A stretch of DNA of 64,000 nucleotides from Psychrobacillus sp. FSL K6-2836. GTDB lineage: Bacteria > Bacillota > Bacilli > Bacillales_A > Planococcaceae. Position numbers and translations under genes: made by a program. The DNA lies in the NCBI RefSeq assembly GCF_038003085.1, contig NZ_JBBOOM010000001.1, positions 3,968,001 to 4,032,000 on the forward strand. Direction: 5' to 3'. The notes under the pieces are model-generated. The model made no database searches and had not been told where the DNA came from. It saw nothing but the letters and a program-made list of their open reading frames with translations. Positions within the stretch are counted from its first letter, which is position 1. Every line of letters starts with the position of its first letter. Below, in pieces: positions 1-64,000 of this stretch.

Positions 1-2
1 TG

Positions 3-326
3 AACGATGTGAGATATTCGAATCATGGTCCGCTAAAAAAGTTTATGCAAACTGTAGATTTTGGGGACAAACCTCTCATGATGCAAAAAGAAGTAACAAA
101 AGTGGAAAAAATGGAAGAAGAAATGTTTTTAGGGTTAAGGAAGAACAAGGGAGTATCTCTTGTTAAGTTTGAGGAAAGATACGGACTGACCCTTAGAGAA
201 GTATACGGAAAAGAACTTGACGAATTACTTCAAAAGGAATTAATAGACATACAAGATAATTATGTAAAACTAACTACACGTGGAAGATTTATTGGAAATG
301 AAGTGTTTCAATATTTCCTTAAATAA
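3..326 (+). CDS. hemW: HemW C-terminus (radical SAM heme chaperone), cut by window start
   Basis: The frame is open from base 3 and encodes roughly the last 108 residues of a HemW/HemN-like protein. The PLKKFM stretch and the closing winged-helix-like segment (VSLVKFEERYG ... LTTRGRFIGNEVF) are typical of the HemW C-terminal domain. HemW proteins bind heme and carry a radical-SAM cluster, but that part lies outside the window. hemW directly upstream of hrcA is the standard Bacillus order, which supports the call. The GTG near base 9 is an internal codon, not a start. Confidence 0.9.
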   Translation, partial: NDVRYSNHGPLKKFMQTVDFGDKPLMMQKEVTKVEKMEEEMFLGLRKNKGVSLVKFEERYGLTLREVYGKELDELLQKELIDIQDNYVKLTTRGRFIGNEVFQYFLK

Positions 327-340
327 TTAAAGCTAAATCG

Positions 341-369
341 TTGACAGTTTTCTGTAGATTTGATAAGTT
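341..369 (+). promoter_or_regulatory. Sigma-A promoter of the hrcA-grpE-dnaK operon
   Basis: A perfect -35 TTGACA (341-346) is followed by a 17-bp spacer and TAAGTT (364-369), preceded by an extended -10 TG (361-362). Transcription should start near 376, just upstream of the CIRCE element, the usual arrangement for this operon. Confidence 0.8.
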
Positions 370-380
370 TTATATGAGTA

Positions 381-407
381 TTAGCACTCTCTTTGAACGA
401 GTGCTAA
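381..407 (+). promoter_or_regulatory. CIRCE operator (HrcA binding site)
   Basis: TTAGCACTC (381-389), nine bases, then GAGTGCTAA (399-407): a perfect match to the CIRCE inverted repeat bound by HrcA. It lies between the promoter and the hrcA start, so HrcA should repress its own operon. A second CIRCE was not seen before dnaJ. Confidence 0.97.
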
Positions 408-421
408 CAGAGGTGATAATC

Positions 422-1459
422 ATGCTAACAAACAGGCAATTATTAATATTGCAAGTAACGGTAGATGATTTTATCGAAACCGCTCAACCAGTTGGATCTC
501 GTCAGCTTTCGAAAAAGGAGGAAGTACCATTTAGTCCTGCTACTATTCGAAACGAAATGGCAGATTTAGAAGAAATGGGCTTTTTAGAAAAAACGCATAC
601 TTCGTCTGGTCGCGTGCCTTCGCAAAAGGGCTACCGTTATTATGTCGATAATATGTTAACTCCACAAAGAATTTCGCAAAATGAGATAAAACAAATTCGT
701 TCTATTTTTGAAGAACGAAAGGTGGAGACGGAGCAAATAATTCGTAAATCCGCTGAAATAATATCGGAGCTAACGAATTATACCTCTATTATGTTAGGCT
801 TAGATGTAAGGAAACATCGTGTTAAACGATTTTCAATTGTTCCACTTTCAAGTGATTCTGCTGTAGCGATTATTGTTACGGACAGTGGTCATGTAGAAAA
901 TCGACTATTTTCTATTCCTGAAAATTTTCAGGCATCAGACATCGAACGTATGGTCAATTTGATCAACGAACGTTTGGTAGGAGTATATTTGCATGAGCTA
1001 CCTGCAATGCTTGAAGCAGTTACTATGACAGTGTTGCAACAAAATAACGGCCGTCTGAATCATCTTTTTGGATCGCTCAACCAAGCGATGACTATTGAGC
1101 ATGAAGACAAAGTATATTACGGTGGGAAGCTGCAAATTTTAAACCAGCCAGAGTTTAATGATGTAGAAAAAGCACGAAGTATCATGAATTGGATGGATCA
1201 TGTAAATCAAATTCCAGGCATATTCCATTTGGATAAAAAAGGTATCCAAATCCGCATTGGCTCAGAAAATAATGATCTCGCCATGGAGGGATGTAGTGTT
1301 ATTACTGCATCGTACGGTATTGGTGAAGAACAGATGGGTTCTATTGCAATTATTGGTCCAACCCGAATGGACTATCGGAGAGTCGTGTCGTTACTAGATA
1401 TTATGAGTGGTGATTTGTCTAGAGAACTATCGAGAATATTACATGGACATCATGGATAA
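422..1459 (+). CDS. hrcA: Heat-inducible transcription repressor HrcA
   Basis: This 345-residue protein is the repressor of class I heat-shock genes; it binds CIRCE and is kept active by GroEL. The N-terminal winged helix (about residues 1-75, starting MLTNRQLLIL) is followed by the HrcA core. Length matches the family. An upstream in-frame start at 341 exists, but it would place the CIRCE element inside the coding region. The ATG at 422 has a good AGAGGTG ribosome site. First gene of hrcA-grpE-dnaK; grpE begins 15 bases after its stop. Confidence 0.97.
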   Translation: MLTNRQLLILQVTVDDFIETAQPVGSRQLSKKEEVPFSPATIRNEMADLEEMGFLEKTHTSSGRVPSQKGYRYYVDNMLTPQRISQNEIKQIRSIFEERKVETEQIIRKSAEIISELTNYTSIMLGLDVRKHRVKRFSIVPLSSDSAVAIIVTDSGHVENRLFSIPENFQASDIERMVNLINERLVGVYLHELPAMLEAVTMTVLQQNNGRLNHLFGSLNQAMTIEHEDKVYYGGKLQILNQPEFNDVEKARSIMNWMDHVNQIPGIFHLDKKGIQIRIGSENNDLAMEGCSVITASYGIGEEQMGSIAIIGPTRMDYRRVVSLLDIMSGDLSRELSRILHGHHG

Positions 1460-1474
1460 GGAGAGTTGTAGTCA

Positions 1475-2017
1475 ATGACAGAAATCAAAGATGAAAACTT
1501 AGAAGAGCAAGAAGTAAAAGAGGTTGCCGAAGAAGAGCCTGAACAGGTTGAAGAAGTAGTAGAAGAAGTAGATGAACTAACTCTAGCTAAACAGCAAATA
1601 GAAGAAGAACAAGATAAGCTTATTCGCTTAAGAGCAGACTTTGAAAATTATAAACGTCGTGTACAGCTCGATAAAGCCTCTGATTACAAATACCGAGCAC
1701 AATCTGTTTTAATGGATATATTACCTGTGCTTGATAACTTTGAAAGAGCACTTGCGGTTGAAACAACTACAGAGGAAGCAACTTCTTTAGTAAAAGGTGT
1801 GGATATGGTTTACCGCACTTTACTAGATGCGGTTAAAAAAGAAGGATTGGAACAAATCGAAGCAGAAGGTGTTGCATTCGATCCAAACTTTCACCAAGCA
1901 GTAATGCAGGAGCAAGATGATTCAAAAGAATCAGGAATTGTGCTTCAAGAGCTCCAAAAAGGGTACAAGTTAAAAGACCGCGTATTAAGACCTTCAATGG
2001 TCAAAGTAAATGAATAA
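1475..2017 (+). CDS. grpE: Nucleotide exchange factor GrpE
   Basis: GrpE (180 aa) releases ADP from DnaK. The first 35 or so residues are very acidic (runs of E) and probably disordered. A long helical coiled-coil region follows (LAKQQIEEEQDKLIRLRADFE), then the C-terminal beta domain with the family motif DPNFHQAV near residue 137. Preceded by AAGGAGAG. It lies between hrcA and dnaK in the CIRCE operon, 40 bases before dnaK. Confidence 0.97.
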   Translation: MTEIKDENLEEQEVKEVAEEEPEQVEEVVEEVDELTLAKQQIEEEQDKLIRLRADFENYKRRVQLDKASDYKYRAQSVLMDILPVLDNFERALAVETTTEEATSLVKGVDMVYRTLLDAVKKEGLEQIEAEGVAFDPNFHQAVMQEQDDSKESGIVLQELQKGYKLKDRVLRPSMVKVNE

Positions 2018-2057
2018 AAAAAAGAATATCCAAGTTATTTATTAGGAGGAAAACTAA

Positions 2058-3884
<1,827 letters not shown>

Positions 3885-3900
3885 GATCGTTAAAGTGTCG

Positions 3901-3945
3901 GTAAGCAAAAAGTCAAAGACCGGTTCCGGCTTTGGCTTTTCTTAC
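3901..3945 (+). other. Imperfect hairpin in the dnaK-dnaJ gap
   Basis: GTAAG (3901-3905) and CTTAC (3941-3945) close an imperfect stem containing AGTCAAAGACC opposite GGCTTTGGCTTT. No clear T-run follows, so this may be a weak terminator or an RNA processing site. The rest of the 285-bp gap holds only the dnaJ promoter; no ORF was seen. Confidence 0.4.
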
Positions 3946-4100
3946 TGTATAGGGATTAAAACTGATTAACTTAAAATAATTTCTTATAAGTTTTTTTGTT
4001 AATTGGAGCGGAAATCGTCCGCCTTGAGCTAAAGTCAACATTGGATTTCACTTTAATATACTATTATGAAATTGATTTGGATGATTAAATTTTCAAAGTT

Positions 4101-4130
4101 TTGCTATTAGGATTTTGTACATGGTACAAT
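4101..4130 (+). promoter_or_regulatory. Extended -10 promoter before dnaJ
   Basis: TTGCTA (4101-4106), an 18-bp spacer and TACAAT (4125-4130) with TG at 4122-4123. Together with the 285-bp gap this suggests that dnaJ can be transcribed separately from the CIRCE operon. Confidence 0.55.
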
Positions 4131-4169
4131 TATTCCTATGTGCAAGTTAACAGAGCAGGAGAGTGAAAG

Positions 4170-5294
4170 ATGAATAAACGTGATTATTATGAGGTTCTTG
4201 GGGTTTCTAAGAGCGCAACTCAAGACGAAATAAAAAAAGCTTATCGTAAGCTTTCGAAACAATTTCACCCGGACATTAATAAGGAAGCTGGAGCAGAGGA
4301 TAAATTTAAAGAAATTTCCGAGGCATATGAAGTATTAAGTGACGAACAAAAACGTTCATCATATGACCAATTTGGTCATGCGGGTCCTAACCAAGGATTT
4401 GGTGGGTTCGGCGGTAGTGCAGATGGATTTGGATTTGAAGATATCTTTAGTTCATTCTTCGGTGGAGGGGGCGGATCTAGAAGACGTGATCCGAATGCTC
4501 CAAGAAAAGGGAGCGATCTTCAATATTCAATGACTATTGAGTTCGAGGAAGCTGTGTTTGGTAAAGAAAGAGAAATAGAAGTTTCAAAAGAAGAAAATTG
4601 TGAAACATGTTCTGGATCAGGTGCAAAACCTGGTACACATCCGGAAAAATGCTCACATTGTAATGGACATGGTCAAGTAAATGTTACGCAGGATACCCCA
4701 TTTGGCCGCGTACAAACAAAACGAGCATGTAATCACTGTCAAGGAACAGGTAAAATTATTAAAGATAAATGTGCTACCTGTCATGGTAAAGGAACAGTTA
4801 ATAAACGCAAAAAAATTAAAGTGACGATTCCAGCTGGTGTTGATGATGGTCAACAGTTACGTGTTAGTGGTCAAGGCGAACCTGGCGTAAATGGTGGACC
4901 AGCAGGAGATTTATATATCGTCTTCCGTGTGAAAGCAGATCCGCGTTTTGAACGCGAGGGCGACGATATTTATTACGAGTTACCTTTAACATATGCCCAA
5001 GCAGCGTTAGGTGATGAAATTGAAGTTCCAACAGTGCAAGGTAAAGTAAAACTTAAAATTCCGGCTGGAACTCAATCGCAAGCGAATTTCCGTTTAAAAG
5101 GTAAGGGCGTAAAAAATGTACATGGCTACGGTGTTGGAGATCAGCATGTAATTGTTAAAATAATTACTCCAAAAAAATTAACTGAAAAACAAAAACAATT
5201 ATTACGTGAATTTGCGGAAATCAGTGGAGATATTCCAGAAGAGCAAGGCAGTTCACTATTTGATAAGATCAAAAAGACATTAAAAGGCGAATAA
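4170..5294 (+). CDS. dnaJ: Chaperone DnaJ (Hsp40)
   Basis: DnaJ (374 aa) delivers substrates to DnaK and stimulates its ATPase. The J domain (residues 1-70) carries the HPD tripeptide in FHPDIN. A Gly/Phe-rich linker follows (about 75-115), then four CxxCxGxG zinc-binding repeats ([32 protein letters not shown]; about 146-210), then the C-terminal substrate-binding domains. Ribosome site AGGAGAG. prmA follows with a GTG start 15 bases after the stop. Confidence 0.98.
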
Positions 5295-5308
5295 AGGAGT
5301 TGGCGCAA

Positions 5309-6253
5309 GTGAAATGGTCTGAACTATCCATCCATACTACAAATGAAGCGGTTGAAGCGGTAAGCAATATTTTGCATGAAGCTGGTGCAAGTGGCGTAGT
5401 TATCGAAGACTCGGATGAACTAGGAAGAGAACGTGAAGATGTATTTGGTGAAATTTATAGCTTAAACCCAGATGATTTTCCTGTAGATGGCGTACGCGTG
5501 AAAGCTTATTTATCAGAAACCAGTTTTTTATTGGAAACAGTGGAAGAGATCAAACTTGCTATCAACAATTTAACAAAGTTCAATATAGACCTAGGACATA
5601 ATGTTGTAACAGTTCAAGAAGTCGATGAAGAGGATTGGGCTACAGCTTGGAAAAAGTATTATCATCCTGTGAAAATTTCTAATCGTTTTACCATTGTGCC
5701 AACTTGGGAAGACTATGAACGGGTGAACACAGACGAATTGATCATCGAGCTGGATCCTGGAATGGCGTTTGGAACAGGTACACATCCAACTACAGTAATG
5801 TGTCTTCAAGCATTAGAGAAAACGGTTCAGTCAGCTTCAAGCATTATCGATGTAGGAACTGGTTCTGGAGTACTTTCTATCGGTGCTGCGAAACTAGGGG
5901 CTTCTAAAATCCATGCACTAGATTTAGATGAAGTAGCTGTAAGATCTGCAATAGAAAATATTGCTTTAAACAAAGTAGACGATATTGTTCAAGTAACGCA
6001 TGGCAATCTTTTAGATAATGTGGATGAACAAGCGGATATTGTTGTAGCGAATATATTAGCGGAAATCATTATGACATTTACTAATGATGCATTTTCTATT
6101 GTAAAAGATGGTGGTTTGTTCATTACTTCAGGAATTATTGCCAACAAAAAAGAGGATGTTCGCAATTCTCTCGGGCAGGCTGGATTTGAGATTGAAGAAG
6201 TTATGATGATGGAAGATTGGGTAACAATCATTTCTAGAAAGCCTGCTAAATAA
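5309..6253 (+). CDS. prmA: Ribosomal protein L11 methyltransferase PrmA
   Basis: PrmA trimethylates lysines and the N-terminus of ribosomal protein L11 using S-adenosylmethionine. The N-terminal L11-recognition domain is followed by the SAM motif [14 protein letters not shown] (about residue 175) and a catalytic-region motif [13 protein letters not shown]. The GTG at 5309 ([10 protein letters not shown], as in Bacillus orthologues) was preferred over the TTG at 5300, because AAAGGAG at 5293-5299 sits nine bases from the GTG but abuts the TTG. 314 aa, usual size. rsmE follows after 11 bases. Confidence 0.95.
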
Positions 6254-6264
6254 AGGAGATTGTC

Positions 6265-7005
6265 ATGCAACGTTATTTTACAAATGAACCTATCAGTGAT
6301 AATAATACGGTGACAATTACCGGGGATGATGCGCATCATATGATTCAAGTGATGCGCATGTCACCAGGTGATCAAGTTTTTGTAGTTGCACATAACCAAA
6401 CGTATACGATGGAAATTTTAGAAGGTACTTCAAAAGCTGTACATTTAGCTGTACAAGAAATTCATGCTAAAACCAATGAAATGCCGATGAAAGTATCGCT
6501 AGTTTGCGGACTTCCGAAAGGTGATAAACTAGAGTTAATTACTCAAAAGGCTACAGAACTCGGAATGTATGAATTATTTCCGTTTGAGGCAAAAAGATCT
6601 ATCGTAAAATGGGATAAGTCCAAAAATGAGAAGAAGGTAGCGAGATTACAAAAGATTTCTAAAGAAGCTGCAGAGCAATCTCATCGTTCCAATATCCCAA
6701 AAATACATAATCCAATCTCTTTAAAAGAGTTGGTAGAAATATCCAAAACATTCGATGTGAAATATGTAGCGGATGAAGAAGACGCTAAGATTCAGGAACG
6801 ACAAAAGTTTGCTGAACAATTAAAAAAAGTGTATGATAAACAATCGATACTCATCGTATTTGGTCCAGAAGGTGGACTAGATCGAGCCGAGATAAAACAA
6901 TTATTAGAAAATGATTTTCAGACAATTGCGCTAGGACCTAGGATTCTTCGAACTGAAACTGCACCGTTATATGCGCTGTCAGCAATTTCTTATGAATTTG
7001 AATGA
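6265..7005 (+). CDS. rsmE: 16S rRNA m3U1498 methyltransferase RsmE
   Basis: This SPOUT-class methyltransferase (246 aa) methylates U1498 of 16S rRNA. The N-terminal PUA-like part contains DDAHHMIQVMRM. The C-terminal trefoil knot shows VFGPEGGL and LGPRILRTETAPLYAL, the SAM-binding signatures of the family. The start has an AAAGGAG ribosome site. It is co-directional with prmA and mtaB, as in B. subtilis (yqeT-yqeU-yqeV). Confidence 0.96.
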   Translation: MQRYFTNEPISDNNTVTITGDDAHHMIQVMRMSPGDQVFVVAHNQTYTMEILEGTSKAVHLAVQEIHAKTNEMPMKVSLVCGLPKGDKLELITQKATELGMYELFPFEAKRSIVKWDKSKNEKKVARLQKISKEAAEQSHRSNIPKIHNPISLKELVEISKTFDVKYVADEEDAKIQERQKFAEQLKKVYDKQSILIVFGPEGGLDRAEIKQLLENDFQTIALGPRILRTETAPLYALSAISYEFE

Positions 7006-7020
7006 AAGAGGTGTGAGAAC

Positions 7021-8361
7021 TTGTCATCCGTTGCATTCCATACGTTAGGTTGTAAAGTAAATCACTATGAAACTGAAGCTATATGGCAATTATTTAAAGA
7101 AAAAGGGTATAACCGTACAGAATTTGAAAAACAGTCAGATGTGTATGTTATCAATACATGTACTGTAACGAATACTGGCGACAAAAAAAGTCGTCAAGTT
7201 ATTCGCCGTGCTATTCGTCAAAATCCAGACGCGGTTATTTGTGTAACCGGTTGCTACGCACAAACCTCTCCAGCTGAAATTATGGCGATACCAGGAGTAG
7301 ACATTGTTGTCGGAACCCAGGAACGTACCAAAATGTTAGATTATATTGAAGAGTATAAAACAGAACGAAAACCGATCAATGCTGTAGGAAACATTATGAA
7401 AAATCGTGTATATGAAGAATTAGATGTACCTTCTTTCACAGACAGAACACGAGCGTCCTTGAAAATTCAAGAAGGCTGTAATAATTTCTGTACTTTTTGT
7501 ATTATTCCTTGGGCTCGTGGTCTTATGCGTTCAAGAGATCCCGAAGAAGTTGTTAGACAGGCTCAGCAATTAGTAGATGCTGGTTATATGGAAATAGTTC
7601 TTACAGGAATCCATACAGGTGGATACGGTGAAGATCTAAAGGATTATAATCTAGCGCAACTATTAAGAGATATTGAAAACAACGTCAAAGGCTTAAAACG
7701 ACTTCGTATAAGTTCTATAGAAGCGAGTCAATTATCGGACGAAGTAATCGATGTGTTAAGAGACTCTAAAATTGTTGTAAGACATTTGCATATTCCTATT
7801 CAATCTGGGTCAGATACTGTATTAAAAAGAATGCGAAGAAAATATACAATGGAATTTTTTGCGAATCGATTAGATCGTTTAAGAGAAGCGTTACCTGATT
7901 TAGCAATTACTTCGGATGTTATTGTTGGCTTCCCAGGTGAAACAGAGGAAGAGTATATGGAGACATTTAACTTTATCCGTGACCAAAAATTCTCGGAGCT
8001 CCATGTTTTCCCATACTCAAAACGTACTGGAACACCTGCTGCTAGAATGGATAACCAAGTAGACGAAGAAGTGAAAAATGAACGAGTTCACCGATTGATC
8101 ACATTAAATGATCAGTTAGCTGTAGAGTATGCTTCTAGATTTGAAGGGGAAGTTCTTGAAATTATCCCTGAAGAAGCTTATAAACTAGATTCAGTTTCTA
8201 ATATGGTTGAAGGGTATACTGATAATTACTTAAAGGTTGTCATCCCCGGAACCGAGGATTTAATCGGAAAATTAGTTCGCGTTAAAATTACGAAAGCTGG
8301 ATATCCATACAATGAAGGACAATTCGTAAGGATTCTAGATGAAGTAGCAGAATTAGTATAA
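7021..8361 (+). CDS. mtaB: tRNA t6A37 methylthiotransferase MtaB
   Basis: MtaB converts t6A37 of tRNA to ms2t6A. The N-terminal MTTase domain supplies three cluster cysteines (LGCKVNHYE, NTCTVTNTGDK, VTGCYAQTSP). The radical-SAM CxxxCxxC is in EGCNNFCTFCIIPWARG near residue 155, and a C-terminal TRAM RNA-binding domain covers about the last 65 residues. The TTG start at 7021 follows AGAGGTGTGAG. 446 aa, close to the B. subtilis protein. A strong terminator lies just after the stop. Confidence 0.97.
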   Translation: MSSVAFHTLGCKVNHYETEAIWQLFKEKGYNRTEFEKQSDVYVINTCTVTNTGDKKSRQVIRRAIRQNPDAVICVTGCYAQTSPAEIMAIPGVDIVVGTQERTKMLDYIEEYKTERKPINAVGNIMKNRVYEELDVPSFTDRTRASLKIQEGCNNFCTFCIIPWARGLMRSRDPEEVVRQAQQLVDAGYMEIVLTGIHTGGYGEDLKDYNLAQLLRDIENNVKGLKRLRISSIEASQLSDEVIDVLRDSKIVVRHLHIPIQSGSDTVLKRMRRKYTMEFFANRLDRLREALPDLAITSDVIVGFPGETEEEYMETFNFIRDQKFSELHVFPYSKRTGTPAARMDNQVDEEVKNERVHRLITLNDQLAVEYASRFEGEVLEIIPEEAYKLDSVSNMVEGYTDNYLKVVIPGTEDLIGKLVRVKITKAGYPYNEGQFVRILDEVAELV

Positions 8362-8364
8362 TGC

Positions 8365-8397
8365 AAAACCGGTGATAATATTTCACCGGTTTTTTTT
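8365..8397 (+). terminator. Rho-independent terminator after mtaB
   Basis: Stem AAAACCGGTGA (8365-8375) with TCACCGGTTTT (8383-8393), followed by T residues to 8397. It ends the dnaJ-prmA-rsmE-mtaB unit. Confidence 0.93.
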
Positions 8398-8477
8398 GAA
8401 AAAAAAGAAGAAAAAGTATTAAAAATTGTCACTTGATTACTGGTTTCTTGATAATTAAACAAATCATACCGCTGTAA

Positions 8478-8662
8478 TTTCCGCTTCAGGCGGACGCTTT
8501 CCGCGAGCTTGGCTTCAGCCTCCTCGTCGCTTCGAAAACATATGCTCCTACGATTACTCGTCGCAAAGACATTGGTCAAACAAAGTTCGACCAATGCCTT
8601 TCCTACGGGGTCTTCAGCTTAAGCTATTCCCACTGGAGTCGACGCCTTGCGCTCCAATCAAT
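8478..8662 (+). repeat. Dispersed repeat family A, copy 1
   Basis: The GC-rich segment begins TTTCCGCTTCAGGCGGACGC and ends GGAGTCGACGCCTTGCGCTCCAATCAAT. It matches copies near 21599, 21814, 51662 and, inverted, 53520. The middle is longer than in the other copies. No coding potential was seen. Similar elements are known to be common between genes in Bacillales. Confidence 0.75.
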
Positions 8663-8860
8663 TAAGTGTGTAGTTATTAACTATAAGATTGGGCATAATT
8701 AGTATTCTAAACACGATGAAATAAAATAGGTAAATAATGCGAGATGTCATTATCATAATCATTTACCTGCAGAAAGGAAATTTATTACAAATATGCATCT
8801 CGGCCAAAATGCAAATGATCCGTGATTTTAGAAAGTTATTTTTTCGAATCAGCAGTCACT

Positions 8861-8983
8861 AGGATGTGCGCCTTCAAAGCCACAAGAGCGCGAAGAATGA
8901 GACTTCAAAAAGGATGAAGAGCGATAGCGACACATCCTAGAAGGCTCATGCGTAGCGTGCGGCAAGCGCACATCCGTCTAGAG
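8861..8983 (+). repeat. Dispersed repeat family B, copy 1
   Basis: About 120 bp, almost identical in its central part (AAGAGCGCGAAGAATGAGAC, then TTCAAAAAGGATGAAG) to 22315-22437. The ends form short inverted repeats, GGATGTGCGC against GCGCACATCC. The rest of 8398-9109 holds the family A copy and AT-rich sequence with no gene. Confidence 0.75.
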
Positions 8984-9109
8984 AATACCATTATTGATAA
9001 ATACTTTATCTTGAATCATTTTTTGCTTAAAAAATGTAATCTACTTGCGCTTTTCATCTTATTATGGGTATTATTAAGAGGTACGTACATCTTGAAAGGA
9101 GAATAATAA

Positions 9110-9781
9110 ATGACTGAAAATATTGCAGCATTAATTGATCATACATTACTAAAACAAGACGCAACTAAAAACCAAATTGAAAAACTATGTGAGGAAGCGA
9201 AAACGTATACCTTTGCATCCGTATGTGTCAACCCTACTTGGGTAAATTTAAGTGCATCCCTACTTAAAGAAAGTCCTGTGAAGGTTTGTACTGTTATTGG
9301 ATTCCCTTTAGGTGCAAGTACATCAGCAGTTAAAGCATTTGAAACTACAGATGCTATTGAAAATGGTGCAGATGAAATTGATATGGTATTAAATGTTGGT
9401 GCATTAAAAGACCAAGATTATAACTTAGTACAAAAAGATATCGAAGCAGTAGTTACTGCTGCAAAAGATAAAGCAATTGTTAAAGTTATTTTAGAAACTT
9501 GTTTATTAACAAATGAAGAAATTATTAAAGCAAGTGAATTATCTAAAGCAGCAGGAGCAGACTTTGTAAAAACTTCTACCGGTTTTTCTACTGGAGGAGC
9601 AACAATTGAAGCAGTAAAACTAATGCGCGAAACTGTAGGGCCGAACTTAGGAGTGAAAGCTTCTGGTGGAGTAAGAAGCTTAGCAGATGTTGAAGCGATG
9701 GTTGAAGTTGGCGCAACAAGAATTGGTGCAAGCTCTGGAGTAGAAATTGTAAAAGGTTTAGAAAGTAAATCTGATTATTAA
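9110..9781 (+). CDS. deoC: Deoxyribose-phosphate aldolase
   Basis: DeoC splits 2-deoxyribose-5-phosphate into glyceraldehyde-3-phosphate and acetaldehyde in deoxynucleoside salvage. The 223-residue TIM barrel shows [22 protein letters not shown] and [14 protein letters not shown], which carries the Schiff-base lysine (near residue 152). Ribosome site AAAGGAG. It stands alone between repeats, without the usual deo operon partners. Its cytidine deaminase pathway neighbour cdd lies about 10 kb downstream. Confidence 0.97.
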
Positions 9782-9972
9782 ATGATGACTTGGCGTAGTT
9801 ACTTCCAGATTTTGAATTGAGCATAGACTAACTATTGACGACATGTATGCGAGGTACTTAGCAAAGAAGCCTTTGTTTCCTTTTAAAACCTGAGAAATCC
9901 GCCGGAGTCTTAACCTGATTTTGCCGGAAGTTTAAGCTTCAAGTTAAATTAAGTTAAATTTATCTCAAAGTA
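9782..9972. other. deoC-rpsU gap, no gene seen
   Basis: No convincing ORF. It contains a short direct repeat AAGTTAAATT (around 9943-9960). No T-tract terminator of good quality follows deoC. Confidence 0.5.
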
Positions 9973-10001
9973 TTGACCAAGTCTCTACTATACGGTATAA
10001 T
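9973..10001 (+). promoter_or_regulatory. Sigma-A promoter of rpsU
   Basis: TTGACC (9973-9978), a 17-bp spacer and a perfect TATAAT (9996-10001). It lies 60 bp before the rpsU start codon, fitting a strong ribosomal-protein promoter. Confidence 0.8.
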
Positions 10002-10061
10002 TTTTTAGTACATAACACTTGGTTATGTACTTGACGTGTGTTCGGAGGGAGGGAAAAAGAG

Positions 10062-10235
10062 ATGTCAAAAACTGTCGTTCGTAAAAACGAATCGCTTGAA
10101 GATGCTCTTCGCCGCTTCAAACGTACTGTATCTAAAAGTGGTACAATTCAAGAGGTAAGAAAGCGCGAGTTTTATGAAAAGCCAAGCGTAAAGCGTAAAA
10201 AGAAATCTGAAGCTGCCCGTAAACGTAAATTCTAA
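10062..10235 (+). CDS. rpsU: 30S ribosomal protein S21
   Basis: A 57-residue, very basic protein of the small ribosomal subunit ([20 protein letters not shown]). The ATG at 10062 was chosen over an upstream GTG because GGAGGGAGGG lies just before it and it gives the family's normal length. The C-terminus is Lys/Arg-rich. In B. subtilis yqeY (GatB/YqeY domain) follows, but here it is absent and a duplicated piece of the rpsU 3' end is found instead. Confidence 0.97.
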
Positions 10236-10283
10236 TTAATTTAAATTTACAATGCTTCGATGCTATGGTTTCTAAAACCTGAG

Positions 10284-10325
10284 CGGAAACGTAAAAAGAA
10301 ATCAGAAGCTGCACGTTAACGTAAG
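10284..10325 (+). pseudogene. Duplicated 3' fragment of rpsU
   Basis: Bases 10284-10319 encode [11 protein letters not shown] and then a stop, matching the end of S21. The DNA matches the rpsU 3' end over about 33 nt with three differences. The following ATTTACAAT also resembles the sequence after rpsU. It is a remnant of a short tandem duplication or of recombination, not a gene. Confidence 0.75.
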
Positions 10326-10392
10326 TGGTATTTTATCCCGACCATCCCTACGTTCAAAACACGTACTTTATGATTAAAATTTACAATTATGT

Positions 10393-10427
10393 AAACCGAG
10401 AAAATTTATTTTCTCGGTTTATTTTTA
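10393..10427 (+). terminator. Terminator after rpsU
   Basis: Perfect 12-bp stem AAACCGAGAAAA (10393-10404) with TTTTCTCGGTTT (10409-10420), followed by a T-rich tail. It separates rpsU from the nfeD-floA operon. Confidence 0.9.
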
Positions 10428-10432
10428 TTTTT

Positions 10433-10458
10433 TGAAACTTTTTGATAGCTCCTCCGTA
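10433..10458 (+). promoter_or_regulatory. Sigma-W type ECF promoter of nfeD-floA
   Basis: TGAAAC (10433-10438) with a TTTTT extension, exactly 16 bp, then CGTA (10455-10458). This matches the sigma-W consensus. In B. subtilis the equivalent yqeZ-yqfA-yqfB operon is known to be sigma-W dependent and induced by cell-envelope stress, so the same control is inferred here. Confidence 0.85.
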
Positions 10459-10492
10459 AATAAGAGTATACATATGGAAGAAAGGAGGTTAA

Positions 10493-11821
10493 GTGGTGAA
10501 ATTGTCTCGTTATGTCGTTTCTCTTTGTTTATTAATCTTATCATTTGGAATGATGATCCCCTTTGTTACAGCACAATCTACGGTGGTTTACAAAGTACCT
10601 GTATACAAAGAAGTAGAAAAAGGATTGTATGCTTTTCTTAAACGTTCTATTCATGAGGCAGAAGAGGCTGAAGCAGAGGCAATTATTTTTGAGATTAATA
10701 CACCTGGAGGCTTTGTAGATTCTGCAGAAGATATTGCAAATTTATTGGATTCAACACCCATTCGTAAAATTGCGTATATTAACTCAGAAGCATTATCAGC
10801 GGGTGCATATTTAGCGCTTCATACAGATGAAATTTATATGTCTCCAGGTGGAACGATCGGTGCAGCTGCAGTCATTGACAGTAGTGGAAACACTGCGGAT
10901 GAAAAAGCGAACAGTGCATGGAAAGCTAAAATGAAAAACGCTGCCGAGCTAACCGAGAAAGATCCTAAATATGCTCAAGCAATGGCAGATGATTCTGTTG
11001 ACTTACCTGAATACAGAGCCCCTGTTGGCAAATTATTGACGCTTTCTTCAGCTGAGGCTTTAGAGGTAGGATATTCAGAAGCAACAGTTAGCTCATTTGA
11101 TGAACTACTTCAAGTTACTAACCTTGCTGGAGCGAAAGTGATAGAAACAGAAGAAACCTTTATGGAATCGCTTGCCCGTTTTATAACAAATCCAATCATA
11201 GTACCGATTTTATTATCTATAGCTAGTTTGGGTTTAATCGTCGAGCTTTATTCACCTGGGTTTGGTGTTGCAGGTACAATGGGACTTATCTCGTTAGTTC
11301 TTTTCTTTTTTGGACATTTAGTTGCAGGTCTAGCTGGTTATGAAACGATAATTATTTTTGTTATTGGTATCATACTTATTATTGGAGAGTTCTTCCTGCC
11401 CGGAGGAATTAGTGGTATATTAGGGGCGGCAGCTATTATTGTGAGTATAGTATTAGCTGGTGGCGATATTGAGCAAATGATTATCGCTGTTATTATTGCT
11501 TTATCAGTAGCTATAGTGGGAATGGTGATTATTATGAAGTTCTTTGGTAAGGAACTAAAAGTGTTGAATAAAGTGATTCTGTCGGATGCGACAACAACGG
11601 AAAAAGGATATGTTTCCAATAAAAATCGGGTGGAACTAGTCGGAAAAGTTGCCGTGACCATGACACCACTTAGACCTGCTGGAACTATACGTATCGATAA
11701 TGAAAGAATTGATGCAGTTTCAGATGGAAGTTTTATTGGGAAAGATAAGCATGTTAAAATTATTAAAGTAGAAGGCTCTCGTATAGTTGTACGAGAAGCG
11801 GTAGAAGGGGAGGCAACATAA
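10493..11821 (+). CDS. nfeD: NfeD family membrane-bound ClpP-class serine protease
   Basis: Homologue of B. subtilis YqeZ/NfeD1b (about 442 aa), a partner of the flotillin-like FloA. A signal segment (about 1-27) leads to a ClpP-like domain with [14 protein letters not shown] and the nucleophile region [13 protein letters not shown] (serine near residue 97). Four or five hydrophobic segments follow (about 230-345), then a C-terminal OB-fold NfeD domain. Two adjacent GTG codons (10493, 10496) follow AAAGGAGG; either may be the start. The last base overlaps the floA ATG. Confidence 0.92.
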
Positions 11822-12819
11822 TGATTACAGGATCAACAATTACTTTAATCGTCGTTATAGTACTTGCATTTATAGTACTATCAGTATTTTTCACGTTTTT
11901 CCCAATTACGCTATGGATTTCTGCATTAGCGGCAGGGGTAAAAATTAGTATTTTTACATTAGTAGGGATGAGGTTACGTCGAGTTATACCTTCTCGTATC
12001 GTTAATCCGTTGATCAAAGCACATAAGGCTGGACTTGAAGTTGCTATTAACCAATTGGAAAGTCATTACTTGGCTGGTGGTAATGTAGACCGTGTTGTCA
12101 ACGCATTAATTGCTGCACATCGTGCTAATATTGAACTAACATTTGAAAGAGCTGCAGCAATCGATCTTGCGGGTCGTGACGTTTTAGAAGCGGTTCAAAT
12201 GTCTGTAAATCCAAAAGTTATTGAAACACCATTTATCGCAGGTGTTGCGATGAACGGTATTGAAGTAAAAGCAAAGGCACGTATTACAGTTCGTGCAAAT
12301 ATTGACCGATTAGTCGGTGGTGCAGGTGAAGAAACAATTGTGGCCCGTGTAGGTGAAGGGATCATTTCTACAATTGGTTCTAGTGTAAGTCATGAACGAG
12401 TATTAGAAAATCCAGATTTAATTTCTCAAACAGTTTTAGGAAAAGGGTTAGATTCAGGAACTGCCTTCGAAATTCTATCAATTGATATTGCGGATGTTGA
12501 TATCGGAAAAAACATCGGAGCAGAATTACAAACAGAGCAAGCTGAGGCAGATAAGAAAATTGCCCAGGCAAAAGCAGAAGAACGTCGTGCAATGGCTGTA
12601 GCATCTGAACAAGAGATGAAAGCAAAAGTTGTAGAGATGCGTTCGAAAGTTGTAGAAGCGGAAGCGGCTGTTCCATTAGCAATGGCTGAAGCACTTCGTG
12701 ATGGTAATATCGGTGTTATGGATTACATGAATTATAATAATATCAAAGCAGATACTGGTATGAGAGATTCTATTAGTAAGGTCGGCGGAGATAAACCTTC
12801 AACCGACGAGCTAAAATAA
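11821..12819 (+). CDS. floA: Flotillin-like protein FloA
   Basis: FloA (332 aa) scaffolds membrane microdomains. An N-terminal hydrophobic hairpin (about 1-45) anchors it. The central PHB-like region carries [19 protein letters not shown], and the C-terminal part is rich in EA-type heptads ([16 protein letters not shown]) that mediate oligomerisation. It starts directly at the nfeD stop (ATAATG overlap), so the two are translationally coupled. Second gene of the sigma-W operon. Confidence 0.97.
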
Positions 12820-12841
12820 TAGCGGAAAGGAGCCGATCTCC

Positions 12842-13267
12842 TTGGAAGCTTTCATTCCTATAATCATCGCAGCAATTTTTAGTCTTTTCTTTAAAAATAA
12901 TAAAGAATCCGACAAAAAAACTGTTGAAAAACCAGTAAATAGCAAACCAATGCGTAAAACTATTTCAGAAAATCCATTTAAAGAATTAGGTGATTTTGCT
13001 AAACAGTTTACGAGTGAACGACAACAGGAGATGAAAACAAAGTCTCCTATTGTGAAAGAAGTGCCTGTAGTAAAAAAAATGGAGAGAGAAGTTAAACGTG
13101 ATCAAGGGGTAGCTAGAAGTTCCGGTAGATTAAGCACTCATCAAAATAATATACCTGTAACAGTATCTACTCCAGTAGTGGACAGCATAATACCTAGCAG
13201 TCAAGACGAATTGATCAAAGGAATAATTTTTTCTGAAATACTTGCTCCACCAAAATCCAAAAGATAA
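12842..13267 (+). CDS. YqfB-position protein, function unknown
   Basis: A 141-residue protein with a short hydrophobic N-terminus (AFIPIIIAAIFSLFF) followed by a basic, polar, probably disordered tail containing ENPFKELGDFAKQF. It starts at TTG (12842) after AAAGGAG. It takes the third place in the nfeD-floA operon, like B. subtilis yqfB, so it may belong to the envelope-stress unit. I do not recognise a catalytic domain, and homology to YqfB itself is not certain. Confidence 0.7.
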   Translation: MEAFIPIIIAAIFSLFFKNNKESDKKTVEKPVNSKPMRKTISENPFKELGDFAKQFTSERQQEMKTKSPIVKEVPVVKKMEREVKRDQGVARSSGRLSTHQNNIPVTVSTPVVDSIIPSSQDELIKGIIFSEILAPPKSKR

Positions 13268-13273
13268 CTCATG

Positions 13274-13318
13274 AACACCCCTTTACATGCATAAATTCAT
13301 GTAAAGGGGTGTTTTTTT
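13274..13318 (+). terminator. Terminator that also covers the yqfC ribosome site
   Basis: Perfect 16-bp stem AACACCCCTTTACATG (13274-13289) with CATGTAAAGGGGTGTT (13298-13313), then Ts up to 13318. The yqfC GTG follows at 13319. Its AAAGGGG ribosome site (13303-13309) is in the 3' arm of the stem. Confidence 0.88.
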
Positions 13319-13561
13319 GTGAAGCAATTATTTCCACTCCATGCGAGTATTATGGTAGATAGCTTTGATGATATTATATTGGATTATGCATTTTCATTGG
13401 TTCGCTTAAAAGAAAATAGTATTGTTTGTACATATGACCATTTTCTTTTAGAAATTCATGCCGAAAGCTTGCACATAAAATCCATGTCTAGTGATAGGCT
13501 ACATCTTCATGTGCATAATCTTCAGTTCTTCAATCTAACTAGGAAGGAAAAAACGGTATGA
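13319..13561 (+). CDS. yqfC: Sporulation protein YqfC-like (YabP/YqfC family)
   Basis: An 80-residue protein with the small all-beta pattern of the YabP/YqfC family (ENSIVCTYDHFLLEIHAESLHI). It is more divergent than its neighbours, and the call leans on its position before yqfD. In B. subtilis yqfCD is transcribed in the mother cell under sigma-E. The GTG start at 13319 follows AAAGGGG by nine bases; an ATG at 13352 is a weaker alternative. It overlaps yqfD by four bases (ATGA). Confidence 0.75.
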   Translation: MKQLFPLHASIMVDSFDDIILDYAFSLVRLKENSIVCTYDHFLLEIHAESLHIKSMSSDRLHLHVHNLQFFNLTRKEKTV

Positions 13562-14658
13562 GGCGTCTTATTAAAATACAAGCACCAATTTCTACAGATC
13601 AATTTACTCTTTATAAAAGTTTAAAGGAACAAAATATCGAAGTTTATCAGCTTCATACAAACGAAAATCATATTAGTTTTTCGATTCAAGCAAAAGATTT
13701 GAAGGCTTTTCGTAAAGTAAGGAAAAAACTAAAACTGTCGATCAAATTGGAGGATGAACTAAAAGAGAGTACTATTTCTATTTACTCGGCATCTGTTATA
13801 GGGGTATTCTTTTTTTTAGTAATTCCCGTGTTATTTGCGCAATTCATCTGGACTATTAATATTGATTCGGATTCACCTGAAAGTAATATATTGCTAACTG
13901 AACAATTAAAAGAAATAGGTATTAAAGAGAGAATGATTGCATCTAAACTGCCAGCGGAACAAGAGATACGTCAAAATATATTATTAAAGCATAAAGAGTA
14001 TTCTTGGGTTCACTTTTCAAAATCAGGCTCCACCTTTACGGTGACTCCAATGCTGGCACCTCCTCAAACAGAAAAAGAGCTTAAAGATGCACCTGCTGTG
14101 AATCTGGTAGCAAAGAGAGGTGGAGTAATAACAGATTTTACTCTAACAAAAGGTGTGAGGGCAGTTGAAAAAAATATTGCTGTAAAAAAAGGAGATGTCC
14201 TAGTAAATGGCTTTGTCACTCAAGGAAACAAAAGGATTATTACTAGCGCAGAGGGAAAGGTATATGCCAGTTATTGGATAGAACTATCATTTGAATTACC
14301 AACGCAAGTTGCTGTTACAAATCCGAACGCAAAGGAATTGATCATACAAAAAAAAGTGGATGACAAACAAGTGTTTTGGAAGGAAATACAGTTACCTGCT
14401 TTCATTCAAAAGTATGTTCAAGCTGGTTATGTACAAAAGAGTCATCAAATAACCTATTCGCTGACCGAAGAATCCATTGAACATCTTATACGCCCGCTAC
14501 TATTTCAAAAAATTATTAAAGAATTACCAACTGGAACGCAATTATTAGAAGATAAAGTTTTACAGGTATCAATACAAGATGATAAAGTAAAAGGGAAGAT
14601 ACTTTTACTGATTAATGAAAATATTGCAATACCACATGTTATACCCCAAGGAGACTAA
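13558..14658 (+). CDS. yqfD: Sporulation protein YqfD
   Basis: A 366-residue mother-cell sporulation membrane protein needed for efficient sporulation in B. subtilis; its biochemical role is not settled. One membrane segment lies near residues 78-98 (SVIGVFFFLVIPVLFAQFIW). The downstream part contains the YqfD motifs RGGVITDFTLTKGVRAV and VKKGDVLVNGFVT. The start overlaps the yqfC stop, and phoH begins two bases after its own stop. Confidence 0.93.
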   Translation: MRRLIKIQAPISTDQFTLYKSLKEQNIEVYQLHTNENHISFSIQAKDLKAFRKVRKKLKLSIKLEDELKESTISIYSASVIGVFFFLVIPVLFAQFIWTINIDSDSPESNILLTEQLKEIGIKERMIASKLPAEQEIRQNILLKHKEYSWVHFSKSGSTFTVTPMLAPPQTEKELKDAPAVNLVAKRGGVITDFTLTKGVRAVEKNIAVKKGDVLVNGFVTQGNKRIITSAEGKVYASYWIELSFELPTQVAVTNPNAKELIIQKKVDDKQVFWKEIQLPAFIQKYVQAGYVQKSHQITYSLTEESIEHLIRPLLFQKIIKELPTGTQLLEDKVLQVSIQDDKVKGKILLLINENIAIPHVIPQGD

Positions 14659-14660
14659 GC

Positions 14661-15614
14661 ATGAGCGAACAAAAACAACTAGCTATTAATTTGCAAGATC
14701 CTGCCGAAGCTGTAATGCTACTTGGCATTTCGGATAAAAATGTTAAGCTTATTGAAGCAGAGCTAAAAGTTCAACTCATTACTAGAGGTGAACAAATCCA
14801 GATTATTGGTGAAGAAAAAAATGTTGAAGACGCTAGGCAGTTGATGATTCAACTATTGGCAGTAATCCGAAAAGGCATCAATATTAATCTGCGCGACGTA
14901 TCATCTGCAATTGAGATGAGTTTGAATGGTACAATTGAATATTTTTCTAGTTTATATGATGAAGAAATTGCACGAAATACAAAAGGTAAAGCTATTAGAG
15001 CGAAAACAATAGGACAACGAGAGTATATTCAAGGAATCAGACATACTGATCTTACTTTTGGTATTGGACCTGCTGGTACTGGAAAAACGTATTTAGCAGT
15101 AGTAATGGCAACACAAGCACTTAAAAATGCGCATGTGAAAAAAATCATTTTAACACGTCCAGCAGTCGAGGCAGGAGAAAGCCTAGGTTTCCTACCCGGT
15201 GACTTAAAAGAAAAGGTAGACCCTTATTTACGACCGTTATATGATGCGTTGCATGATGTGTTGGGAACAGAACAGACAGATCGTCTGATGGAGCGAGGGA
15301 CAATTGAAATTGCTCCTCTAGCTTATATGCGAGGTCGTACACTAGATGATGCTTTCGTTATTTTAGATGAAGCTCAAAATACAACAAAAGCTCAGATGAA
15401 AATGTTTTTAACACGTCTTGGATTTGGTTCTAAAATGGTAATCACTGGCGATAAAACTCAAATCGATCTACCGAAAGGTGCCGAATCTGGTTTAATCGTT
15501 ACGGAAAAAATATTACAAAATGTTGCGGGAATTCATTTTCAATATTTAGAGCAAGGGGATGTAGTACGTCACCCTCTAGTTGCTAAAATTATACAAGCAT
15601 ATGAAGAACAATAA
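14661..15614 (+). CDS. phoH: PhoH family ATPase
   Basis: PhoH-like P-loop NTPase (317 aa), linked to RNA metabolism and stress in bacteria. An N-terminal KH-like region is followed by Walker A GPAGTGKTYLAV (about residue 135) and Walker B AFVILDEAQNTTKAQMK (about 233). The downstream ITGDKTQIDLPKG is also conserved in PhoH proteins. It is followed after about 30 bp by a family D repeat whose hairpin should terminate the operon. Confidence 0.96.
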   Translation: MSEQKQLAINLQDPAEAVMLLGISDKNVKLIEAELKVQLITRGEQIQIIGEEKNVEDARQLMIQLLAVIRKGININLRDVSSAIEMSLNGTIEYFSSLYDEEIARNTKGKAIRAKTIGQREYIQGIRHTDLTFGIGPAGTGKTYLAVVMATQALKNAHVKKIILTRPAVEAGESLGFLPGDLKEKVDPYLRPLYDALHDVLGTEQTDRLMERGTIEIAPLAYMRGRTLDDAFVILDEAQNTTKAQMKMFLTRLGFGSKMVITGDKTQIDLPKGAESGLIVTEKILQNVAGIHFQYLEQGDVVRHPLVAKIIQAYEEQ

Positions 15615-15646
15615 TAGTTTAGAAAAACTAAAAAAACGGGCAAAAA

Positions 15647-16110
15647 TCTTTAAGTTCAAAACCTGTTTCTATCGTTTTGAAGGGCTTTAGACAGACTTGT
15701 AGCAATATTATTACCGAGTGAATTTTTAGGGATGCTGGTTGATTGTGACGTTCGTCACAACCAACCAGCATCCTTTTTTTTCGATAATCTTATGGCGTTT
15801 GTCCAGCATTTACGGGTAGTAGATAATTGCCCGAAAAAAGCCTGAGTTCGATTTTCCAATTAGTTGGCCCTTCTAATCGAAGTTTCTCTTTATCTATCCT
15901 GAGCCCTTCTATAACTCCTAGAAACAGAAAAGTGGGTTTTGGATAACTAGAGAAAAGATACTTTTCCATTCATGGAGGGAGCTCTAAAAGATGCAATTTC
16001 GTTCGCTATATCGCCTCTTTATGGGGTAAACACTTACTATTTCTCTTTATTACCACTAGTAGAAAAGAAAATCTACTTGCTTTGTCCATCATAAAATAAT
16101 AGTATCCCTA
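15647..16110 (+). repeat. Dispersed repeat family D, copy 1 (long form)
   Basis: It begins CTTTAAGTTCAAAACCTGTT, contains GGGCTTTAGACAGAC, a terminator hairpin, the CGGGTAGT/ATTGCCCG stem and a right part with GGATAACTAGAGAAAAGATA. Matching copies lie at 43512-43720 and 47733-48260, with inverted fragments at 39505, 39791 and 58736. Non-coding; it fills most of the phoH-pgpH gap. Confidence 0.8.
15730..15781 (+). terminator. Long-stem terminator inside repeat D1 (ends phoH operon)
   Basis: A 21-bp stem, 15730-15750 with 15753-15773 (GGATGCTGGTTG ... CAACCAGCATCC), with one A-C mismatch, followed by eight Ts. Orientation agrees with phoH. Confidence 0.9.
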
Positions 16111-16306
16111 TTCAACAGTGATTGCAGACGGCTACATCACTATATTAACTTGAACTAACATTCTCATTTGAGCGGTAGGCAGTGCTGAATCCTATTGTTA
16201 GGTACTACTTCTTTAATTGATCGCAATGGCAGGTTGCGCTCTTAAGCCTTGTTCCTTTGTAAACAGCCTATAGCGGAAATCCACAGAATTGTTTTTTCTA
16301 TGGAGA

Positions 16307-16339
16307 CCCATGAACCCAGTGTTCACGGGACATTTTTTT
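16307..16339 (+). terminator. Terminator-like hairpin upstream of pgpH
   Basis: CCCATGAAC (16307-16315) pairs with GTTCACGGG (16321-16329) with one mismatch, then a T-run at 16333-16339. A -10-like TATAAT at 16394-16399 lies after it, so pgpH probably has its own promoter. No gene was seen in 16110-16430. Confidence 0.6.
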
Positions 16340-16431
16340 ACTTGCTTATTCTTTGTATTAGGAAAATATTAGTGAATTGTGAAAAGAATAAGGTATAATG
16401 GAATAACCAGTTGGTGGGGGGATGAGAATAA

Positions 16432-18537
16432 ATGAAAAAAATCCTAATAAAGTGGAGAGAATGGAGAAATCATAAGTATCTCCCTTTCATCGTCACTATT
16501 ATTACAGCCATATGCTTGTTCTTTTTATTAATCGGAAATGTAAAGGAAAGTAAGTATGATTTTCAGCTGTTCCAGCTTTCACCTGATACGATCAGAGCAG
16601 TTAAAACAATGGAAGACTCCGTTAAAACAGAGGAAGAACGTAAAAAAACGGAGCAGGAGGTTCCAGTTGTTTATCAATTTCAAGACGAAACCGCTGCTAA
16701 TCAAGCGGCGATAACAAAGTCGATTTTTGATAGTGTCTTGCATGTAAAAGAAAATGCAAATCCAGAAGAAGATACAACAGCTACTCTAGTAGGCAAACTG
16801 AAAAAAGATATGGAAGAATTGGCAGAGAATGCGAGTTATGTACCTCTAAACGATGATATGTTAGCTATATTAATAAAACAAAATAATATCATTTTAGATG
16901 ATTCAAAAACAAAGTTATCCGAAATTGTGGAGACAAGTTTAAGTGAACCAATTCGTTCGGAAAATATAGCCATTACAAAAGAGAAAATTGGTCAGCAAGT
17001 AAATAACGCTTTTATTTATTCGCAGGATTATAAAAATGTACTCGTTAGTATTGCAAAAACCTCCATTGTTGCAACTGAGGTAGTAAATGAGAGTCTAACA
17101 GAGGAACGGATAGAACAGGCTAAAGCAAGCGTTGAGCCAACTCGTATACTTCAGGGGCAAATACTTGTTCAAAAGGGTGAAATTGTTGATAGAGAGGTCT
17201 ATCGCCAGCTTGAGTTGCTAGGAATGCTTACAAATAAGGCTTCATATAAGCCATATCTTGGGGTAGCTTTATTTGTCGGACTAACGATGTGGGTGTTATT
17301 CGGACAAACAATTGTAAGAAAAGAAAAAACTCTTAACAACTCCAAAAATTTAATCGTTGTTGCTTTTAGTGTCATTTTATCAGTACTTATGATGAATGTG
17401 ATTCAGACTGTAGCGTATAATTTTGATGTAATTATAGTGTTTTTATTTCCTACAGCGATGGTTGCCATGCTTGTTTATTTATTGGTAAATGAACGTGCAG
17501 CTTATATTTCGAATTTTGTGTCTGCCGCATATGCTGGTATTATCTTTCAAGAAGGCTATACAAACGTATTTCAAATGGAAGCTTCGTTATACATATTATT
17601 TGGAGGGGTCGCGGGTATTTTTGCGTTGCAACGAATGCATACAAATTCCCAAATATTACGCTCTAGTCTAATCGTTTCTTCTATAAATATTGTGTTTATC
17701 ATATTTTATTTATTGATGACGAAGGCTTCCTATGAATTTACAGATATATTATTTTATATTGGAGCAGCTATGCTGTCTGGGGTACTATCTGGTGCTATGA
17801 CTATTGGAATACTACCATTCTTTGAATCTTTCTTTGGCATACTATCTACTATGAGACTCATTGAATTATCCAATCCTAACCATCCTTTGTTGAAGAAAAT
17901 ATTAACCGAGACACCCGGCACATATCACCACAGTTTAATGGTGGCAAATTTAGCGGAAGCTGCTTGTGAAGTAGTTGGTGCTAATGGATTACTCGCACGA
18001 GTTGGTTGTTATTATCATGATATAGGGAAAACAAATCGACCTGGATTTTTCATAGAAAATCAAGTAAATGGTTATAATCCACATGATAATTTGTCTCCAG
18101 AAGCAAGCAGAGATATTATTATTGCACATGCGGTGGATGGTGCGAAGATTTTGCGGAAACATAAATTACCGAAAGAAATCATAGATGTAGCGGCGCAGCA
18201 TCATGGGACGAGTTTGTTGAAATTCTTTTATTTTAAAGAAAAAGAGACGAATAGTAATGTAAAAGAAGAGCAATACCGTTACCCAGGTCCAAAACCGCAA
18301 ACAAAAGAAATCGCGATTATTTCTGTAGCTGATAGTGTAGAGGCGGCTGTTCGCTCGATGAAAGAGCCAAATGCTGATAAAATTCAAATAATGATACAGT
18401 CTATTATTAAAGATAAACTATTAGATGGCCAATTCGATGAATGCGATCTATCTTTAAAGGAAATAAAGAAAATGGAAGAAAGTTTTTGTACAACGATGAA
18501 TGGAACATTCCACTCGCGGATTGAATATCCCGAATAA
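16432..18537 (+). CDS. pgpH: Cyclic-di-AMP phosphodiesterase PgpH (7TM-HD)
   Basis: A 701-residue membrane HD hydrolase that degrades cyclic di-AMP. An N-terminal membrane helix (about 18-36) is followed by a long extracytoplasmic 7TMR-HDED domain (to about 270). Seven membrane helices follow (about 275-470), then a cytosolic HD domain with GTYHHSLMVANLAEAA and YYHDIGKTNRPGFF, which hold the metal-binding histidines and aspartate. Ribosome site is GGTGGGGGGATG-like. ybeY follows after 20 bases, as in B. subtilis (yqfF-yqfG). Confidence 0.96.
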   Translation: MKKILIKWREWRNHKYLPFIVTIITAICLFFLLIGNVKESKYDFQLFQLSPDTIRAVKTMEDSVKTEEERKKTEQEVPVVYQFQDETAANQAAITKSIFDSVLHVKENANPEEDTTATLVGKLKKDMEELAENASYVPLNDDMLAILIKQNNIILDDSKTKLSEIVETSLSEPIRSENIAITKEKIGQQVNNAFIYSQDYKNVLVSIAKTSIVATEVVNESLTEERIEQAKASVEPTRILQGQILVQKGEIVDREVYRQLELLGMLTNKASYKPYLGVALFVGLTMWVLFGQTIVRKEKTLNNSKNLIVVAFSVILSVLMMNVIQTVAYNFDVIIVFLFPTAMVAMLVYLLVNERAAYISNFVSAAYAGIIFQEGYTNVFQMEASLYILFGGVAGIFALQRMHTNSQILRSSLIVSSINIVFIIFYLLMTKASYEFTDILFYIGAAMLSGVLSGAMTIGILPFFESFFGILSTMRLIELSNPNHPLLKKILTETPGTYHHSLMVANLAEAACEVVGANGLLARVGCYYHDIGKTNRPGFFIENQVNGYNPHDNLSPEASRDIIIAHAVDGAKILRKHKLPKEIIDVAAQHHGTSLLKFFYFKEKETNSNVKEEQYRYPGPKPQTKEIAIISVADSVEAAVRSMKEPNADKIQIMIQSIIKDKLLDGQFDECDLSLKEIKKMEESFCTTMNGTFHSRIEYPE

Positions 18538-18557
18538 TGAAGTGAGGAGCTAAAAAT

Positions 18558-19043
18558 ATGCTAGAACTAGATTTAATGGATGAGACAAACTCTGTACCCG
18601 AGGAGACCATAGCTCTTGTAGGAAAAGTATTGCAGTCAGCTGGAGAACAGCTTTCAGTTAAAGAAGGCAGTGAGGTTAGTGTGACATTTGTGTCAAATGA
18701 TGCTATCCAAGAGATTAATAAAACATATCGCAACAAGGATGTTCCAACCGATGTTATCTCCTTTGCTATGGAGGAAATGGGTGAGGGAGAAATAGAAATT
18801 TTGGACGCTGATATTCCGAGTATGTTAGGAGATATTATCATTTCTGTACAGCGTGCAACGGAGCAAGCAGAGGCTTATGCACATTCTTTTGAACGAGAGT
18901 TATGCTTTTTAGCGGTTCACGGATTCTTACATTTATTGGGTTATGATCATAGGACGGAAAAGCAAGAAAAAGAAATGTTTGGCTTACAAGAATCTATTCT
19001 ACAGGCTTTTGGGTTAAAACGTGAAGGCCATGAACTTTCGTAA
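18558..19043 (+). CDS. ybeY: Endoribonuclease YbeY (16S rRNA maturation)
   Basis: Zinc-dependent endoribonuclease involved in 16S rRNA 3'-end maturation and ribosome quality control. 161 aa. The signature HGFLHLLGYDH gives zinc ligands His121, His125 and His131. An internal VPTDVISFAM motif is also typical. Its 3' end overlaps the start of dgkA. Confidence 0.97.
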   Translation: MLELDLMDETNSVPEETIALVGKVLQSAGEQLSVKEGSEVSVTFVSNDAIQEINKTYRNKDVPTDVISFAMEEMGEGEIEILDADIPSMLGDIIISVQRATEQAEAYAHSFERELCFLAVHGFLHLLGYDHRTEKQEKEMFGLQESILQAFGLKREGHELS

Positions 19044-19395
19044 ATTTTTTCGTTCGTTTAAATATGCCGCAAATGGAATTTATCAAGCAGTAAAAAGTGA
19101 ACAAAATTTTCGGTTTCATGTATTTTCTGCAATAGTTGTTGCGATAGTCGCATGGATGACAGGTTTATCGCGAATAGAGTGGATAATCATTGTTGTATCG
19201 ATTTTTGGTATGTTCATGATAGAATTAGTAAATGCGTCCATAGAACGTGTCGTCGATTTGGTGACGCCGGAATTACACCCATTAGCTAAACAAGCAAAAG
19301 ACTTAGCAGCTGGAGCATGCTTAGTATATGCTATTTGTACGGTAATTGTTGGTTTAATCATATTTATCCCGAAATGGTCGGGTATCATATTATAG
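19030..19395 (+). CDS. dgkA: Diacylglycerol kinase family protein (undecaprenol kinase)
   Basis: A small integral membrane kinase (121 aa from the ATG at 19030; a GTG at 19021 would add three residues). In B. subtilis the homologue phosphorylates undecaprenol to recycle the cell-wall lipid carrier. Three membrane helices are visible, with the catalytic motif ELVNASIERVVDLVTPELHP and AKDLAAGACL. It overlaps the end of ybeY and precedes cdd by 11 bases, the usual order. Confidence 0.93.
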   Translation: MNFRKFFRSFKYAANGIYQAVKSEQNFRFHVFSAIVVAIVAWMTGLSRIEWIIIVVSIFGMFMIELVNASIERVVDLVTPELHPLAKQAKDLAAGACLVYAICTVIVGLIIFIPKWSGIIL

Positions 19396-19406
19396 AGGTG
19401 AATTAG

Positions 19407-20721
<1,315 letters not shown>

Positions 20722-20738
20722 GAAAGAAGGGAAGGCAA

Positions 20739-21527
20739 TTGCTACAAAAAGTAGAGGGTATTGTCTTACGAGCTTCTTCTTATGGCGAATCCAATAAAAT
20801 CGTTACCATTTTTTCACGTGAATTGGGGAAGCGAGCAGCTATGGCTCGAGGGGCAAAAAAACCAACGAGTCGATTAGCTTCCATTTCTCAGCCCTTTACT
20901 TACGGCTATTTTTTGATTCAGCAGGGAAGAGGAATGGGGACTTTACAGCAAGGTGAAATTATTGACTCCATGCGATCTATTCGAGAAGATATTTTTGCTA
21001 CAGCATATGCAAGTTTTATAATGGAATTAGTAGATAAGTTAATCGATGATGAATCGCCGAAGCCGCAGTTATTTGAAATCTTGCAGCAGGCGTTACATGC
21101 GATTTCAGAGGAATATGATCCAGAGGCAATTAGTTTGTTTGTGGAATGGAAGCTTCTCCCGACCGCAGGTATTTATCCAACTCTTCACCAATGTACCAAT
21201 TGCGGCGCAACAGATGGAGAATTTGCTTTTTCCTTTTCTCAAATTGGATTTCTGTGCCACCGATGTTTTTCAATTGACCCATATATTATAAGACTTTCCC
21301 CATCTCAAGTGAAACTTATCCGAACCTTTTATACAGTTCCTATAGATCAAGTAGGTAAGCTGACTCTAAAAAAAGAAACAAAGGGCTTTATCAAAAAGAT
21401 TGTTCGAACTATTTATAGTGAACAAGTCGGAATACGATTAAAGTCACAAAATTTTTTAGATCAAATGGAAAAAACCCCAGAATTTTTTACACCACGAAAA
21501 GAAGATCCAAGTCCTGAAGAAGAATAA
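20739..21527 (+). CDS. recO: DNA repair protein RecO
   Basis: Recombination mediator that loads RecA with RecR. An N-terminal OB fold (VEGIVLRASSYGESNKIVT) leads to an alpha-helical domain with four zinc-binding cysteines (CTNCGA and CHRC). 262 aa; TTG start at 20739. The last codons overlap the 5' arm of the terminator, an economical arrangement. Confidence 0.95.
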   Translation: MLQKVEGIVLRASSYGESNKIVTIFSRELGKRAAMARGAKKPTSRLASISQPFTYGYFLIQQGRGMGTLQQGEIIDSMRSIREDIFATAYASFIMELVDKLIDDESPKPQLFEILQQALHAISEEYDPEAISLFVEWKLLPTAGIYPTLHQCTNCGATDGEFAFSFSQIGFLCHRCFSIDPYIIRLSPSQVKLIRTFYTVPIDQVGKLTLKKETKGFIKKIVRTIYSEQVGIRLKSQNFLDQMEKTPEFFTPRKEDPSPEEE

Positions 21528-21548
21528 TTCTTTGGACTTGGATTTTTT
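21505..21548 (+). terminator. Terminator overlapping the recO 3' end
   Basis: ATCCAAGTCC (21505-21514) pairs with GGACTTGGAT (21534-21543), then TTTTTT. The 5' arm is within recO codons. It ends the operon before the repeat cluster. Confidence 0.85.
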
Positions 21549-21598
21549 CGTTGTACTAAAAAAGCAATATGGTGTTTCAGAGGAGAATTGACACTAAG

Positions 21599-21728
21599 AT
21601 TTCCGTTTCACGAGGCCGCTTTCCGCTGGCGAGGCTGAGCCTCCTCGTTCGCTTCGCTCCCTGCGGGGTCTCGACTTTCTCACTGTTCCCACTGGAGTCG
21701 CCGAGTTACACTACAATCAATAGGCGAG
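21599..21728 (+). repeat. Dispersed repeat family A, copy 2
   Basis: ATTTCCGTTTCACGAGG ... CACTGGAGTCGCCGAG ... CAATCAATAGGCGAG. It is a direct repeat of the next copy (21813-21945), about 85 bp apart, with most differences at GC positions. Confidence 0.75.
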
Positions 21729-21812
21729 TAGATTTAAACTTTAAGATTTATCGAGATAATTATTAAAAGAACAATGATTGCAGAAGGTATTTTGAAGTGA
21801 TAGTTATACTGT

Positions 21813-21945
21813 GATTTCCGTTTCACGCGGACGCTTTCCGCGGGCGAGGCCGAGCCTCCGCGTTCGCTACGCTCCCTGTGGGGTCTCGACTTTCTCGCTG
21901 TTCCCGCTGGAGTCGCCGCGTTACACTTCAATCAATAGGCGAGTA
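21813..21945 (+). repeat. Dispersed repeat family A, copy 3
   Basis: ATTTCCGTTTCACGCGGACG ... GCTGGAGTCGCCGCG ... CAATCAATAGGCGAG. It shows the same GC-rich sequence as copies 1 and 2. Short ORFs across it are incidental. Confidence 0.75.
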
Positions 21946-22047
21946 AATCTTAACTTTAAGATTGAGCAAAGTAAGTGTTTTAAGTACGATGAAACAAATC
22001 AAAAGTTATGCAACACAAAATAGATGAATAAATCATAGCTTAAGCAG

Positions 22048-22071
22048 CAGCACACATCCGTGTAGAAGGCA
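22048..22071 (+). repeat. Remnant of repeat family B right end
   Basis: GCACACATCCGTGTAGAAGG matches the right end of repeat B2 (22420-22437). It precedes the 21-bp array by about 35 bp. Confidence 0.5.
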
Positions 22072-22102
22072 TCCCAATGGATTCATCTATCTTAATTGAC
22101 AG

Positions 22103-22228
22103 TTACTTGCTTTGAATCGGTGGATACTTGCGTTCATGTGGATATTACTTGCGCTGCCCAACAGGTTACTTGCGATTATTAGTTATTTAGTTGCGCTTAG
22201 AGATGACTTACTTGCGGAATGGAAAACT
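22103..22228 (+). repeat. 21-bp-phased array of a TTACTTGCG core, six units
   Basis: The core TTACTTGCG or a one- to two-base variant starts at 22103, 22124, 22145, 22166, 22187 and 22208, exactly 21 bp apart each time. The 12 bases between cores differ in every unit. A shorter, weaker array is at 62244. See findings. Confidence 0.85.
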
Positions 22229-22314
22229 TGACCATTAATTTTAAGGGTTTTATATATTTCAAATGCATTATCGCGTCATTTTAGAAGCTGATTTCTGAAT
22301 TACCACTGATAGCT

Positions 22315-22437
22315 AGGATGTGCACCTCCCAAGCCGCAAGAGCGCGAAGAATGAGACTTCAAAAAGGATGAAGTAGTGATAGCGACCATCCTTGAAGGCT
22401 CATGCGTAGCGTGCGGCACCGCACATCCGTGTAGAAG
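22315..22437 (+). repeat. Dispersed repeat family B, copy 2
   Basis: Shares its central part with 8861-8983, including CTCATGCGTAGCGTGCGGCA. Ends are GGATGTGC and GCACATCC, short terminal inverted repeats. Similarity also extends about 40 bp upstream (TTTTAGAA ... CACT/CACTGAT). Confidence 0.75.
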
Positions 22438-22479
22438 CATATACATGGATTCATCACTCTTTTTTAAATTGGCAAAGCA

Positions 22480-22534
22480 AAACGCAAGAATGTTGTTCGA
22501 GGTGGTGAACAACATTCTTGCGTTTATTTTTAAC
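22480..22534. terminator. 19-bp perfect hairpin downstream of glyS
   Basis: AAACGCAAGAATGTTGTTC (22480-22498) pairs with 22507-22525. The plus strand has the T-rich tail; the minus strand has TTTTGCTTT. It probably works in both directions and ends glyS. Confidence 0.8.
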
Positions 22535-22557
22535 AATCACTCAAAAGTGACTTAATA

Positions 22558-23940
22558 TCAAAATTGTAAATGATTTTCGATATATGCTTTTACATCAGCA
22601 ATTGGCATTCTTGTTTGTTCCATGGAATCACGGTGACGAACAGTTACTTGGCCATCTGTTTCTGAATCGAAGTCATATGTGATACAGAATGGAGTGCCTA
22701 TTTCATCTTGTCTACGGTAACGTTTACCGATAGATTGAGATTCATCATAGTCAACCATGAAGTGCTTACTTAAATCTGAGAATAAAGCTGTTGCACCTTC
22801 AGACAATTTTTTAGATAGTGGTAAAATTGCTGCTTTAACTGGTGCTAATGCAGGGTGGAAGCGTAATACAGTACGAATGTCGCCACCTTCTAATTCTTCC
22901 TCATCAAATGCTTCACAAAGAAATGCTAATGTAACACGGTCTGCTCCTAGTGATGGTTCGATACAATATGGTACATAACGTTCGTTTGTTAACGGATCAA
23001 TATAATTGAAATCTTCCCCAGAATGCTCCATATGCTGTTTTAGATCAAAGTCAGTTCTATCTGCAATACCCCATAGCTCACCCCAACCGAATGGGAATTT
23101 ATATTCGATATCTGTTGTTGCGTTTGAGTAATGAGAAAGTTCATCTTCTGAATGGTCACGTAAACGAATGCTATCCTCAGATACACCTAATTTTAATAGC
23201 CATTCTTTACAATAATTACGCCAGAATTCAAACCATTCCATATCTTCGCCAGGCTTGCAGAAGAATTCTAGTTCCATTTGTTCGAACTCTCTTGTACGGA
23301 ATGTGAAGTTACCTGGTGTAATTTCGTTACGGAAACTTTTACCTACCTGTGCAATTCCGAAAGGCATTTTTTTGCGCATAGAGCGTTGAACATTTTTATA
23401 ATTTACAAAAATACCTTGGGCAGTTTCAGGACGTAAGAAGATTTCATTTGTAGAAGCTTCTGTTACGCCTTGGAACGTTTTGAACATTAAGTTGAATTGG
23501 CGGATTTCTGTGTAATCGAATGCACCACATGATGGACAAACAACATTATGTTCTTTCATTATTTCTTCCATTTTCTCGAATGAAAGACCGTCAATTACCA
23601 TTTCAATACCTTTTTTGTCTAGTGCATCTTCAATAATTTTATCGACGCGATGACGTGATTTACATTTTTTACAGTCAATCATTGGATCATTAAAGTTCCC
23701 AATATGACCAGATGCTACCCAAGTTTTTGGATTCATCAAAATAGCTGCATCTAAACCTACGTTATAAGGTGATTCTTGAACAAATTTTTTCCACCAAGCT
23801 TTTTTGATGTTATTTTTTAGTTCCACACCAAGGGGACCGTAATCCCATGTATTAGCTAGACCTCCATAAATTTCCGACCCAGGAAATACAAAACCTCTTT
23901 GTTTCGCTAAACTAACTACGTTTTCCATTGTAATTGTCAT
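22558..23940 (-). CDS. glyS: Glycyl-tRNA synthetase, single-chain class II type
   Basis: A 460-residue alpha2-type glycyl-tRNA synthetase. It shows [22 protein letters not shown] at the N-terminus, a zinc-binding CPSCG, class II motif 2 ([20 protein letters not shown]) and motif 3 ([13 protein letters not shown]). The ATG at 23940 follows ATGGAGG; a longer in-frame extension to 24042 would run into the T-box leader. B. subtilis has GlyQ plus GlyS between recO and ccpN. Here one gene of the unrelated type occupies the same place on the opposite strand. Confidence 0.97.
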
Positions 23941-23982
23941 TTGAAAAACCTCCATAAAATTTTGTGATAAAACCCGGAAAAC

Positions 23983-24177
23983 AAAAAAACTCGTCTCCGG
24001 GCAATAAATGCCCGGGGACGAGTTATTAACCCGCGGTTCCACCCCGATTGATTGTTAAAAAACAATCCTCTTTAAAAGCATAAGCTCCGAGCTGCCGTTT
24101 TCCTACAATGTGGGCTTTCACTAACCCCACTCGCTTAAGATGTAGTACTTATAATGCTCTTCAACACTTTATTATTT
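23983..24177 (-). promoter_or_regulatory. Glycine T-box riboswitch of glyS
   Basis: On the minus strand, GGTGGAACCGCGG (24031-24043) is the T-box core. Its UGGA bulge fits the UCCA end of tRNA-Gly. A terminator stem (ACTCGTCYCCGGGC arms, 23989-24022) with a T-run follows. A stem I base AGCAT..ATAAG / CTTATGCT is visible, and a GGC triplet followed by A at 24094-24096 is the likely glycine specifier. Uncharged tRNA-Gly should allow readthrough into glyS. Confidence 0.92.
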
Positions 24178-24183
24178 GTAGCT

Positions 24184-24212
24184 ATTGTATCACGAGCTAC
24201 TTTACTTCGCAA
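24184..24212 (-). promoter_or_regulatory. Promoter of the glyS T-box transcript
   Basis: On the minus strand TTGCGA (24207-24212), a 17-bp spacer, and TACAAT (24184-24189) with an extended TG. The start would fall near 24177. Confidence 0.65.
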
Positions 24213-24232
24213 TCATCTTGGAAATAGTATAT

Positions 24233-24252
24233 AATAATTCAGTATGAATTAT
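24233..24252 (+). other. Candidate left attachment site of the island
   Basis: AATAATTCAGTATGAATTAT matches 33928-33947 at 18 of 20 positions, with an 11-base identical core TTCAGTATGAA. It lies about 80 bp beyond the end of the integrase gene, a usual place for attL. Confidence 0.55.
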
Positions 24253-24334
24253 TACCTTGTCCCTTAGAGTACTGTAGTATCAAGGGTTAGAAGTATCATT
24301 TTGAAAATCTCCTCCCAAAACCTCCCCCAGTATA

Positions 24335-25491
24335 TCAATAAAATGAGATAGCATCCCCAAATAATTGAACTGATTCTTTTTCTAATTCGTTCAAATTGTG
24401 TCCATAAACATTGTAAATCAATTCAGAAGTATTTCCTAAACGATCAGCAATTGTTACGACTGGAACCCTTTGTTTAATTAATATAGTTGCATGCGAATGT
24501 CTTAGACCGTGTGGAATAATTCGCTTTAGGTTATTCTTTTCAGAAATTCGATCTAAAACTTTTTTTAGTGAGTTAGCTAAAAGGCCATTTCCCGATCTGG
24601 GTCCGATAAAAACTAATGTTTCATTATCAAACGGAAGACCGCAAGACATTCTTACTTCAATATACCATTTACGATAAGTTTTTAATTGATTTAGAACTAT
24701 ATCATCAATTAATATCGTTCTGTAGCTGCGCTTAGTTTTTGGGGTTCTTACGCCGTGCTGATCTCTAGTACATTCAATTTAACAGTTTTTTCTTCAAAAT
24801 TTATGTGTTTCCATTGAAGTCCTAAAGCTTCTCCATTTCTCGCTCCTGTATATGCTAGCAAAAGAATGTAAGAATAATTCCATATGCCTTCAGTGTCTCT
24901 AACAATGGATAAAAATACACTTAATTCCTCCGGCGTATAAAAATTTTCTTTTGGGTCTGCTTGAGGTAGTGGGATATTAGAGAAACGATTTTTGGTTATA
25001 ATCTCATTATTTACAGCAGCTTGTATTGCAGTCTTGAACATACTGTGTAAATTAAAGACAGTACCTGGTTTGTAAGTTTCTAAGAGTTTATTTATTAATT
25101 TTCTTATATACGTACTTCGGTCTAACTCCGAAATTTTATAGGGCCCTAATAAAGGTTTAACATGTTTGTTCATTGCAATAGCTCTATTGTATAAAGTAGA
25201 ATCTTCCCAATGTTTGTTTGTGTCTAACCAAACATCAATCCACTCTGAGATGGTCATATTTGCATTGGAGACCTGTTTAACATCCCCATTGACTATTTGA
25301 GTGCGAACCTCTAATAACGCTCTGTACGCTTCCTTTTCGGTCTTAAACGCTTGCTTCAGTTTTTCTCTTCTATTACCTAATGCATCGTAGTATCTATGAC
25401 GATATGCATACAATTTTTCTTTTTTGGCATTAAAATAATAGAATAACTCTGAATCTTTTTTTAGTTTATGCATTTTTGGTTTTTTTGTCAT
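24335..25491 (-). pseudogene. int: Tyrosine recombinase/phage integrase, frameshifted
   Basis: The N-terminal part (25491-24748) has an arm-binding domain, a core-binding domain (TISEWIDVWLDTNKHW) and the first catalytic arginine (YTGARNGEALGLQW). The frame then breaks at about 24765, one base short; the next frame continues TRDQHGVRTPKTKRSYRTIL and runs to 24335. That part has HGLRHSHATIL (His-x-x-Arg) and the tyrosine region NVYGHN. All catalytic residues are present across the two frames, so one deletion inactivated a Tn916/phage-type integrase. Confidence 0.9.
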
Positions 25492-25619
25492 ATATAATTC
25501 CCTTTCAAACGTTGACAGGCGTTGTAGAGGGGGATTTAATTAACAAATTGACATCACTCCTTTCAAATTGGGTACAAATGTTCTATTTAGTCGTAAATTT
25601 TTTTACCATTCTAGGCTTT

Positions 25620-25739
25620 TCAGAACTGACCAAGTAAGTAATCGGTAGATACATCGAAAAAATCGGTTACTTTGATTAAATTACTTCCTTTAGGAGTAAT
25701 TTTCTTCCAAGAATAAAGTGATGCTGACTTTGAAATACA
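25620..25739 (-). pseudogene. C-terminal scrap of an Xre-family phage repressor
   Basis: The minus strand encodes about 39 residues, including SLYSWKKITPKGSNLIKVTD and FFDVSTDYLLGQF, the typical end of a Cro/CI-like HTH domain. Upstream the frame meets a stop at the junction with an oppositely oriented fragment. Its place beside the integrase fits a lysogeny module whose front was lost. Confidence 0.75.
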
Positions 25740-25740
25740 T

Positions 25741-25953
25741 CATTTAGATGGATCCATAGAAACGATAGATGTTAAAGGAATCGAAACAACAGACTTTGCA
25801 ATCAAACGGAAATTATTCGAAAAGAAGTTTCCTCACAAAACATTACTAGCATTCTCGCAAATTGATGGTGGATGGATCGAACTGGATAAGCTGAAAGCGG
25901 TCAGACGGAAACGTAAGAAAGCTAAGTCTTTGGAGAAAATGCTTTTGCGATAA
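25741..25953 (+). pseudogene. C-terminal fragment of a DUF1064-like phage protein
   Basis: The open frame encodes about 70 residues with IETIDVKGIETTDFAIKRKLF and GGWIELDKLKAVRRKRKK. It resembles the end of phage DUF1064 proteins (predicted Holliday-junction-resolvase-like), a call from memory of the family pattern. No start codon or 5' part remains. The 25954-26029 gap to the next gene is empty. Confidence 0.5.
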
Positions 25954-26029
25954 GATACTTATGACACAAATTGCGTTGTAACTAAAAATAAAAGGCATAT
26001 CACCTAAGTGAATACACCTGTCAGATAAA

Positions 26030-26500
26030 TTAATCCCAAACACGCACTCTTGGAACTCTTGCCATTCTTAAGTAATCTAGCAATTGCCCAGTATGGACTG
26101 ACTCATGATAGGGCACTCTTAGCAACATGTCTCCCAAACTTCTTATGTAACCTGAATCAGAACGATCAATTTTAATACTTGTTAAATCTTCTTCAGAAAA
26201 AGATTTAATAGTTTCTAAGAAGTCATTTCTAAACGGTTCTGCAAATTTCAATTCCGCATTTACAGTGGAAAAAGGTTGTTTTTCGAAAGGAGAATCAAAG
26301 ACTGCCAGACTGCCTTGATTTTGTATAGCTAGATGGTAATAATGTTCACTCTCTAAAACATGCCTAATCATCTCTATACAAGTCATTGCTTCGTCATCGG
26401 GTTTCCAATGTAGTTTTTCTTGGGGAATCGATGTCCAAACCTTAGTGCTTCTTCTTCGTATTTCGGTGAAATTTAAAAGAATTAAATCAATTGAGTTCAT
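26030..26500 (-). CDS. DinB family protein
   Basis: A 156-residue protein of the DinB/YfiT four-helix-bundle superfamily, whose members often bind a metal and include thiol-dependent transferases. Histidines sit where the family has metal ligands: MIRHVLESEHYYH near residue 47 and PYHESVHTGQLLDYLR near 130. ATG with an AAAGGAGAA ribosome site. It appears intact, unlike its neighbours, and may be cargo of the island. Substrate unknown. Confidence 0.8.
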   Translation of the reverse strand: MNSIDLILLNFTEIRRRSTKVWTSIPQEKLHWKPDDEAMTCIEMIRHVLESEHYYHLAIQNQGSLAVFDSPFEKQPFSTVNAELKFAEPFRNDFLETIKSFSEEDLTSIKIDRSDSGYIRSLGDMLLRVPYHESVHTGQLLDYLRMARVPRVRVWD

Positions 26501-26627
26501 AATTTATTCTCCTTTAATTGGTATGTATTAAATATACACAAAAGAATGTTCGAATAAAAGAGAGCGATTATGGTTAAAACATTACGTCACATTTCGACCA
26601 TTAGGTGTAGTAAAAAGAGTTGAAAAA

Positions 26628-27239
26628 ATGAAACATATTGTATTTTACTCTGGTGGCATCGGTAGTAGGATGACTGCAAAAATAATAGTAGTGAAGCATG
26701 GGAAAGAAAATGTCATTCTATTGTTCACCGACACGCTAATTGAAGATGCTGATTTATATAGATTCATAGATGAAACAGTTAAAGAAATGGATGTCCAGTA
26801 TGAGTATATTGCAGATGGTAGGACGCCTTGGGAAGTATTCAAAGATGTTAAATGGTTAGGGAATAGCCGACTTGCTCAATGTTCACACCATTTAAAACAA
26901 AAGACTGCTGATAGATTGATAAAGGAAAACTTTGAGCCAGATGAATGTATTTTATACCTAGTCATTGATTGGACAGAAGAACATCGTAAGTTAAAGCCAG
27001 TAGAAAATTGGGCGCCTTATCAAGTTGAGTTTCCAATGTGGTTAATTGAGCCGTGTGTGTTAGCTGGCAGTCCATTAAATGGAGTTGTATTGGATCTGTT
27101 CTTTGGTTCAGGAACTACAGGGTTAGTTTCTTTAAAACATGAGAGAAATTTCGTAGGTGTTGAGATGAATCTAGAGTATATAAAAATAGCAGAAAAACGG
27201 TTAAGTGAAGTGCAGCTGGAATTGATACATGAAATGTAG
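26628..27239 (+). pseudogene. In-frame fusion of PAPS-reductase-like and DNA-methyltransferase fragments
   Basis: Residues 1 to about 130 match phage PAPS-reductase/PP-loop proteins (MKHIVFYSGGIGS, LLFTDTLIEDADLYRF, DGRTPWEVFKDV). From about residue 138 the sequence is the C-terminal end of a beta-class DNA methyltransferase: LIEPCVLAGSP, VVLDLFFGSGTTGLVSLK (FxGxG motif I) and VGVEMNLEYIKIAEKRL. The methyltransferase lacks its DPPY half, so methylation is unlikely. The frame is also open upstream to about 26534. It is best explained by a deletion joining two prophage genes. Confidence 0.75.
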
Positions 27240-27252
27240 AGTAAATAGTAAA

Positions 27253-27310
27253 AACTAGAGCCTAGATTTGCATAATCATCAGGCTTCCCAGACTACTTTC
27301 GGCTCTAGTT
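27253..27310. repeat. Structured repeat E, copy 1
   Basis: Arms CTAGAGCC and GGCTCTAG enclose a conserved interior (GCATAATCATCAGGCTTCCC). The interior AGGCT can instead pair with AGCCT of the left arm. It matches 29319-29379 with a compensated stem change. No T-run follows, so it is not a simple terminator. Confidence 0.7.
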
Positions 27311-27368
27311 ACACCATTATGATCTCAATATTATAAGTTTATGCAATTCGACCATAAATTGAATCAAT

Positions 27369-27400
27369 AAAAAATGGGCAATCAAAATTTAGACTGCCCC
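27369..27400 (-). terminator. Terminator of the DUF3231 gene
   Basis: On the minus strand GGGCAGTC ... GATTGCCC followed by ATTTTTTATT. It is placed just after the stop of 27408-27923. Confidence 0.75.
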
Positions 27401-27407
27401 AAAAATA

Positions 27408-27923
27408 TTATTCTTCCTTATGTGGAGAGTTTAAGTGTAGTGGTGGAGGAACAAGCCAACCTTTATCTTTGTTTAATCGCAATAGTTTTGCTCCTAATTG
27501 AGCTTTACTCAAATGGAACTGACCGTACATTAAAGCAATATCTTCTCTAATACACAGACCCATAGCTTTACTACATGCTACTAAACCAGCAGCGAAATCG
27601 ATTGAAAGTGCAGCACTAATTTCAGGATCACTAAATCTTGCACCAGGAGGAATGTCCTCTAATCTTGCATCCGGGCGTTCAGGAGGTGCAGGAGGAAGTG
27701 CTATACCATTTATTTTTAATATTACTTCTAGTTGCTTGTTTTCATCTTTCATACCTTGAATCGATTCTTCAATAATTTTTTCTAATTCCTTATCACCGGT
27801 GTGATTAGTAAATGTTTGATAAGCAGCTATTAATCCATTGTTAGTAGCTATATTGGTCCAAATACTGAACACTTCACCATAATGTAATGGTTCATCTTTT
27901 GGGTTTCCACTTAGTATTCCCAT
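27408..27923 (-). CDS. DUF3231 family protein
   Basis: About 171 aa, helical, ferritin-like in pattern (YGEVFSIWTNIATNNGLIAAYQTF) with a proline-rich loop (IALPPAPPERPDARLEDIPPG). The family is common in spore-forming Bacillales, often in multiple copies; function is unknown. The start at 27923 (MGILSGNPKDEPL) follows GGGAGTGC at a good distance, while the longer ATG at 27941 has no ribosome site. Single-gene unit. Confidence 0.8.
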   Translation of the reverse strand: MGILSGNPKDEPLHYGEVFSIWTNIATNNGLIAAYQTFTNHTGDKELEKIIEESIQGMKDENKQLEVILKINGIALPPAPPERPDARLEDIPPGARFSDPEISAALSIDFAAGLVACSKAMGLCIREDIALMYGQFHLSKAQLGAKLLRLNKDKGWLVPPPLHLNSPHKEE

Positions 27924-28162
27924 AATTGCACTCCCTATCATTATAATAATTTTTCAAGCAAAACTATTATGTGTAAAAGTTAGAAAAGTATTCATTTAGG
28001 GTTTGGAAACAATAATTTAGTCATAGTTCGAAAATAAAGCGAGCAACAATTTTGAAATTGTATATTTAAAAAAATGTAGCAATTGGATATATCACCACTT
28101 TTATTATCAAGCTAAGCAATATGAAATCGGGGCTTTTAATACTTGTAAAAGGGTGAGAATGA

Positions 28163-28339
28163 ATGCAACGAATATTCCGTGATAAGAAAATTGAAAAAGG
28201 TCGCACTCGTAAAAAAATTGAGGACAAGATTGCAGAAAATGAAGGCAGAGGATGGAAGCAAATAAGTGACATAAAAGAAGACTATGGAAAATTTCAAGTA
28301 TTGCTGAAGTTTGAAGTAGATAGAAATTATGAAGTGTAA
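28163..28339 (+). CDS. Small basic protein, unknown
   Basis: A 58-residue ORF (MQRIFRDKKIEKGRTRKKIE ...) with a plausible AAGGGTGAG ribosome site. The first half is rich in Lys/Arg and the end is acidic or aromatic (VLLKFEVDRNYEV). No family is recognised. Its neighbours suggest phage-derived or sporulation-related accessory origin. Confidence 0.5.
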   Translation: MQRIFRDKKIEKGRTRKKIEDKIAENEGRGWKQISDIKEDYGKFQVLLKFEVDRNYEV

Positions 28340-28381
28340 AGCACAGTACGAACATAAAGTGAACTTCTGATTAATAAGAAA

Positions 28382-28522
28382 TCACTCTTTTATATCTATG
28401 TAGAGAAGGTAAGCCTCGATTAAAAAGTCGATATCATTAACAATTTGCTCCCTAATATGGGTAATTTCACATTTATAATAATCATCAACTAAACGATTAA
28501 CTTCATGAATTAACAACTTCAT
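28382..28522 (-). CDS. Small helical protein, paralogue of the 28703 gene
   Basis: A 46-residue ORF with a strong AAGGAGATA ribosome site. Its sequence EVNRLVDDYYKC ... REQIVNDIDFLIEAYLL aligns with ELNKLVDDYYKC ... KEQILSDLKFLTDALLL of the gene at 28703-28888. The two are tandem, same-strand paralogues. The ELxKLVxxYYK stretch loosely recalls Spo0E-like phosphatases, but too little to name it. Confidence 0.6.
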   Translation of the reverse strand: MKLLIHEVNRLVDDYYKCEITHIREQIVNDIDFLIEAYLLYIDIKE

Positions 28523-28702
28523 AGATATTATCTCCTTGGGTCGGGTCTAGTTCTTAAATTAAATTATGTACTATTGAGGAACTACTTGGAAGCCATTCTA
28601 CAAAGTATGTTATAAACATTCAGCATTCGACTTAATAAGAACATATTGTGCAAATAAGAAGGGAAATAAAGATTGAAAAAAAGTTATTGCTTCATCAACA
28701 TA

Positions 28703-28888
28703 TTATAATGTAATTTCAGAATTGTGCTCCTGATCCATCAGTAATAATGCGTCTGTTAGAAATTTTAGGTCCGAAAGAATTTGCTCTTTAATTTGCAATT
28801 CTGGACATTTGTAATAATCATCTACTAGTTTATTTAGTTCTTTATAAATTAATAAGATAGACACATTTTCACGCTCCGAGTAGTTCAT
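28703..28888 (-). CDS. Small helical protein, paralogue of the 28382 gene
   Basis: 61 residues from an ATG with a modest ribosome site. It shares about 30 residues with the preceding small gene and has an extra N-terminus (MNYSERENVSILLIY). Two short helices are predicted around LVDDYYKC and LKFLTDALLL. Function unknown. Confidence 0.55.
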   Translation of the reverse strand: MNYSERENVSILLIYKELNKLVDDYYKCPELQIKEQILSDLKFLTDALLLMDQEHNSEITL

Positions 28889-28925
28889 ATTTCTTGCCTA
28901 TCATTATGGAACAAATATTTATGAA

Positions 28926-29060
28926 ATGGAAGGTAATTTCCAAAAAAATGATGTTAGGAAAATTTGGAATCGGTTTAAGTTGAAATATAAAGTTGTGATA
29001 GAAGAAGTTATATTGAAAGACCACAGAAGAATAAGAATCTTCGAACTTAAGCGTGACTAA
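28926..29060 (+). CDS. Short ORF, possible C-terminal remnant
   Basis: 44 codons (MEGNFQKNDVRKIWNRFKLK ...) without a convincing ribosome site. The frame reads through upstream of the ATG, so it may be the tail of a lost phage gene. It converges on the pseudogene at 29057. Confidence 0.3.
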   Translation: MEGNFQKNDVRKIWNRFKLKYKVVIEEVILKDHRRIRIFELKRD

Positions 29061-29265
29061 AAAAAGACCCTAATAAGGTCTTGTAATTTTATTTCACTGT
29101 TCACATGTTCCGGAAGGAGTAGTAATTCAATAACATTTTGCGCTGAATATGAATATGGAGAATGATTAGGAACAAGTTCATTGAATTGTCTAACAATATC
29201 AATGAGATTTTCGAAAAAAAATCATTTAAGTTTATTTCAAATTTTGTCAAAGTGTTCATCTTCAT
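29057..29265 (-). pseudogene. Small gene with a frameshift at an A8/T8 run
   Basis: On the minus strand MNTLTKFEINLNDFF runs to a homopolymer (29214-29221). One frame over, the sequence continues FENLIDIVRQFNELVP ... SAQNVIELLLLPEHVN and stops in a terminator-like hairpin (AAGACC/GGTCTT). One more T would restore a protein of about 68 residues. No family recognised. Confidence 0.5.
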
Positions 29266-29318
29266 CTTTTTTAGAAGTATGAACTTATCAGATGAAATTT
29301 ATTCAAATTGCAAATAGG

Positions 29319-29379
29319 ACCAGAGCCTAGATCCGCATAATCAACAGGCTTCCCAACCAAACTGCTTTCGGCTCTGGGT
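29319..29379. repeat. Structured repeat E, copy 2
   Basis: CCAGAGCC (29320-29327) pairs with GGCTCTGG (29370-29377). The interior matches copy 1 (GCATAATCA, CAGGCTTCCCA, CTTTCGGCTCT). Confidence 0.7.
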
Positions 29380-29434
29380 AAAAGTAATATGGGCTATATT
29401 GTATTAATTTAAACATGGATTCACTAAAATTCGA

Positions 29435-29623
29435 CTACTTGTTGAAGTTGTTGTTGTGATTGTTGTTTAGCTCTTTATTATTATTTAAATTTTGATCATT
29501 TAGGATTTGTTCGTTTAAATTGTCAAAGTTGAAATCCTCACCGAACTCAGATCTATCATTTGGGTTGTTATTATTATTGTTATTTTTATTGCGGTTATTA
29601 ATGTTGTTGTTGTTGTTTGCCAT
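29435..29623 (-). CDS. Asparagine-rich low-complexity small protein
   Basis: 62 residues, about half of them asparagine, with a small acidic/aromatic core (SEFGEDFNFDNLNEQILNDQ). It has an excellent ribosome site (AAGGAGGTGATT) seven bases before ATG, which argues that it is expressed. No family can be named. Such proteins in Bacillales are sometimes spore-associated, but that is speculation. Confidence 0.6.
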   Translation of the reverse strand: MANNNNNINNRNKNNNNNNNPNDRSEFGEDFNFDNLNEQILNDQNLNNNKELNNNHNNNFNK

Positions 29624-29717
29624 GACTAATCACCTCCTTGGACACATTAGAATGTTCCAAATGGTTAAGAAAAATACTCGTGATTGATTTTTTATATAAA
29701 AAATTTAAACATCAAAA

Positions 29718-29743
29718 AAAGACCTTCTTTATAAGGTCAAAAA
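29718..29743 (-). terminator. Terminator-like hairpin, minus strand
   Basis: GACCTT/AAGGTC six-bp stem with TTTTTTT on the minus-strand side. No gene in a suitable place upstream on that strand was found, so this is a remnant or weak call. Confidence 0.35.
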
Positions 29744-29864
29744 TAGGAGGGTTGAGTTATTACAATTCTCTTTTGTCTTTAAGCCTGCTGTACTACTTAG
29801 TAATTTTATGCAGGAAAGCAATTTAGTGCTGGGCTAAACGTATGTAAAAAAATTATGGAAATAA

Positions 29865-30158
29865 TCACCTTCTGGAGTGGCAATGGCTCGTTTTACATTA
29901 GCGTTAAATAGAACGTTTTCTAATCAGCAAGGGGAAAGAGAAGCTGATTTCATCAACTGTTTAGTATGGAGAAAACAAGCCGAGAACGCAGCTAACTATT
30001 TGAAAAAAGTGAATCACAAATGCATTGGAAAAATCTTCATTGTTACTTGGACCGACATTAGGCATGATTATGATTGGTTGAAGCCATATGTTGATAGAGC
30101 AATAATTTTTGATGCGGAAGAAGAAAATCCAGAATATCATCAAAGAGTTTTGAATTAA
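29865..30158 (+). pseudogene. SSB core fragment joined to an unrelated C-terminus
   Basis: [18 protein letters not shown], then [20 protein letters not shown] and ANYLKK are the OB-fold core of a single-stranded DNA-binding protein. It lacks the first 25 or so residues (a stop precedes 29865). After [10 protein letters not shown] the sequence changes to a non-SSB tail ([20 protein letters not shown] ... PEYHQRVLN). The acidic SSB C-terminal tip is missing. This is a deletion fusion, unlikely to bind DNA normally. Confidence 0.75.
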
Positions 30159-30174
30159 TATATTGAATGTCCTT

Positions 30175-30197
30175 AGCATCCGTTGGGGTGCTTTTTT
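30175..30197 (+). terminator. Terminator after the SSB remnant
   Basis: AGCATCC GTTG GGGTGCT (one G-U pair) followed by TTTTTA. Confidence 0.8.
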
Positions 30198-30274
30198 AGT
30201 ACAAAAAATAAATTTTAAAGCAAATAGCATAATGAGGTGATGCCATTGATTGAAATCAAAAACAGCAAGCATTT

Positions 30275-30297
30275 GAGACTACTAAATTGGTAGTCTC
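30275..30297. terminator. Short hairpin before the PAP2 gene
   Basis: GAGACTAC (30275-30282) pairs with GTAGTCTC (30290-30297). A 15-codon ORF with a ribosome site (around 30246) ends inside it, possibly a prophage remnant. Tail is weak. Confidence 0.45.
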
Positions 30298-30430
30298 TTA
30301 TACGTAAGTAAGTTTCGAGTTAAAGTGACATTAATGTTAGATTAAACTATTTAATGTCATCATAATCGATGGTTCATTGATATCTTTTTTTCTTATAATA
30401 GATGTATAAAGCTTAAAAGGAGAGAGTGTC

Positions 30431-31036
30431 TTGAATATATCGGAAATAAATAATGATTTATTCAGAATAATTAATGGTCTAGGGAAAGAATTTCAATACA
30501 TCAATTTACCAATGATTATTGTTGCTAAATATACAGTTTTTTTCTTAGCAATTTTTGTTATTTTGTTCTGGTTTACCAAAAATAAAGAAAATAAAACAAT
30601 GCTCGTTTGCGCAAGTGTTGCTTTCATTTTGGCTGAAATTATAGGGAAATTTACAGGATTATTGCATTTTAATAACCAACCATTTGCTGTCTTTGCAGAT
30701 ACGAATCAGTTAATAGAAAAAGCAATAGATAATTCTTTTCCTAGCGATCATACTATATTATTCTTTTCATTTTGTATGTCATTTTGGTTGTTTAAAAAAG
30801 GGAAATGGATTGTCTGGATTTTATTAGCTATATTAGTCGGCGTTTCACGTATTTGGGTAGGCGTTCATTATCCATTAGATGTTATTGTAGGTGCTTTTAT
30901 TGGTATTGTTTCTGCAATAATAATTTACTTTACAGTTTCAAAATTAACAATAATAACAACTGTAATTGCTATATACGAATCCATTGAAAAAGAAATCACT
31001 AGCAAATTTCGTAAATCTTTAAAATCTAAAGTTTAG
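30431..31036 (+). CDS. PAP2 family phosphatase, probable undecaprenyl-diphosphatase (BcrC-like)
   Basis: A 201-residue membrane protein with about six helices and phosphatidic-acid-phosphatase signatures: SFPSDHTILFF (motif 2) and SRIWVGVHYPLDVIVGA (motif 3, catalytic His). Motif 1 is atypical (KFTGLLHFNNQPF). The BcrC group dephosphorylates undecaprenyl pyrophosphate and gives bacitracin resistance. TTG start after AAAGGAGAGAG. It seems intact and could be useful cargo of the island; the exact substrate is inferred. Confidence 0.8.
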   Translation: MNISEINNDLFRIINGLGKEFQYINLPMIIVAKYTVFFLAIFVILFWFTKNKENKTMLVCASVAFILAEIIGKFTGLLHFNNQPFAVFADTNQLIEKAIDNSFPSDHTILFFSFCMSFWLFKKGKWIVWILLAILVGVSRIWVGVHYPLDVIVGAFIGIVSAIIIYFTVSKLTIITTVIAIYESIEKEITSKFRKSLKSKV

Positions 31037-31106
31037 ATGGGCAAACTAAAGTCATTGTGATTTTGCTAGCAATGAAATTGTCTGTAAAAAATGAAATATT
31101 AAGGAT

Positions 31107-31421
31107 ACAATGGGGAAAGGGTAATCCGTACTTTAAAAGTCACATCCAATACACATCGTTTGCAAGGGTGGTCGTGGTTCTGGTAAATCATCAGATGTAG
31201 CGCATATTATTGTCCAATTGCTTATGCGTTATGCAGTAAATGCATTGGGAATAGGTAAAGTAGATAATACTATCGAAACCTCCATTTTCGAACAAATGAA
31301 GTGGGCTATTAATGAGCAAGGTGTAGGTCATTTATTTAAAATAAACAAGTCTCCTATGAGGATTACCTATTACCACGAGGTAATTACATGATTTTTAGGG
31401 GTGCTCAAGATCCAACGAGGA
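31107..31421 (+). pseudogene. Phage terminase large subunit fragment, frameshifted
   Basis: Three frames together read GNPYFKSHIQYTS, then CKGGRGSGKSSDVAHIIVQL (Walker A), VDNTIETSIFEQMKWAINEQ and, after another shift near 31364, LPRGNYMIFRGAQDPTR. This is the N-terminal ATPase part of a Terminase_3 type protein. The rest of the gene is gone, and the sequence then runs into an opposite-strand fragment. Confidence 0.8.
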
Positions 31422-31427
31422 CCTGGG

Positions 31428-31600
31428 CAATGCTTCAGGTAAAGCGATGCGATGGTTGGGGGCATATCTTCCTCAATTGTCTGTACACCCACATCAACAC
31501 TACGCAATGTGGCAGCGGTTGTCTCACCTCTAGCTATAGATGTAAGTAATTCAAGTATCTCCTGTTGGTCAGCTACACGTTCTGACTTTAACTCTTCCAT
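31428..31600 (-). pseudogene. Phage terminase small subunit fragment
   Basis: Minus strand SERVADQQEILELLTSIARG and GETTAATLR match the middle region of phage small terminase subunits. The frame continues a little upstream of the ATG without a start, so it is a fragment. It now faces the large-subunit remnant, whereas the two genes normally run in the same direction. Confidence 0.6.
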
Positions 31601-31628
31601 GCGATTCTCTATATAAGATTTTACGTAG

Positions 31629-31660
31629 AAAACTCAACTCTAATTGTTGAGTTTTTTATT
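31629..31660 (+). terminator. Hairpin with T-run
   Basis: AAAACTCAAC (31629-31638) pairs with GTTGAGTTTT (31646-31655), with T residues beyond. Confidence 0.75.
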
Positions 31661-31844
31661 TTGGTGTCGTTCTTGGAACGTTAAACACAGCAAAAGCTAA
31701 CGCTATTTTTATGTCAAAAAGTTGTTAAAGGTATGATCCTCCTTTTTGTCGAAATGAGTAGATAGAAAGAAGGGGAAATCTTGACTATATTTAAGAATTT
31801 ACCAGAAAGTTCAATAGCTTATCTAATCACTTTTATTCCAGTTA

Positions 31845-32507
31845 TTGTTTGTAATAAAGCTAGTAATAGACAATTGGGGAATAACAGATTTAGAAAAATT
31901 ACGCTTAAGCAATATTAAAAAATTTCAAATAGCGTTTACTAAGTACATTTTTATAGGTATAACTTTTGTTGCAACCATGTTTATAATGCTTGTTCTTTCT
32001 GATCAGTTCAATGAAATAGAAGGAAATTTGATTTATGGTATGTTAGCAGTTTTCTTCATTATTTTTATTGTCGCTACCTTTATAGCCGAAAAGATAATAA
32101 CATTTGTCGCTTCGCTACTTTCTTTTAGGTATGAATATCACATCGTAAATGATCAAGGTGAATCTGTTTATAGAATAATAAAGTTGAGTGCGAATAATTC
32201 CTTGTTGGTTGAGTGGGACGGTATTGAGGAGTTTTTGGATAGTAAATTAAATAGGCGGTATAAAAAAATTCGGATTAAAGATAATACTCTTGAAGAATTT
32301 TATGCCAGTAAAAAGTCGGGAATTTTTATTATTGGACTTTCTATTTTAAGTTTCGGGTTATTTCTTCTTATGGTTTTTACAATTGATTGGTGGCAATTTA
32401 GCTTTTTTCTGGCTTTCATTATTGCTCTAGTTTTCACATTAATTCTTTTACTTAATAAAAATGAGTATAAAAAGAATAACATAAGTGAAGCAAACAGCGA
32501 TATTTAG
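31845..32507 (+). CDS. Membrane protein, unknown; N-terminus probably frameshifted
   Basis: About 220 residues with four hydrophobic helices in two pairs (near 32-52, 64-92, 160-178 and 182-203) around a soluble middle (DQGESVYRIIKLSANNSLL). Upstream, TTG at 31781 with an AAGGGGAAA ribosome site encodes MTIFKNLPESSIAYLITFIP in another frame, which stops soon. A single-base change near 31845 would join them, so the true gene likely starts at 31781 and is broken. No family recognised. Confidence 0.55.
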   Translation: MFVIKLVIDNWGITDLEKLRLSNIKKFQIAFTKYIFIGITFVATMFIMLVLSDQFNEIEGNLIYGMLAVFFIIFIVATFIAEKIITFVASLLSFRYEYHIVNDQGESVYRIIKLSANNSLLVEWDGIEEFLDSKLNRRYKKIRIKDNTLEEFYASKKSGIFIIGLSILSFGLFLLMVFTIDWWQFSFFLAFIIALVFTLILLLNKNEYKKNNISEANSDI

Positions 32508-32582
32508 AGCCGGTATCAAAGTTGCAGTTATTTTATCGAATTCGTAAAATAGAGATAAGATCTAAACTCTGGGAGGAATTAT

Positions 32583-32948
32583 ATGAATTATCATTCTATT
32601 AATCTAAGTGAGAAATTGTCCAAATTCAGTGAACACTGGTCACCCAAAGTTGTTAGTGAAATGAATAACTATCAGTTTAAGCTAGTCAAGATTTTGGGGG
32701 ATTTTGTTTGGCACGATCATAAAGACACCGATGAGGCATTCATCGTAATAGACGGCGAAATGTCCATCGCATTCCGCGATGGAGAGGTTAAACTCTCCAA
32801 AGGGGAAATGTATGTGATACCAAAAGGTGTGGAGCATAAGCCTTATGCTGAAAAGGAATGCCATATAATGCTTGTAGAGCCTAAAGGTGTAGTTAATACT
32901 GGTGAAACTAGTTCTGAAATAACTGCTGAAAACAATGTATGGATTTAA
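32583..32948 (+). CDS. Cupin domain protein
   Basis: A 121-residue single-domain cupin. Motif 1 is WHDHKDTDEAFIVIDGEM, with His, His and Glu metal ligands; motif 2 is LSKGEMYVIPKGVEHKPYAE, with the second His. The beta-barrel could bind a metal and act as an isomerase, dioxygenase or sensor; nothing nearby tells which. Good GGGAGGAATT ribosome site. It looks intact within the decayed island. Confidence 0.85.
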   Translation: MNYHSINLSEKLSKFSEHWSPKVVSEMNNYQFKLVKILGDFVWHDHKDTDEAFIVIDGEMSIAFRDGEVKLSKGEMYVIPKGVEHKPYAEKECHIMLVEPKGVVNTGETSSEITAENNVWI

Positions 32949-33032
32949 ACTAATTAGTTAGTTACTTACTTACTTACTTTCTCTGAAACAACATACCCGA
33001 TTACGGGTGCTTTAGTTTCATAAGCTTTATTA

Positions 33033-33059
33033 AAGTCAACAGTGATCTGTTGGCTTTTT
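33033..33059 (+). terminator. Terminator after the cupin gene
   Basis: AAGTCAACAG (33033-33042) TGAT-region loop with CTGTTGGCTT (33047-33056), one G-U pair, then Ts. A TTAC tetranucleotide run (32961-32979) precedes it. Confidence 0.75.
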
Positions 33060-33105
33060 CTGACGCAGTCGGAACATTATGTGACGTAAAAAGTAGCATA
33101 AGCTT

Positions 33106-33270
33106 TTATGTCTTCCGTTTAATTGGATATCTGTTGTACAAATATGCACCAAAACAACCAAAGTAGTAGGATATTAATACAATGGCAATGGTTCCGAAAT
33201 TAAATATTTCATAACCAAAGATTAATTGATTCATAATTTCATTAGGTAAGGTATACCACATGATAGGAAT
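33106..33270 (-). pseudogene. Fragment of a membrane protein
   Basis: Minus strand encodes NFGTIAIVLISYYFGCFGAY and LYNRYPIKRKT, one hydrophobic helix with a basic end, like the C-terminus of a membrane protein. The upstream part runs into unrelated sequence, so it is probably a remnant. Confidence 0.35.
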
Positions 33271-33277
33271 ACTGTCT

Positions 33278-33424
33278 AAAAAATGCGGTTTTTTAGATGA
33301 AGCAGAAGAAGCTTTTAACAATGCGATTCTCGTATTTACCTTAATTAAAGATCAACAGAATTTAAATATAGCAAAACAGATTTATCAAATCTTTAAACTT
33401 TTATTTATACTAAAAGCACATTAG
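33278..33424 (+). pseudogene. TPR-like C-terminal fragment
   Basis: An open frame without a start encodes GFLDEAEEAFNNAILVFTLI followed by QQNLNIAKQIYQIFKLLF, similar in style to the last tetratricopeptide helices of Rap- or regulator-type proteins. Too short to name. The gap 33425-33542 holds nothing further. Confidence 0.35.
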
Positions 33425-33542
33425 AGCTTTAGTATCCATTTTGTTATTCATTGAAGCTAGATGAGATTGTAGATTGTAACAATAATGAATAAAAAGGACT
33501 TTTCTTGCTCATCTCGAATTGATATCTAAAAGGGGTGAGCTA

Positions 33543-33665
33543 ATGAAAAAGTATTCTGTTTATCTTTCAATCCATCCACCATTTCAATTGATGTATGGAA
33601 CAAGTTTGCAATCAGATGTGAAGCCTAAAAAGATTAATGAGGCCGTCCTCAAAATAGGTGATTAG
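33543..33665 (+). CDS. 40-residue ORF, unknown
   Basis: MKKYSVYLSIHPPFQLMYGT and 20 further residues, with a good AAAAGGGGTGAG ribosome site. It has a basic start and moderate hydrophobicity. A weak hairpin (CCACC/GGTGG) follows at 33724-33747. Could be a small peptide gene or a remnant. Confidence 0.4.
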   Translation: MKKYSVYLSIHPPFQLMYGTSLQSDVKPKKINEAVLKIGD

Positions 33666-33901
33666 TATTTTAATTCAGCGAATATAAGCGAATATATAAT
33701 AGAAGAAAATATATGAGAAAACCACCAACCAGTAATGGAAGGTGGATTATTTTATTTAACAGAATATAAACAACGCCTGTCCGAATTGTTTTTTGTTCCC
33801 CCAAAAACTCCCCCCAATTCATTAGTTTTCTTTGGAGGTAAACGAAAAGCACGAATCAGTCAGTATTCATAAAAACATTGGTATATCAAGGATTCATAAT
33901 T

Positions 33902-33930
33902 TTGATTGTAGGGTTTCAATATGCTACAAT
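33902..33930 (+). promoter_or_regulatory. Promoter of ccpN-ppsR
   Basis: TTGATT (33902-33907), 17 bp, TACAAT (33925-33930). It is 31 bp before the ccpN start. Confidence 0.65.
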
Positions 33931-33947
33931 ATTTCAGTATGAAGTAT
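33928..33947 (+). other. Candidate right attachment site of the island
   Basis: AATATTTCAGTATGAAGTAT is an 18/20 match to 24233-24252. It overlaps the end of the ccpN -10 region, so integration here would leave the ccpN promoter intact. Confidence 0.55.
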
Positions 33948-33961
33948 AACACTTTGAGGCG

Positions 33962-34600
33962 GTGAGTCCAATCGAACTCAACAAACGGCAAAATGAAATT
34001 TTGGACATAGTAAAAGGAAATGGTCCTATCACTGGCGAACAAATTGCAGAACGACTTAACTTAACTAGATCCACATTACGTCCAGATCTAGCTATATTAA
34101 CGATGGCTGGCTTTTTAGATGCTCGTCCACGTGTGGGGTACTTTTATTCTGGCAAAAAAACAAGCCAAGCAATTTCAGATAATATAGCACAAATGATGGT
34201 GAAGGATTTTCAATCAATACCAGTAGTTGTTGATGAAAGTATGACGGTGTATGATGCTATTTGCCATATGTTTTTAGAGGATGTAGGGTCATTATTTGTA
34301 TTAGATAAAAACTCATTTCTTTCAGGGGTTCTTTCAAGAAAAGACTTTTTACGAACAAGTATTGGCAACCAAGATTTAAACAAAATTCCAGTACATATGA
34401 TTATGACAAGAATGCCTAACATTACGTATTGTTTGAAAGAGGATACACTTTTTGAAGTGGCCAAAAAATTAATGAATCGTCAAATCGATTCGTTACCTGT
34501 TGTCAAAGAAGAAAAAGACGGGTTAGAAGTAATTGGCAGAATTACAAAAACTAATATTACTCGGGCCTTTTTATCATTAGCCGATGACCATGATCTATAA
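33962..34600 (+). CDS. ccpN: Transcriptional repressor CcpN
   Basis: CcpN represses gluconeogenic genes (gapB, pckA in B. subtilis) under glycolytic conditions. The N-terminal HTH ([37 protein letters not shown]) is followed by [10 protein letters not shown] and two CBS domains (about 80-135 and 145-205) that sense nucleotides. GTG start at 33962 agrees with the B. subtilis N-terminus. It forms an operon with ppsR, 11 bases downstream, as in B. subtilis. Confidence 0.95.
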
Positions 34601-34611
34601 GGAGTGAAACG

Positions 34612-35421
34612 ATGAAAATGCTAAACCTGTTTATAGTCTCGGATTCTATAGGAGAAACGGGCGAACTAGTAGCAAAAGCGGCAATAAGTCAGTTTAGACC
34701 TGGTCTACAGCATACTAAATTTAAGAGATTTACTCATATTGATTCTTTAGACCACATTAAAGAGATTACAGAACTTGCTAAAGAGCAAGGGGCAATAATT
34801 TTGTATACACTTGTGCAAACTAAAATGCGTCAAGCATTAATAGAATATTGTAAGTTATACAATTTAGAATCTGTTGATCTAATAGGGCCTGTTATCAATC
34901 TATTCGAAAAAGAATTAGATGAAAAACCTTTTGAAGAACCTGGTTTAGTAAGGAAGTTAGATGAAGACTACTTTAAAAAAATTGAAGCAATTGAATTTGC
35001 AGTAAAATATGATGATGGAAGAGATCCTAGAGGTTTACTCCAAGCCGATATAGTTCTTATAGGGGTATCAAGAACTTCTAAAACGCCATTGTCACAGTAT
35101 TTGGCGAACAAAAGATTCAAAGTAGCAAACGTACCACTTGTACCAGAAGTAGAACCACCAGAGCAACTTTTCCAAGTAGACCCAGCTAAATGTGTAGGAT
35201 TAGTCATTACACCTGAAAAACTAAATTCTATTAGAAAAGAAAGATTAAAAGCAATTGGTTTAAATGATGATGCAAGTTATGCTAAAATAGAAAGAATCAA
35301 TGAGGAAATTATCCACTTTGAAAAAATCGCTAAAAAAATAGGTTGTATAGTAATTGATGTGACGAACAGAGCGGTGGAAGAGACTGCTAATGTAGTAATC
35401 AATCATATTCAACAAAAATAA
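34612..35421 (+). CDS. ppsR: Pyruvate, phosphate dikinase / PEP synthase regulatory protein
   Basis: A 269-residue DUF299-type bifunctional kinase/pyrophosphorylase (B. subtilis YqfL). The N-terminus [17 protein letters not shown] and the P-loop [16 protein letters not shown] (about residue 150) are family hallmarks, as is [11 protein letters not shown]. Related proteins inactivate and reactivate PPDK or PEP synthase by phosphorylating a threonine. The pairing with ccpN links it to gluconeogenic control; the target enzyme is not in this window. Confidence 0.95.
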
Positions 35422-35435
35422 TTTGGAAGATTTTT

Positions 35436-35466
35436 AAACCGATTCACAATTGTGAAAAGGTTTTTT
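35436..35466 (+). terminator. Terminator after ppsR
   Basis: AAACC plus TTCAC (35436-35447) pair with GTGAA plus GGTTT (35452-35463), then TTTTTT. Confidence 0.8.
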
Positions 35467-35637
35467 CTATTGTGTATCGAATAAATAAAGATAGATTAAT
35501 ATTTTAAAATGTTTTATAATAGTTATTTGTGGAAAATAACTATTATGAAATTATTTATATGATTTTTTTGTCGATTCTTGCAGGATTTTTCTTTCCTTTC
35601 ACGAATTATTAAAGTAGCAAGCAAAGATGGTGAAAAA

Positions 35638-37467
35638 GTGTCAGGTCGTATAGAAGAAGAGGTAATCGAACAAGTTAGAAATAACAATGATATTGTCGAC
35701 GTTATAAGCGAATATGTTCAACTCACGAAAAGAGGTCGAAACTATTTTGGTTTATGTCCTTTTCATGGTGAACAGACACCATCTTTTTCAGTAACACATG
35801 AAAAGCAAATTTTTCATTGCTTTGGTTGTGGAGCTGGTGGAAATGTAATTACATTTTTGATGGATATTGAAAATCTCTCTTTTCAAGATGCTGTTAGTAA
35901 ACTTGGTAGTCGAATTGGTTTGACTATTGAAGAAAGTTCTTCTGGCGATACAGAGTCAAAAGCACCTGTGTCAAAAGAGATTTCCTTAATGAAAAAAGCG
36001 CATGAGTTTGCAAGTGACTATTTTCATCATTTACTGCTTCATACAGAGGAAGGAGAAAATGCATTACATTATCTCGAAGAAAGAGGGTTTTCTAGAGAGA
36101 TTATCGAAAAGTATAAAATAGGATGGTCCCTGCCAAAATGGGATGCATTAACTACGTTACTTGAACGTAAAGGTATGGATTTACAAGAAATTGAGAAAAC
36201 TGGTCTCATTATCCGAAAAGAAAATGAATTAAAGTATTTCGATCGGTTTCGTGGGAGAATTATGTTCCCAGTTTTTGATGAAACTGGCTCTGTGATTGCC
36301 TTTTCCGGTAGAATTCTTGAAAAGAATGAAAATGAAGCAAAGTATCTAAATAGTCCAGAATCTCCAATATTCCAAAAAAGCCAGGTGCTTTATAATTTAG
36401 ATAAAGCAAGATTAGACATTCGAAAACAACGTAATGTGATCGTTTTTGAAGGTTTTCTTGATGTTATTGCTGCATCTAAGGCAGGTATTGAGAATGGAAT
36501 TGCAACTATGGGTACCGCATTGACGTCTTCTCATATAACCAAACTAAATAGGCTTACTTCTCATGTCACGCTTTGTTTTGATGGCGATCGTGCCGGTATG
36601 GAGGCAGCTAAAAAAGCTTCTACAGCTATGCAGGCCCATCAGATACAAACGGAAATTGCAATTATTCCAGATGCAATGGATCCGGATGACTATATTAAAA
36701 ATTATGGGGAAGAAGCATTTCGAACAAAGATTATTGAAAAGCCACATTCCTATTTATCATTTATGATGATTGTTTCAAAAAGAGACAAAAATTTTAATAA
36801 TGAAAATGATACTTTACAGTATATCCAAGAGATATTGGAAATACTGAGTGATAGAAGTTCTTCAGTTGAACGGGATTTGTATATTCGTCAACTTTCACAA
36901 GAAACTAATGTATCAGAAGAAGCTATTTACCAACATTTACGTAAAATTCAAGGAAAAAAAGCAAAACAATCTAAGCAGGAGTCTTCTATTCCTTTAACAA
37001 TTAAACCAGAAATGACGAAGTTAAAGAAAGCGATAACCGCAGACGAAAGAGCAGAGCGACTATTACTTTCCCATATGCTTCATAATCCTAGCGTAATTGA
37101 TATTGCAAGAAGGAATTTGGAAGATCAATGTTTTATCAGAGATGCTTATGAAGTCGTATTTGTTCGATTAACTGGATTTTATGAAGAGTATCCAGATGGT
37201 GACTATCAACGATTTTTGGAAGTATTAAATGATGCGGAGTTAAGAAAAATAGTAATGGCAGCAGCGCTCTCAGAACGTGATCCAGAGCATGAAACAGAGG
37301 AAGTCATGGACTGTTTGCGCCATATACGAAAATACCGGATTGTGCAAATGATTGATCAAAAGCTATATGAACAAAAAGAAGTGCTGAAAATGGGAGATGA
37401 AGCAAAAGCTTTAAAACTTGCTCTAGAGCTCATTCAGTTAAAAAATTCATTAGCAACTTGTGAGTAA
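35638..37467 (+). CDS. dnaG: DNA primase DnaG
   Basis: Synthesises RNA primers at the replication fork. An N-terminal CHC2 zinc finger ([25 protein letters not shown]) is followed by the RNA polymerase core with [10 protein letters not shown] and the Toprim motif [12 protein letters not shown]. The C-terminal DnaB-interacting domain is last. The GTG at 35638 ([12 protein letters not shown]) gives 609 residues, near B. subtilis DnaG; the in-frame TTG at 35578 adds 20 atypical residues. The ribosome site is weak. rpoD follows after 28 bases. Confidence 0.93.
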
Positions 37468-37495
37468 CTATCCGGTAGTAAAAGGAGGAATTCTT

Positions 37496-38620
37496 ATGGC
37501 GGACAAGTCCGAACGTACAAAAGAAACAGATATCGAATTATCATTAGAAGAGGCAAAAAAACAATTAATCGAATTAGGTAAAAAAAATGGTGAGTTAACA
37601 TATCATGATATTGCGGAAAAATTAGCTCATTTCGAACTTGAATCAGATCAAATCGAAGAGTTCATTGACAATCTGGAAGGTAGAAATATTGAACTTAGCC
37701 GTAAAGATGGTGATGAAGAAGATTTAGATCGTTTGATGAAAGGGAAAGAAGAGACCTTTGATCTAAATGATTTAAGTGTACCTCCTGGCGTCAAGATCAA
37801 TGACCCCGTTCGAATGTACTTGAAGGAAATTGGACGAGTGGATTTACTAAAAGCTTCTGAAGAGGTTGCTCTTGCTGAGCGAATTGAGCAGGGGGATGAA
37901 GAAGCTAGAAAACGTCTAGCGGAAGCAAACCTTCGATTAGTTGTAAGTATTGCAAAACGTTATGTTGGGCGCGGAATGCTATTTTTAGATCTTATCCAAG
38001 AAGGTAATATGGGGCTCATCAAAGCTGTAGAGAAATTTGATCATCGTAAAGGATTCAAGTTTAGTACTTACGCAACGTGGTGGATTCGTCAAGCAATCAC
38101 ACGTGCTATTGCAGACCAAGCTAGAACAATCCGTATTCCTGTGCATATGGTAGAAACAATAAACAAATTAATACGTGTTCAGCGCCAATTATTGCAAGAT
38201 TTAGGTCGTGAACCTTCACCGGAAGAAATCGGGGAAGAAATGGACTTGCCAGCAGAAAAAGTTCGTGAAATATTAAAAATTGCTCAAGAACCTGTTTCTT
38301 TAGAAACTCCTATTGGGGAAGAGGATGACTCTCATTTAGGTGATTTTATAGAAGATGCAGATGCACAGTCTCCTTCTGATCACGCTGCCTATGAGCTTCT
38401 TAAAGAGCAATTGGAAGATGTCTTAGATACACTAACAGACAGAGAAGAAAACGTATTACGCTTGCGTTTCGGCCTGGATGATGGTCGTACAAGAACCCTT
38501 GAAGAGGTTGGAAAAGTATTTGGAGTTACGCGTGAGCGTATTCGTCAAATCGAGGCAAAAGCATTACGAAAACTGCGTCACCCTTCTAGAAGTAAACGTC
38601 TGAAAGACTTTTTAGAGTAG
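37496..38620 (+). CDS. rpoD: RNA polymerase primary sigma factor (sigma-A)
   Basis: The housekeeping sigma factor, 374 aa from the ATG at 37496, which has a perfect AAAGGAGGAATT ribosome site; a GTG at 37460 is unlikely. Region 1.2 ([16 protein letters not shown]), region 2 ([20 protein letters not shown] and [15 protein letters not shown], -10 recognition), region 3 and region 4 ([20 protein letters not shown], the -35 HTH) are all clear. It forms the macromolecular-synthesis operon with dnaG. Confidence 0.98.
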
Positions 38621-38627
38621 AATGGAA

Positions 38628-38652
38628 GGCATCCACTGCGGATGTCTTTTTC
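38628..38652 (+). terminator. Terminator after rpoD
   Basis: GGCATCC (38628-38634) pairs with GGATGTC (38640-38646), one G-U, followed by TTTTT. Confidence 0.85.
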
Positions 38653-38708
38653 TATATTCTATAAATCCTATATAATACTGGTTTTACCAGATGAAAAGAG
38701 GACTAGAT

Positions 38709-39266
38709 ATGTCGCTGCAGCGTAAGCAAATTATAATGAATGAAATTGCTTTTTGGAAAAAAAACAAGCTACTACCCGAACACTATTGTGATTTTCTTTT
38801 GGCATTATACGCACAAGGAGAAAATCAGGAAGACGAACAAGTGGAGAAAGCCTCAAAGGCAGTATTAGCAAAAAAACAAAAGTATAAAGTAATATTGTAT
38901 TCAGTAGTTGGCTTATTAACCGTATTATTATTAGCATCCTTGTTTGTCGTTACTACAACAATTTTTATACCTATTATTCTTGTCGCAATTGCTATTCTTT
39001 CCTTTTTATACATAACTATTAAACTAGTAAAAAATAAATCAGTGATGGCACCACTATTATTTGTATGTTCGGCTCTATTGTTATTAGGATTATCCTTTAA
39101 AGTATGGGATATATATTTCGGAGATGAACCATTAGTATTAATCGGGTTAATTTTTGGAAATTGCCTAATATGGCTATTTTCTGGATTACTTATGAAGCTA
39201 GTGTATTTTAGTATTTCCGGGATTTTAGGATTGTTATTAATTATTGGTTATTTTATATTCAATTAA
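38709..39266 (+). CDS. Integral membrane protein, unknown
   Basis: 185 residues. A soluble N-terminal 55 residues (RKQIIMNEIAFWKKNKLLPE ...) are followed by about five or six membrane helices. The ATG at 38709 follows AAGAGGACT; an upstream ATG at 38691 has no ribosome site. A TATAAT at 38671-38676 may be its -10. It sits between rpoD and the acyl-CoA dehydrogenase, where B. subtilis has other genes. No family is recognised, although the N-terminus resembles the soluble start of DUF2157-type proteins. Confidence 0.75.
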   Translation: MSLQRKQIIMNEIAFWKKNKLLPEHYCDFLLALYAQGENQEDEQVEKASKAVLAKKQKYKVILYSVVGLLTVLLLASLFVVTTTIFIPIILVAIAILSFLYITIKLVKNKSVMAPLLFVCSALLLLGLSFKVWDIYFGDEPLVLIGLIFGNCLIWLFSGLLMKLVYFSISGILGLLLIIGYFIFN

Positions 39267-39466
39267 TAGCTCCCATATAAATAACAATATCCATTAATAC
39301 CAACTATTGGCAGGAGTTGTTTCTGCTATAACTCCAGCAGAAAGTAAAGGATAAAAGTAAAAAAATACTCGGCAACAAGTGTTTATAGCATATCATGCCA
39401 GTTAATCTATTTTTAGAATAGTGGGATCTAGAAGAATAGTAAGTTTTTACTCAGTAAAGAAGGGGG

Positions 39467-39496
39467 AAGCGCCCGAAATTGTATCTTCGGGCGCTT
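39467..39496. terminator. 11-bp perfect hairpin
   Basis: AAGCGCCCGAA (39467-39477) pairs with TTCGGGCGCTT (39486-39496). Tail is only moderately T-rich. It may end the membrane protein transcript. Confidence 0.5.
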
Positions 39497-39504
39497 GTTC
39501 TGTT

Positions 39505-39631
39505 AGTAAGAAAGTATCTTTTCTCTAGTTACCAAAATAGGCTTTAACCTGTTTCTAAAATTTGTAGGAGGGCGGCTACCAGTCTGTCCAAGCCTACTGA
39601 AAACTCTCGAAACAGGTTTTGAATTTAAAGG
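39505..39631 (-). repeat. Repeat family D, inverted copy lacking its hairpin
   Basis: Read on the minus strand it starts CTTTAAATTCAAAACCTGTT, contains GGCTTGGACAGAC and then jumps to TTTTGGTAACTAGAGAAAAG. It is a D element with the central terminator part deleted. Confidence 0.65.
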
Positions 39632-39790
39632 ACTAGCCGTATTTTTGTCTGGTTTTTCCTAATATTCAAACTGATATTTTGATCGATTTAAAAAAATAGA
39701 TTTGCATTGACAATAAAGAACATACGGAGAAATTGTAAGTGTATACCCAATGATTAAGAAGACGCCCGAAATTTGATAGGTAATAATATA

Positions 39791-39828
39791 GCTTCAAAAA
39801 CGATAGAAACAGGTATTTACCTTAAAGG
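39791..39828 (-). repeat. Repeat family D, inverted left-end fragment
   Basis: Minus strand CCTTTAAGGTAAATACCTGT followed by TTCTATCGTTTTTGAAGC matches the first 35 or so bases of family D. Apart from these repeats the 39267-39922 gap has no gene. Confidence 0.55.
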
Positions 39829-39922
39829 TACTTGTGCTTTTCTTACAATAACTCTTTGAATTTCTAGTATTTTTAGTATAATAGAAATGTAAGCGTTTTT
39901 ATTTACAAAGGGGATGGAAGAA

Positions 39923-41062
39923 ATGAATTTTGATTTGACACAGGAACATAAAATGATTCGTAAAACTATTCGTGAGTTTTCGGATGAGGTTGTAGCTCCA
40001 GGAGCAATTGAGCGCGATAAAACGAAAGCATTTCCAAAAGAAATCTTTAAACAGTTAGCCGACATGGGGATGATGGGCTTACCGTTTTCAGAAGAGTATG
40101 GCGGAGCAGGTGCAGATACAGTTAGTTTTGCAATCGTTACAGAAGAGCTAAGTAGAGCATGTGCTTCCACAGGTATAACTTATTCTGCTCATATCTCACT
40201 TGGCGGTGCTCCACTTAATCTATTTGGTACAGAAGAGCAAAAACAAAAATATTTGGTTCCAGTTTGTACAGGGGAATCACTTGGTGCATTTGGTCTTACT
40301 GAGCCTAATGCAGGATCAGATGCGGGGGGAACACAGACAACTGCAAAAGAAGATGGCGAAGATTATGTCATTAATGGAAATAAAGCATTTATAACGAATG
40401 CTAGCTATGCAAAGCACTTAGCTTTAACTGCTATTACAGACGTTAAGGACGGAAAAAAAGAAATATCTGCAATTATAGTACCAACAGACTCAGAAGGTTT
40501 CACTGTTATCGACAACTACGAAAAAATGGGGCTGAATGCATCTAATACTACTGAGCTAGTATTAGAAAATGTACGTGTTCCTAGGGAAAACCTGCTAGGT
40601 GAGAAAGGAAATGGATTCAAACAATTCCTTGTAACGCTTGACGGTGGTCGGATTGGCATAGGGGCAATGGCAGTAGGGATTGCACAAGCAGCTTTTGACA
40701 GAGCTCTCCGTTATTCTAAAGAGCGCAAGCAGTTTGGAAAGACACTTTCTGAGTTCCAGGTAACGCAATTTAAATTGGCGGATATGGCGATGAAAATTGA
40801 GCTTGCACGTACCATGGTGCACAAAGCAGCATGGTTGAAAGATCAAGGTCGGGCATTTGGAAAAGAAGCGTCTATGTGTAAATTATATGCATCTGAAATT
40901 GCAATGGAAGTAGCAGATCAAGCTATTCAAATACATGGTGGTTATGGTTATATGAAAGAGTATGAAGTAGAAAGATATATGAGAGATGCTAAATTACTTG
41001 AAATTGGTGAAGGAACTTCCGAAGTACAGAGAATGGTAATAGCTCGACACATTGGTTGCTAA
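39923..41062 (+). CDS. Acyl-CoA dehydrogenase
   Basis: A 379-residue FAD-dependent acyl-CoA dehydrogenase of the short/branched-chain type, used in fatty-acid or branched-chain amino-acid breakdown. Motifs are AFGLTEPNAGSDAGG (substrate/FAD), KAFITNASYA, the C-terminal IHGGYGYMKEYEVERYMRDA and the catalytic glutamate region EIGEGTSEVQRM. The ATG at 39923 has AAAGGGG at good spacing; the ATG at 39914 is too close. A -10-like TATAAT lies at 39877. It is a single-gene insertion relative to B. subtilis rpoD-cccA. Confidence 0.93.
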   Translation: MNFDLTQEHKMIRKTIREFSDEVVAPGAIERDKTKAFPKEIFKQLADMGMMGLPFSEEYGGAGADTVSFAIVTEELSRACASTGITYSAHISLGGAPLNLFGTEEQKQKYLVPVCTGESLGAFGLTEPNAGSDAGGTQTTAKEDGEDYVINGNKAFITNASYAKHLALTAITDVKDGKKEISAIIVPTDSEGFTVIDNYEKMGLNASNTTELVLENVRVPRENLLGEKGNGFKQFLVTLDGGRIGIGAMAVGIAQAAFDRALRYSKERKQFGKTLSEFQVTQFKLADMAMKIELARTMVHKAAWLKDQGRAFGKEASMCKLYASEIAMEVADQAIQIHGGYGYMKEYEVERYMRDAKLLEIGEGTSEVQRMVIARHIGC

Positions 41063-41213
41063 ATGTAGAAAAAACACGAAAAATTATGTCCAAATTGTCA
41101 CAATGTAAGAAAACTTATCCCATAAGACTTTTCGTTTTAACTAGAATGCAGTACAATGTAAATGTTGACTAATTCTATATTAGAAAAGATTGTATTAAAA
41201 GGGAGGGTTAACT

Positions 41214-41585
41214 ATGCAAAGAAATCCAATAATTCCATTTATCTTAATTATGGCTTTTGGTATTGGTTTAATTTTCTTCTTGTCTATGGATGGCGTAGGT
41301 AACAAAGAAGAAATGGCTGCAACTGAAGAACATGGAGAAGGAACAGAAGGCGGAGAAGATGCGTCAGCTGGAGAATTCGATCCGGAAGCTCTTGCTCAAG
41401 GTAAATGTATCGGTTGTCACGGTAATAGTTATGAAGGTGGCATGGGTCCATCATTAGTAGGAACTTCACTATCTGAAGACGAAATTAAAGACGTTTTAGC
41501 AAATGGTAAAGGTGCAATGCCAGCTGGTTTAGTACCTGAAGAAAATCTAGACGCTATGGCGGCATGGATAACATCGTTAGAATAG
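41214..41585 (+). CDS. cccA: Membrane-anchored cytochrome c (c550-type)
   Basis: A 123-residue electron carrier. One uncleaved membrane anchor (about 7-25) is followed by an acidic Gly/Glu-rich linker and a small heme domain. It has the covalent heme site C65-I-G-C68-H69 and an axial methionine in GAMPAG (Met102). Ribosome site AAGGGAGGG. B. subtilis cccA lies in the same place after sigA. It faces outward and passes electrons to a cytochrome c oxidase. Confidence 0.93.
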   Translation: MQRNPIIPFILIMAFGIGLIFFLSMDGVGNKEEMAATEEHGEGTEGGEDASAGEFDPEALAQGKCIGCHGNSYEGGMGPSLVGTSLSEDEIKDVLANGKGAMPAGLVPEENLDAMAAWITSLE

Positions 41586-41598
41586 TAACTCAATAAAA

Positions 41599-41636
41599 AG
41601 ACCTTCGATTTTGTAAAAGAATCGAGGTCTTTTTTC
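41599..41636 (+). terminator. Terminator after cccA
   Basis: AGACCTTCGATT (41599-41610) pairs with AATCGAGGTCT (41620-41630) with one bulged base, followed by TTTTTT. Confidence 0.88.
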
Positions 41637-41674
41637 TTTTTTGCTATAATAGTTAATGAAGAGGTGTTGAAATA

Positions 41675-42364
41675 ATGAATGCAAAAAAATTATCGGAAAG
41701 ACTGAAAACAGTTGCTTCCTTTGTCAAAGTAAATACTATTTTAGCGGATATCGGTAGTGATCACGCATACTTGCCATGTTTTTTAGTACATGAAGGTGTT
41801 ATAACGAAAGCTATTGCTGGAGAGGTTGTAAAAGGTCCATTCGAATCTGCGAAAAAACAAGTAATAAGTGAAGGCTTACAAAATAATATTGATGTACGTT
41901 TCGGTAACGGGTTAGAAGTAATCTCGGATGTAGACAATGTTCAGACAGTTACTATAGCTGGAATGGGTGGTCCACTTATAGCATCAATTCTAGAATCAGG
42001 GAAAGACAAGCTTTCTAAAGTGGATACTCTAATATTACAACCAAATATACATGCCAAAGCAATACGAGAATGGGCTATTCAAGAACAATGGAAAATAGAA
42101 CAGGAAGTAATTCTAGAAGAACACGATAAAATTTATGAGATTCTTGTGTTAAAAAAAGGAATCATGAAGTTATCAGAAAAGGAGTTGCTAGTTGGTCCAA
42201 TTCTAAGTAAAGAAAAATCTCCTATCTATCAAAAGAAATGGAACAATGAATTAAATGAATGGCTACGAATAGTAAATGAGCTAAATAAAATACAAGGAAC
42301 TGAGGTGCATCAAAAGAAAGAAGAACTAGAATACAAAATTGCCTTAGTGAAGGAGACTTTATAA
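41675..42364 (+). CDS. trmK: tRNA (adenine(22)-N1)-methyltransferase TrmK
   Basis: Forms m1A22 in tRNA. A 229-residue class I SAM methyltransferase with ILADIGSDHAYLPCFL (motif I), AIAGEVVKGPFESA, and VTIAGMGGPLIASIL as the catalytic-region motif. The C-terminal coiled-coil-like helices bind tRNA. Its stop is three bases before yqfO, the conserved pair found across Bacillales. Confidence 0.95.
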   Translation: MNAKKLSERLKTVASFVKVNTILADIGSDHAYLPCFLVHEGVITKAIAGEVVKGPFESAKKQVISEGLQNNIDVRFGNGLEVISDVDNVQTVTIAGMGGPLIASILESGKDKLSKVDTLILQPNIHAKAIREWAIQEQWKIEQEVILEEHDKIYEILVLKKGIMKLSEKELLVGPILSKEKSPIYQKKWNNELNEWLRIVNELNKIQGTEVHQKKEELEYKIALVKETL

Positions 42365-42367
42365 ACG

Positions 42368-43486
42368 ATGAAGGAAACAAATGGACAACATCTTATTTCC
42401 CTTTTCGAACAATGGGCACCAAAATCTTTGGCAGTCGATGGAGATACAGTAGGCTTACAAATTGGTACTCTCAATAAAACTATTACAAAAGTTTTGGTTA
42501 CCTTAGACGTGAATCTCGATACAGTAGAAGAAGCGATTAAAAATGGATGCGAGCTTATTATTGCTCATCATCCTCCTATTTATAGAGGAATGAAAAATAT
42601 GCGAACAGATTTACCTCAAGGAATTTTAATCGAGAAATTGATAAAAAATGATATTGCCGTATATGCTGCACATACTAATTTAGATATCGCCACAGGTGGA
42701 GTTAATGATTTACTAGCTAATGCTTTGCAGTTAAAAAATATAGAGATCCTTGAGCAAACTACCTCAGAGCAACTGATGAAGTTAGCAGTTTTTACGCCAA
42801 AAGAGTCTACAAATGCGGTAAGAGCTGCATTAGATATTGCTGGTGCTGGCCAAATTGGAGAATATCATTCATGTAGCTTTACATCAACGGGAGAAGGAAG
42901 GTTTAAACCATCAGACTTAGCAAGCCCCTATATTGGACAAGCGAATGAATTGGAAGTAGTAGAAGAGGATAAAATAGAAGTAGTTTTTCCAGTTTCTATG
43001 AAAAATAAGGTGTTAAAAGCATTGTTAACAAATCATCCATATGAAGAGCCCGCATATGATTTAATATTGTTGGAATCAGAAGTAAATAAAAAAGGCCTCG
43101 GAAGAATAGGGAAATTACCTGAAAAACTAACATTATCTGCATATGCTCAAATAGTAAAAAAGCAGTTAAATGTACCTTTCGTTAGAGTTGTAGGAGATTT
43201 AACGAAGGAAGTTCAGAAAGTTGCTGTACTAGGTGGAGATGGTAACAAATATATACAGACAGCTAAAAGAGCAGGCGCAGATGTATTTATAACCGGCGAT
43301 TTATATTTTCATGTAGCCCAAGACGCAGAGGCTATTGGATTATCGGTTATTGATCCAGGACATCATGTAGAACAAATCATGAAAATTGGAGTTATGGAAT
43401 ATATGACAGAGGTTTGTATTCAAAACAAACTCTCGGTTGAATTCATCCCCTCGAAAATTTCAACAGAGCCCTTTCAATTAATTTAA
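42368..43486 (+). CDS. yqfO: NIF3/DUF34 family metal-binding protein YqfO
   Basis: A 372-residue Nif3-like protein, often annotated as GTP cyclohydrolase I type 2 homologue; its true activity is uncertain. Metal ligands are in LIIAHHPPIYRG, YAAHTNLDIA and VIDPGHHVEQIM. The middle (about 125-230) carries the PII/CutA-like insertion typical of Bacillus YqfO. It is coupled to trmK and followed 25 bp later by repeat D2. Confidence 0.93.
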   Translation: MKETNGQHLISLFEQWAPKSLAVDGDTVGLQIGTLNKTITKVLVTLDVNLDTVEEAIKNGCELIIAHHPPIYRGMKNMRTDLPQGILIEKLIKNDIAVYAAHTNLDIATGGVNDLLANALQLKNIEILEQTTSEQLMKLAVFTPKESTNAVRAALDIAGAGQIGEYHSCSFTSTGEGRFKPSDLASPYIGQANELEVVEEDKIEVVFPVSMKNKVLKALLTNHPYEEPAYDLILLESEVNKKGLGRIGKLPEKLTLSAYAQIVKKQLNVPFVRVVGDLTKEVQKVAVLGGDGNKYIQTAKRAGADVFITGDLYFHVAQDAEAIGLSVIDPGHHVEQIMKIGVMEYMTEVCIQNKLSVEFIPSKISTEPFQLI

Positions 43487-43511
43487 GAAGGAAAGGCAAG
43501 AGTAAAATTGC

Positions 43512-43720
43512 GAGCGACCTTTAAGGTTAAAACCTGTTTCTATTGTTTTCGATGGGCTTTGGACAGACGTTTTGCTATCTTATTACCGAGTGAATTTTTA
43601 GGGATGCTGGTTGGTTGTGACGAACTTCACAACCAACCAGCATCCCTTTTTTCGGTAATCTTATGGCATTTGTCCCACATTAACGGGCAGTAGATAACTG
43701 CCCGTAAAAGCCCGAATGGT
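43512..43720 (+). repeat. Dispersed repeat family D, copy 2
   Basis: It starts CTTTAAGGTTAAAACCTGTT, contains GGGCTTTGGACAGAC, the terminator hairpin and the ACGGGCAGT/ACTGCCCGT stem. This is the short form: the right part seen in copies 1 and 3 is missing or diverged. Confidence 0.8.
43601..43652 (+). terminator. Long-stem terminator inside repeat D2 (ends trmK-yqfO)
   Basis: A perfect 20-bp stem, 43601-43620 with 43627-43646, loop CGAACT, then six Ts. Confidence 0.92.
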
Positions 43721-43835
43721 TTAACTAAAAATTAGTGGGGGATGAAGCCCCTCTAATTGAAGTTTCACTTGATTTTATTCTTCAAAATTCCTGTAGCGTA
43801 CTTCAAGACACAAACTTTTATACTTTCTCATTCAT

Positions 43836-43869
43836 TAAAAAAAGCTGCTCACTACCTGAGCAGCTTTTT
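43836..43869 (-). terminator. Terminator of ispH
   Basis: AAAGCTGCTC (43841-43850) pairs with GAGCAGCTTT (43858-43867). The minus strand continues into TTTTTTTAATG. It is directly after the ispH stop. Confidence 0.88.
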
Positions 43870-44847
43870 CTATTTAACTGTATATGGTTCAATACGATCT
43901 ACTGGTTTTGGGATCTTAATCTTAGGTAGAATCTTTTCTGTTACTGTTTTTTTTGTTGTATCGTGAGTTGCAGGATCGTTTGGATCATACTTTTCTAGAA
44001 ATTGAATAACTTCTTTAACAATAGGGGTGGGTGTGGAAGCACCTGCAGTTACAGCTACATGAGAAATATTGTCCAGCCACTCCAATTTTAAATCAGAAAT
44101 GTCGCCAATTCGGAAAGAAGGAGTTCCAGCGATTTCCTCTGAAACTTGTGTCAGTCTATTAGAATTATTACTCATTGGATCACCTACTACTATTAAAAGT
44201 TCAGCTTCACCAGCTTGTTCAGCAACTGCTTCTTGTCGTACTTGAGTAGCCAAACAGATTTCTTTATGAACTTCAATATGTGGGAATTTTTCTTCTAATT
44301 TTTTCATTAGATCCACAACATCCCACTGTGACATTGTAGTTTGATTGGTAACGAGTAATTTATCTGTCGAGATTGTTAGATTCTCAACGTCTTCTAATGT
44401 TTGAACAAGATGGACCTTGTCGGGTGCTACACCAATTGCACCCTCTGGCTCTGGATGTCCTTTTTTACCAATATAAATTATATCATAGCCTTCAGCTGTT
44501 TTTTCGCTTATGAGGTCATGAGTAACTGTAACATCCGGGCATGTTGCATCTATTGAAACTAGCCCCTTTTGACGAGCTAATTCTTTTACTTCAGGCGAAA
44601 CGCCATGTGCGGTAAAAATAACAGTACCTGTATCAACTTTCGATAAAATATCTAAACGATTTTCTCCGTCTAAAGTAATTATTCCATCCTTCTCAAATGC
44701 ATCTGTTACATGTTTATTATGAACGATCATTCCCAGAATATATATAGGCCTTGGAAGAGAAGTGTCCAGTGCAGCATTCCGAGCAATAACCATTGCATCT
44801 ACTACACCGTAACAGTATCCTCTAGGCGAAATTTTTTGTACTTTCAT
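43870..44847 (-). CDS. ispH: 4-hydroxy-3-methylbut-2-enyl diphosphate reductase
   Basis: The last step of the MEP isoprenoid pathway, making IPP and DMAPP. 325 aa. The iron-sulfur cluster cysteines are Cys12 (PRGYCYGV), one in [10 protein letters not shown] and one in [12 protein letters not shown] conserved [11 protein letters not shown] is also present. It runs opposite to yqfO and cshB. The partner enzyme IspG is at 54321-55445. Confidence 0.96.
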
Positions 44848-44914
44848 TTTACGTAACTCCCTTCAATACGAGCATACTCATATTATAACGGAGCATATGA
44901 ATGATTACAAAATT

Positions 44915-45409
44915 TTAAATTGGAGGCTGGAAAATTCGAGGTATGGATGCTCCAGTTGGTAAAGAAGTCGCGGTACTAGCTGCTCTTGCAGCAGTGGATG
45001 CGGCAGAAGCACTAACATTACCGGCAGCTGGGGTTGCAGCAGCTGGAACAGACTGAAAACCACGATATAATTTCAACAGAGCTGGAACGTTTTGTATCAT
45101 CGGGGCAAACTGTCTAACCATAGGCGTAAGCTGCTGAGCAGTATTTAAAAATTTATCTGCTGTTTGTAAGTAACCCATAGTTTTGGACATTGATTGACCC
45201 TGTTGAAAGCCTCCTGTGGGTGCAGATTGGAACTGACTAAAAAAATTAGTTGCCGGTCCTGCAGGTGCAGGTGCTGGTGGTGGGGAACCTTGATCACCTC
45301 CAAAGAAGTTGAAGGAATTATTCGGAACATTTTGGGGACCAGAATTGGACATGCCAAAAAAATCATTTCCCCGATTTTGGGCGAACGGATAAAAAGATTG
45401 GTAGCGCAT
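44915..45409 (-). CDS. yqfQ: YqfQ/VrrA-like protein
   Basis: 164 residues: an N-terminus rich in Asn, Phe and Pro (SFYPFAQNRGNDFFGMSNSG), a core GYLQTADKFLNTAQQLTPMV RQF (spaced here) and an Ala-rich tail. B. subtilis has yqfQ between ispH and cshB, and this takes that position. VrrA-type proteins are variable and have been connected with the spore surface; the role is not established. ATG after GAAAGGAG. Confidence 0.75.
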   Translation of the reverse strand: MRYQSFYPFAQNRGNDFFGMSNSGPQNVPNNSFNFFGGDQGSPPPAPAPAGPATNFFSQFQSAPTGGFQQGQSMSKTMGYLQTADKFLNTAQQLTPMVRQFAPMIQNVPALLKLYRGFQSVPAAATPAAGNVSASAASTAARAASTATSLPTGASIPRIFQPPI

Positions 45410-45513
45410 TTTTTCATCTCCTTTCGAACAACAAAGACTATTCTATTCTATGCAAATTATACGTTTTATGTACAATCGTGGTACAATAAAGAAATGTGAG
45501 GGAGTGACGTAGG

Positions 45514-46812
45514 ATGTCCAAATATACAGATTATAGTTTTCAGCCTTTTTTACTTGATGCAATTGAAAAATTAGGCTTCCAAGAACCAACGCCAATTCAA
45601 AGAGAAATGATTCCACTTGTATTAAAGGGGAAAAGTGCGATTGGTCAAGCACATACTGGAACAGGAAAAACACATAGTTTTTTGATCCCAATTGTTGAAA
45701 AAATAGATGCTAGTAAAAAAGAAGTACAAGCAGTTATTACATCACCAACAAGAGAGCTTGCAACACAAATTTATAATGAGTTGAACAAGCTAGTAGAAGG
45801 CACAGAAATTCAGACAAAATTATTTATTGGTGGGACGGACAAAGCCCGTTCAATCGAAAAACTAAAAACACAGCCACAAATTGTTGTTGGAACACCAGGT
45901 AGACTTCGTGATCTTACAGTAGAGCAAGCGTTACTTGTTCATACTGCAAATGTTTTAGTTGTAGACGAAGCGGATTTAGCTTTTGATCTTGGTTTTATCA
46001 ATGAGATCGATCAATTTGCATCTCGCATGCCTGAGAAGTTAGAAATGTTTGTGTTTTCTGCTACAATTCCAGAAAAATTACAACCTTTCTTAAAGAAATA
46101 TATGGATTCACCTGTCCATATCAAAATAGGCGAGAAACGTCGAGTAGCAGAGGGTATTGAATTTATTGTAACTCCAGTTCGAAGCAAATCTAGGAAGAAA
46201 CGTTTACTGGATGTTATGGAAGGTATAAATCCCTACCTAGCCATTATATTTGCAAATACAAAACAACATGCAGATGAAGTAGCGAATTATTTACAAGGTA
46301 ATGGAGTAAAGGTTGGTATTGTCCATGGTGACATATCCCCTCGTGATCGCAAACGTGTGATGAAACAGATACATGATCTAGAATTTCAATATATTGTCGC
46401 AACTGATTTAGCTGCACGTGGAATAGATATTCCGGGAGTTAGTCATGTGATCAATTACGAGATTCCAGATGACTTAGAGTTTTTTGTTCACCGAGTAGGA
46501 AGAACAGCTCGTGCTGGAATGACTGGTATTGCAATAACGCTCTACGAACCATCTGATGAGGATGCTTTAGTACGTCTTGAGAAAATGGGTATTCCTCTGG
46601 AGCATAAAGATGTGATTGATGGAGAATGGTCAGAGCTTAAGGAGCGCCACGCACGGAAAAACCGTACAAAAAATGAAAATGAGATAGATGCAAAAGCTAA
46701 GTCCCTAGTACGTAAGCCTAAAAAAGTTAAACCTGGCTACAAGCGTAATATGAAATGGGAAATGGATAAAGTAAAGAAAAGAGAGAGACGTATTAAAAAC
46801 CGTAAGAAATAA
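45514..46812 (+). CDS. cshB: DEAD-box RNA helicase CshB
   Basis: A 432-residue RNA helicase for cold-shock RNA remodelling (B. subtilis YqfR). Q motif FQEPTPIQREMIP, motif I AHTGTGKTHSFL, Ia TSPTRELATQ, II VDEADLAF, III FSATIP, and VI HRVGRTARAGMTG are all present. The basic C-terminal tail (KKVKPGYKRNMKWEMDKVKK) likely binds RNA. nfo follows 12 bases later. Confidence 0.96.
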   Translation: MSKYTDYSFQPFLLDAIEKLGFQEPTPIQREMIPLVLKGKSAIGQAHTGTGKTHSFLIPIVEKIDASKKEVQAVITSPTRELATQIYNELNKLVEGTEIQTKLFIGGTDKARSIEKLKTQPQIVVGTPGRLRDLTVEQALLVHTANVLVVDEADLAFDLGFINEIDQFASRMPEKLEMFVFSATIPEKLQPFLKKYMDSPVHIKIGEKRRVAEGIEFIVTPVRSKSRKKRLLDVMEGINPYLAIIFANTKQHADEVANYLQGNGVKVGIVHGDISPRDRKRVMKQIHDLEFQYIVATDLAARGIDIPGVSHVINYEIPDDLEFFVHRVGRTARAGMTGIAITLYEPSDEDALVRLEKMGIPLEHKDVIDGEWSELKERHARKNRTKNENEIDAKAKSLVRKPKKVKPGYKRNMKWEMDKVKKRERRIKNRKK

Positions 46813-46824
46813 GGAGCTGCTGTC

Positions 46825-47709
46825 ATGTTATTAGGTTCACATGTTTCTATGAGTGGAAAAGAAATGCTGCTGGGTTCAAGTAAAGAAGCTGCATCATATG
46901 GTGCAAATACTTTTATGATTTATACAGGAGCACCTCAAAATACTAGAAGAAAACCAATTGAAGAATTGAATATTGAAGCTGGTATTGCACATATGAAAGA
47001 AAATGGGATGTCCAATATCGTCGTTCATGCTCCTTATATTATTAATTTAGGGAATACAACAAAACCGGAAACTTTCGCACTTGGTGTAGAGTTTCTACAA
47101 AAAGAAATTGAAAGAACTGCGCATATAGGTGCCACTCAAATTGTTTTGCATCCAGGAGCGCATGTGGGAGCTGGTGTAGACGCTGGTATTGCTAGAATTG
47201 TAGAAGGTTTAAATGAAGTGCTCGCAACCGAATTCCCTGTTCAAATAGCTTTAGAAACAATGGCTGGAAAAGGGTCGGAATGTGGTCGCACTTTTGATGA
47301 GCTTGCAAAAATAATCGATGGCGTTGTGAATAACCATCGATTATCTATTTGTATGGACACTTGTCATATTCATGATGCTGGTTATAATATCGTCGACGAT
47401 TTTGATGGTGTTTTAAATGAGTTCGATAAAATAATTGGTATTGATCGTTTAAAAGTACTTCACATCAATGATAGTAAAAATGTCTGTGGAGCAGCAAAAG
47501 ACCGACATGAGAATATCGGTTTTGGTGAAATTGGATTTGAGACATTACAATACATTGTGCATCATCCACAATTGATGGACCTACCGAAAATTTTAGAAAC
47601 ACCATTTGTAGGTGTAGATGCTAAATCGAAGGAAGCTCCATACAAACATGAGATTGATATGCTTCGTAACAAACAGTTTAATCCAGCAGCTATAGATGCA
47701 TTACGTTAA
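46825..47709 (+). CDS. nfo: Endonuclease IV (AP endonuclease)
   Basis: Cleaves the backbone at abasic sites in base-excision repair. A 294-residue zinc TIM barrel with [57 protein letters not shown] and [20 protein letters not shown], which contain the His/Asp/Glu metal ligands. It is followed 20 bp later by repeat D3. Confidence 0.97.
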
Positions 47710-47809
47710 GAAAAGAACAAGCGCACTTTAAGGTCGAAACCAATTTCTATCGTTTTCGAAGGGCTTTGGACAGACAATTTTGCTATATTATTACCGAATG
47801 AATTTTAGG

Positions 47810-47859
47810 GATACTGGTTGGTTGTGACGGACGTCACAACCAACCAGTATCTTTTTTTT
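47810..47859 (+). terminator. Long-stem terminator inside repeat D3 (ends cshB-nfo)
   Basis: A perfect 20-bp stem, 47810-47829 with 47832-47851, then eight Ts. Compared with copies 1 and 2, GATG/CATC has become GATA/TATC on both arms. Confidence 0.92.
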
Positions 47860-47880
47860 CGGTAATCTTATGGCATTTAT

Positions 47881-47986
47881 CGCGCATTAACGGGCAGTAG
47901 ATAACTGCCCGTTAATGCGCGAATGGTTCGGGCCAACAGGATGTTGGTCACTCAGGCATTGCCGCACGACGCGGCAATGCCTGAGT
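47881..47986. repeat. Two consecutive perfect palindromes in repeat D3
   Basis: Stem 1 is 18 bp (47881-47898 with 47904-47921; arms CGCGCATTAACGGGCAGT and its complement). Stem 2 is 16 bp (47950-47965 with 47971-47986; arms ACTCAGGCATTGCCGC and its complement). Confidence 0.8.
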
Positions 47987-48413
47987 TCAATTTTTCACTT
48001 CGTGGGGGATGAAAAAGTGAAGTATTATTTCTGTCCGTCACCATCCTTCAACTTTTAGAAAAAGGTTAGCGCTTTTTTGGGTAACTAGAGAAAAGCTACT
48101 TTCCTATTGAAAGAACAAGCTCACGAAGATACAATTTCGTTCGCTATTTCGCTGGTTTATTTAAGAAACACTTGCTATTCCTCTTTATTTCCACTTGTAT
48201 AATAAAATTCTACGTTCTTCATCTTTCATGACAGAATAATAACCCTAATTGGGTAGAGGGTTTTATCCCAATACTTCCTTTGACTACTATTATTATCTAA
48301 GCGATAAGTTTTACTTTATCTTAGAGCCTGCGTACTACACATTATAATGATTGTAGCTGAAGACCCCGCAGAAAGCGTCGTCTGTAGCGAAATCAGTATT
48401 ATTCATACTTTCA

Positions 48414-48460
48414 AGGCACCATCTTCTTTTATCCAAAAGAAGATGGTGCTTTTTCTTTTA
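48414..48460 (+). terminator. Hairpin overlapping the DUF2624 3' end
   Basis: GCACCATCTTCTTTT and AAAAGAAGATGGTGC form a 15-bp stem followed by TTTTTCTTTT on the plus strand. The arms lie partly in the last codons of the minus-strand gene. Confidence 0.65.
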
Positions 48461-48698
48461 TTTCTTTATAAAGGTCCATTGCACGCTGTTCTCCAAGAAT
48501 TTGTATCAATTTTTGTTGAATCGCGAGTGGTACACCAAAAACAAGCCAGGAAAGTGAAATTTCTTTCAATAGTGGATGGACACTTTTCAATTCTTGGTCT
48601 GATAATTGTATATCGAAACCTCTTACAATTGTTTTAAATTCCTTTAATGTACATGTTTGTAGCTGTTGAACAAATTTATGAATATCCGTAAAAAACAT
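48429..48698 (-). CDS. DUF2624 family protein (YqfT-like)
   Basis: About 89 residues from the ATG at 48698, mostly helical (FVQQLQTCTLKEFKTIVRGF ... QKLIQILGEQRAMDLYKEIK). B. subtilis has yqfT, a DUF2624 protein, in the same place after nfo. The ribosome site GAAAGG lies very close to this ATG, and an in-frame frame extends to 48725, so the exact start is unsure. Function unknown. Confidence 0.7.
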   Translation of the reverse strand: MFFTDIHKFVQQLQTCTLKEFKTIVRGFDIQLSDQELKSVHPLLKEISLSWLVFGVPLAIQQKLIQILGEQRAMDLYKEIKEKAPSSFG

Positions 48699-48754
48699 CC
48701 TTTCAAGCAATTTTAATTTACACACGGGGCATTATGGATTATACTATTACATTG

Positions 48755-48777
48755 TAAATCGTAATCATTATTAATTA
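48755..48777 (+). promoter_or_regulatory. Probable Zur box
   Basis: AAATCGTAATCATTATTAATT (spaced TCGTAAT-C-ATTATTA, 48759-48773) is close to the 7-1-7 Zur consensus with TCGTAATnATTACGA; the left half is perfect. It is 20 bp before znuC, and zur itself is the third gene of the operon. Confidence 0.65.
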
Positions 48778-48793
48778 GAATCGAGGAATAATA

Positions 48794-49564
48794 ATGGGAA
48801 CCCCATTGATCAATTTACATAATATTTCGTACCAATACGAACAAACAAAGGCGTTAATCGACATTAATCTAACGATTGCAGAAGGTGACTTTCTAGCGAT
48901 TATTGGACCAAATGGCTCCGGGAAATCCACATTATTGAAAATAATACTAGGGCTATTAAAACCAACAAAAGGAGAGGTACTTCTTTTTGGAAAGCCGGTC
49001 TCTCAGTTTAAGGATAAAGAACGAATTGGGTACGTCTCACAAAAATCAAATTCGTTTAATACTGGTTTTCCAGCTACGGTTACAGAGGTAGTAAGAAGTG
49101 GTTTGGTTAAGAAAACAGGATTATTTCATCGTTATCCTGCAAATGTTGGTAAACAAGTGAAGCAAGCATTAAAATCAGTAGGTATGGATGAATTCTCAAT
49201 GAAAAATATAGGTGACCTTTCTGGTGGGCAACAACAGCGAGTCTTTATCGCAAGAGCGTTAATCAGTAATCCGAATGTATTGATACTAGATGAGCCAACA
49301 GTAGGGGTAGATAGTAAAAATGTAAAATCGTTTTATAATATGTTAAGTCATTTAAATCGGGAACATAATATTACGGTTGTTTTAGTTACACATGATGTCG
49401 ATGCCGTATCGAAAAGTATAAGTCACGTGGCCTGTTTAAATCAGCGAATTCATTTTCACGGCTTTAAAAATGAAATGGATCAGATGAGTGACGAACAATT
49501 AGAGGCTTGGTATGGACACGCAGTTCGTAAAGTCGATCATCAAAGTGAGGTAAATCATGATTGA
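48794..49564 (+). CDS. znuC: Zinc ABC transporter, ATP-binding protein
   Basis: A 256-residue ATPase of a metal importer. Walker A GPNGSGKSTLLK, signature LSGGQQQRVFIARAL, Walker B VLILDEPTVGVDSK and the H-loop VLVTHDVDAVS are clear. It overlaps znuB by eight bases. The Zur-type regulator in the same operon is the reason for preferring zinc over manganese. No substrate-binding lipoprotein gene is present here, so it must be encoded elsewhere. Confidence 0.92.
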   Translation: MGTPLINLHNISYQYEQTKALIDINLTIAEGDFLAIIGPNGSGKSTLLKIILGLLKPTKGEVLLFGKPVSQFKDKERIGYVSQKSNSFNTGFPATVTEVVRSGLVKKTGLFHRYPANVGKQVKQALKSVGMDEFSMKNIGDLSGGQQQRVFIARALISNPNVLILDEPTVGVDSKNVKSFYNMLSHLNREHNITVVLVTHDVDAVSKSISHVACLNQRIHFHGFKNEMDQMSDEQLEAWYGHAVRKVDHQSEVNHD

Positions 49565-50405
49565 GTCTATTTTTCGGTATGAATTTTTACAAAATGCCTT
49601 TGCTTCGGGCTTAATAATTGGTTTTATTGCTCCACTATTAGGTGTATTTATCGTAGTTCGCAGGCTATCATTAATAGCAGATGCATTGAGTCATGTAACG
49701 TTAGCGGGTATTGCTGGTAGCTTATATTTAAGTCAATCGGTAGGGGCACTTGCTTTGTTAAATCCACTGTATCTAGGAATTGTAGCATCTGTAACTGGCT
49801 CATTGTTTATCGAGAGATTAAGAAGATTATATAAACACTATGAGGAGCTTGCTATACCAATTATAATGTCTGCAGGTCTTGGTTTTGGCGCAATCTTTAT
49901 CTCATTAGCAGAAGGATTTAGCTCTGACTTGTTTAGTTATTTATTTGGTTCTGTATCGGCAGTAAGTCGTCAGGATTTATGGATTATTATTGGTATTGCT
50001 TTGATTGTAATAGTATTTTTAAGTTTGTTTTTTAAGGAATTATTTGTGCTTTCTTTTGATGAGGAATATGCGAAAGCATCTGGTCTACCTGCTAAATGGA
50101 TTCATGTTTTATTTATGATTGTGACTGCATTAGTTATTGCAGGGTCTATGCGAATTGTTGGTATCTTACTTGTATCCTCGCTGATGACATTGCCGGTGGC
50201 TGCTGCTATGCGTATTTCAAAAAGCTTTAAACAAGCGATTCTGCTATCAGTGTTATTCGGAGAGTTGTCTGTTATTGTCGGCTTAGTTAGTGCATTCTAT
50301 TTAGATTTAGCACCAGGCGGAACAATTGTAGTTACATCGATTATCATTTTACTTCTAACTATTTTATCGAAAAAGATAGGGAGCAAGGGAGCTGTTTCAA
50401 CATGA
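49557..50405 (+). CDS. znuB: Zinc ABC transporter, permease
   Basis: A 282-residue ABC-3 family permease with about eight membrane helices. Conserved parts are SLIADALSHVTLAGIAGSLY and GSMRIVGILLVSSLMTLPVA. It forms the membrane channel for ZnuC. Its stop overlaps the zur start (ATGA). Confidence 0.92.
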   Translation: MIESIFRYEFLQNAFASGLIIGFIAPLLGVFIVVRRLSLIADALSHVTLAGIAGSLYLSQSVGALALLNPLYLGIVASVTGSLFIERLRRLYKHYEELAIPIIMSAGLGFGAIFISLAEGFSSDLFSYLFGSVSAVSRQDLWIIIGIALIVIVFLSLFFKELFVLSFDEEYAKASGLPAKWIHVLFMIVTALVIAGSMRIVGILLVSSLMTLPVAAAMRISKSFKQAILLSVLFGELSVIVGLVSAFYLDLAPGGTIVVTSIIILLLTILSKKIGSKGAVST

Positions 50406-50812
50406 ATATAGAAAAAGCATGGGATATTCTAAAAAATGAAGGTTTTAAAAAAACAGATAAGCGTGAGCAAATACTAAGTATTTTTTCAGAGACAGAAAAG
50501 TATATAACTGCTAAAGACATTCTCAATGTGATGAAAACAGAGCATCCAGGGATGAGCTATGATACAATCTATAGAAATTTAAGCACATTCGTAAACCTTG
50601 GTATATTGGAGGAAACTGAACTGACTGGAGAGAAACATTTTAGAATGCAGTGTGAGGCTGATCATCATCATCATCATTTCATCTGCATGTCCTGTGGCAA
50701 TATTAAAGAAATCCCATTCTGTCCAATGGAAGTACTTCAAAATGCAATACCTGGCTACGAGATAGAAAATCATAAATTTGAAATCTACGGCAATTGCCCT
50801 TTATGTCATTAA
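50402..50812 (+). CDS. zur: Zinc uptake regulator Zur (Fur family)
   Basis: A 136-residue zinc-responsive repressor. The winged-helix part (KKTDKREQILSIFSETEKYI, DTIYRNLSTFVNLGILEE) is followed by HHHHHFICMSCGNI and GNCPLCH, which supply regulatory and structural zinc ligands (two CxxC pairs). Being in one operon with znuCB, and with a Zur box upstream, it should close a feedback loop on zinc uptake. Confidence 0.93.
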   Translation: MNIEKAWDILKNEGFKKTDKREQILSIFSETEKYITAKDILNVMKTEHPGMSYDTIYRNLSTFVNLGILEETELTGEKHFRMQCEADHHHHHFICMSCGNIKEIPFCPMEVLQNAIPGYEIENHKFEIYGNCPLCH

Positions 50813-50820
50813 CAAAAATT

Positions 50821-50853
50821 AGTGTGAACCAGCATTTGGTTTACACTTTTTTT
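50821..50853 (+). terminator. Terminator after zur
   Basis: AGTGTGAACC (50821-50830) pairs with GGTTTACACT (50838-50847), one G-U, followed by TTTTTT. Confidence 0.88.
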
Positions 50854-50868
50854 ATATATAATTATTTT

Positions 50869-50884
50869 GTCAAATATGTTTGAC
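50869..50884. promoter_or_regulatory. Operator 1 of the Xre/membrane pair
   Basis: GTCAAATATGTTTGAC, an almost perfect palindrome that overlaps the -35 box. Confidence 0.75.
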
Positions 50885-50908
50885 TTTTCATGTAGTTATT
50901 TCTATAAT
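50880..50908 (+). promoter_or_regulatory. Promoter of the Xre/membrane pair
   Basis: TTGACT (50880-50885), 17 bp, perfect TATAAT (50903-50908). Confidence 0.85.
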
Positions 50909-50913
50909 GAAGT

Positions 50914-50931
50914 TGTCAAATATATTTGACA
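50914..50931. promoter_or_regulatory. Operator 2 of the Xre/membrane pair
   Basis: TGTCAAATATATTTGACA, a perfect 18-bp palindrome near the transcription start. Spacing from operator 1 is 46 bp centre to centre. Confidence 0.8.
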
Positions 50932-50948
50932 TATTAGAGGTGTTTAAA

Positions 50949-51152
50949 ATGGATAATATTATTAAACGAGCACGTAAGGAAAAAAAATTGTCCCAGTATG
51001 AACTAGCAAAGCTATGTGGTGTTTCTAGACAAACGATAAATGCAATAGAAAATAACAAATATGATCCTAGTTTAGTTTTAGCATTTCAACTGGCACAAAA
51101 TTTAAGTTTGACAGTCGATGAATTATTTACTTTTAACGGGGGGAATAAATAA
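50949..51152 (+). CDS. Xre-family transcriptional regulator
   Basis: A 67-residue HTH protein (KKLSQYELAKLCGVSRQTIN, AIENNKYDPSLVLAFQLA). Start ATG at 50949 with AGAGGTG; a longer ORF from 50880 would run through the promoter and operators. This Xre group usually pairs with a small membrane protein gene. The two palindromes around its promoter suggest it represses itself. Its stop overlaps the next start (TAATG). Confidence 0.88.
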   Translation: MDNIIKRARKEKKLSQYELAKLCGVSRQTINAIENNKYDPSLVLAFQLAQNLSLTVDELFTFNGGNK

Positions 51153-51538
51153 TGAGTAAAAAAGAGGTTGTAAGTCTAATTCTAATGCTGATTGTTACTT
51201 TATATTTTGGTGCTACTTTAGTGAGCTATGTAAAGATGGAGAATGCTAAGTTTGGGGTTACAGAAATTTTACTAATTATCGCTATAGTTGTTGGATGGGC
51301 TCAATTCTTTACTTGGCATGCACGTAAAGATGTTAAGAAGGATGAATTGGGTAAAAAGATTATTCGGGACAGCGCTTATTTAAGTCATCAGGTTGTATTC
51401 GGTTCTTTACTAGTTTTGTGGATAATTGATTTCTTTTTTATCAATAAAGGGCAGAATTTTACTTTATTTATTGCTTTGGTTGTTTCTTATATTACTTATC
51501 CTATCGTACAATTTGTACACGTAAGGAAATATCTATAA
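51152..51538 (+). CDS. Small membrane protein paired with Xre regulator
   Basis: 128 residues with about four membrane helices (SLILMLIVTLYFGATLVSYV; ILLIIAIVVGWAQFF; VVFGSLLVLWIIDFFF; LFIALVVSYITYPIVQF). Translationally coupled to the Xre gene. Similar two-gene units are frequent in Firmicutes, and the function is unknown. It may sense or protect the envelope, but that is guesswork. Confidence 0.8.
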   Translation: MSKKEVVSLILMLIVTLYFGATLVSYVKMENAKFGVTEILLIIAIVVGWAQFFTWHARKDVKKDELGKKIIRDSAYLSHQVVFGSLLVLWIIDFFFINKGQNFTLFIALVVSYITYPIVQFVHVRKYL

Positions 51539-51659
51539 ATTTGTATTAACATGGAAAAAATACTAATAAACCGAAAGTCAATTTAACTACTTACTACAAA
51601 TTATGTCTAGATGAGTTAAACTCATAAAAGCATATTAAATAGTGTAATTAGCATAATAT

Positions 51660-51783
51660 TGATTTCTGAGCCGGGCGGATGCGTTCCGCTTAGCAAGGAT
51701 TCAATCCCCTCGTCCCTACGTCCGCACAGTGCTTTCAGTTCGTTCTATTCCCGCGTCGCCCCCTTCTTCTCTAATCAACGAAA
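51660..51783 (+). repeat. Dispersed repeat family A, copy 4 (diverged)
   Basis: ATTTCTGAGCCGGGCGGATGCGTTCCGC ... CCCCTCGTCCCTACGTCCG ... TATTCCCGCGTCGCC follows the same plan as copies 1-3. It lies in a 440-bp gap without other content; a short ORF across it is incidental. Confidence 0.55.
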
Positions 51784-51980
51784 TCGACTTCAAAAGAATG
51801 GTATTCCCCAATTGCTTTATTTTCTATCTGAAATAAATAATAATCCTTGTTATTTCAATATGATTCTAAATAACTTCCAATTATATGATTGAATCTAGAA
51901 GTTTCTTGGATTAAGAAATTAAGTTGAAACGAAATGTGCCGTTCGTTTATCTAACAGATAGTAAAGAAGGAGGGACGATA

Positions 51981-52541
51981 GTGGAGGAGAAGTTGAAGTT
52001 AATAGTCAAAGCTAAAAAAGGGGATGCAATTGCTTTTCAACAATTGATCCATTTAGAGAAAGAAAAACTATATAAAATGGCTTATGTTTATATGCGGAAT
52101 GAGGAAGAGGCTTTGGAGGTTTTCCAGGAAACCGTTTACCTCGCTTTTAAATCAATCACAAAGCTGAAAAATGATCGGTATTTTTCGACATGGATTATTA
52201 GGATTCTTATTAATACATCAATTTCAACCCTGCGAAAGAAGAAGCGAGTCGTATTGATAAACGAAGAGATGTGGGACAATATGCCAGGAAAAGAAATGGT
52301 GGAAACTGACGTCCAAATAGATTTAATGAATGCTTTGAACGAGATGGATGAAAAATATAAGACCGTGTTGTTACTAAGATATTATCAGGACTATACAGTC
52401 CAACAGATTGCAGTAATCTTAGATTGCCCAGAAGGCACTGTTAAGACTAATATCAGAAGGGGAATTGCTGTACTCAAGGATAAAATGAAGGGGGTATACA
52501 AGGATGACAGACAAAATTCCATCATTCAAGGAAGAGTTTGA
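51981..52541 (+). CDS. ECF-type RNA polymerase sigma factor
   Basis: A 186-residue sigma-70 family member with only regions 2 and 4. Region 2 has LYKMAYVYMRNEEEALEVFQ and KNDRYFSTWIIRILINTSIS; region 4 has MDEKYKTVLLLRYYQDYTVQ and CPEGTVKTNIRRGI. The GTG at 51981 has a strong AAGGAGGGA site; an upstream TTG at 51924 lacks one. It overlaps the next gene, a DUF4179 membrane protein that is likely its anti-sigma partner. Its signal is unknown. Confidence 0.9.
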   Translation: MEEKLKLIVKAKKGDAIAFQQLIHLEKEKLYKMAYVYMRNEEEALEVFQETVYLAFKSITKLKNDRYFSTWIIRILINTSISTLRKKKRVVLINEEMWDNMPGKEMVETDVQIDLMNALNEMDEKYKTVLLLRYYQDYTVQQIAVILDCPEGTVKTNIRRGIAVLKDKMKGVYKDDRQNSIIQGRV

Positions 52542-53481
52542 TTTGATACATCTTCCAATAGAGAAGTTAGATGAAATCATTTCTAAAATCGGTACAGAGA
52601 AGAAGTTAAAGAGAAAAAAAACTATTTGGAGTAAAGCAGTTCTTGGTGTTGGAGCAGCAGTAATTGCTTGCGGAATTCTAATCGGATCTGCATCCGTTTC
52701 ACCGGCAATGGCTCAGGTCGTCTCCTCTATACCAGTAATTGGTCAAATATATAAGAACTTAGGCGATATCGGATTGAAAAATGTTTCGGAAGCAGGGGTG
52801 AGTGATTTTTCCGGGGAATCAAAAACAATCAACGGGATTACGATAACACTTGGGGAAATCTATTATGATGATGCACGGGTAACAGCCAGCTTTTCGGTCG
52901 ATTCTGAAAAACCAATAACATCTGATTATTTTAACATTGACCATAATTATAAAGGTGGAATGCCCTTATCGAATTATGGACTTACAACAGATGAAACTTC
53001 ACCGACAAATTGGACAGGCATTCTAAAAATTAATTATTATACTTTTAACCCTGATACACTTGAACTGGGTATGACTTTTGAAGGTAAGCAAGGAGAGTTA
53101 TTTGAGTTTACAAAGGAAGTAGTTAAAGCACAATATGAAAATAAGATTGATATTGCAAAATTTCAACAAATAGACAACTTGAATTACGAGATACATGATA
53201 TTAAGTGGGGCACTCCCGGCATTCTCATTTCGTATGATGCCCAGTATAAGGAAGAAAATTATGGGAGAGAGGTTAGCCTTGAATTTGAGGTGGTCGACTC
53301 TTCTAACAAACGGTTAAAGGGGATTAGTTGGAAGTACGGTAAGCAATTATTTGAACCGGTCGAAAATGAGGTGACTGAATTGACAATCACACCTTATGCT
53401 AAATTCGATATTCAAAGGGGAGATGGTCATATAGAATGGAAGGAACATAAATTAGAGCCCTTTAAAATAACAATTCGATAA
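52504..53481 (+). CDS. DUF4179 membrane protein, probable anti-sigma factor
   Basis: 325 residues. A short cytosolic N-terminus (PSFKEEFDLIHLPIEKLDEI) could bind the sigma factor. One membrane helix lies near 45-65 (AVLGVGAAVIACGILIGSAS), then a large extracellular DUF4179 part (SVSPAMAQVVSSIPVIGQIY). It overlaps the sigma gene by 38 bases, the usual arrangement for ECF sigma/anti-sigma pairs. The anti-sigma role is inferred from context. Confidence 0.82.
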   Translation: MTDKIPSFKEEFDLIHLPIEKLDEIISKIGTEKKLKRKKTIWSKAVLGVGAAVIACGILIGSASVSPAMAQVVSSIPVIGQIYKNLGDIGLKNVSEAGVSDFSGESKTINGITITLGEIYYDDARVTASFSVDSEKPITSDYFNIDHNYKGGMPLSNYGLTTDETSPTNWTGILKINYYTFNPDTLELGMTFEGKQGELFEFTKEVVKAQYENKIDIAKFQQIDNLNYEIHDIKWGTPGILISYDAQYKEENYGREVSLEFEVVDSSNKRLKGISWKYGKQLFEPVENEVTELTITPYAKFDIQRGDGHIEWKEHKLEPFKITIR

Positions 53482-53519
53482 GTATGCCGGACAACTATCA
53501 ATAGCTCTACCGAGAGCTC

Positions 53520-53637
53520 AAAAGCAAGAAGCAAAGGGCGCCCCCCATAGCGAAGCAAGGAGGCTGAGGCAAAGCCTGTGGAAAGTTGAGGTGCACCCAG
53601 GAAAGCGTCCGCCGAAACGGTGAACAACGGCAACGAA
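53520..53637 (-). repeat. Dispersed repeat family A, copy 5 (inverted)
   Basis: On the minus strand CGTTTCGGCGGACGCTTTCC ... CAGCCTCCTTGCTTCGCTA matches family A. It lies just before the convergent terminator. Confidence 0.6.
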
Positions 53638-53651
53638 GTAGACATAAAAAT

Positions 53652-53697
53652 AAAGCAGTTCAAATTTTACTCATCGTAAAATTGAACTGCTTTTAAT
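53652..53697. terminator. Bidirectional terminator between DUF4179 and yqfW
   Basis: AAAGCAGTTCAA ... TTTTAC (53652-53670) pairs with GTAAAA ... TTGAACTGCTTT (53676-53693) with one bulge. T-rich on both sides. Confidence 0.85.
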
Positions 53698-53729
53698 TTT
53701 GAGGTGGGGTTTATCCCAGCCTCTATAAC

Positions 53730-54308
53730 TTATTTTATGGACATGGAAAATTCTTTTTCAATCCATTTGTTTGCTTCAATCCAGTTATTTACTCGGATTA
53801 CGCGAGATGGAACTGGCAACTGATTATATGGAGTATTAAATAATAGCACTGGAATATCAAGTTCCTCACTAATTTCAACCGCGTTGTCATGTTTGTCCTC
53901 GAAAAATGCGTGAACACCATGTCTACGAGCAGTTTCAATTTTGTTATGTGTACCTATTAACTCAATATGATCATATAACAATTCTTGTCTTTTGAACCAA
54001 TCTAATGTAATATCCATCACATTATCTCCACGAGCTGAGATGAAATATAACTCGTATTTTTCCTTCCAAGCAGATAATACCGCATGTGCATCTGGTTGAA
54101 TAGGGGATGTCGCATAAATTTTAGGTTCTGCTTTCTTGAACCATTCATAAAAATCCTTTTCACTAACTGGAAACGCCTTTGTTAAATCGTATTCTTTTAT
54201 ATCCTCTAGCTGTAAATTACATTTAAATGCTTCGTTAATATGAGGAAGCAAAGAAGTAGGGGATGTTACTGTCCCGTCTATATCGATACCAAATCGTATA
54301 TTCGTCAA
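53730..54308 (-). CDS. yqfW: HAD-family nucleotidase YqfW
   Basis: A 192-residue HAD hydrolase of the 5'(3')-deoxyribonucleotidase type. Motif I is GIDIDGTVTSP (nucleophile Asp8-x-Asp10), motif II FISARGD, motif III/IV around HGVHAFFEDKHDNAVEI. The true substrate is not known. It is co-directional with ispG, 12 bases downstream of the ispG stop, as in B. subtilis. Confidence 0.88.
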   Translation of the reverse strand: MTNIRFGIDIDGTVTSPTSLLPHINEAFKCNLQLEDIKEYDLTKAFPVSEKDFYEWFKKAEPKIYATSPIQPDAHAVLSAWKEKYELYFISARGDNVMDITLDWFKRQELLYDHIELIGTHNKIETARRHGVHAFFEDKHDNAVEISEELDIPVLLFNTPYNQLPVPSRVIRVNNWIEANKWIEKEFSMSIK

Positions 54309-54320
54309 TTACACCATTCC

Positions 54321-55445
54321 TTACGCTTGTTGTTTTTCTTGTTCTTGCTGTTCTTCTAGTTCTTTATTTGCAAAATATTCTGCAGCAAGTTTATCTATTT
54401 CCACTTTAAGTTCCTCTACCATTGTTTCTTCAGGTACTTTACGAACTGTTTTACCTTTCATGAATAACAGACCTTCTCCGCGTGCACCTGCGATTCCAAT
54501 ATCAGCTTCACGAGCTTCACCAGGACCATTCACTGCACAGCCAAGAACTGCAACTTTAAGTGGTGCTTTAATGTTTGAGATGTATTCTTCTACTTCATTT
54601 GCGATTTTTATTAAGTCGATTTCAATACGCCCACAAGTAGGACAAGAAATTAGTGTAGCTGCATTAGAAGATAATCCGAAAACTTTTAATAACTCGCGAG
54701 CAACTTTAATTTCTTCCACTGGGTCTGCGCTTAAGGACACACGCATCGTGTTACCGATTCCCATACTTAACAGTGTTCCTAATCCAGCTGCACTTTTGAT
54801 CGAACCAGAGAACAGTGTACCTGACTCCGTAATTCCTAGGTGAAGTGGATAGTCAAATGCTTCTGATGCTTTACGGTAAGCTTCAACAGCAAGTGTTACA
54901 TCCGATGCTTTCATAGAAACGATGATGTCATGAAAGTCTAAATCTTCTAGAATTTTAATATGATGCAATGCACTTTCTACCATTCCATCTGCAGTTGGGT
55001 AGCCGTATTTTTCTAAAATTTTTCTTTCTAGGGAACCAGCGTTTACCCCAATTCGAATGGGAATACCTTTTGCTTTAGCTGCATTGACAACGGCTTCCAC
55101 TTTTTCTTTACGACCAATATTACCTGGATTAATACGTATTTTATCAGCACCTTGCTCGATTGCAATTAGTGCTAACTTATAGTCAAAGTGGATATCCACT
55201 ACTAGAGGGATGTTAATACGTTTTTTTATTTCTCCGATTGAATAAGCTGCACGCTCATCAGGACAAGCGACACGTACGATTTGACAGCCGGCTTCCTCTA
55301 ATCGTAGTATTTCAGCAACAGTTGCTTCTACATCATGTGTTTTTGTTGTTGTCATACTTTGTATAAATAGCTCATTACTGCCACCTATTGTTAAGTTTCC
55401 AACTCGTACTGGACGAGTATTGGAACGATGAATTATTCCACTCAT
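54321..55445 (-). CDS. ispG: 4-hydroxy-3-methylbut-2-en-1-yl diphosphate synthase
   Basis: Next-to-last enzyme of the MEP pathway. 374 residues from the ATG at 55445, which follows AAGGAGAG; a longer frame to 55469 has no support. The barrel domain shows [20 protein letters not shown] (first 20 residues shown) and [13 protein letters not shown]. The C-terminal domain carries 4Fe-4S ligands in SCPTCGR and [10 protein letters not shown]. Confidence 0.96.
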
Positions 55446-55537
55446 GAAATTCTCTCCTTCTTGAGGCATATGCCATCATTATCCTCATTTTATCAGTCTT
55501 TTGAATGAATTGACAAGAAAGAACGCTCTTCTTTACA

Positions 55538-55858
55538 TTATTTACATTCTGCAGACAGTGTATAAACAGGTAACAATACATTTTCTCCTACCTTGAATGA
55601 CTGATTAATAAAATGTGGGTTAAGATTATAAAAGTCAGTTAACCTCTCTGTATAGGTGATAGATTCATTCGAAGGATACAGGGAGAATAAGGAATGTAGT
55701 GTATCTCCCGCAACAATTTCTACTGTTATATAATCTAATGTTTTTTCACACTCGACCGGCGGGGAAGAGTATGCAAGTGGGATGGTGCCTTCGATTAAAT
55801 CTACTTTTATGATATAAAAAGAAATTAGTAATACAATAGTTGCTACGAATATTTTCAT
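55538..55858 (-). CDS. yqfZ: LysM-like exported protein (YqfZ position)
   Basis: 106 residues with an N-terminal membrane/signal segment (IFVATIVLLISFYIIKV) and a C-terminal LysM-like repeat (ITVEIVAGDTLHSLF ... YNLNPHFINQSFKVGENVLL). LysM domains bind peptidoglycan. It occupies the yqfZ place beside ispG. ATG after AAGGGGGTC. Confidence 0.75.
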   Translation of the reverse strand: MKIFVATIVLLISFYIIKVDLIEGTIPLAYSSPPVECEKTLDYITVEIVAGDTLHSLFSLYPSNESITYTERLTDFYNLNPHFINQSFKVGENVLLPVYTLSAECK

Positions 55859-55907
55859 ATAAAGACCCCCTTAATCTAATCTATGCAGGATAAAGGGGTA
55901 CTATGTA

Positions 55908-56408
55908 TTATCTTTTAACTGGATAGTATTTAGTTGTCAAAACGATAATTACTAAACTCAGTGTATAGATTACAAGTTGAATGTAGTTATTTGAAAACTG
56001 CAATATTCCAAAGATGATTGATAGCAACATTGGAATCGTACTTGCAAATAGAGCCGTTCTCCATATATGTCGAAATTCACCTTTTCTTTTTCTTATATGG
56101 AGGATGATACTTCCTATGTATGCAAATATGCTTATACGAACAAAAATAAATAAAGTATTCAATACAAATAAGAACAAAAAGGAGAATGGATACAAAAGCC
56201 ATTGAATCTGAGAAAAGTACTCCAGTAAACCTTCCATCGATTCTTGCTGGTTTGAAATTCCATTGATAAAATAAATAAAGGAGATAATGGACATAATAAA
56301 AATATAACTAAATATATATTGCATCACCTTGCCAATGGGAATAAGGCGAAATGCAGCCATTTTTTTAGGACTATGTAAGCTAGACTTGAATAGTTGAAAT
56401 AAACTCAA
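55908..56408 (-). CDS. DUF1189 family membrane protein (YqgB-like)
   Basis: 166 residues, about four or five membrane helices (YIFSYIFIMSIISFIYFING; LLYPFSFLFLFVLNTLFIFV; TIPMLLSIIFGIL). It is shorter than many DUF1189 proteins. TTG start at 56408 after AAAGGGTG. Position matches yqgB of B. subtilis. Function unknown. Confidence 0.65.
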   Translation of the reverse strand: MSLFQLFKSSLHSPKKMAAFRLIPIGKVMQYIFSYIFIMSIISFIYFINGISNQQESMEGLLEYFSQIQWLLYPFSFLFLFVLNTLFIFVRISIFAYIGSIILHIRKRKGEFRHIWRTALFASTIPMLLSIIFGILQFSNNYIQLVIYTLSLVIIVLTTKYYPVKR

Positions 56409-56580
56409 ATGATGTCACCCTTTCATCTTTATTCTATCATCAAAGCAACAGAAAACAAAAAGTAGCTTTTGCTTTGTTAAGAAATTGTAAAGAATGTTTG
56501 AATCTATTTACAATACCTTCATAATTATTGAATAATAGGTGAGTATGTGAAAATTGTCGAAAACGGGAGTTGAGTATAAA

Positions 56581-58212
56581 GTGGAATTAAATTGGCAAGA
56601 AATGCTCTTTCAATTTTTTGGTGGACTGGGTATTTTCTTATTCGCCATTAAATTTATGGGTGATGGTCTACAAAAAGCTGCAGGGGATAGACTTCGTGAT
56701 ATTTTAGATAAATACACGACCAATCCTTTTATGGGTGTTTTAGTTGGTATTATTGTTACTGTTCTTATTCAGTCAAGCTCAGGTACAACGGTAATAACAG
56801 TTGGGTTAGTAAGTGCAGGATTTATGAAACTTAGACAAGCTATTGGCGTAATTATGGGAGCCAATATCGGTACAACTATAACAGCTTTTATCATCGGCTT
56901 CGATGTTGGTGGATATGCTTTACCTATCATGGCTGTTGGGGCATTTCTTTTGTTCTTCTTTAAGAAAAACAAAATCCAAAATATAGGAGAAGTTATTTTT
57001 GGTTTCGGTGGATTATTCCTTGGACTCGAACTAATGAGTGGAGGGATGAAGCCACTTAGAGAAATGACTGCTTTCACTGATTTTACTCTTAGCATGAGTG
57101 ACAGTCCTATTCTTGGAGTATTTGCAGGAACAATTTTTACATTAATCGTTCAAAGTTCAAGTGCAACTGTCGCAATTCTACAAGGACTTTATGCGGAAAA
57201 CCTTCTTTCGTTACAAGGTTCTCTGCCAGTTCTATTCGGAGATAATATTGGTACAACCATTACAGCAATACTCGCTTCTTTAGGAGCTTCAGTTGCAGCT
57301 AAACGAGCAGCAGCTACACATGTACTATTTAACGTAGTCGGTAGTATTATATTTTTAATACTATTGGCACCTTTTACATTGTATATCGAGTGGATTTCTG
57401 GTGTCTTAGATTTGGAAAATAAGATGCAAATTGCCTTTGCACATGGATCATTTAATGTCGCTAATACAATTATTCAATTCCCGCTTATAGGGGCATGGGC
57501 TTATCTGGTTACAAAACTTATACCGGGAGAAGATGTCTCGATTGAATATAAACCAAAACATTTAGATGTTCATTTTATTGAACAATCACCCTCCATTGCA
57601 ATTGGACAAGCAAAAGAAGAAATATTGCGTATGGGTGCTCTGAGTGTTCAAGGACTAGAAACAACTTATTCTTTTTTAAAAACGAATAACAAAAAAGAAG
57701 CAGACTTAGGTTATCAAATAGAAGATGCTTTAAATAATTTGGATAAAAAAATTACAGATTACCTAGTACAGATCTCTTCTCAGTCTTTATCGGTGCAAGA
57801 CTCCGCTAGACATAATATCCTAATGGATACGGTGCGAGATGTAGAAAGAATTGGGGATCATTTTGAAAATATTATTGAATTAATCGAGTATCGAGAAGTG
57901 AATCGTTTAGTTCTTACAGAAGATGCTATAAAAGATGTTTCGGAAATGTTTGAGCTTACAATAACAACAGTTTCAAAAGCATTAGAAGCATTAGATACGA
58001 ACAATGTCGTATTAGCGCAAAACGTGTCTGAACAAGAAAATGTAATTGATAAAATGGAACGTCAGTTTAGGAAAAATCATATACTTCGCGTGAATGAAGG
58101 GCTATGCTCGGGACAAGCTGGAATAATGTTCGTAGATATCTTAAGTAACTTAGAACGTATTGGTGATCACGCATCAAATATAGCTGAAGCAGTTTTAGGT
58201 AAAAGAATATGA
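56581..58212 (+). CDS. Na/Pi-cotransporter II family protein
   Basis: About 543-552 residues. Two Na/Pi cotransporter repeats each contain a QSSS motif (LIQSSSGTTVITVGL and IVQSSSATVAILQGL) with GANIGTT and GDNIGTT, and together about nine membrane helices. The C-terminal 200 residues are a PhoU-like helical domain (DTVRDVERIGDHFENIIELI). It probably exports or imports phosphate. Two starts are possible: GTG 56581 after CGGGAG or TTG 56554 after AGGTGAG. It overlaps the next gene by four bases. Confidence 0.88.
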   Translation: MELNWQEMLFQFFGGLGIFLFAIKFMGDGLQKAAGDRLRDILDKYTTNPFMGVLVGIIVTVLIQSSSGTTVITVGLVSAGFMKLRQAIGVIMGANIGTTITAFIIGFDVGGYALPIMAVGAFLLFFFKKNKIQNIGEVIFGFGGLFLGLELMSGGMKPLREMTAFTDFTLSMSDSPILGVFAGTIFTLIVQSSSATVAILQGLYAENLLSLQGSLPVLFGDNIGTTITAILASLGASVAAKRAAATHVLFNVVGSIIFLILLAPFTLYIEWISGVLDLENKMQIAFAHGSFNVANTIIQFPLIGAWAYLVTKLIPGEDVSIEYKPKHLDVHFIEQSPSIAIGQAKEEILRMGALSVQGLETTYSFLKTNNKKEADLGYQIEDALNNLDKKITDYLVQISSQSLSVQDSARHNILMDTVRDVERIGDHFENIIELIEYREVNRLVLTEDAIKDVSEMFELTITTVSKALEALDTNNVVLAQNVSEQENVIDKMERQFRKNHILRVNEGLCSGQAGIMFVDILSNLERIGDHASNIAEAVLGKRI

Positions 58213-58691
58213 TAGAAACTATCGGTTGGATATTAATCGTCTTATGTTTCATCGTTGCCTTTGTAGGAACGTTTTATCCAATCATCCCATCTGTAGTGTT
58301 TATGCTTTTGGGATATGTGGTTTATGGATTGTTTTTTTCCTTTACAGAACTAACATGGCTGTTTTGGGTAATTCAAATTCTATTCGTTATTCTATTGTTT
58401 GGTGCGGATATGGCGGCTAATGCATTTGGTGTGAAAAAATTCGGCGGCACTAAAGCAGGGGTATGGGGAAGTACTATTGGACTGCTTTTTGGTCCATTTG
58501 TTATTCCAGTAGCCGGTATTTTAATAGGTCCTTTTATAGGTGCCGTAATTGCGGAATTAATCATTACACGACATGGTTTAAAACAAGCGATTAAGTCAGG
58601 TGTAGGATCTTTAATTGGATTTTTAACATCATCTGTAGTAAAAGTGATTGTTTTAGTTATTATGCTCATTGTGTTTGTTTTCTTCGTATAA
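58209..58691 (+). CDS. DUF456 family membrane protein (YqgC-like)
   Basis: 160 residues, four or five membrane helices with glycine-rich turns (AGVWGSTIGLLFGPFVIPVA, GILIGPFIGAVIAELI). Matches DUF456 and the position of yqgC before sodA. The start overlaps the transporter stop (ATGA), so translation is coupled. Function unknown. Confidence 0.8.
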   Translation: MIETIGWILIVLCFIVAFVGTFYPIIPSVVFMLLGYVVYGLFFSFTELTWLFWVIQILFVILLFGADMAANAFGVKKFGGTKAGVWGSTIGLLFGPFVIPVAGILIGPFIGAVIAELIITRHGLKQAIKSGVGSLIGFLTSSVVKVIVLVIMLIVFVFFV

Positions 58692-58735
58692 AGTGAAAAT
58701 TCAAACATTGGGGCGTATCTCCAGCTACACTGATT

Positions 58736-58846
58736 GTTAGTTGAACCATTCGGGCATTTACGGGAAGTTAATCTTAATCATATCCTTTAATACTTGGACA
58801 AAATGTTAAAGTGGGATTCTGTACTGCCCGTTAATGCGGGGTAAAT
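58736..58846 (-). repeat. Repeat family D, inverted partial copy
   Basis: TTAGTTGAACCATTCGGGCA, TTTACGGGAAGTTAA and, after an unrelated insert, CTGCCCGTTAATGCGGGG match the right portion of D2/D3 read on the other strand. No gene lies in 58692-58963. Confidence 0.55.
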
Positions 58847-58963
58847 TCAGTCAAAAGTATGATAATAATTATTTTAGTCGATTTTAATTGAACGATTCTT
58901 CATAGTTTGATACGCTAATACATGGAAAGAATTTTCTAAAATATTCTTTAGGAGGAAACAATA

Positions 58964-59572
58964 ATGGCATATGAATTACCAGAATTACCTTACGCATATG
59001 ATGCACTAGAACCACATATCGACAAAGAAACGATGAATATTCATCACACTAAGCATCACAATACTTACGTGACAAACGTAAATAATGCACTTGCTGATCA
59101 TGAAGAATTACAAGGGAAAACAGTGGAAGAGTTAATCGCTAATTTAGATGCTGTTCCAGAGGCAATCCGTACTGCAGTTCGTAACAATGGTGGCGGACAT
59201 GCTAACCACTCATTATTTTGGCAAATTCTTTCGCCAAATGGTGGTGGAAACCCAACTGGTGAATTAGCTTCAGCAATCGATGCTAAATTCGGCAGCTTTG
59301 ATGCATTCAAAGAAGAATTTGCTAAAGCAGCTACAACACGCTTTGGTTCAGGTTGGGCGTGGTTATCAGTAGCTAACGGAGAATTAGAAGTTTCTTCTAC
59401 AGCAAACCAAGATTCACCAATCATGGAAGGTAAAACTCCATTATTAGGTTTAGATGTTTGGGAGCATGCTTACTACCTAAACTATCAAAACCGTCGTCCA
59501 GACTACATCGGATCATTCTGGAATGTAGTAAACTGGGATGAAGTATCTAAACGTTTTGCTGCTGCAAAATAA
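58964..59572 (+). CDS. sodA: Superoxide dismutase (Mn/Fe)
   Basis: A 202-residue superoxide dismutase. Metal ligands are His27 ([13 protein letters not shown]), the His in [10 protein letters not shown], and Asp and His in [32 protein letters not shown] with a downstream WAWL fits the Mn-type of Bacilli. Excellent ribosome site TTAGGAGGAAAC. Stand-alone gene with its own terminator. Confidence 0.98.
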
Positions 59573-59615
59573 GAATTTTGCATTTGCAATCTAATTTGTA
59601 TAATAAATGAAACTT

Positions 59616-59652
59616 AGCACACACTTTTTCGTCTAAAAGTGTGTGCTTTTTA
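59616..59652 (+). terminator. Terminator after sodA
   Basis: AGCACACACTTTT (59616-59628) pairs with 59635-59647, followed by TTTT. Confidence 0.9.
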
Positions 59653-59698
59653 TGTTACACTGTACATAAGGAAATTATTTAATAAAGAAGGTGATCTC

Positions 59699-61900
59699 AT
59701 GCGAAAAATCCCAAACAAACGCGCACAAAGTATGAAGGCTAAACAACGAGCAAATATTACTTTTCGTATGAACATACTGTTTTTCTCGATATTTATACTT
59801 TTTACAATGCTAATACTAAGATTAGGCTATTTACAAATCGTTAAAGGAGAAGAATATACACGTGAATTAGCCCGAGGTGAAGAAGTCCCGGTCAATACTA
59901 GTGTACCTCGTGGTCGAATTTTCGATAGTGAAGGACGGATAATGGTTGATAATCTTCCGCTACGAGCTATAACGTATACAAAAATGCAAACAACGAAATC
60001 CAAAGAGATGTATGAAATAGCAGAAACATTAAGTATTTTAATAGAAAAGAAACCAGACGGAATTACCAAGAGTGATCTACAGGATTTCTGGTTAAAGAAA
60101 TATCCAGAGGAAGCACTTGAATTAGTAACAGATAAAGAGCGTAAAGCAATAGAAGCAGATGAAGAAATAGAAAAAAAGGATAAAAACAGAGCAATCGACC
60201 GCTTGACTAGAAGCAGAATAACAGAGGAACAATTAAATTCCTTTACTGCTGAAGAATTAGAAGTCATTGCGATATATAGAGAAATGGCTTCTGGATATGC
60301 ATTATCTCCTCAAATTATTAAAGGAGATGACGTGAAAGAAGAAGTTACAGTAGAAGAATTTGCAAGGGTCTCAGAAAGACTAGGTGAATTAGAAGGAGTA
60401 AATACTACAACAGATTGGAGAAGAGTAAAAACTTCTTCACTAGCTATATTGGGATCAACTACTTTACCCAAAGTAGGTATTCCAAAAGAACGATTAGATT
60501 ATTTTCTATCTCGAGACTACTCTCGAAATGATCGTGTAGGTACAAGTTATATTGAACAACAGTATGAGGAAGTACTCCAAGGTCAAAAAAGTGTTGTCAA
60601 AAATATTACAGATGGAAAAGGAAGAGTCATCGATATTCAAACAGTTTATGAAGGAGAACCAGGAAAAGATTTAGTGTTAACAATGGATAGTGAAATTCAA
60701 TTAGCACAAGAAGAGATTCTAGCAGAAGAACTGCTTAAATATAGTAAAAGCTATGGCGGAAAATATTTAGAACACGCTTATTTTATTATGATGGATCCAT
60801 ATTCGGGTGAAGTACTTTCATTAGTAGGTAAACGGGTTGGAAAAAATGAAGATACAGGGGCAAAAGAAATACAAGACTACGCATTTGGTGCATTTACGAA
60901 TGCATATGAAGTTGGATCCACTGTGAAACCAGCTACAATACTTACTGGTTATCGCGAGGGAGTCTTACAAATCGGAACCTCCCTTGTGGATGAACCAATC
61001 CGTATAAAGGATTCGAAGCCTAAAAGCTCTGTATTTAACCGATCCGGAAGTATACGGATGACTGATTTACAAGCACTAGAGCGTTCTTCCAACGTGTATA
61101 TGTTTAAAACAGCTTATGGTATTGCAGGCAGTACTTATCGAGCAAATCAGTCTATTAACTTTGGGACAGATGCCTTTCTTAAAATGAGAAGTGGTTATGC
61201 TCAACTTGGACTCGGCACTTTAACAGGAATTGATCTGCCGGGGGAAGTAAACGGGAGCACGGGTGGATTTGAAGATGGTAAGCTACTTGACCTAAGTATT
61301 GGACAGTTTGATACGTACACTACATTGCAACTTGCTCAGTTCGCTAGTACTCTTGCAAATGGGGGCAGTAGAATTCAACCTCATGTAGTTAAGGAAATTA
61401 GGGAGCCTTCTGGGGATGGTATCCAACTAGGGAAAGTTGTAAAAGAAATGACTCCTACTATATTAAACACTGTAGATAATTCACGTGAAGAAATCGAACG
61501 TGTTCGTCAAGGGATGAAACTTGTGTATTTTGGTAGTAAAGGAACGGCTAGAAGCGCATTTGGAAACGCTCCATTCACTGGGGGAGGAAAAACTGGTACT
61601 GCTCAAGCTAGCCACTTCGATGCAGATTTATGGCAAACATTTAATACTGTTAACTTAACGCATATCGGATTTATACCTTATGATAATCCGGAAATAGCGT
61701 ACGCGCTTGTTATTCCAGATGCTTCGTTGGAATCAACATACAAAACTAATTTTTCTACTCCAATAGCAAAAAGACTTGTCGATAAATATTTTGAGATTAA
61801 GCAAAAAAATAATGCAACATCTGTAAGTGATTCTACTTCATCCTCACTTATTAAACCGGCATTCACAAATGCTAAAATAGATGAAGAAGAAACAGAATAA
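59699..61900 (+). CDS. pbpA: Class B penicillin-binding protein (PBP2a/PbpA type)
   Basis: Peptidoglycan transpeptidase, 733 residues from the ATG at 59699 (AAGAAGGTGATCT ribosome site). One N-terminal membrane anchor (ILFFSIFILFTMLILRLGYL), a dimerisation domain with PRGRIFDSEGRIMVDN, and the transpeptidase domain with S407-T-V-K410, S463-S-N465 and K631-T-G633. B. subtilis pbpA is in the same place after sodA and supports side-wall synthesis and spore outgrowth. Confidence 0.95.
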   Translation: MRKIPNKRAQSMKAKQRANITFRMNILFFSIFILFTMLILRLGYLQIVKGEEYTRELARGEEVPVNTSVPRGRIFDSEGRIMVDNLPLRAITYTKMQTTKSKEMYEIAETLSILIEKKPDGITKSDLQDFWLKKYPEEALELVTDKERKAIEADEEIEKKDKNRAIDRLTRSRITEEQLNSFTAEELEVIAIYREMASGYALSPQIIKGDDVKEEVTVEEFARVSERLGELEGVNTTTDWRRVKTSSLAILGSTTLPKVGIPKERLDYFLSRDYSRNDRVGTSYIEQQYEEVLQGQKSVVKNITDGKGRVIDIQTVYEGEPGKDLVLTMDSEIQLAQEEILAEELLKYSKSYGGKYLEHAYFIMMDPYSGEVLSLVGKRVGKNEDTGAKEIQDYAFGAFTNAYEVGSTVKPATILTGYREGVLQIGTSLVDEPIRIKDSKPKSSVFNRSGSIRMTDLQALERSSNVYMFKTAYGIAGSTYRANQSINFGTDAFLKMRSGYAQLGLGTLTGIDLPGEVNGSTGGFEDGKLLDLSIGQFDTYTTLQLAQFASTLANGGSRIQPHVVKEIREPSGDGIQLGKVVKEMTPTILNTVDNSREEIERVRQGMKLVYFGSKGTARSAFGNAPFTGGGKTGTAQASHFDADLWQTFNTVNLTHIGFIPYDNPEIAYALVIPDASLESTYKTNFSTPIAKRLVDKYFEIKQKNNATSVSDSTSSSLIKPAFTNAKIDEEETE

Positions 61901-61924
61901 TTACGTTCGTAATAGAGTACAAAA

Positions 61925-61955
61925 GGGAAGTGAGTCGATCACTTCTCTTTTTCTT
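61925..61955 (+). terminator. Terminator after pbpA
   Basis: GAAGTGA (61927-61933) pairs with TCACTTC (61939-61945), then CTTTTTCTTTT. Confidence 0.8.
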
Positions 61956-61980
61956 TTGTTGAAAAGCTAACTCAGCCAAG

Positions 61981-62007
61981 AAATCCCTGTATACTTGCAG
62001 GGGTTTT
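61981..62007 (+). terminator. Second hairpin after pbpA
   Basis: CCCTG (61985-61989) pairs with CAGGG (61998-62002), then GTTTTTAA. Weak backup terminator. Confidence 0.5.
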
Positions 62008-62164
62008 TAAATGCAGTGGTATTCTACTTCAATCAAAAAAGTGAGCAAATAAATTTATCGAATTCGCTATAACGAAAAGATGATTAATAATAGCATTAAT
62101 ACAGGTTCTAGTTAGTATAAAGTATGGATTATCATGCTTTGGAAAGTGTTTTCCCCCTCAGCTG

Positions 62165-62215
62165 CAATCACAAGCATATGCTGCTGAGCACATCCTTGTA
62201 GAATCCCCCCCTCAT
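62165..62215 (+). repeat. Remnant of repeat family B
   Basis: CTGCTGAGCACATCCTTGTAGAATCC resembles the right end of B elements at 22052 and 22425. It lies about 35 bp before the weak 21-bp array. Confidence 0.4.
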
Positions 62216-62243
62216 CGGTAGGTATATTTATACTGAAAGCCAT

Positions 62244-62294
62244 TTATTTGCTGCGCCATGTCGTTTACTTGCCCTTAAGTGCAATTCACTTAGT
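62244..62294 (+). repeat. Weak 21-bp-phased array, three units
   Basis: TTATTTGCT at 62244, TTACTTGCC at 62265 and TCACTTAGT at 62286, again 21 bp apart. It resembles the array at 22103. Confidence 0.5.
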
Positions 62295-62466
62295 AAATGG
62301 TGAAATTATCCACCAATTTCATACGAAGCATACAGAAGCGCACATTCTTGAGGATAGGATTTCTATTATATGGATACTTTGAGCTTCTTGATTAGATACT
62401 TTTTTCTATATAAATAGTTTTAACTGCATAAACTTCACTAATATTTCCGACTTTGCTCCGATTCTA

Positions 62467-62494
62467 TTTACAAAAGCTTTACACTCCATTCATA
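62467..62494 (+). promoter_or_regulatory. PhoP boxes before pstS
   Basis: TTTACA (62467-62472), TTTACA (62478-62483) and TTCATA (62489-62494), each 11 bp apart, match the TT(A/T/C)ACA-type direct repeats bound by PhoP. Phosphate starvation control of pst is known in B. subtilis. A fourth box is not clear. Bases 62008-62466 otherwise contain repeat remnants and no gene. Confidence 0.7.
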
Positions 62495-62566
62495 CCGACT
62501 AAACATAAACCCTTTAAAGTAAAGCTTGTAAGACAAAGAAAACAAACATATAGGGGGATTTACCTG

Positions 62567-63547
62567 ATGAAAAGCTGGAAGTATTTTATGATGACAACAA
62601 TGGTTGGTTCGGCACTTGCACTAGGAGCTTGTGGAGATGATTCAACTACAGACGAAGTTGAAAACGAAACTGGTACAGAAGAAGCTGCAACAGGTGATAC
62701 TCAAGATGAAGAGGCAGTTCTAGAAGGACAAGTTTCTGGTGATGGTTCAAGTACAGTAGCACCAATTATGGAAGCACTTGTTGAAGAATATGCAGGAGTA
62801 CAAGATAAAGTTCAAGTAACTGTTGGTGTATCAGGAACTGGTGGAGGTTTTGAAAAATTCATCGCTGGTACAACAGATTTCTCAAATGCATCTCGTCCTA
62901 TCAAAGATGAAGAGAAAGCAGAATTAGAAGCAGCAGGAATTGATTTTACAGAATTTAAACTTGCTAACGATGGTTTAACAGTAGTAGTAAGCAAAGACAA
63001 TGATTGGGTTGAAGATGTAACAGTTGAAGATTTAAAGAAAATGTGGATTGAAGATGGAACGACAAAAAAATGGTCTGACATCAATCCAGATTGGCCAGCA
63101 GAAGAAATTATTTTCTACTCTCCTGGTACAGATTCTGGAACATATGACTATTTTGATGAAGTAATTCTTGATGAAGCGGATCTTGTAAAATCTGCAACAC
63201 TTTCTGAAGACGATAACGTATTAGTACAAGGTGTTCAAGCTGACAAAAACGCAATCGGATTCTTTGGTTATGCTTACTATTTAGCAAACCAAGATACGTT
63301 AAAAGCAGTAAAAATTGAAGGTGTCGAGCCTAATAACGAAACAATTGAATCTGGTGAATATACACCACTTTCACGTCCACTATTCACTTATGTAAGTAAC
63401 AAAGCACTTGCAGAAAATCCTGCATTATATGACTTCATGCAATATTCTCTAGAAAATGCTGGAGATATGGCTGAAGCAGTAGGATATGTACGTCTAGAAG
63501 ATGCTGAGTATGATAAGGGTCTATCTACTCTAGAAGGTTTAAAATAA
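62567..63547 (+). CDS. pstS: Phosphate-binding lipoprotein PstS
   Basis: Extracytoplasmic phosphate receptor of the Pst transporter. The ATG at 62567 has AGGGGG; an upstream in-frame extension would cover the PhoP boxes. The signal peptide ends in the lipobox ALGAC (Cys22), followed by an acidic linker. Phosphate-binding motifs are SGDGSSTVAPIMEAL, VSGTGGGFEKFIAG, FSNASRPI and SPGTDSGTYDYF. 326 residues. pstC follows. Confidence 0.96.
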   Translation: MKSWKYFMMTTMVGSALALGACGDDSTTDEVENETGTEEAATGDTQDEEAVLEGQVSGDGSSTVAPIMEALVEEYAGVQDKVQVTVGVSGTGGGFEKFIAGTTDFSNASRPIKDEEKAELEAAGIDFTEFKLANDGLTVVVSKDNDWVEDVTVEDLKKMWIEDGTTKKWSDINPDWPAEEIIFYSPGTDSGTYDYFDEVILDEADLVKSATLSEDDNVLVQGVQADKNAIGFFGYAYYLANQDTLKAVKIEGVEPNNETIESGEYTPLSRPLFTYVSNKALAENPALYDFMQYSLENAGDMAEAVGYVRLEDAEYDKGLSTLEGLK

Positions 63548-63580
63548 GTTGTAGTAAATAGGTAAACGGAAAATGTAAGG

Positions 63581-63607
63581 AATGAGTAGCTCCTGCTACT
63601 CATTTCT
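63581..63607 (+). terminator. Hairpin between pstS and pstC
   Basis: A perfect 10-bp stem AATGAGTAGC/GCTACTCATT (63581-63604), loop TCCT, followed by only TCTT. It probably lets part of the transcripts pass, so that pstS mRNA exceeds pstC mRNA. Confidence 0.65.
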
Positions 63608-63634
63608 TGCGTTATGGTAAAAGGGGGATTCACC

Positions 63635-64000
63635 GTGGGTCAAAAGCATAGTACCCAAAAGCTTTCGGTACAAGAGCTTATCCAGAAATCGAGTAGCAAA
63701 AAGCAGAAGAAATTAATAGAAAAGATGATTCCAATTATCCTTTTATTAATTGCTTCAGTCTCTGTCCTAACGACATTTGGAATTGTTGGAACATTGATTG
63801 TTGAAACGGTCATATTTTTTAAAGAAGTGAAAATTACCGACTTTTTATTCGGTACAGAATGGTATCCTTTTGCAAACACAGAACAATTATTTGGTATATT
63901 ACCATTAATAGCTGGGACGTTAAAGGTTACTGCGATTGCTATTATAGTTGCAGTTCCGTTTGGGATTGCTTCAGCAATTTTCTTAAGCGAGTATGCATCT
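63635..64000 (+). CDS. pstC: Phosphate ABC transporter permease PstC, cut by window end
   Basis: The first 122 codons from GTG at 63635 (AAGGGGGATT ribosome site). A basic cytosolic N-terminus is followed by a membrane helix (MIPIILLLIASVSVLTTFGI), the PstC signature KITDFLFGTEWYP and the next helix IAGTLKVTAIAIIVAVPFGI. The frame is still open at base 64000. Confidence 0.93.
   Translation, partial: MGQKHSTQKLSVQELIQKSSSKKQKKLIEKMIPIILLLIASVSVLTTFGIVGTLIVETVIFFKEVKITDFLFGTEWYPFANTEQLFGILPLIAGTLKVTAIAIIVAVPFGIASAIFLSEYAS

Follow-up and report, generated by a model that had tools for sequence, protein, structure and literature searches.

Plasmid iterons are several direct repeats lying about two helical turns apart, with the cognate Rep protein encoded alongside and with private specificities. 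REP elements with RAYT transposases are intergenic palindromic hairpins that form species dialects and are tied to a protein gene. Type III toxin-antitoxin systems (e.g., ToxIN) have longer repeats that are well conserved over their full length and function as RNA. Excerpts of one study describe LytTR sites as direct repeats of 9 bp separated by 12 bp, e.g., ACCACTTAC-12-ACCACTTGC (PMC6193735). Non-CRISPR repeat arrays with hypervariable spacers have also been described, and the excerpted text names AddB-like and GGDEF systems, not NERD (PMC10910872). As for the NERD domain, excerpts of PMC9040797 present SmdA as a NERD-domain membrane protein of cell division and call bacterial NERD function previously unstudied.

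The window (the whole 64-kb stretch of DNA analyzed here) carries one phased array of short direct repeats. Such arrays resemble iterons in their direct repeats about two turns apart, their adjoining cognate protein gene, and their private specificities, but they occur as dozens of chromosomal copies outside any origin, with a short motif and free spacers, and the partner is a NERD domain and not a Rep fold. The window array itself lies between ORFs of 262 and 494 aa, which we take to be recO-like and glyS-like (glycyl-tRNA ligase-like), respectively, with no adjoining Rep gene. Similar to REP elements, the arrays are intergenic repeats with species dialects and a tie to a protein gene, but REPs are palindromic hairpins and the arrays do not fold. 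ToxIN shares with them a nuclease gene adjoining tandem repeats and private pairs; here, however, the motif is short, the spacers are free, no fold was seen in 32 arrays of the window dialect, and many copies are solo. LytTR sites share the 9-bp direct repeats and the 12-bp spacers (with a minority of 11 and 13 bp), but in the excerpts they are promoter pairs, while the arrays have 4-6 sites, away from promoters and beside NERD genes (PMC6193735). The excerpted non-CRISPR arrays are also regularly spaced repeats beside nucleic-acid enzymes, but the spacers here drift slowly (PMC10910872). SmdA has the NERD domain in common, and loci of other NERD architectures lacked arrays in our set (1/30, a coding repeat). 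The array and the NERD zinc-ribbon gene together look like a two-part system that is undescribed so far: in open-access full-text literature we found no description of such arrays or of NERD proteins with them, subscription papers and preprints lying mostly outside that search.

The phased array of the window

The first-pass annotation reported six copies of a 9-nt motif at exactly 21-bp spacing in a non-coding region. The exact steps were confirmed (Table 1), the longest exact chain being six sites, whereas no chain in any of 40 dinucleotide shuffles exceeded one site. Scanned without a motif at periods of 14-31, the window gave a single cluster, of period 21 and at the array, and 60 dinucleotide shuffles gave none; a stricter scan at periods of 12-44 gave the same lone cluster. 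The 9-mer by itself is common (20 window matches with at most one mismatch, 14.1 expected). What is rare about the window array is its phase, not the 9-mer. Tandem Repeats Finder, at a score of 30, did not have the array in its output.

The 12 bases between the motifs had been described as showing no similarity. They are mostly free, but similarity is not absent, and the unit extends as TTACTTGC[GT]nT. A profile of 191 units of the window's genome (G000), from an earlier, incomplete locus set, has 0.57 and 0.86 bit at offsets 8 and 10, counted from the first T, and almost none thereafter. By eye, arrays elsewhere share a 3' end close to GGAACGGRAATTTATCCATT, and their 5' flanks have no common sequence.

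Table 1. Coordinates of the window array, its surroundings, and loci discussed in the text (window positions unless a contig is given)
Feature	Position	Strand	Remark
Six-site array	22103..22228	+	unit TTACTTGC[GT]nT plus about 10 free bases, period 21 bp
Site 1	22103		TTACTTGCT
Site 2	22124		ATACTTGCG
Site 3	22145		TTACTTGCG
Site 4	22166		TTACTTGCG
Site 5	22187		TTAGTTGCG
Site 6	22208		TTACTTGCG
Terminal sequence after last motif	22216..22236	+	GGAATGGAAAACTTGACCATT; diverged copy of the common end, by eye
Neighbor ORF, 262 aa	20739..21527	+	pointing towards array
Neighbor ORF, 494 aa	22558..24042	-	pointing towards array
Other dispersed repeats	21602-21993 and 22318-22450		on either side of array
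Paired NERD zinc-ribbon genes, G000	G000:C1:1393054 and 1399706		
Paired NERD zinc-ribbon genes, G007	G007:C1:2934143 and 2941170		
Paired NERD zinc-ribbon genes, G006	G006:C16:26945 and 32509		
L048	G000:C1:1506328-1506432		inverted array
L257	G008:C8, near 393360-393900		triple array

The non-coding location held up, with no ORF of at least 40 aa over the array. A coding reading was rejected, as one translated frame contains stops and 20-bp steps in arrays elsewhere break the frame. Some frames of arrays elsewhere are open: 2/32 arrays lay inside an ORF of at least 90 aa in one count, and none lay inside ORFs of at least 100 aa in a stricter count that set aside ORFs built mostly of array. 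A short ORF seen by eye at the array end is missing from some copies. Rfam gave one match, which was under its cut-off and lay beside the array. The dispersed repeats flanking the array are of other kinds, about 120-190 bp long, and common genus-wide.

A dispersed family with conserved motif and phase

Exact ACTTGC-N15-ACTTGC pairs numbered 133 in G000 (control 0), 73 in G006, 69 in G007, and 317 in G008, and 1 to 8 in the other 15 members of the genus, Psychrobacillus. The steps in 108 arrays read in four genomes were 468 of 21 bp, 28 of 20, and 2 of 22, with chaining that admitted only 20-22 bp; when 19-23 bp was admitted, 138/159 steps were 21 bp. Six motifs was the mode (66/108). In small contigs, no TTACTTGC array was found in the 257 of 309 kb examined. 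Nine viral contigs matched a triple pattern. A scan of named genomes gave at least 119 stretches, several of which are other repeat kinds. Loci in Bacteroidota (L078, L079, and L107, among others) and cyanobacteria (L088, L090, and L097, among others) contain different TACTTGC repeats, which are near-perfect 21-bp or 7-bp tandem units without free spacers.

To compare orthologous arrays, 16 of 61 alignments were hand-picked, one per locus and relative (L043 twice). Motif positions differed at 47/720 and spacer positions at 307/1164 (Fisher 7e-30), a roughly fourfold lower rate of change in motifs than in spacers, in a set biased towards kept motifs since relatives needed a detectable array. 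Between G000 and G008, the pooled differences were 9/240 in motifs and 56/387 in spacers, and the window array had 0/48 motif differences from its G008 counterpart. Selection on the motif and its phase, which the first-pass annotation had raised, was thus borne out: the period is kept in other arrays and the motifs are steadier than the spacers. Spacing elsewhere is not irregular, 468 of the steps in the 108 arrays being of 21 bp, and the spacers are not decayed copies of one 21-mer, since orthologous motifs change less than spacers. A decaying 21-bp minisatellite without any partner would account for the shifts in copy number by one whole unit, seen when L043 is compared with L117 and L038 with L065 (21 nt in the latter pair). 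We give this reading almost no credence, however, in view of the motif and spacer differences above and because different motifs share a single period and are tied to one gene family.

When loci were fetched by their flanks, arrays were kept in some relatives and lost from others. At the place of L048, G006 and G008 have an array, G004 has variant motifs, G007 has one motif left, and G014 has none. The whole L048 array is inverted relative to its flanks in G000, compared with G006 and G008.

Among 75 array loci with both gene neighbors known, 28 lay between convergent genes and 2 between divergent genes. In an earlier locus set of 67 loci, a terminator-like hairpin separated the array from the head-side gene at 37/54 loci, and a hairpin stood just beyond the array tail at 3/67. 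With the origin set at dnaA and the terminus taken as opposite, 39/52 loci had one orientation to the replication fork (25/36 in G000 and 14/16 in G007). An earlier figure of 35/40 was biased, as minus-strand arrays of the left arm were missing, and 12 loci have been added since. The genes themselves were co-oriented with the fork in 203/261 cases, and 16/19 arrays in convergent gene pairs had the same fork orientation (p 0.004).

Arrays of the window dialect are not folded RNA. Over 32 of them, from the same earlier set, folding z averaged +0.19 on the forward and +0.65 on the reverse strand, with flank controls at -0.68. An RNA with periodic binding sites, as proposed earlier, was therefore not borne out, since folding was no better than in shuffles and 37/54 arrays lie past the terminator of the neighboring gene. 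In a related reading, the array would be transcribed and its repeats and variable spacers would guide or restrain a nuclease, in the manner of CRISPR or of a type III toxin-antitoxin. A nuclease-domain gene does adjoin regularly spaced repeats with variable spacers (see below), but the window-dialect arrays are without a fold, most arrays are past terminators, and the spacers of orthologs drift by point changes with no turnover. We consider RNA guidance or an RNA antitoxin improbable.

Arrays beside NERD zinc-ribbon genes

Genes for NERD-domain proteins of about 320 aa stood beside large array clusters in G032, Ureibacillus acetophenoni, and G047. A profile of these three proteins led to further members in Fictibacillus fluitans and G007, at distances of 57 and 95 bp from an array, respectively; the member found in G000 is 6 kb from the nearest TTACTTGC array. 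Since the initial loci had been chosen for their arrays, the test was reversed and started from the NERD loci. Three sets, drawn from searches by domain and by protein, had period-20/21 clusters at 13/20, 24/30, and 17/20 loci, sets 1 and 3 being hand-picked from the search lists by open-frame length, and removal of four duplicates left 66 loci. An array adjoined 51/66 NERD zinc-ribbon genes, compared with 1/30 loci of other NERD architectures (Fisher 2e-12), and the sole control array is a coding repeat. Without L426, the query's own locus, which had come to notice by its arrays, and L407, chosen when an array had already been seen there, the count was 50/64. L412 and L414 are weak members of the family (about 30 bits).

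All 146 clusters had a period of 20 or 21 bp and none had another period between 14 and 31. Gene-side arrays of 20 bp were confined to one genus, the others being of 21 bp. Five sites was the mode (64/137), the minimum being four by construction. Over the first two sets, with 46 loci counted, arrays lay downstream of the gene in 18 cases, on both sides in 9, and upstream in 7, and 12 were uncalled. By the strict scan, 15/66 loci had no array; a looser criterion brought out three perfect copies, spaced by 20 or 21 bp and at no other period, in three of these 15 (L463, L467, and L471). The arrays at L407, L436, and L454 are degenerate or short. In three species, two NERD zinc-ribbon genes lie no more than about 7 kb apart, each with its own motif where read (Table 1).

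The protein, about 320 aa long, combines a NERD nuclease domain with a zinc ribbon and a C-terminus that resembles a winged helix. Seven scanned subfamily proteins matched the NERD profile (PF08378) at 51-64 bits, against a cut-off of 22.1. In 24 aligned members, R21, G43, G46, E47, D82, K97, N98, G101, and three cysteines were invariant, and E95 and the fourth cysteine nearly so. These residues point to a nuclease core that is likely intact and to a likely zinc ribbon. The C-terminal stretch ITNKExRxFL...R.L...G...KY may be a winged helix; Pfam gave no winged-helix match among the scanned subfamily proteins. AlphaFold models of two sequences reached a pLDDT of only 37, a PDB sequence search gave no useful match, and PADLOC and NCBIfam gave nothing beyond weak matches to the NERD region or to zinc fingers.

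Three copies of the pattern TTACT-N16 led to further motifs at the same period. These dialects were TTACTACAATC in G001 and G012, TTACT[AG]CC in G029, TTACTTKCC in G140 (another family), and TTACTCTC in G004, where it was read in three places. The backward control of this pattern was rich in genus g4 (81 in G071), and five genomes of that genus (G021, G039, G056, G071, and G081) have many 21-bp arrays with a TCATT-containing motif. These are distinct from the gene-side arrays of g4, because the latter have a 20-bp period (in 3/4 g4 genomes read).

As predicted, the dispersed TTACTACAATC dialect adjoins a NERD gene in both G001 and G012 (L472 and L469). In G004, TTACTCTC is on both sides of the NERD gene at L428, the same motif as in the dispersed arrays, and the protein is 80% identical to the product of the G007 gene with TTACTTGC arrays. 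Where the motifs were so compared, the gene-side motif was the same as the dispersed one in G001, G012, G004, G007, and the second dialect of G000. The five homologs of G000 have the motifs TGCGCAAC, TATGTGGT, TCTCGTAT, AGAATCGC, and one like CTCGGGCG, and ortholog groups have similar motifs, such as ATTCGACC in G007 and G004, AATCGATC in G014, and AACCGACC in G012. Motif similarity was 2.1 for protein identities below 45%, then 2.6 and 3.7, and 5.9 above 80% (Mantel 36 of 1000). The protein-motif correlation was weak overall (Spearman 0.12-0.16) and the C-terminus was not singled out.

The arrays might instead be occupied by a different reader of direct repeats, for instance a LytTR-type regulator or a chromosome protein linked to replication, with the NERD link being indirect. 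The 9-bp direct repeats 12 bp apart of the LytTR sites in the excerpts (PMC6193735) would fit, as would the one fork orientation of 16/19 arrays in convergent pairs. However, this would leave the paralog-specific motifs beside NERD genes unexplained. LytTR repeats in those excerpts are promoter pairs, whereas the arrays have 4-6 sites and only 2/75 are between divergent genes, and thus they failed as LytTR sites. We regard such a reader as very improbable.

Probable orphan arrays and a candidate docking site

None of the five NERD zinc-ribbon genes of G000 has TTACTTGC arrays, and thus the cognate gene is absent from this genome and the window array is probably an orphan, left behind by an earlier specificity or a replaced allele. 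The best match to the G007 TTACTTGC gene was 49% in G000, 50% in G006, and 39% in G008, despite their many TTACTTGC arrays. In G000 one NERD gene has TCTCGTAT arrays, and in G006 one has CTCGTATA pairs on both sides. CTCGTATA pairs numbered 163 in G000 (control 1), 75 in G006, 35 in G007, 10 in G014, 9 in G004, 2 in G008, and none in G001 and G012. They are most numerous where their allele is, yet not confined to it. Arrays thus also occur where the cognate gene is lacking, as G000, G006, and G008 carry TTACTTGC arrays, and G007 35 CTCGTATA pairs, without the gene. In G000, G006, and G007, two NERD genes stand about 6 kb from one another, and so, judging from the coordinates, the place looks common to the three, the G000 gene there being the one with TCTCGTAT arrays and the G006 gene the one with CTCGTATA pairs. 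In G000, a diverged allele with the motif TCTCGTAT appears to have taken the place of the cognate gene at this locus. An orphan should lose its motifs, whereas the TTACTTGC motifs are still kept between G000 and G008, suggesting that the gene loss was recent or that another protein reads the arrays.

Linkage, period, private motifs, and conservation are established here by sequence comparison. On this basis the window array is, with a probability of about 0.72, a chromosomal docking site of a sequence-specific DNA-binding protein of the NERD zinc-ribbon subfamily. An array-forming protein on one DNA face, which the first-pass annotation had suggested, would remain the best reading, and the NERD zinc-ribbon family is now the named candidate. 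Its members would consist of N-terminal helices, a NERD core (GE...D...ExKN), a four-cysteine zinc ribbon, and a putative C-terminal winged helix. Several protomers might bind on one helix face, two turns apart, as one complex (arrays are mostly of 4-6 sites), and the NERD domain is presumed to be an active nuclease. Allele swapping at one locus would turn over the specificity and leave orphan arrays, the window array among them. Against docking, G000, G006, and G008 hold many TTACTTGC arrays without a close relative of the G007 gene, 15/66 loci are array-less by the strict scan, and the protein-motif correlation is weak with no particular role for the C-terminus.

The chief rival, which we consider unlikely, is a mobile element whose binding ends are the arrays, with the NERD protein and host help spreading gene-less solo arrays, as transposases do with MITEs or REPs. 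The gene is flanked by arrays on both sides at 9/46 loci, solo arrays are numerous and patchy among species, related sets of spacers turn up again elsewhere (e.g., L036, L054, L056, and L057), and L041 shows tandem amplification of whole units, each of about 160-190 bp. However, NERD ortholog groups carry related motifs genus-wide, which looks like vertical descent, and several species have kept arrays at one and the same site. Inverted ends and target duplication were not found, and tblastn with one member had no matches in plasmids and none in viral contigs. The array may also be read as a selected replicating repeat.

If the window array is a docking site, the chromosome-borne arrays could keep the nuclease bound and silent, thereby serving as a DNA antidote or a self mark; this is a guess and stands well below even odds. 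A fuller version is doubtful: each nuclease would have a private phased-array address that restrains it or marks self, loss or replacement of the array or the arrival of array-less DNA would free it, and allele swaps would leave orphans. Such restraint would be a kind of chromosomal toxin control not known to us. With docking, the DNA target of a large nuclease-like family whose function is unstudied could be read from sequence for dozens of paralogs, which would make its biochemistry directly testable. Docking would also provide a natural code that links a protein family to DNA motifs, and puzzling phased repeats of Bacillales would be explained.

At the place where neighboring arrays lead one to expect the G007 NERD gene, G008 has three back-to-back TTACTTGC arrays (L257), possibly the scar of a gene loss.
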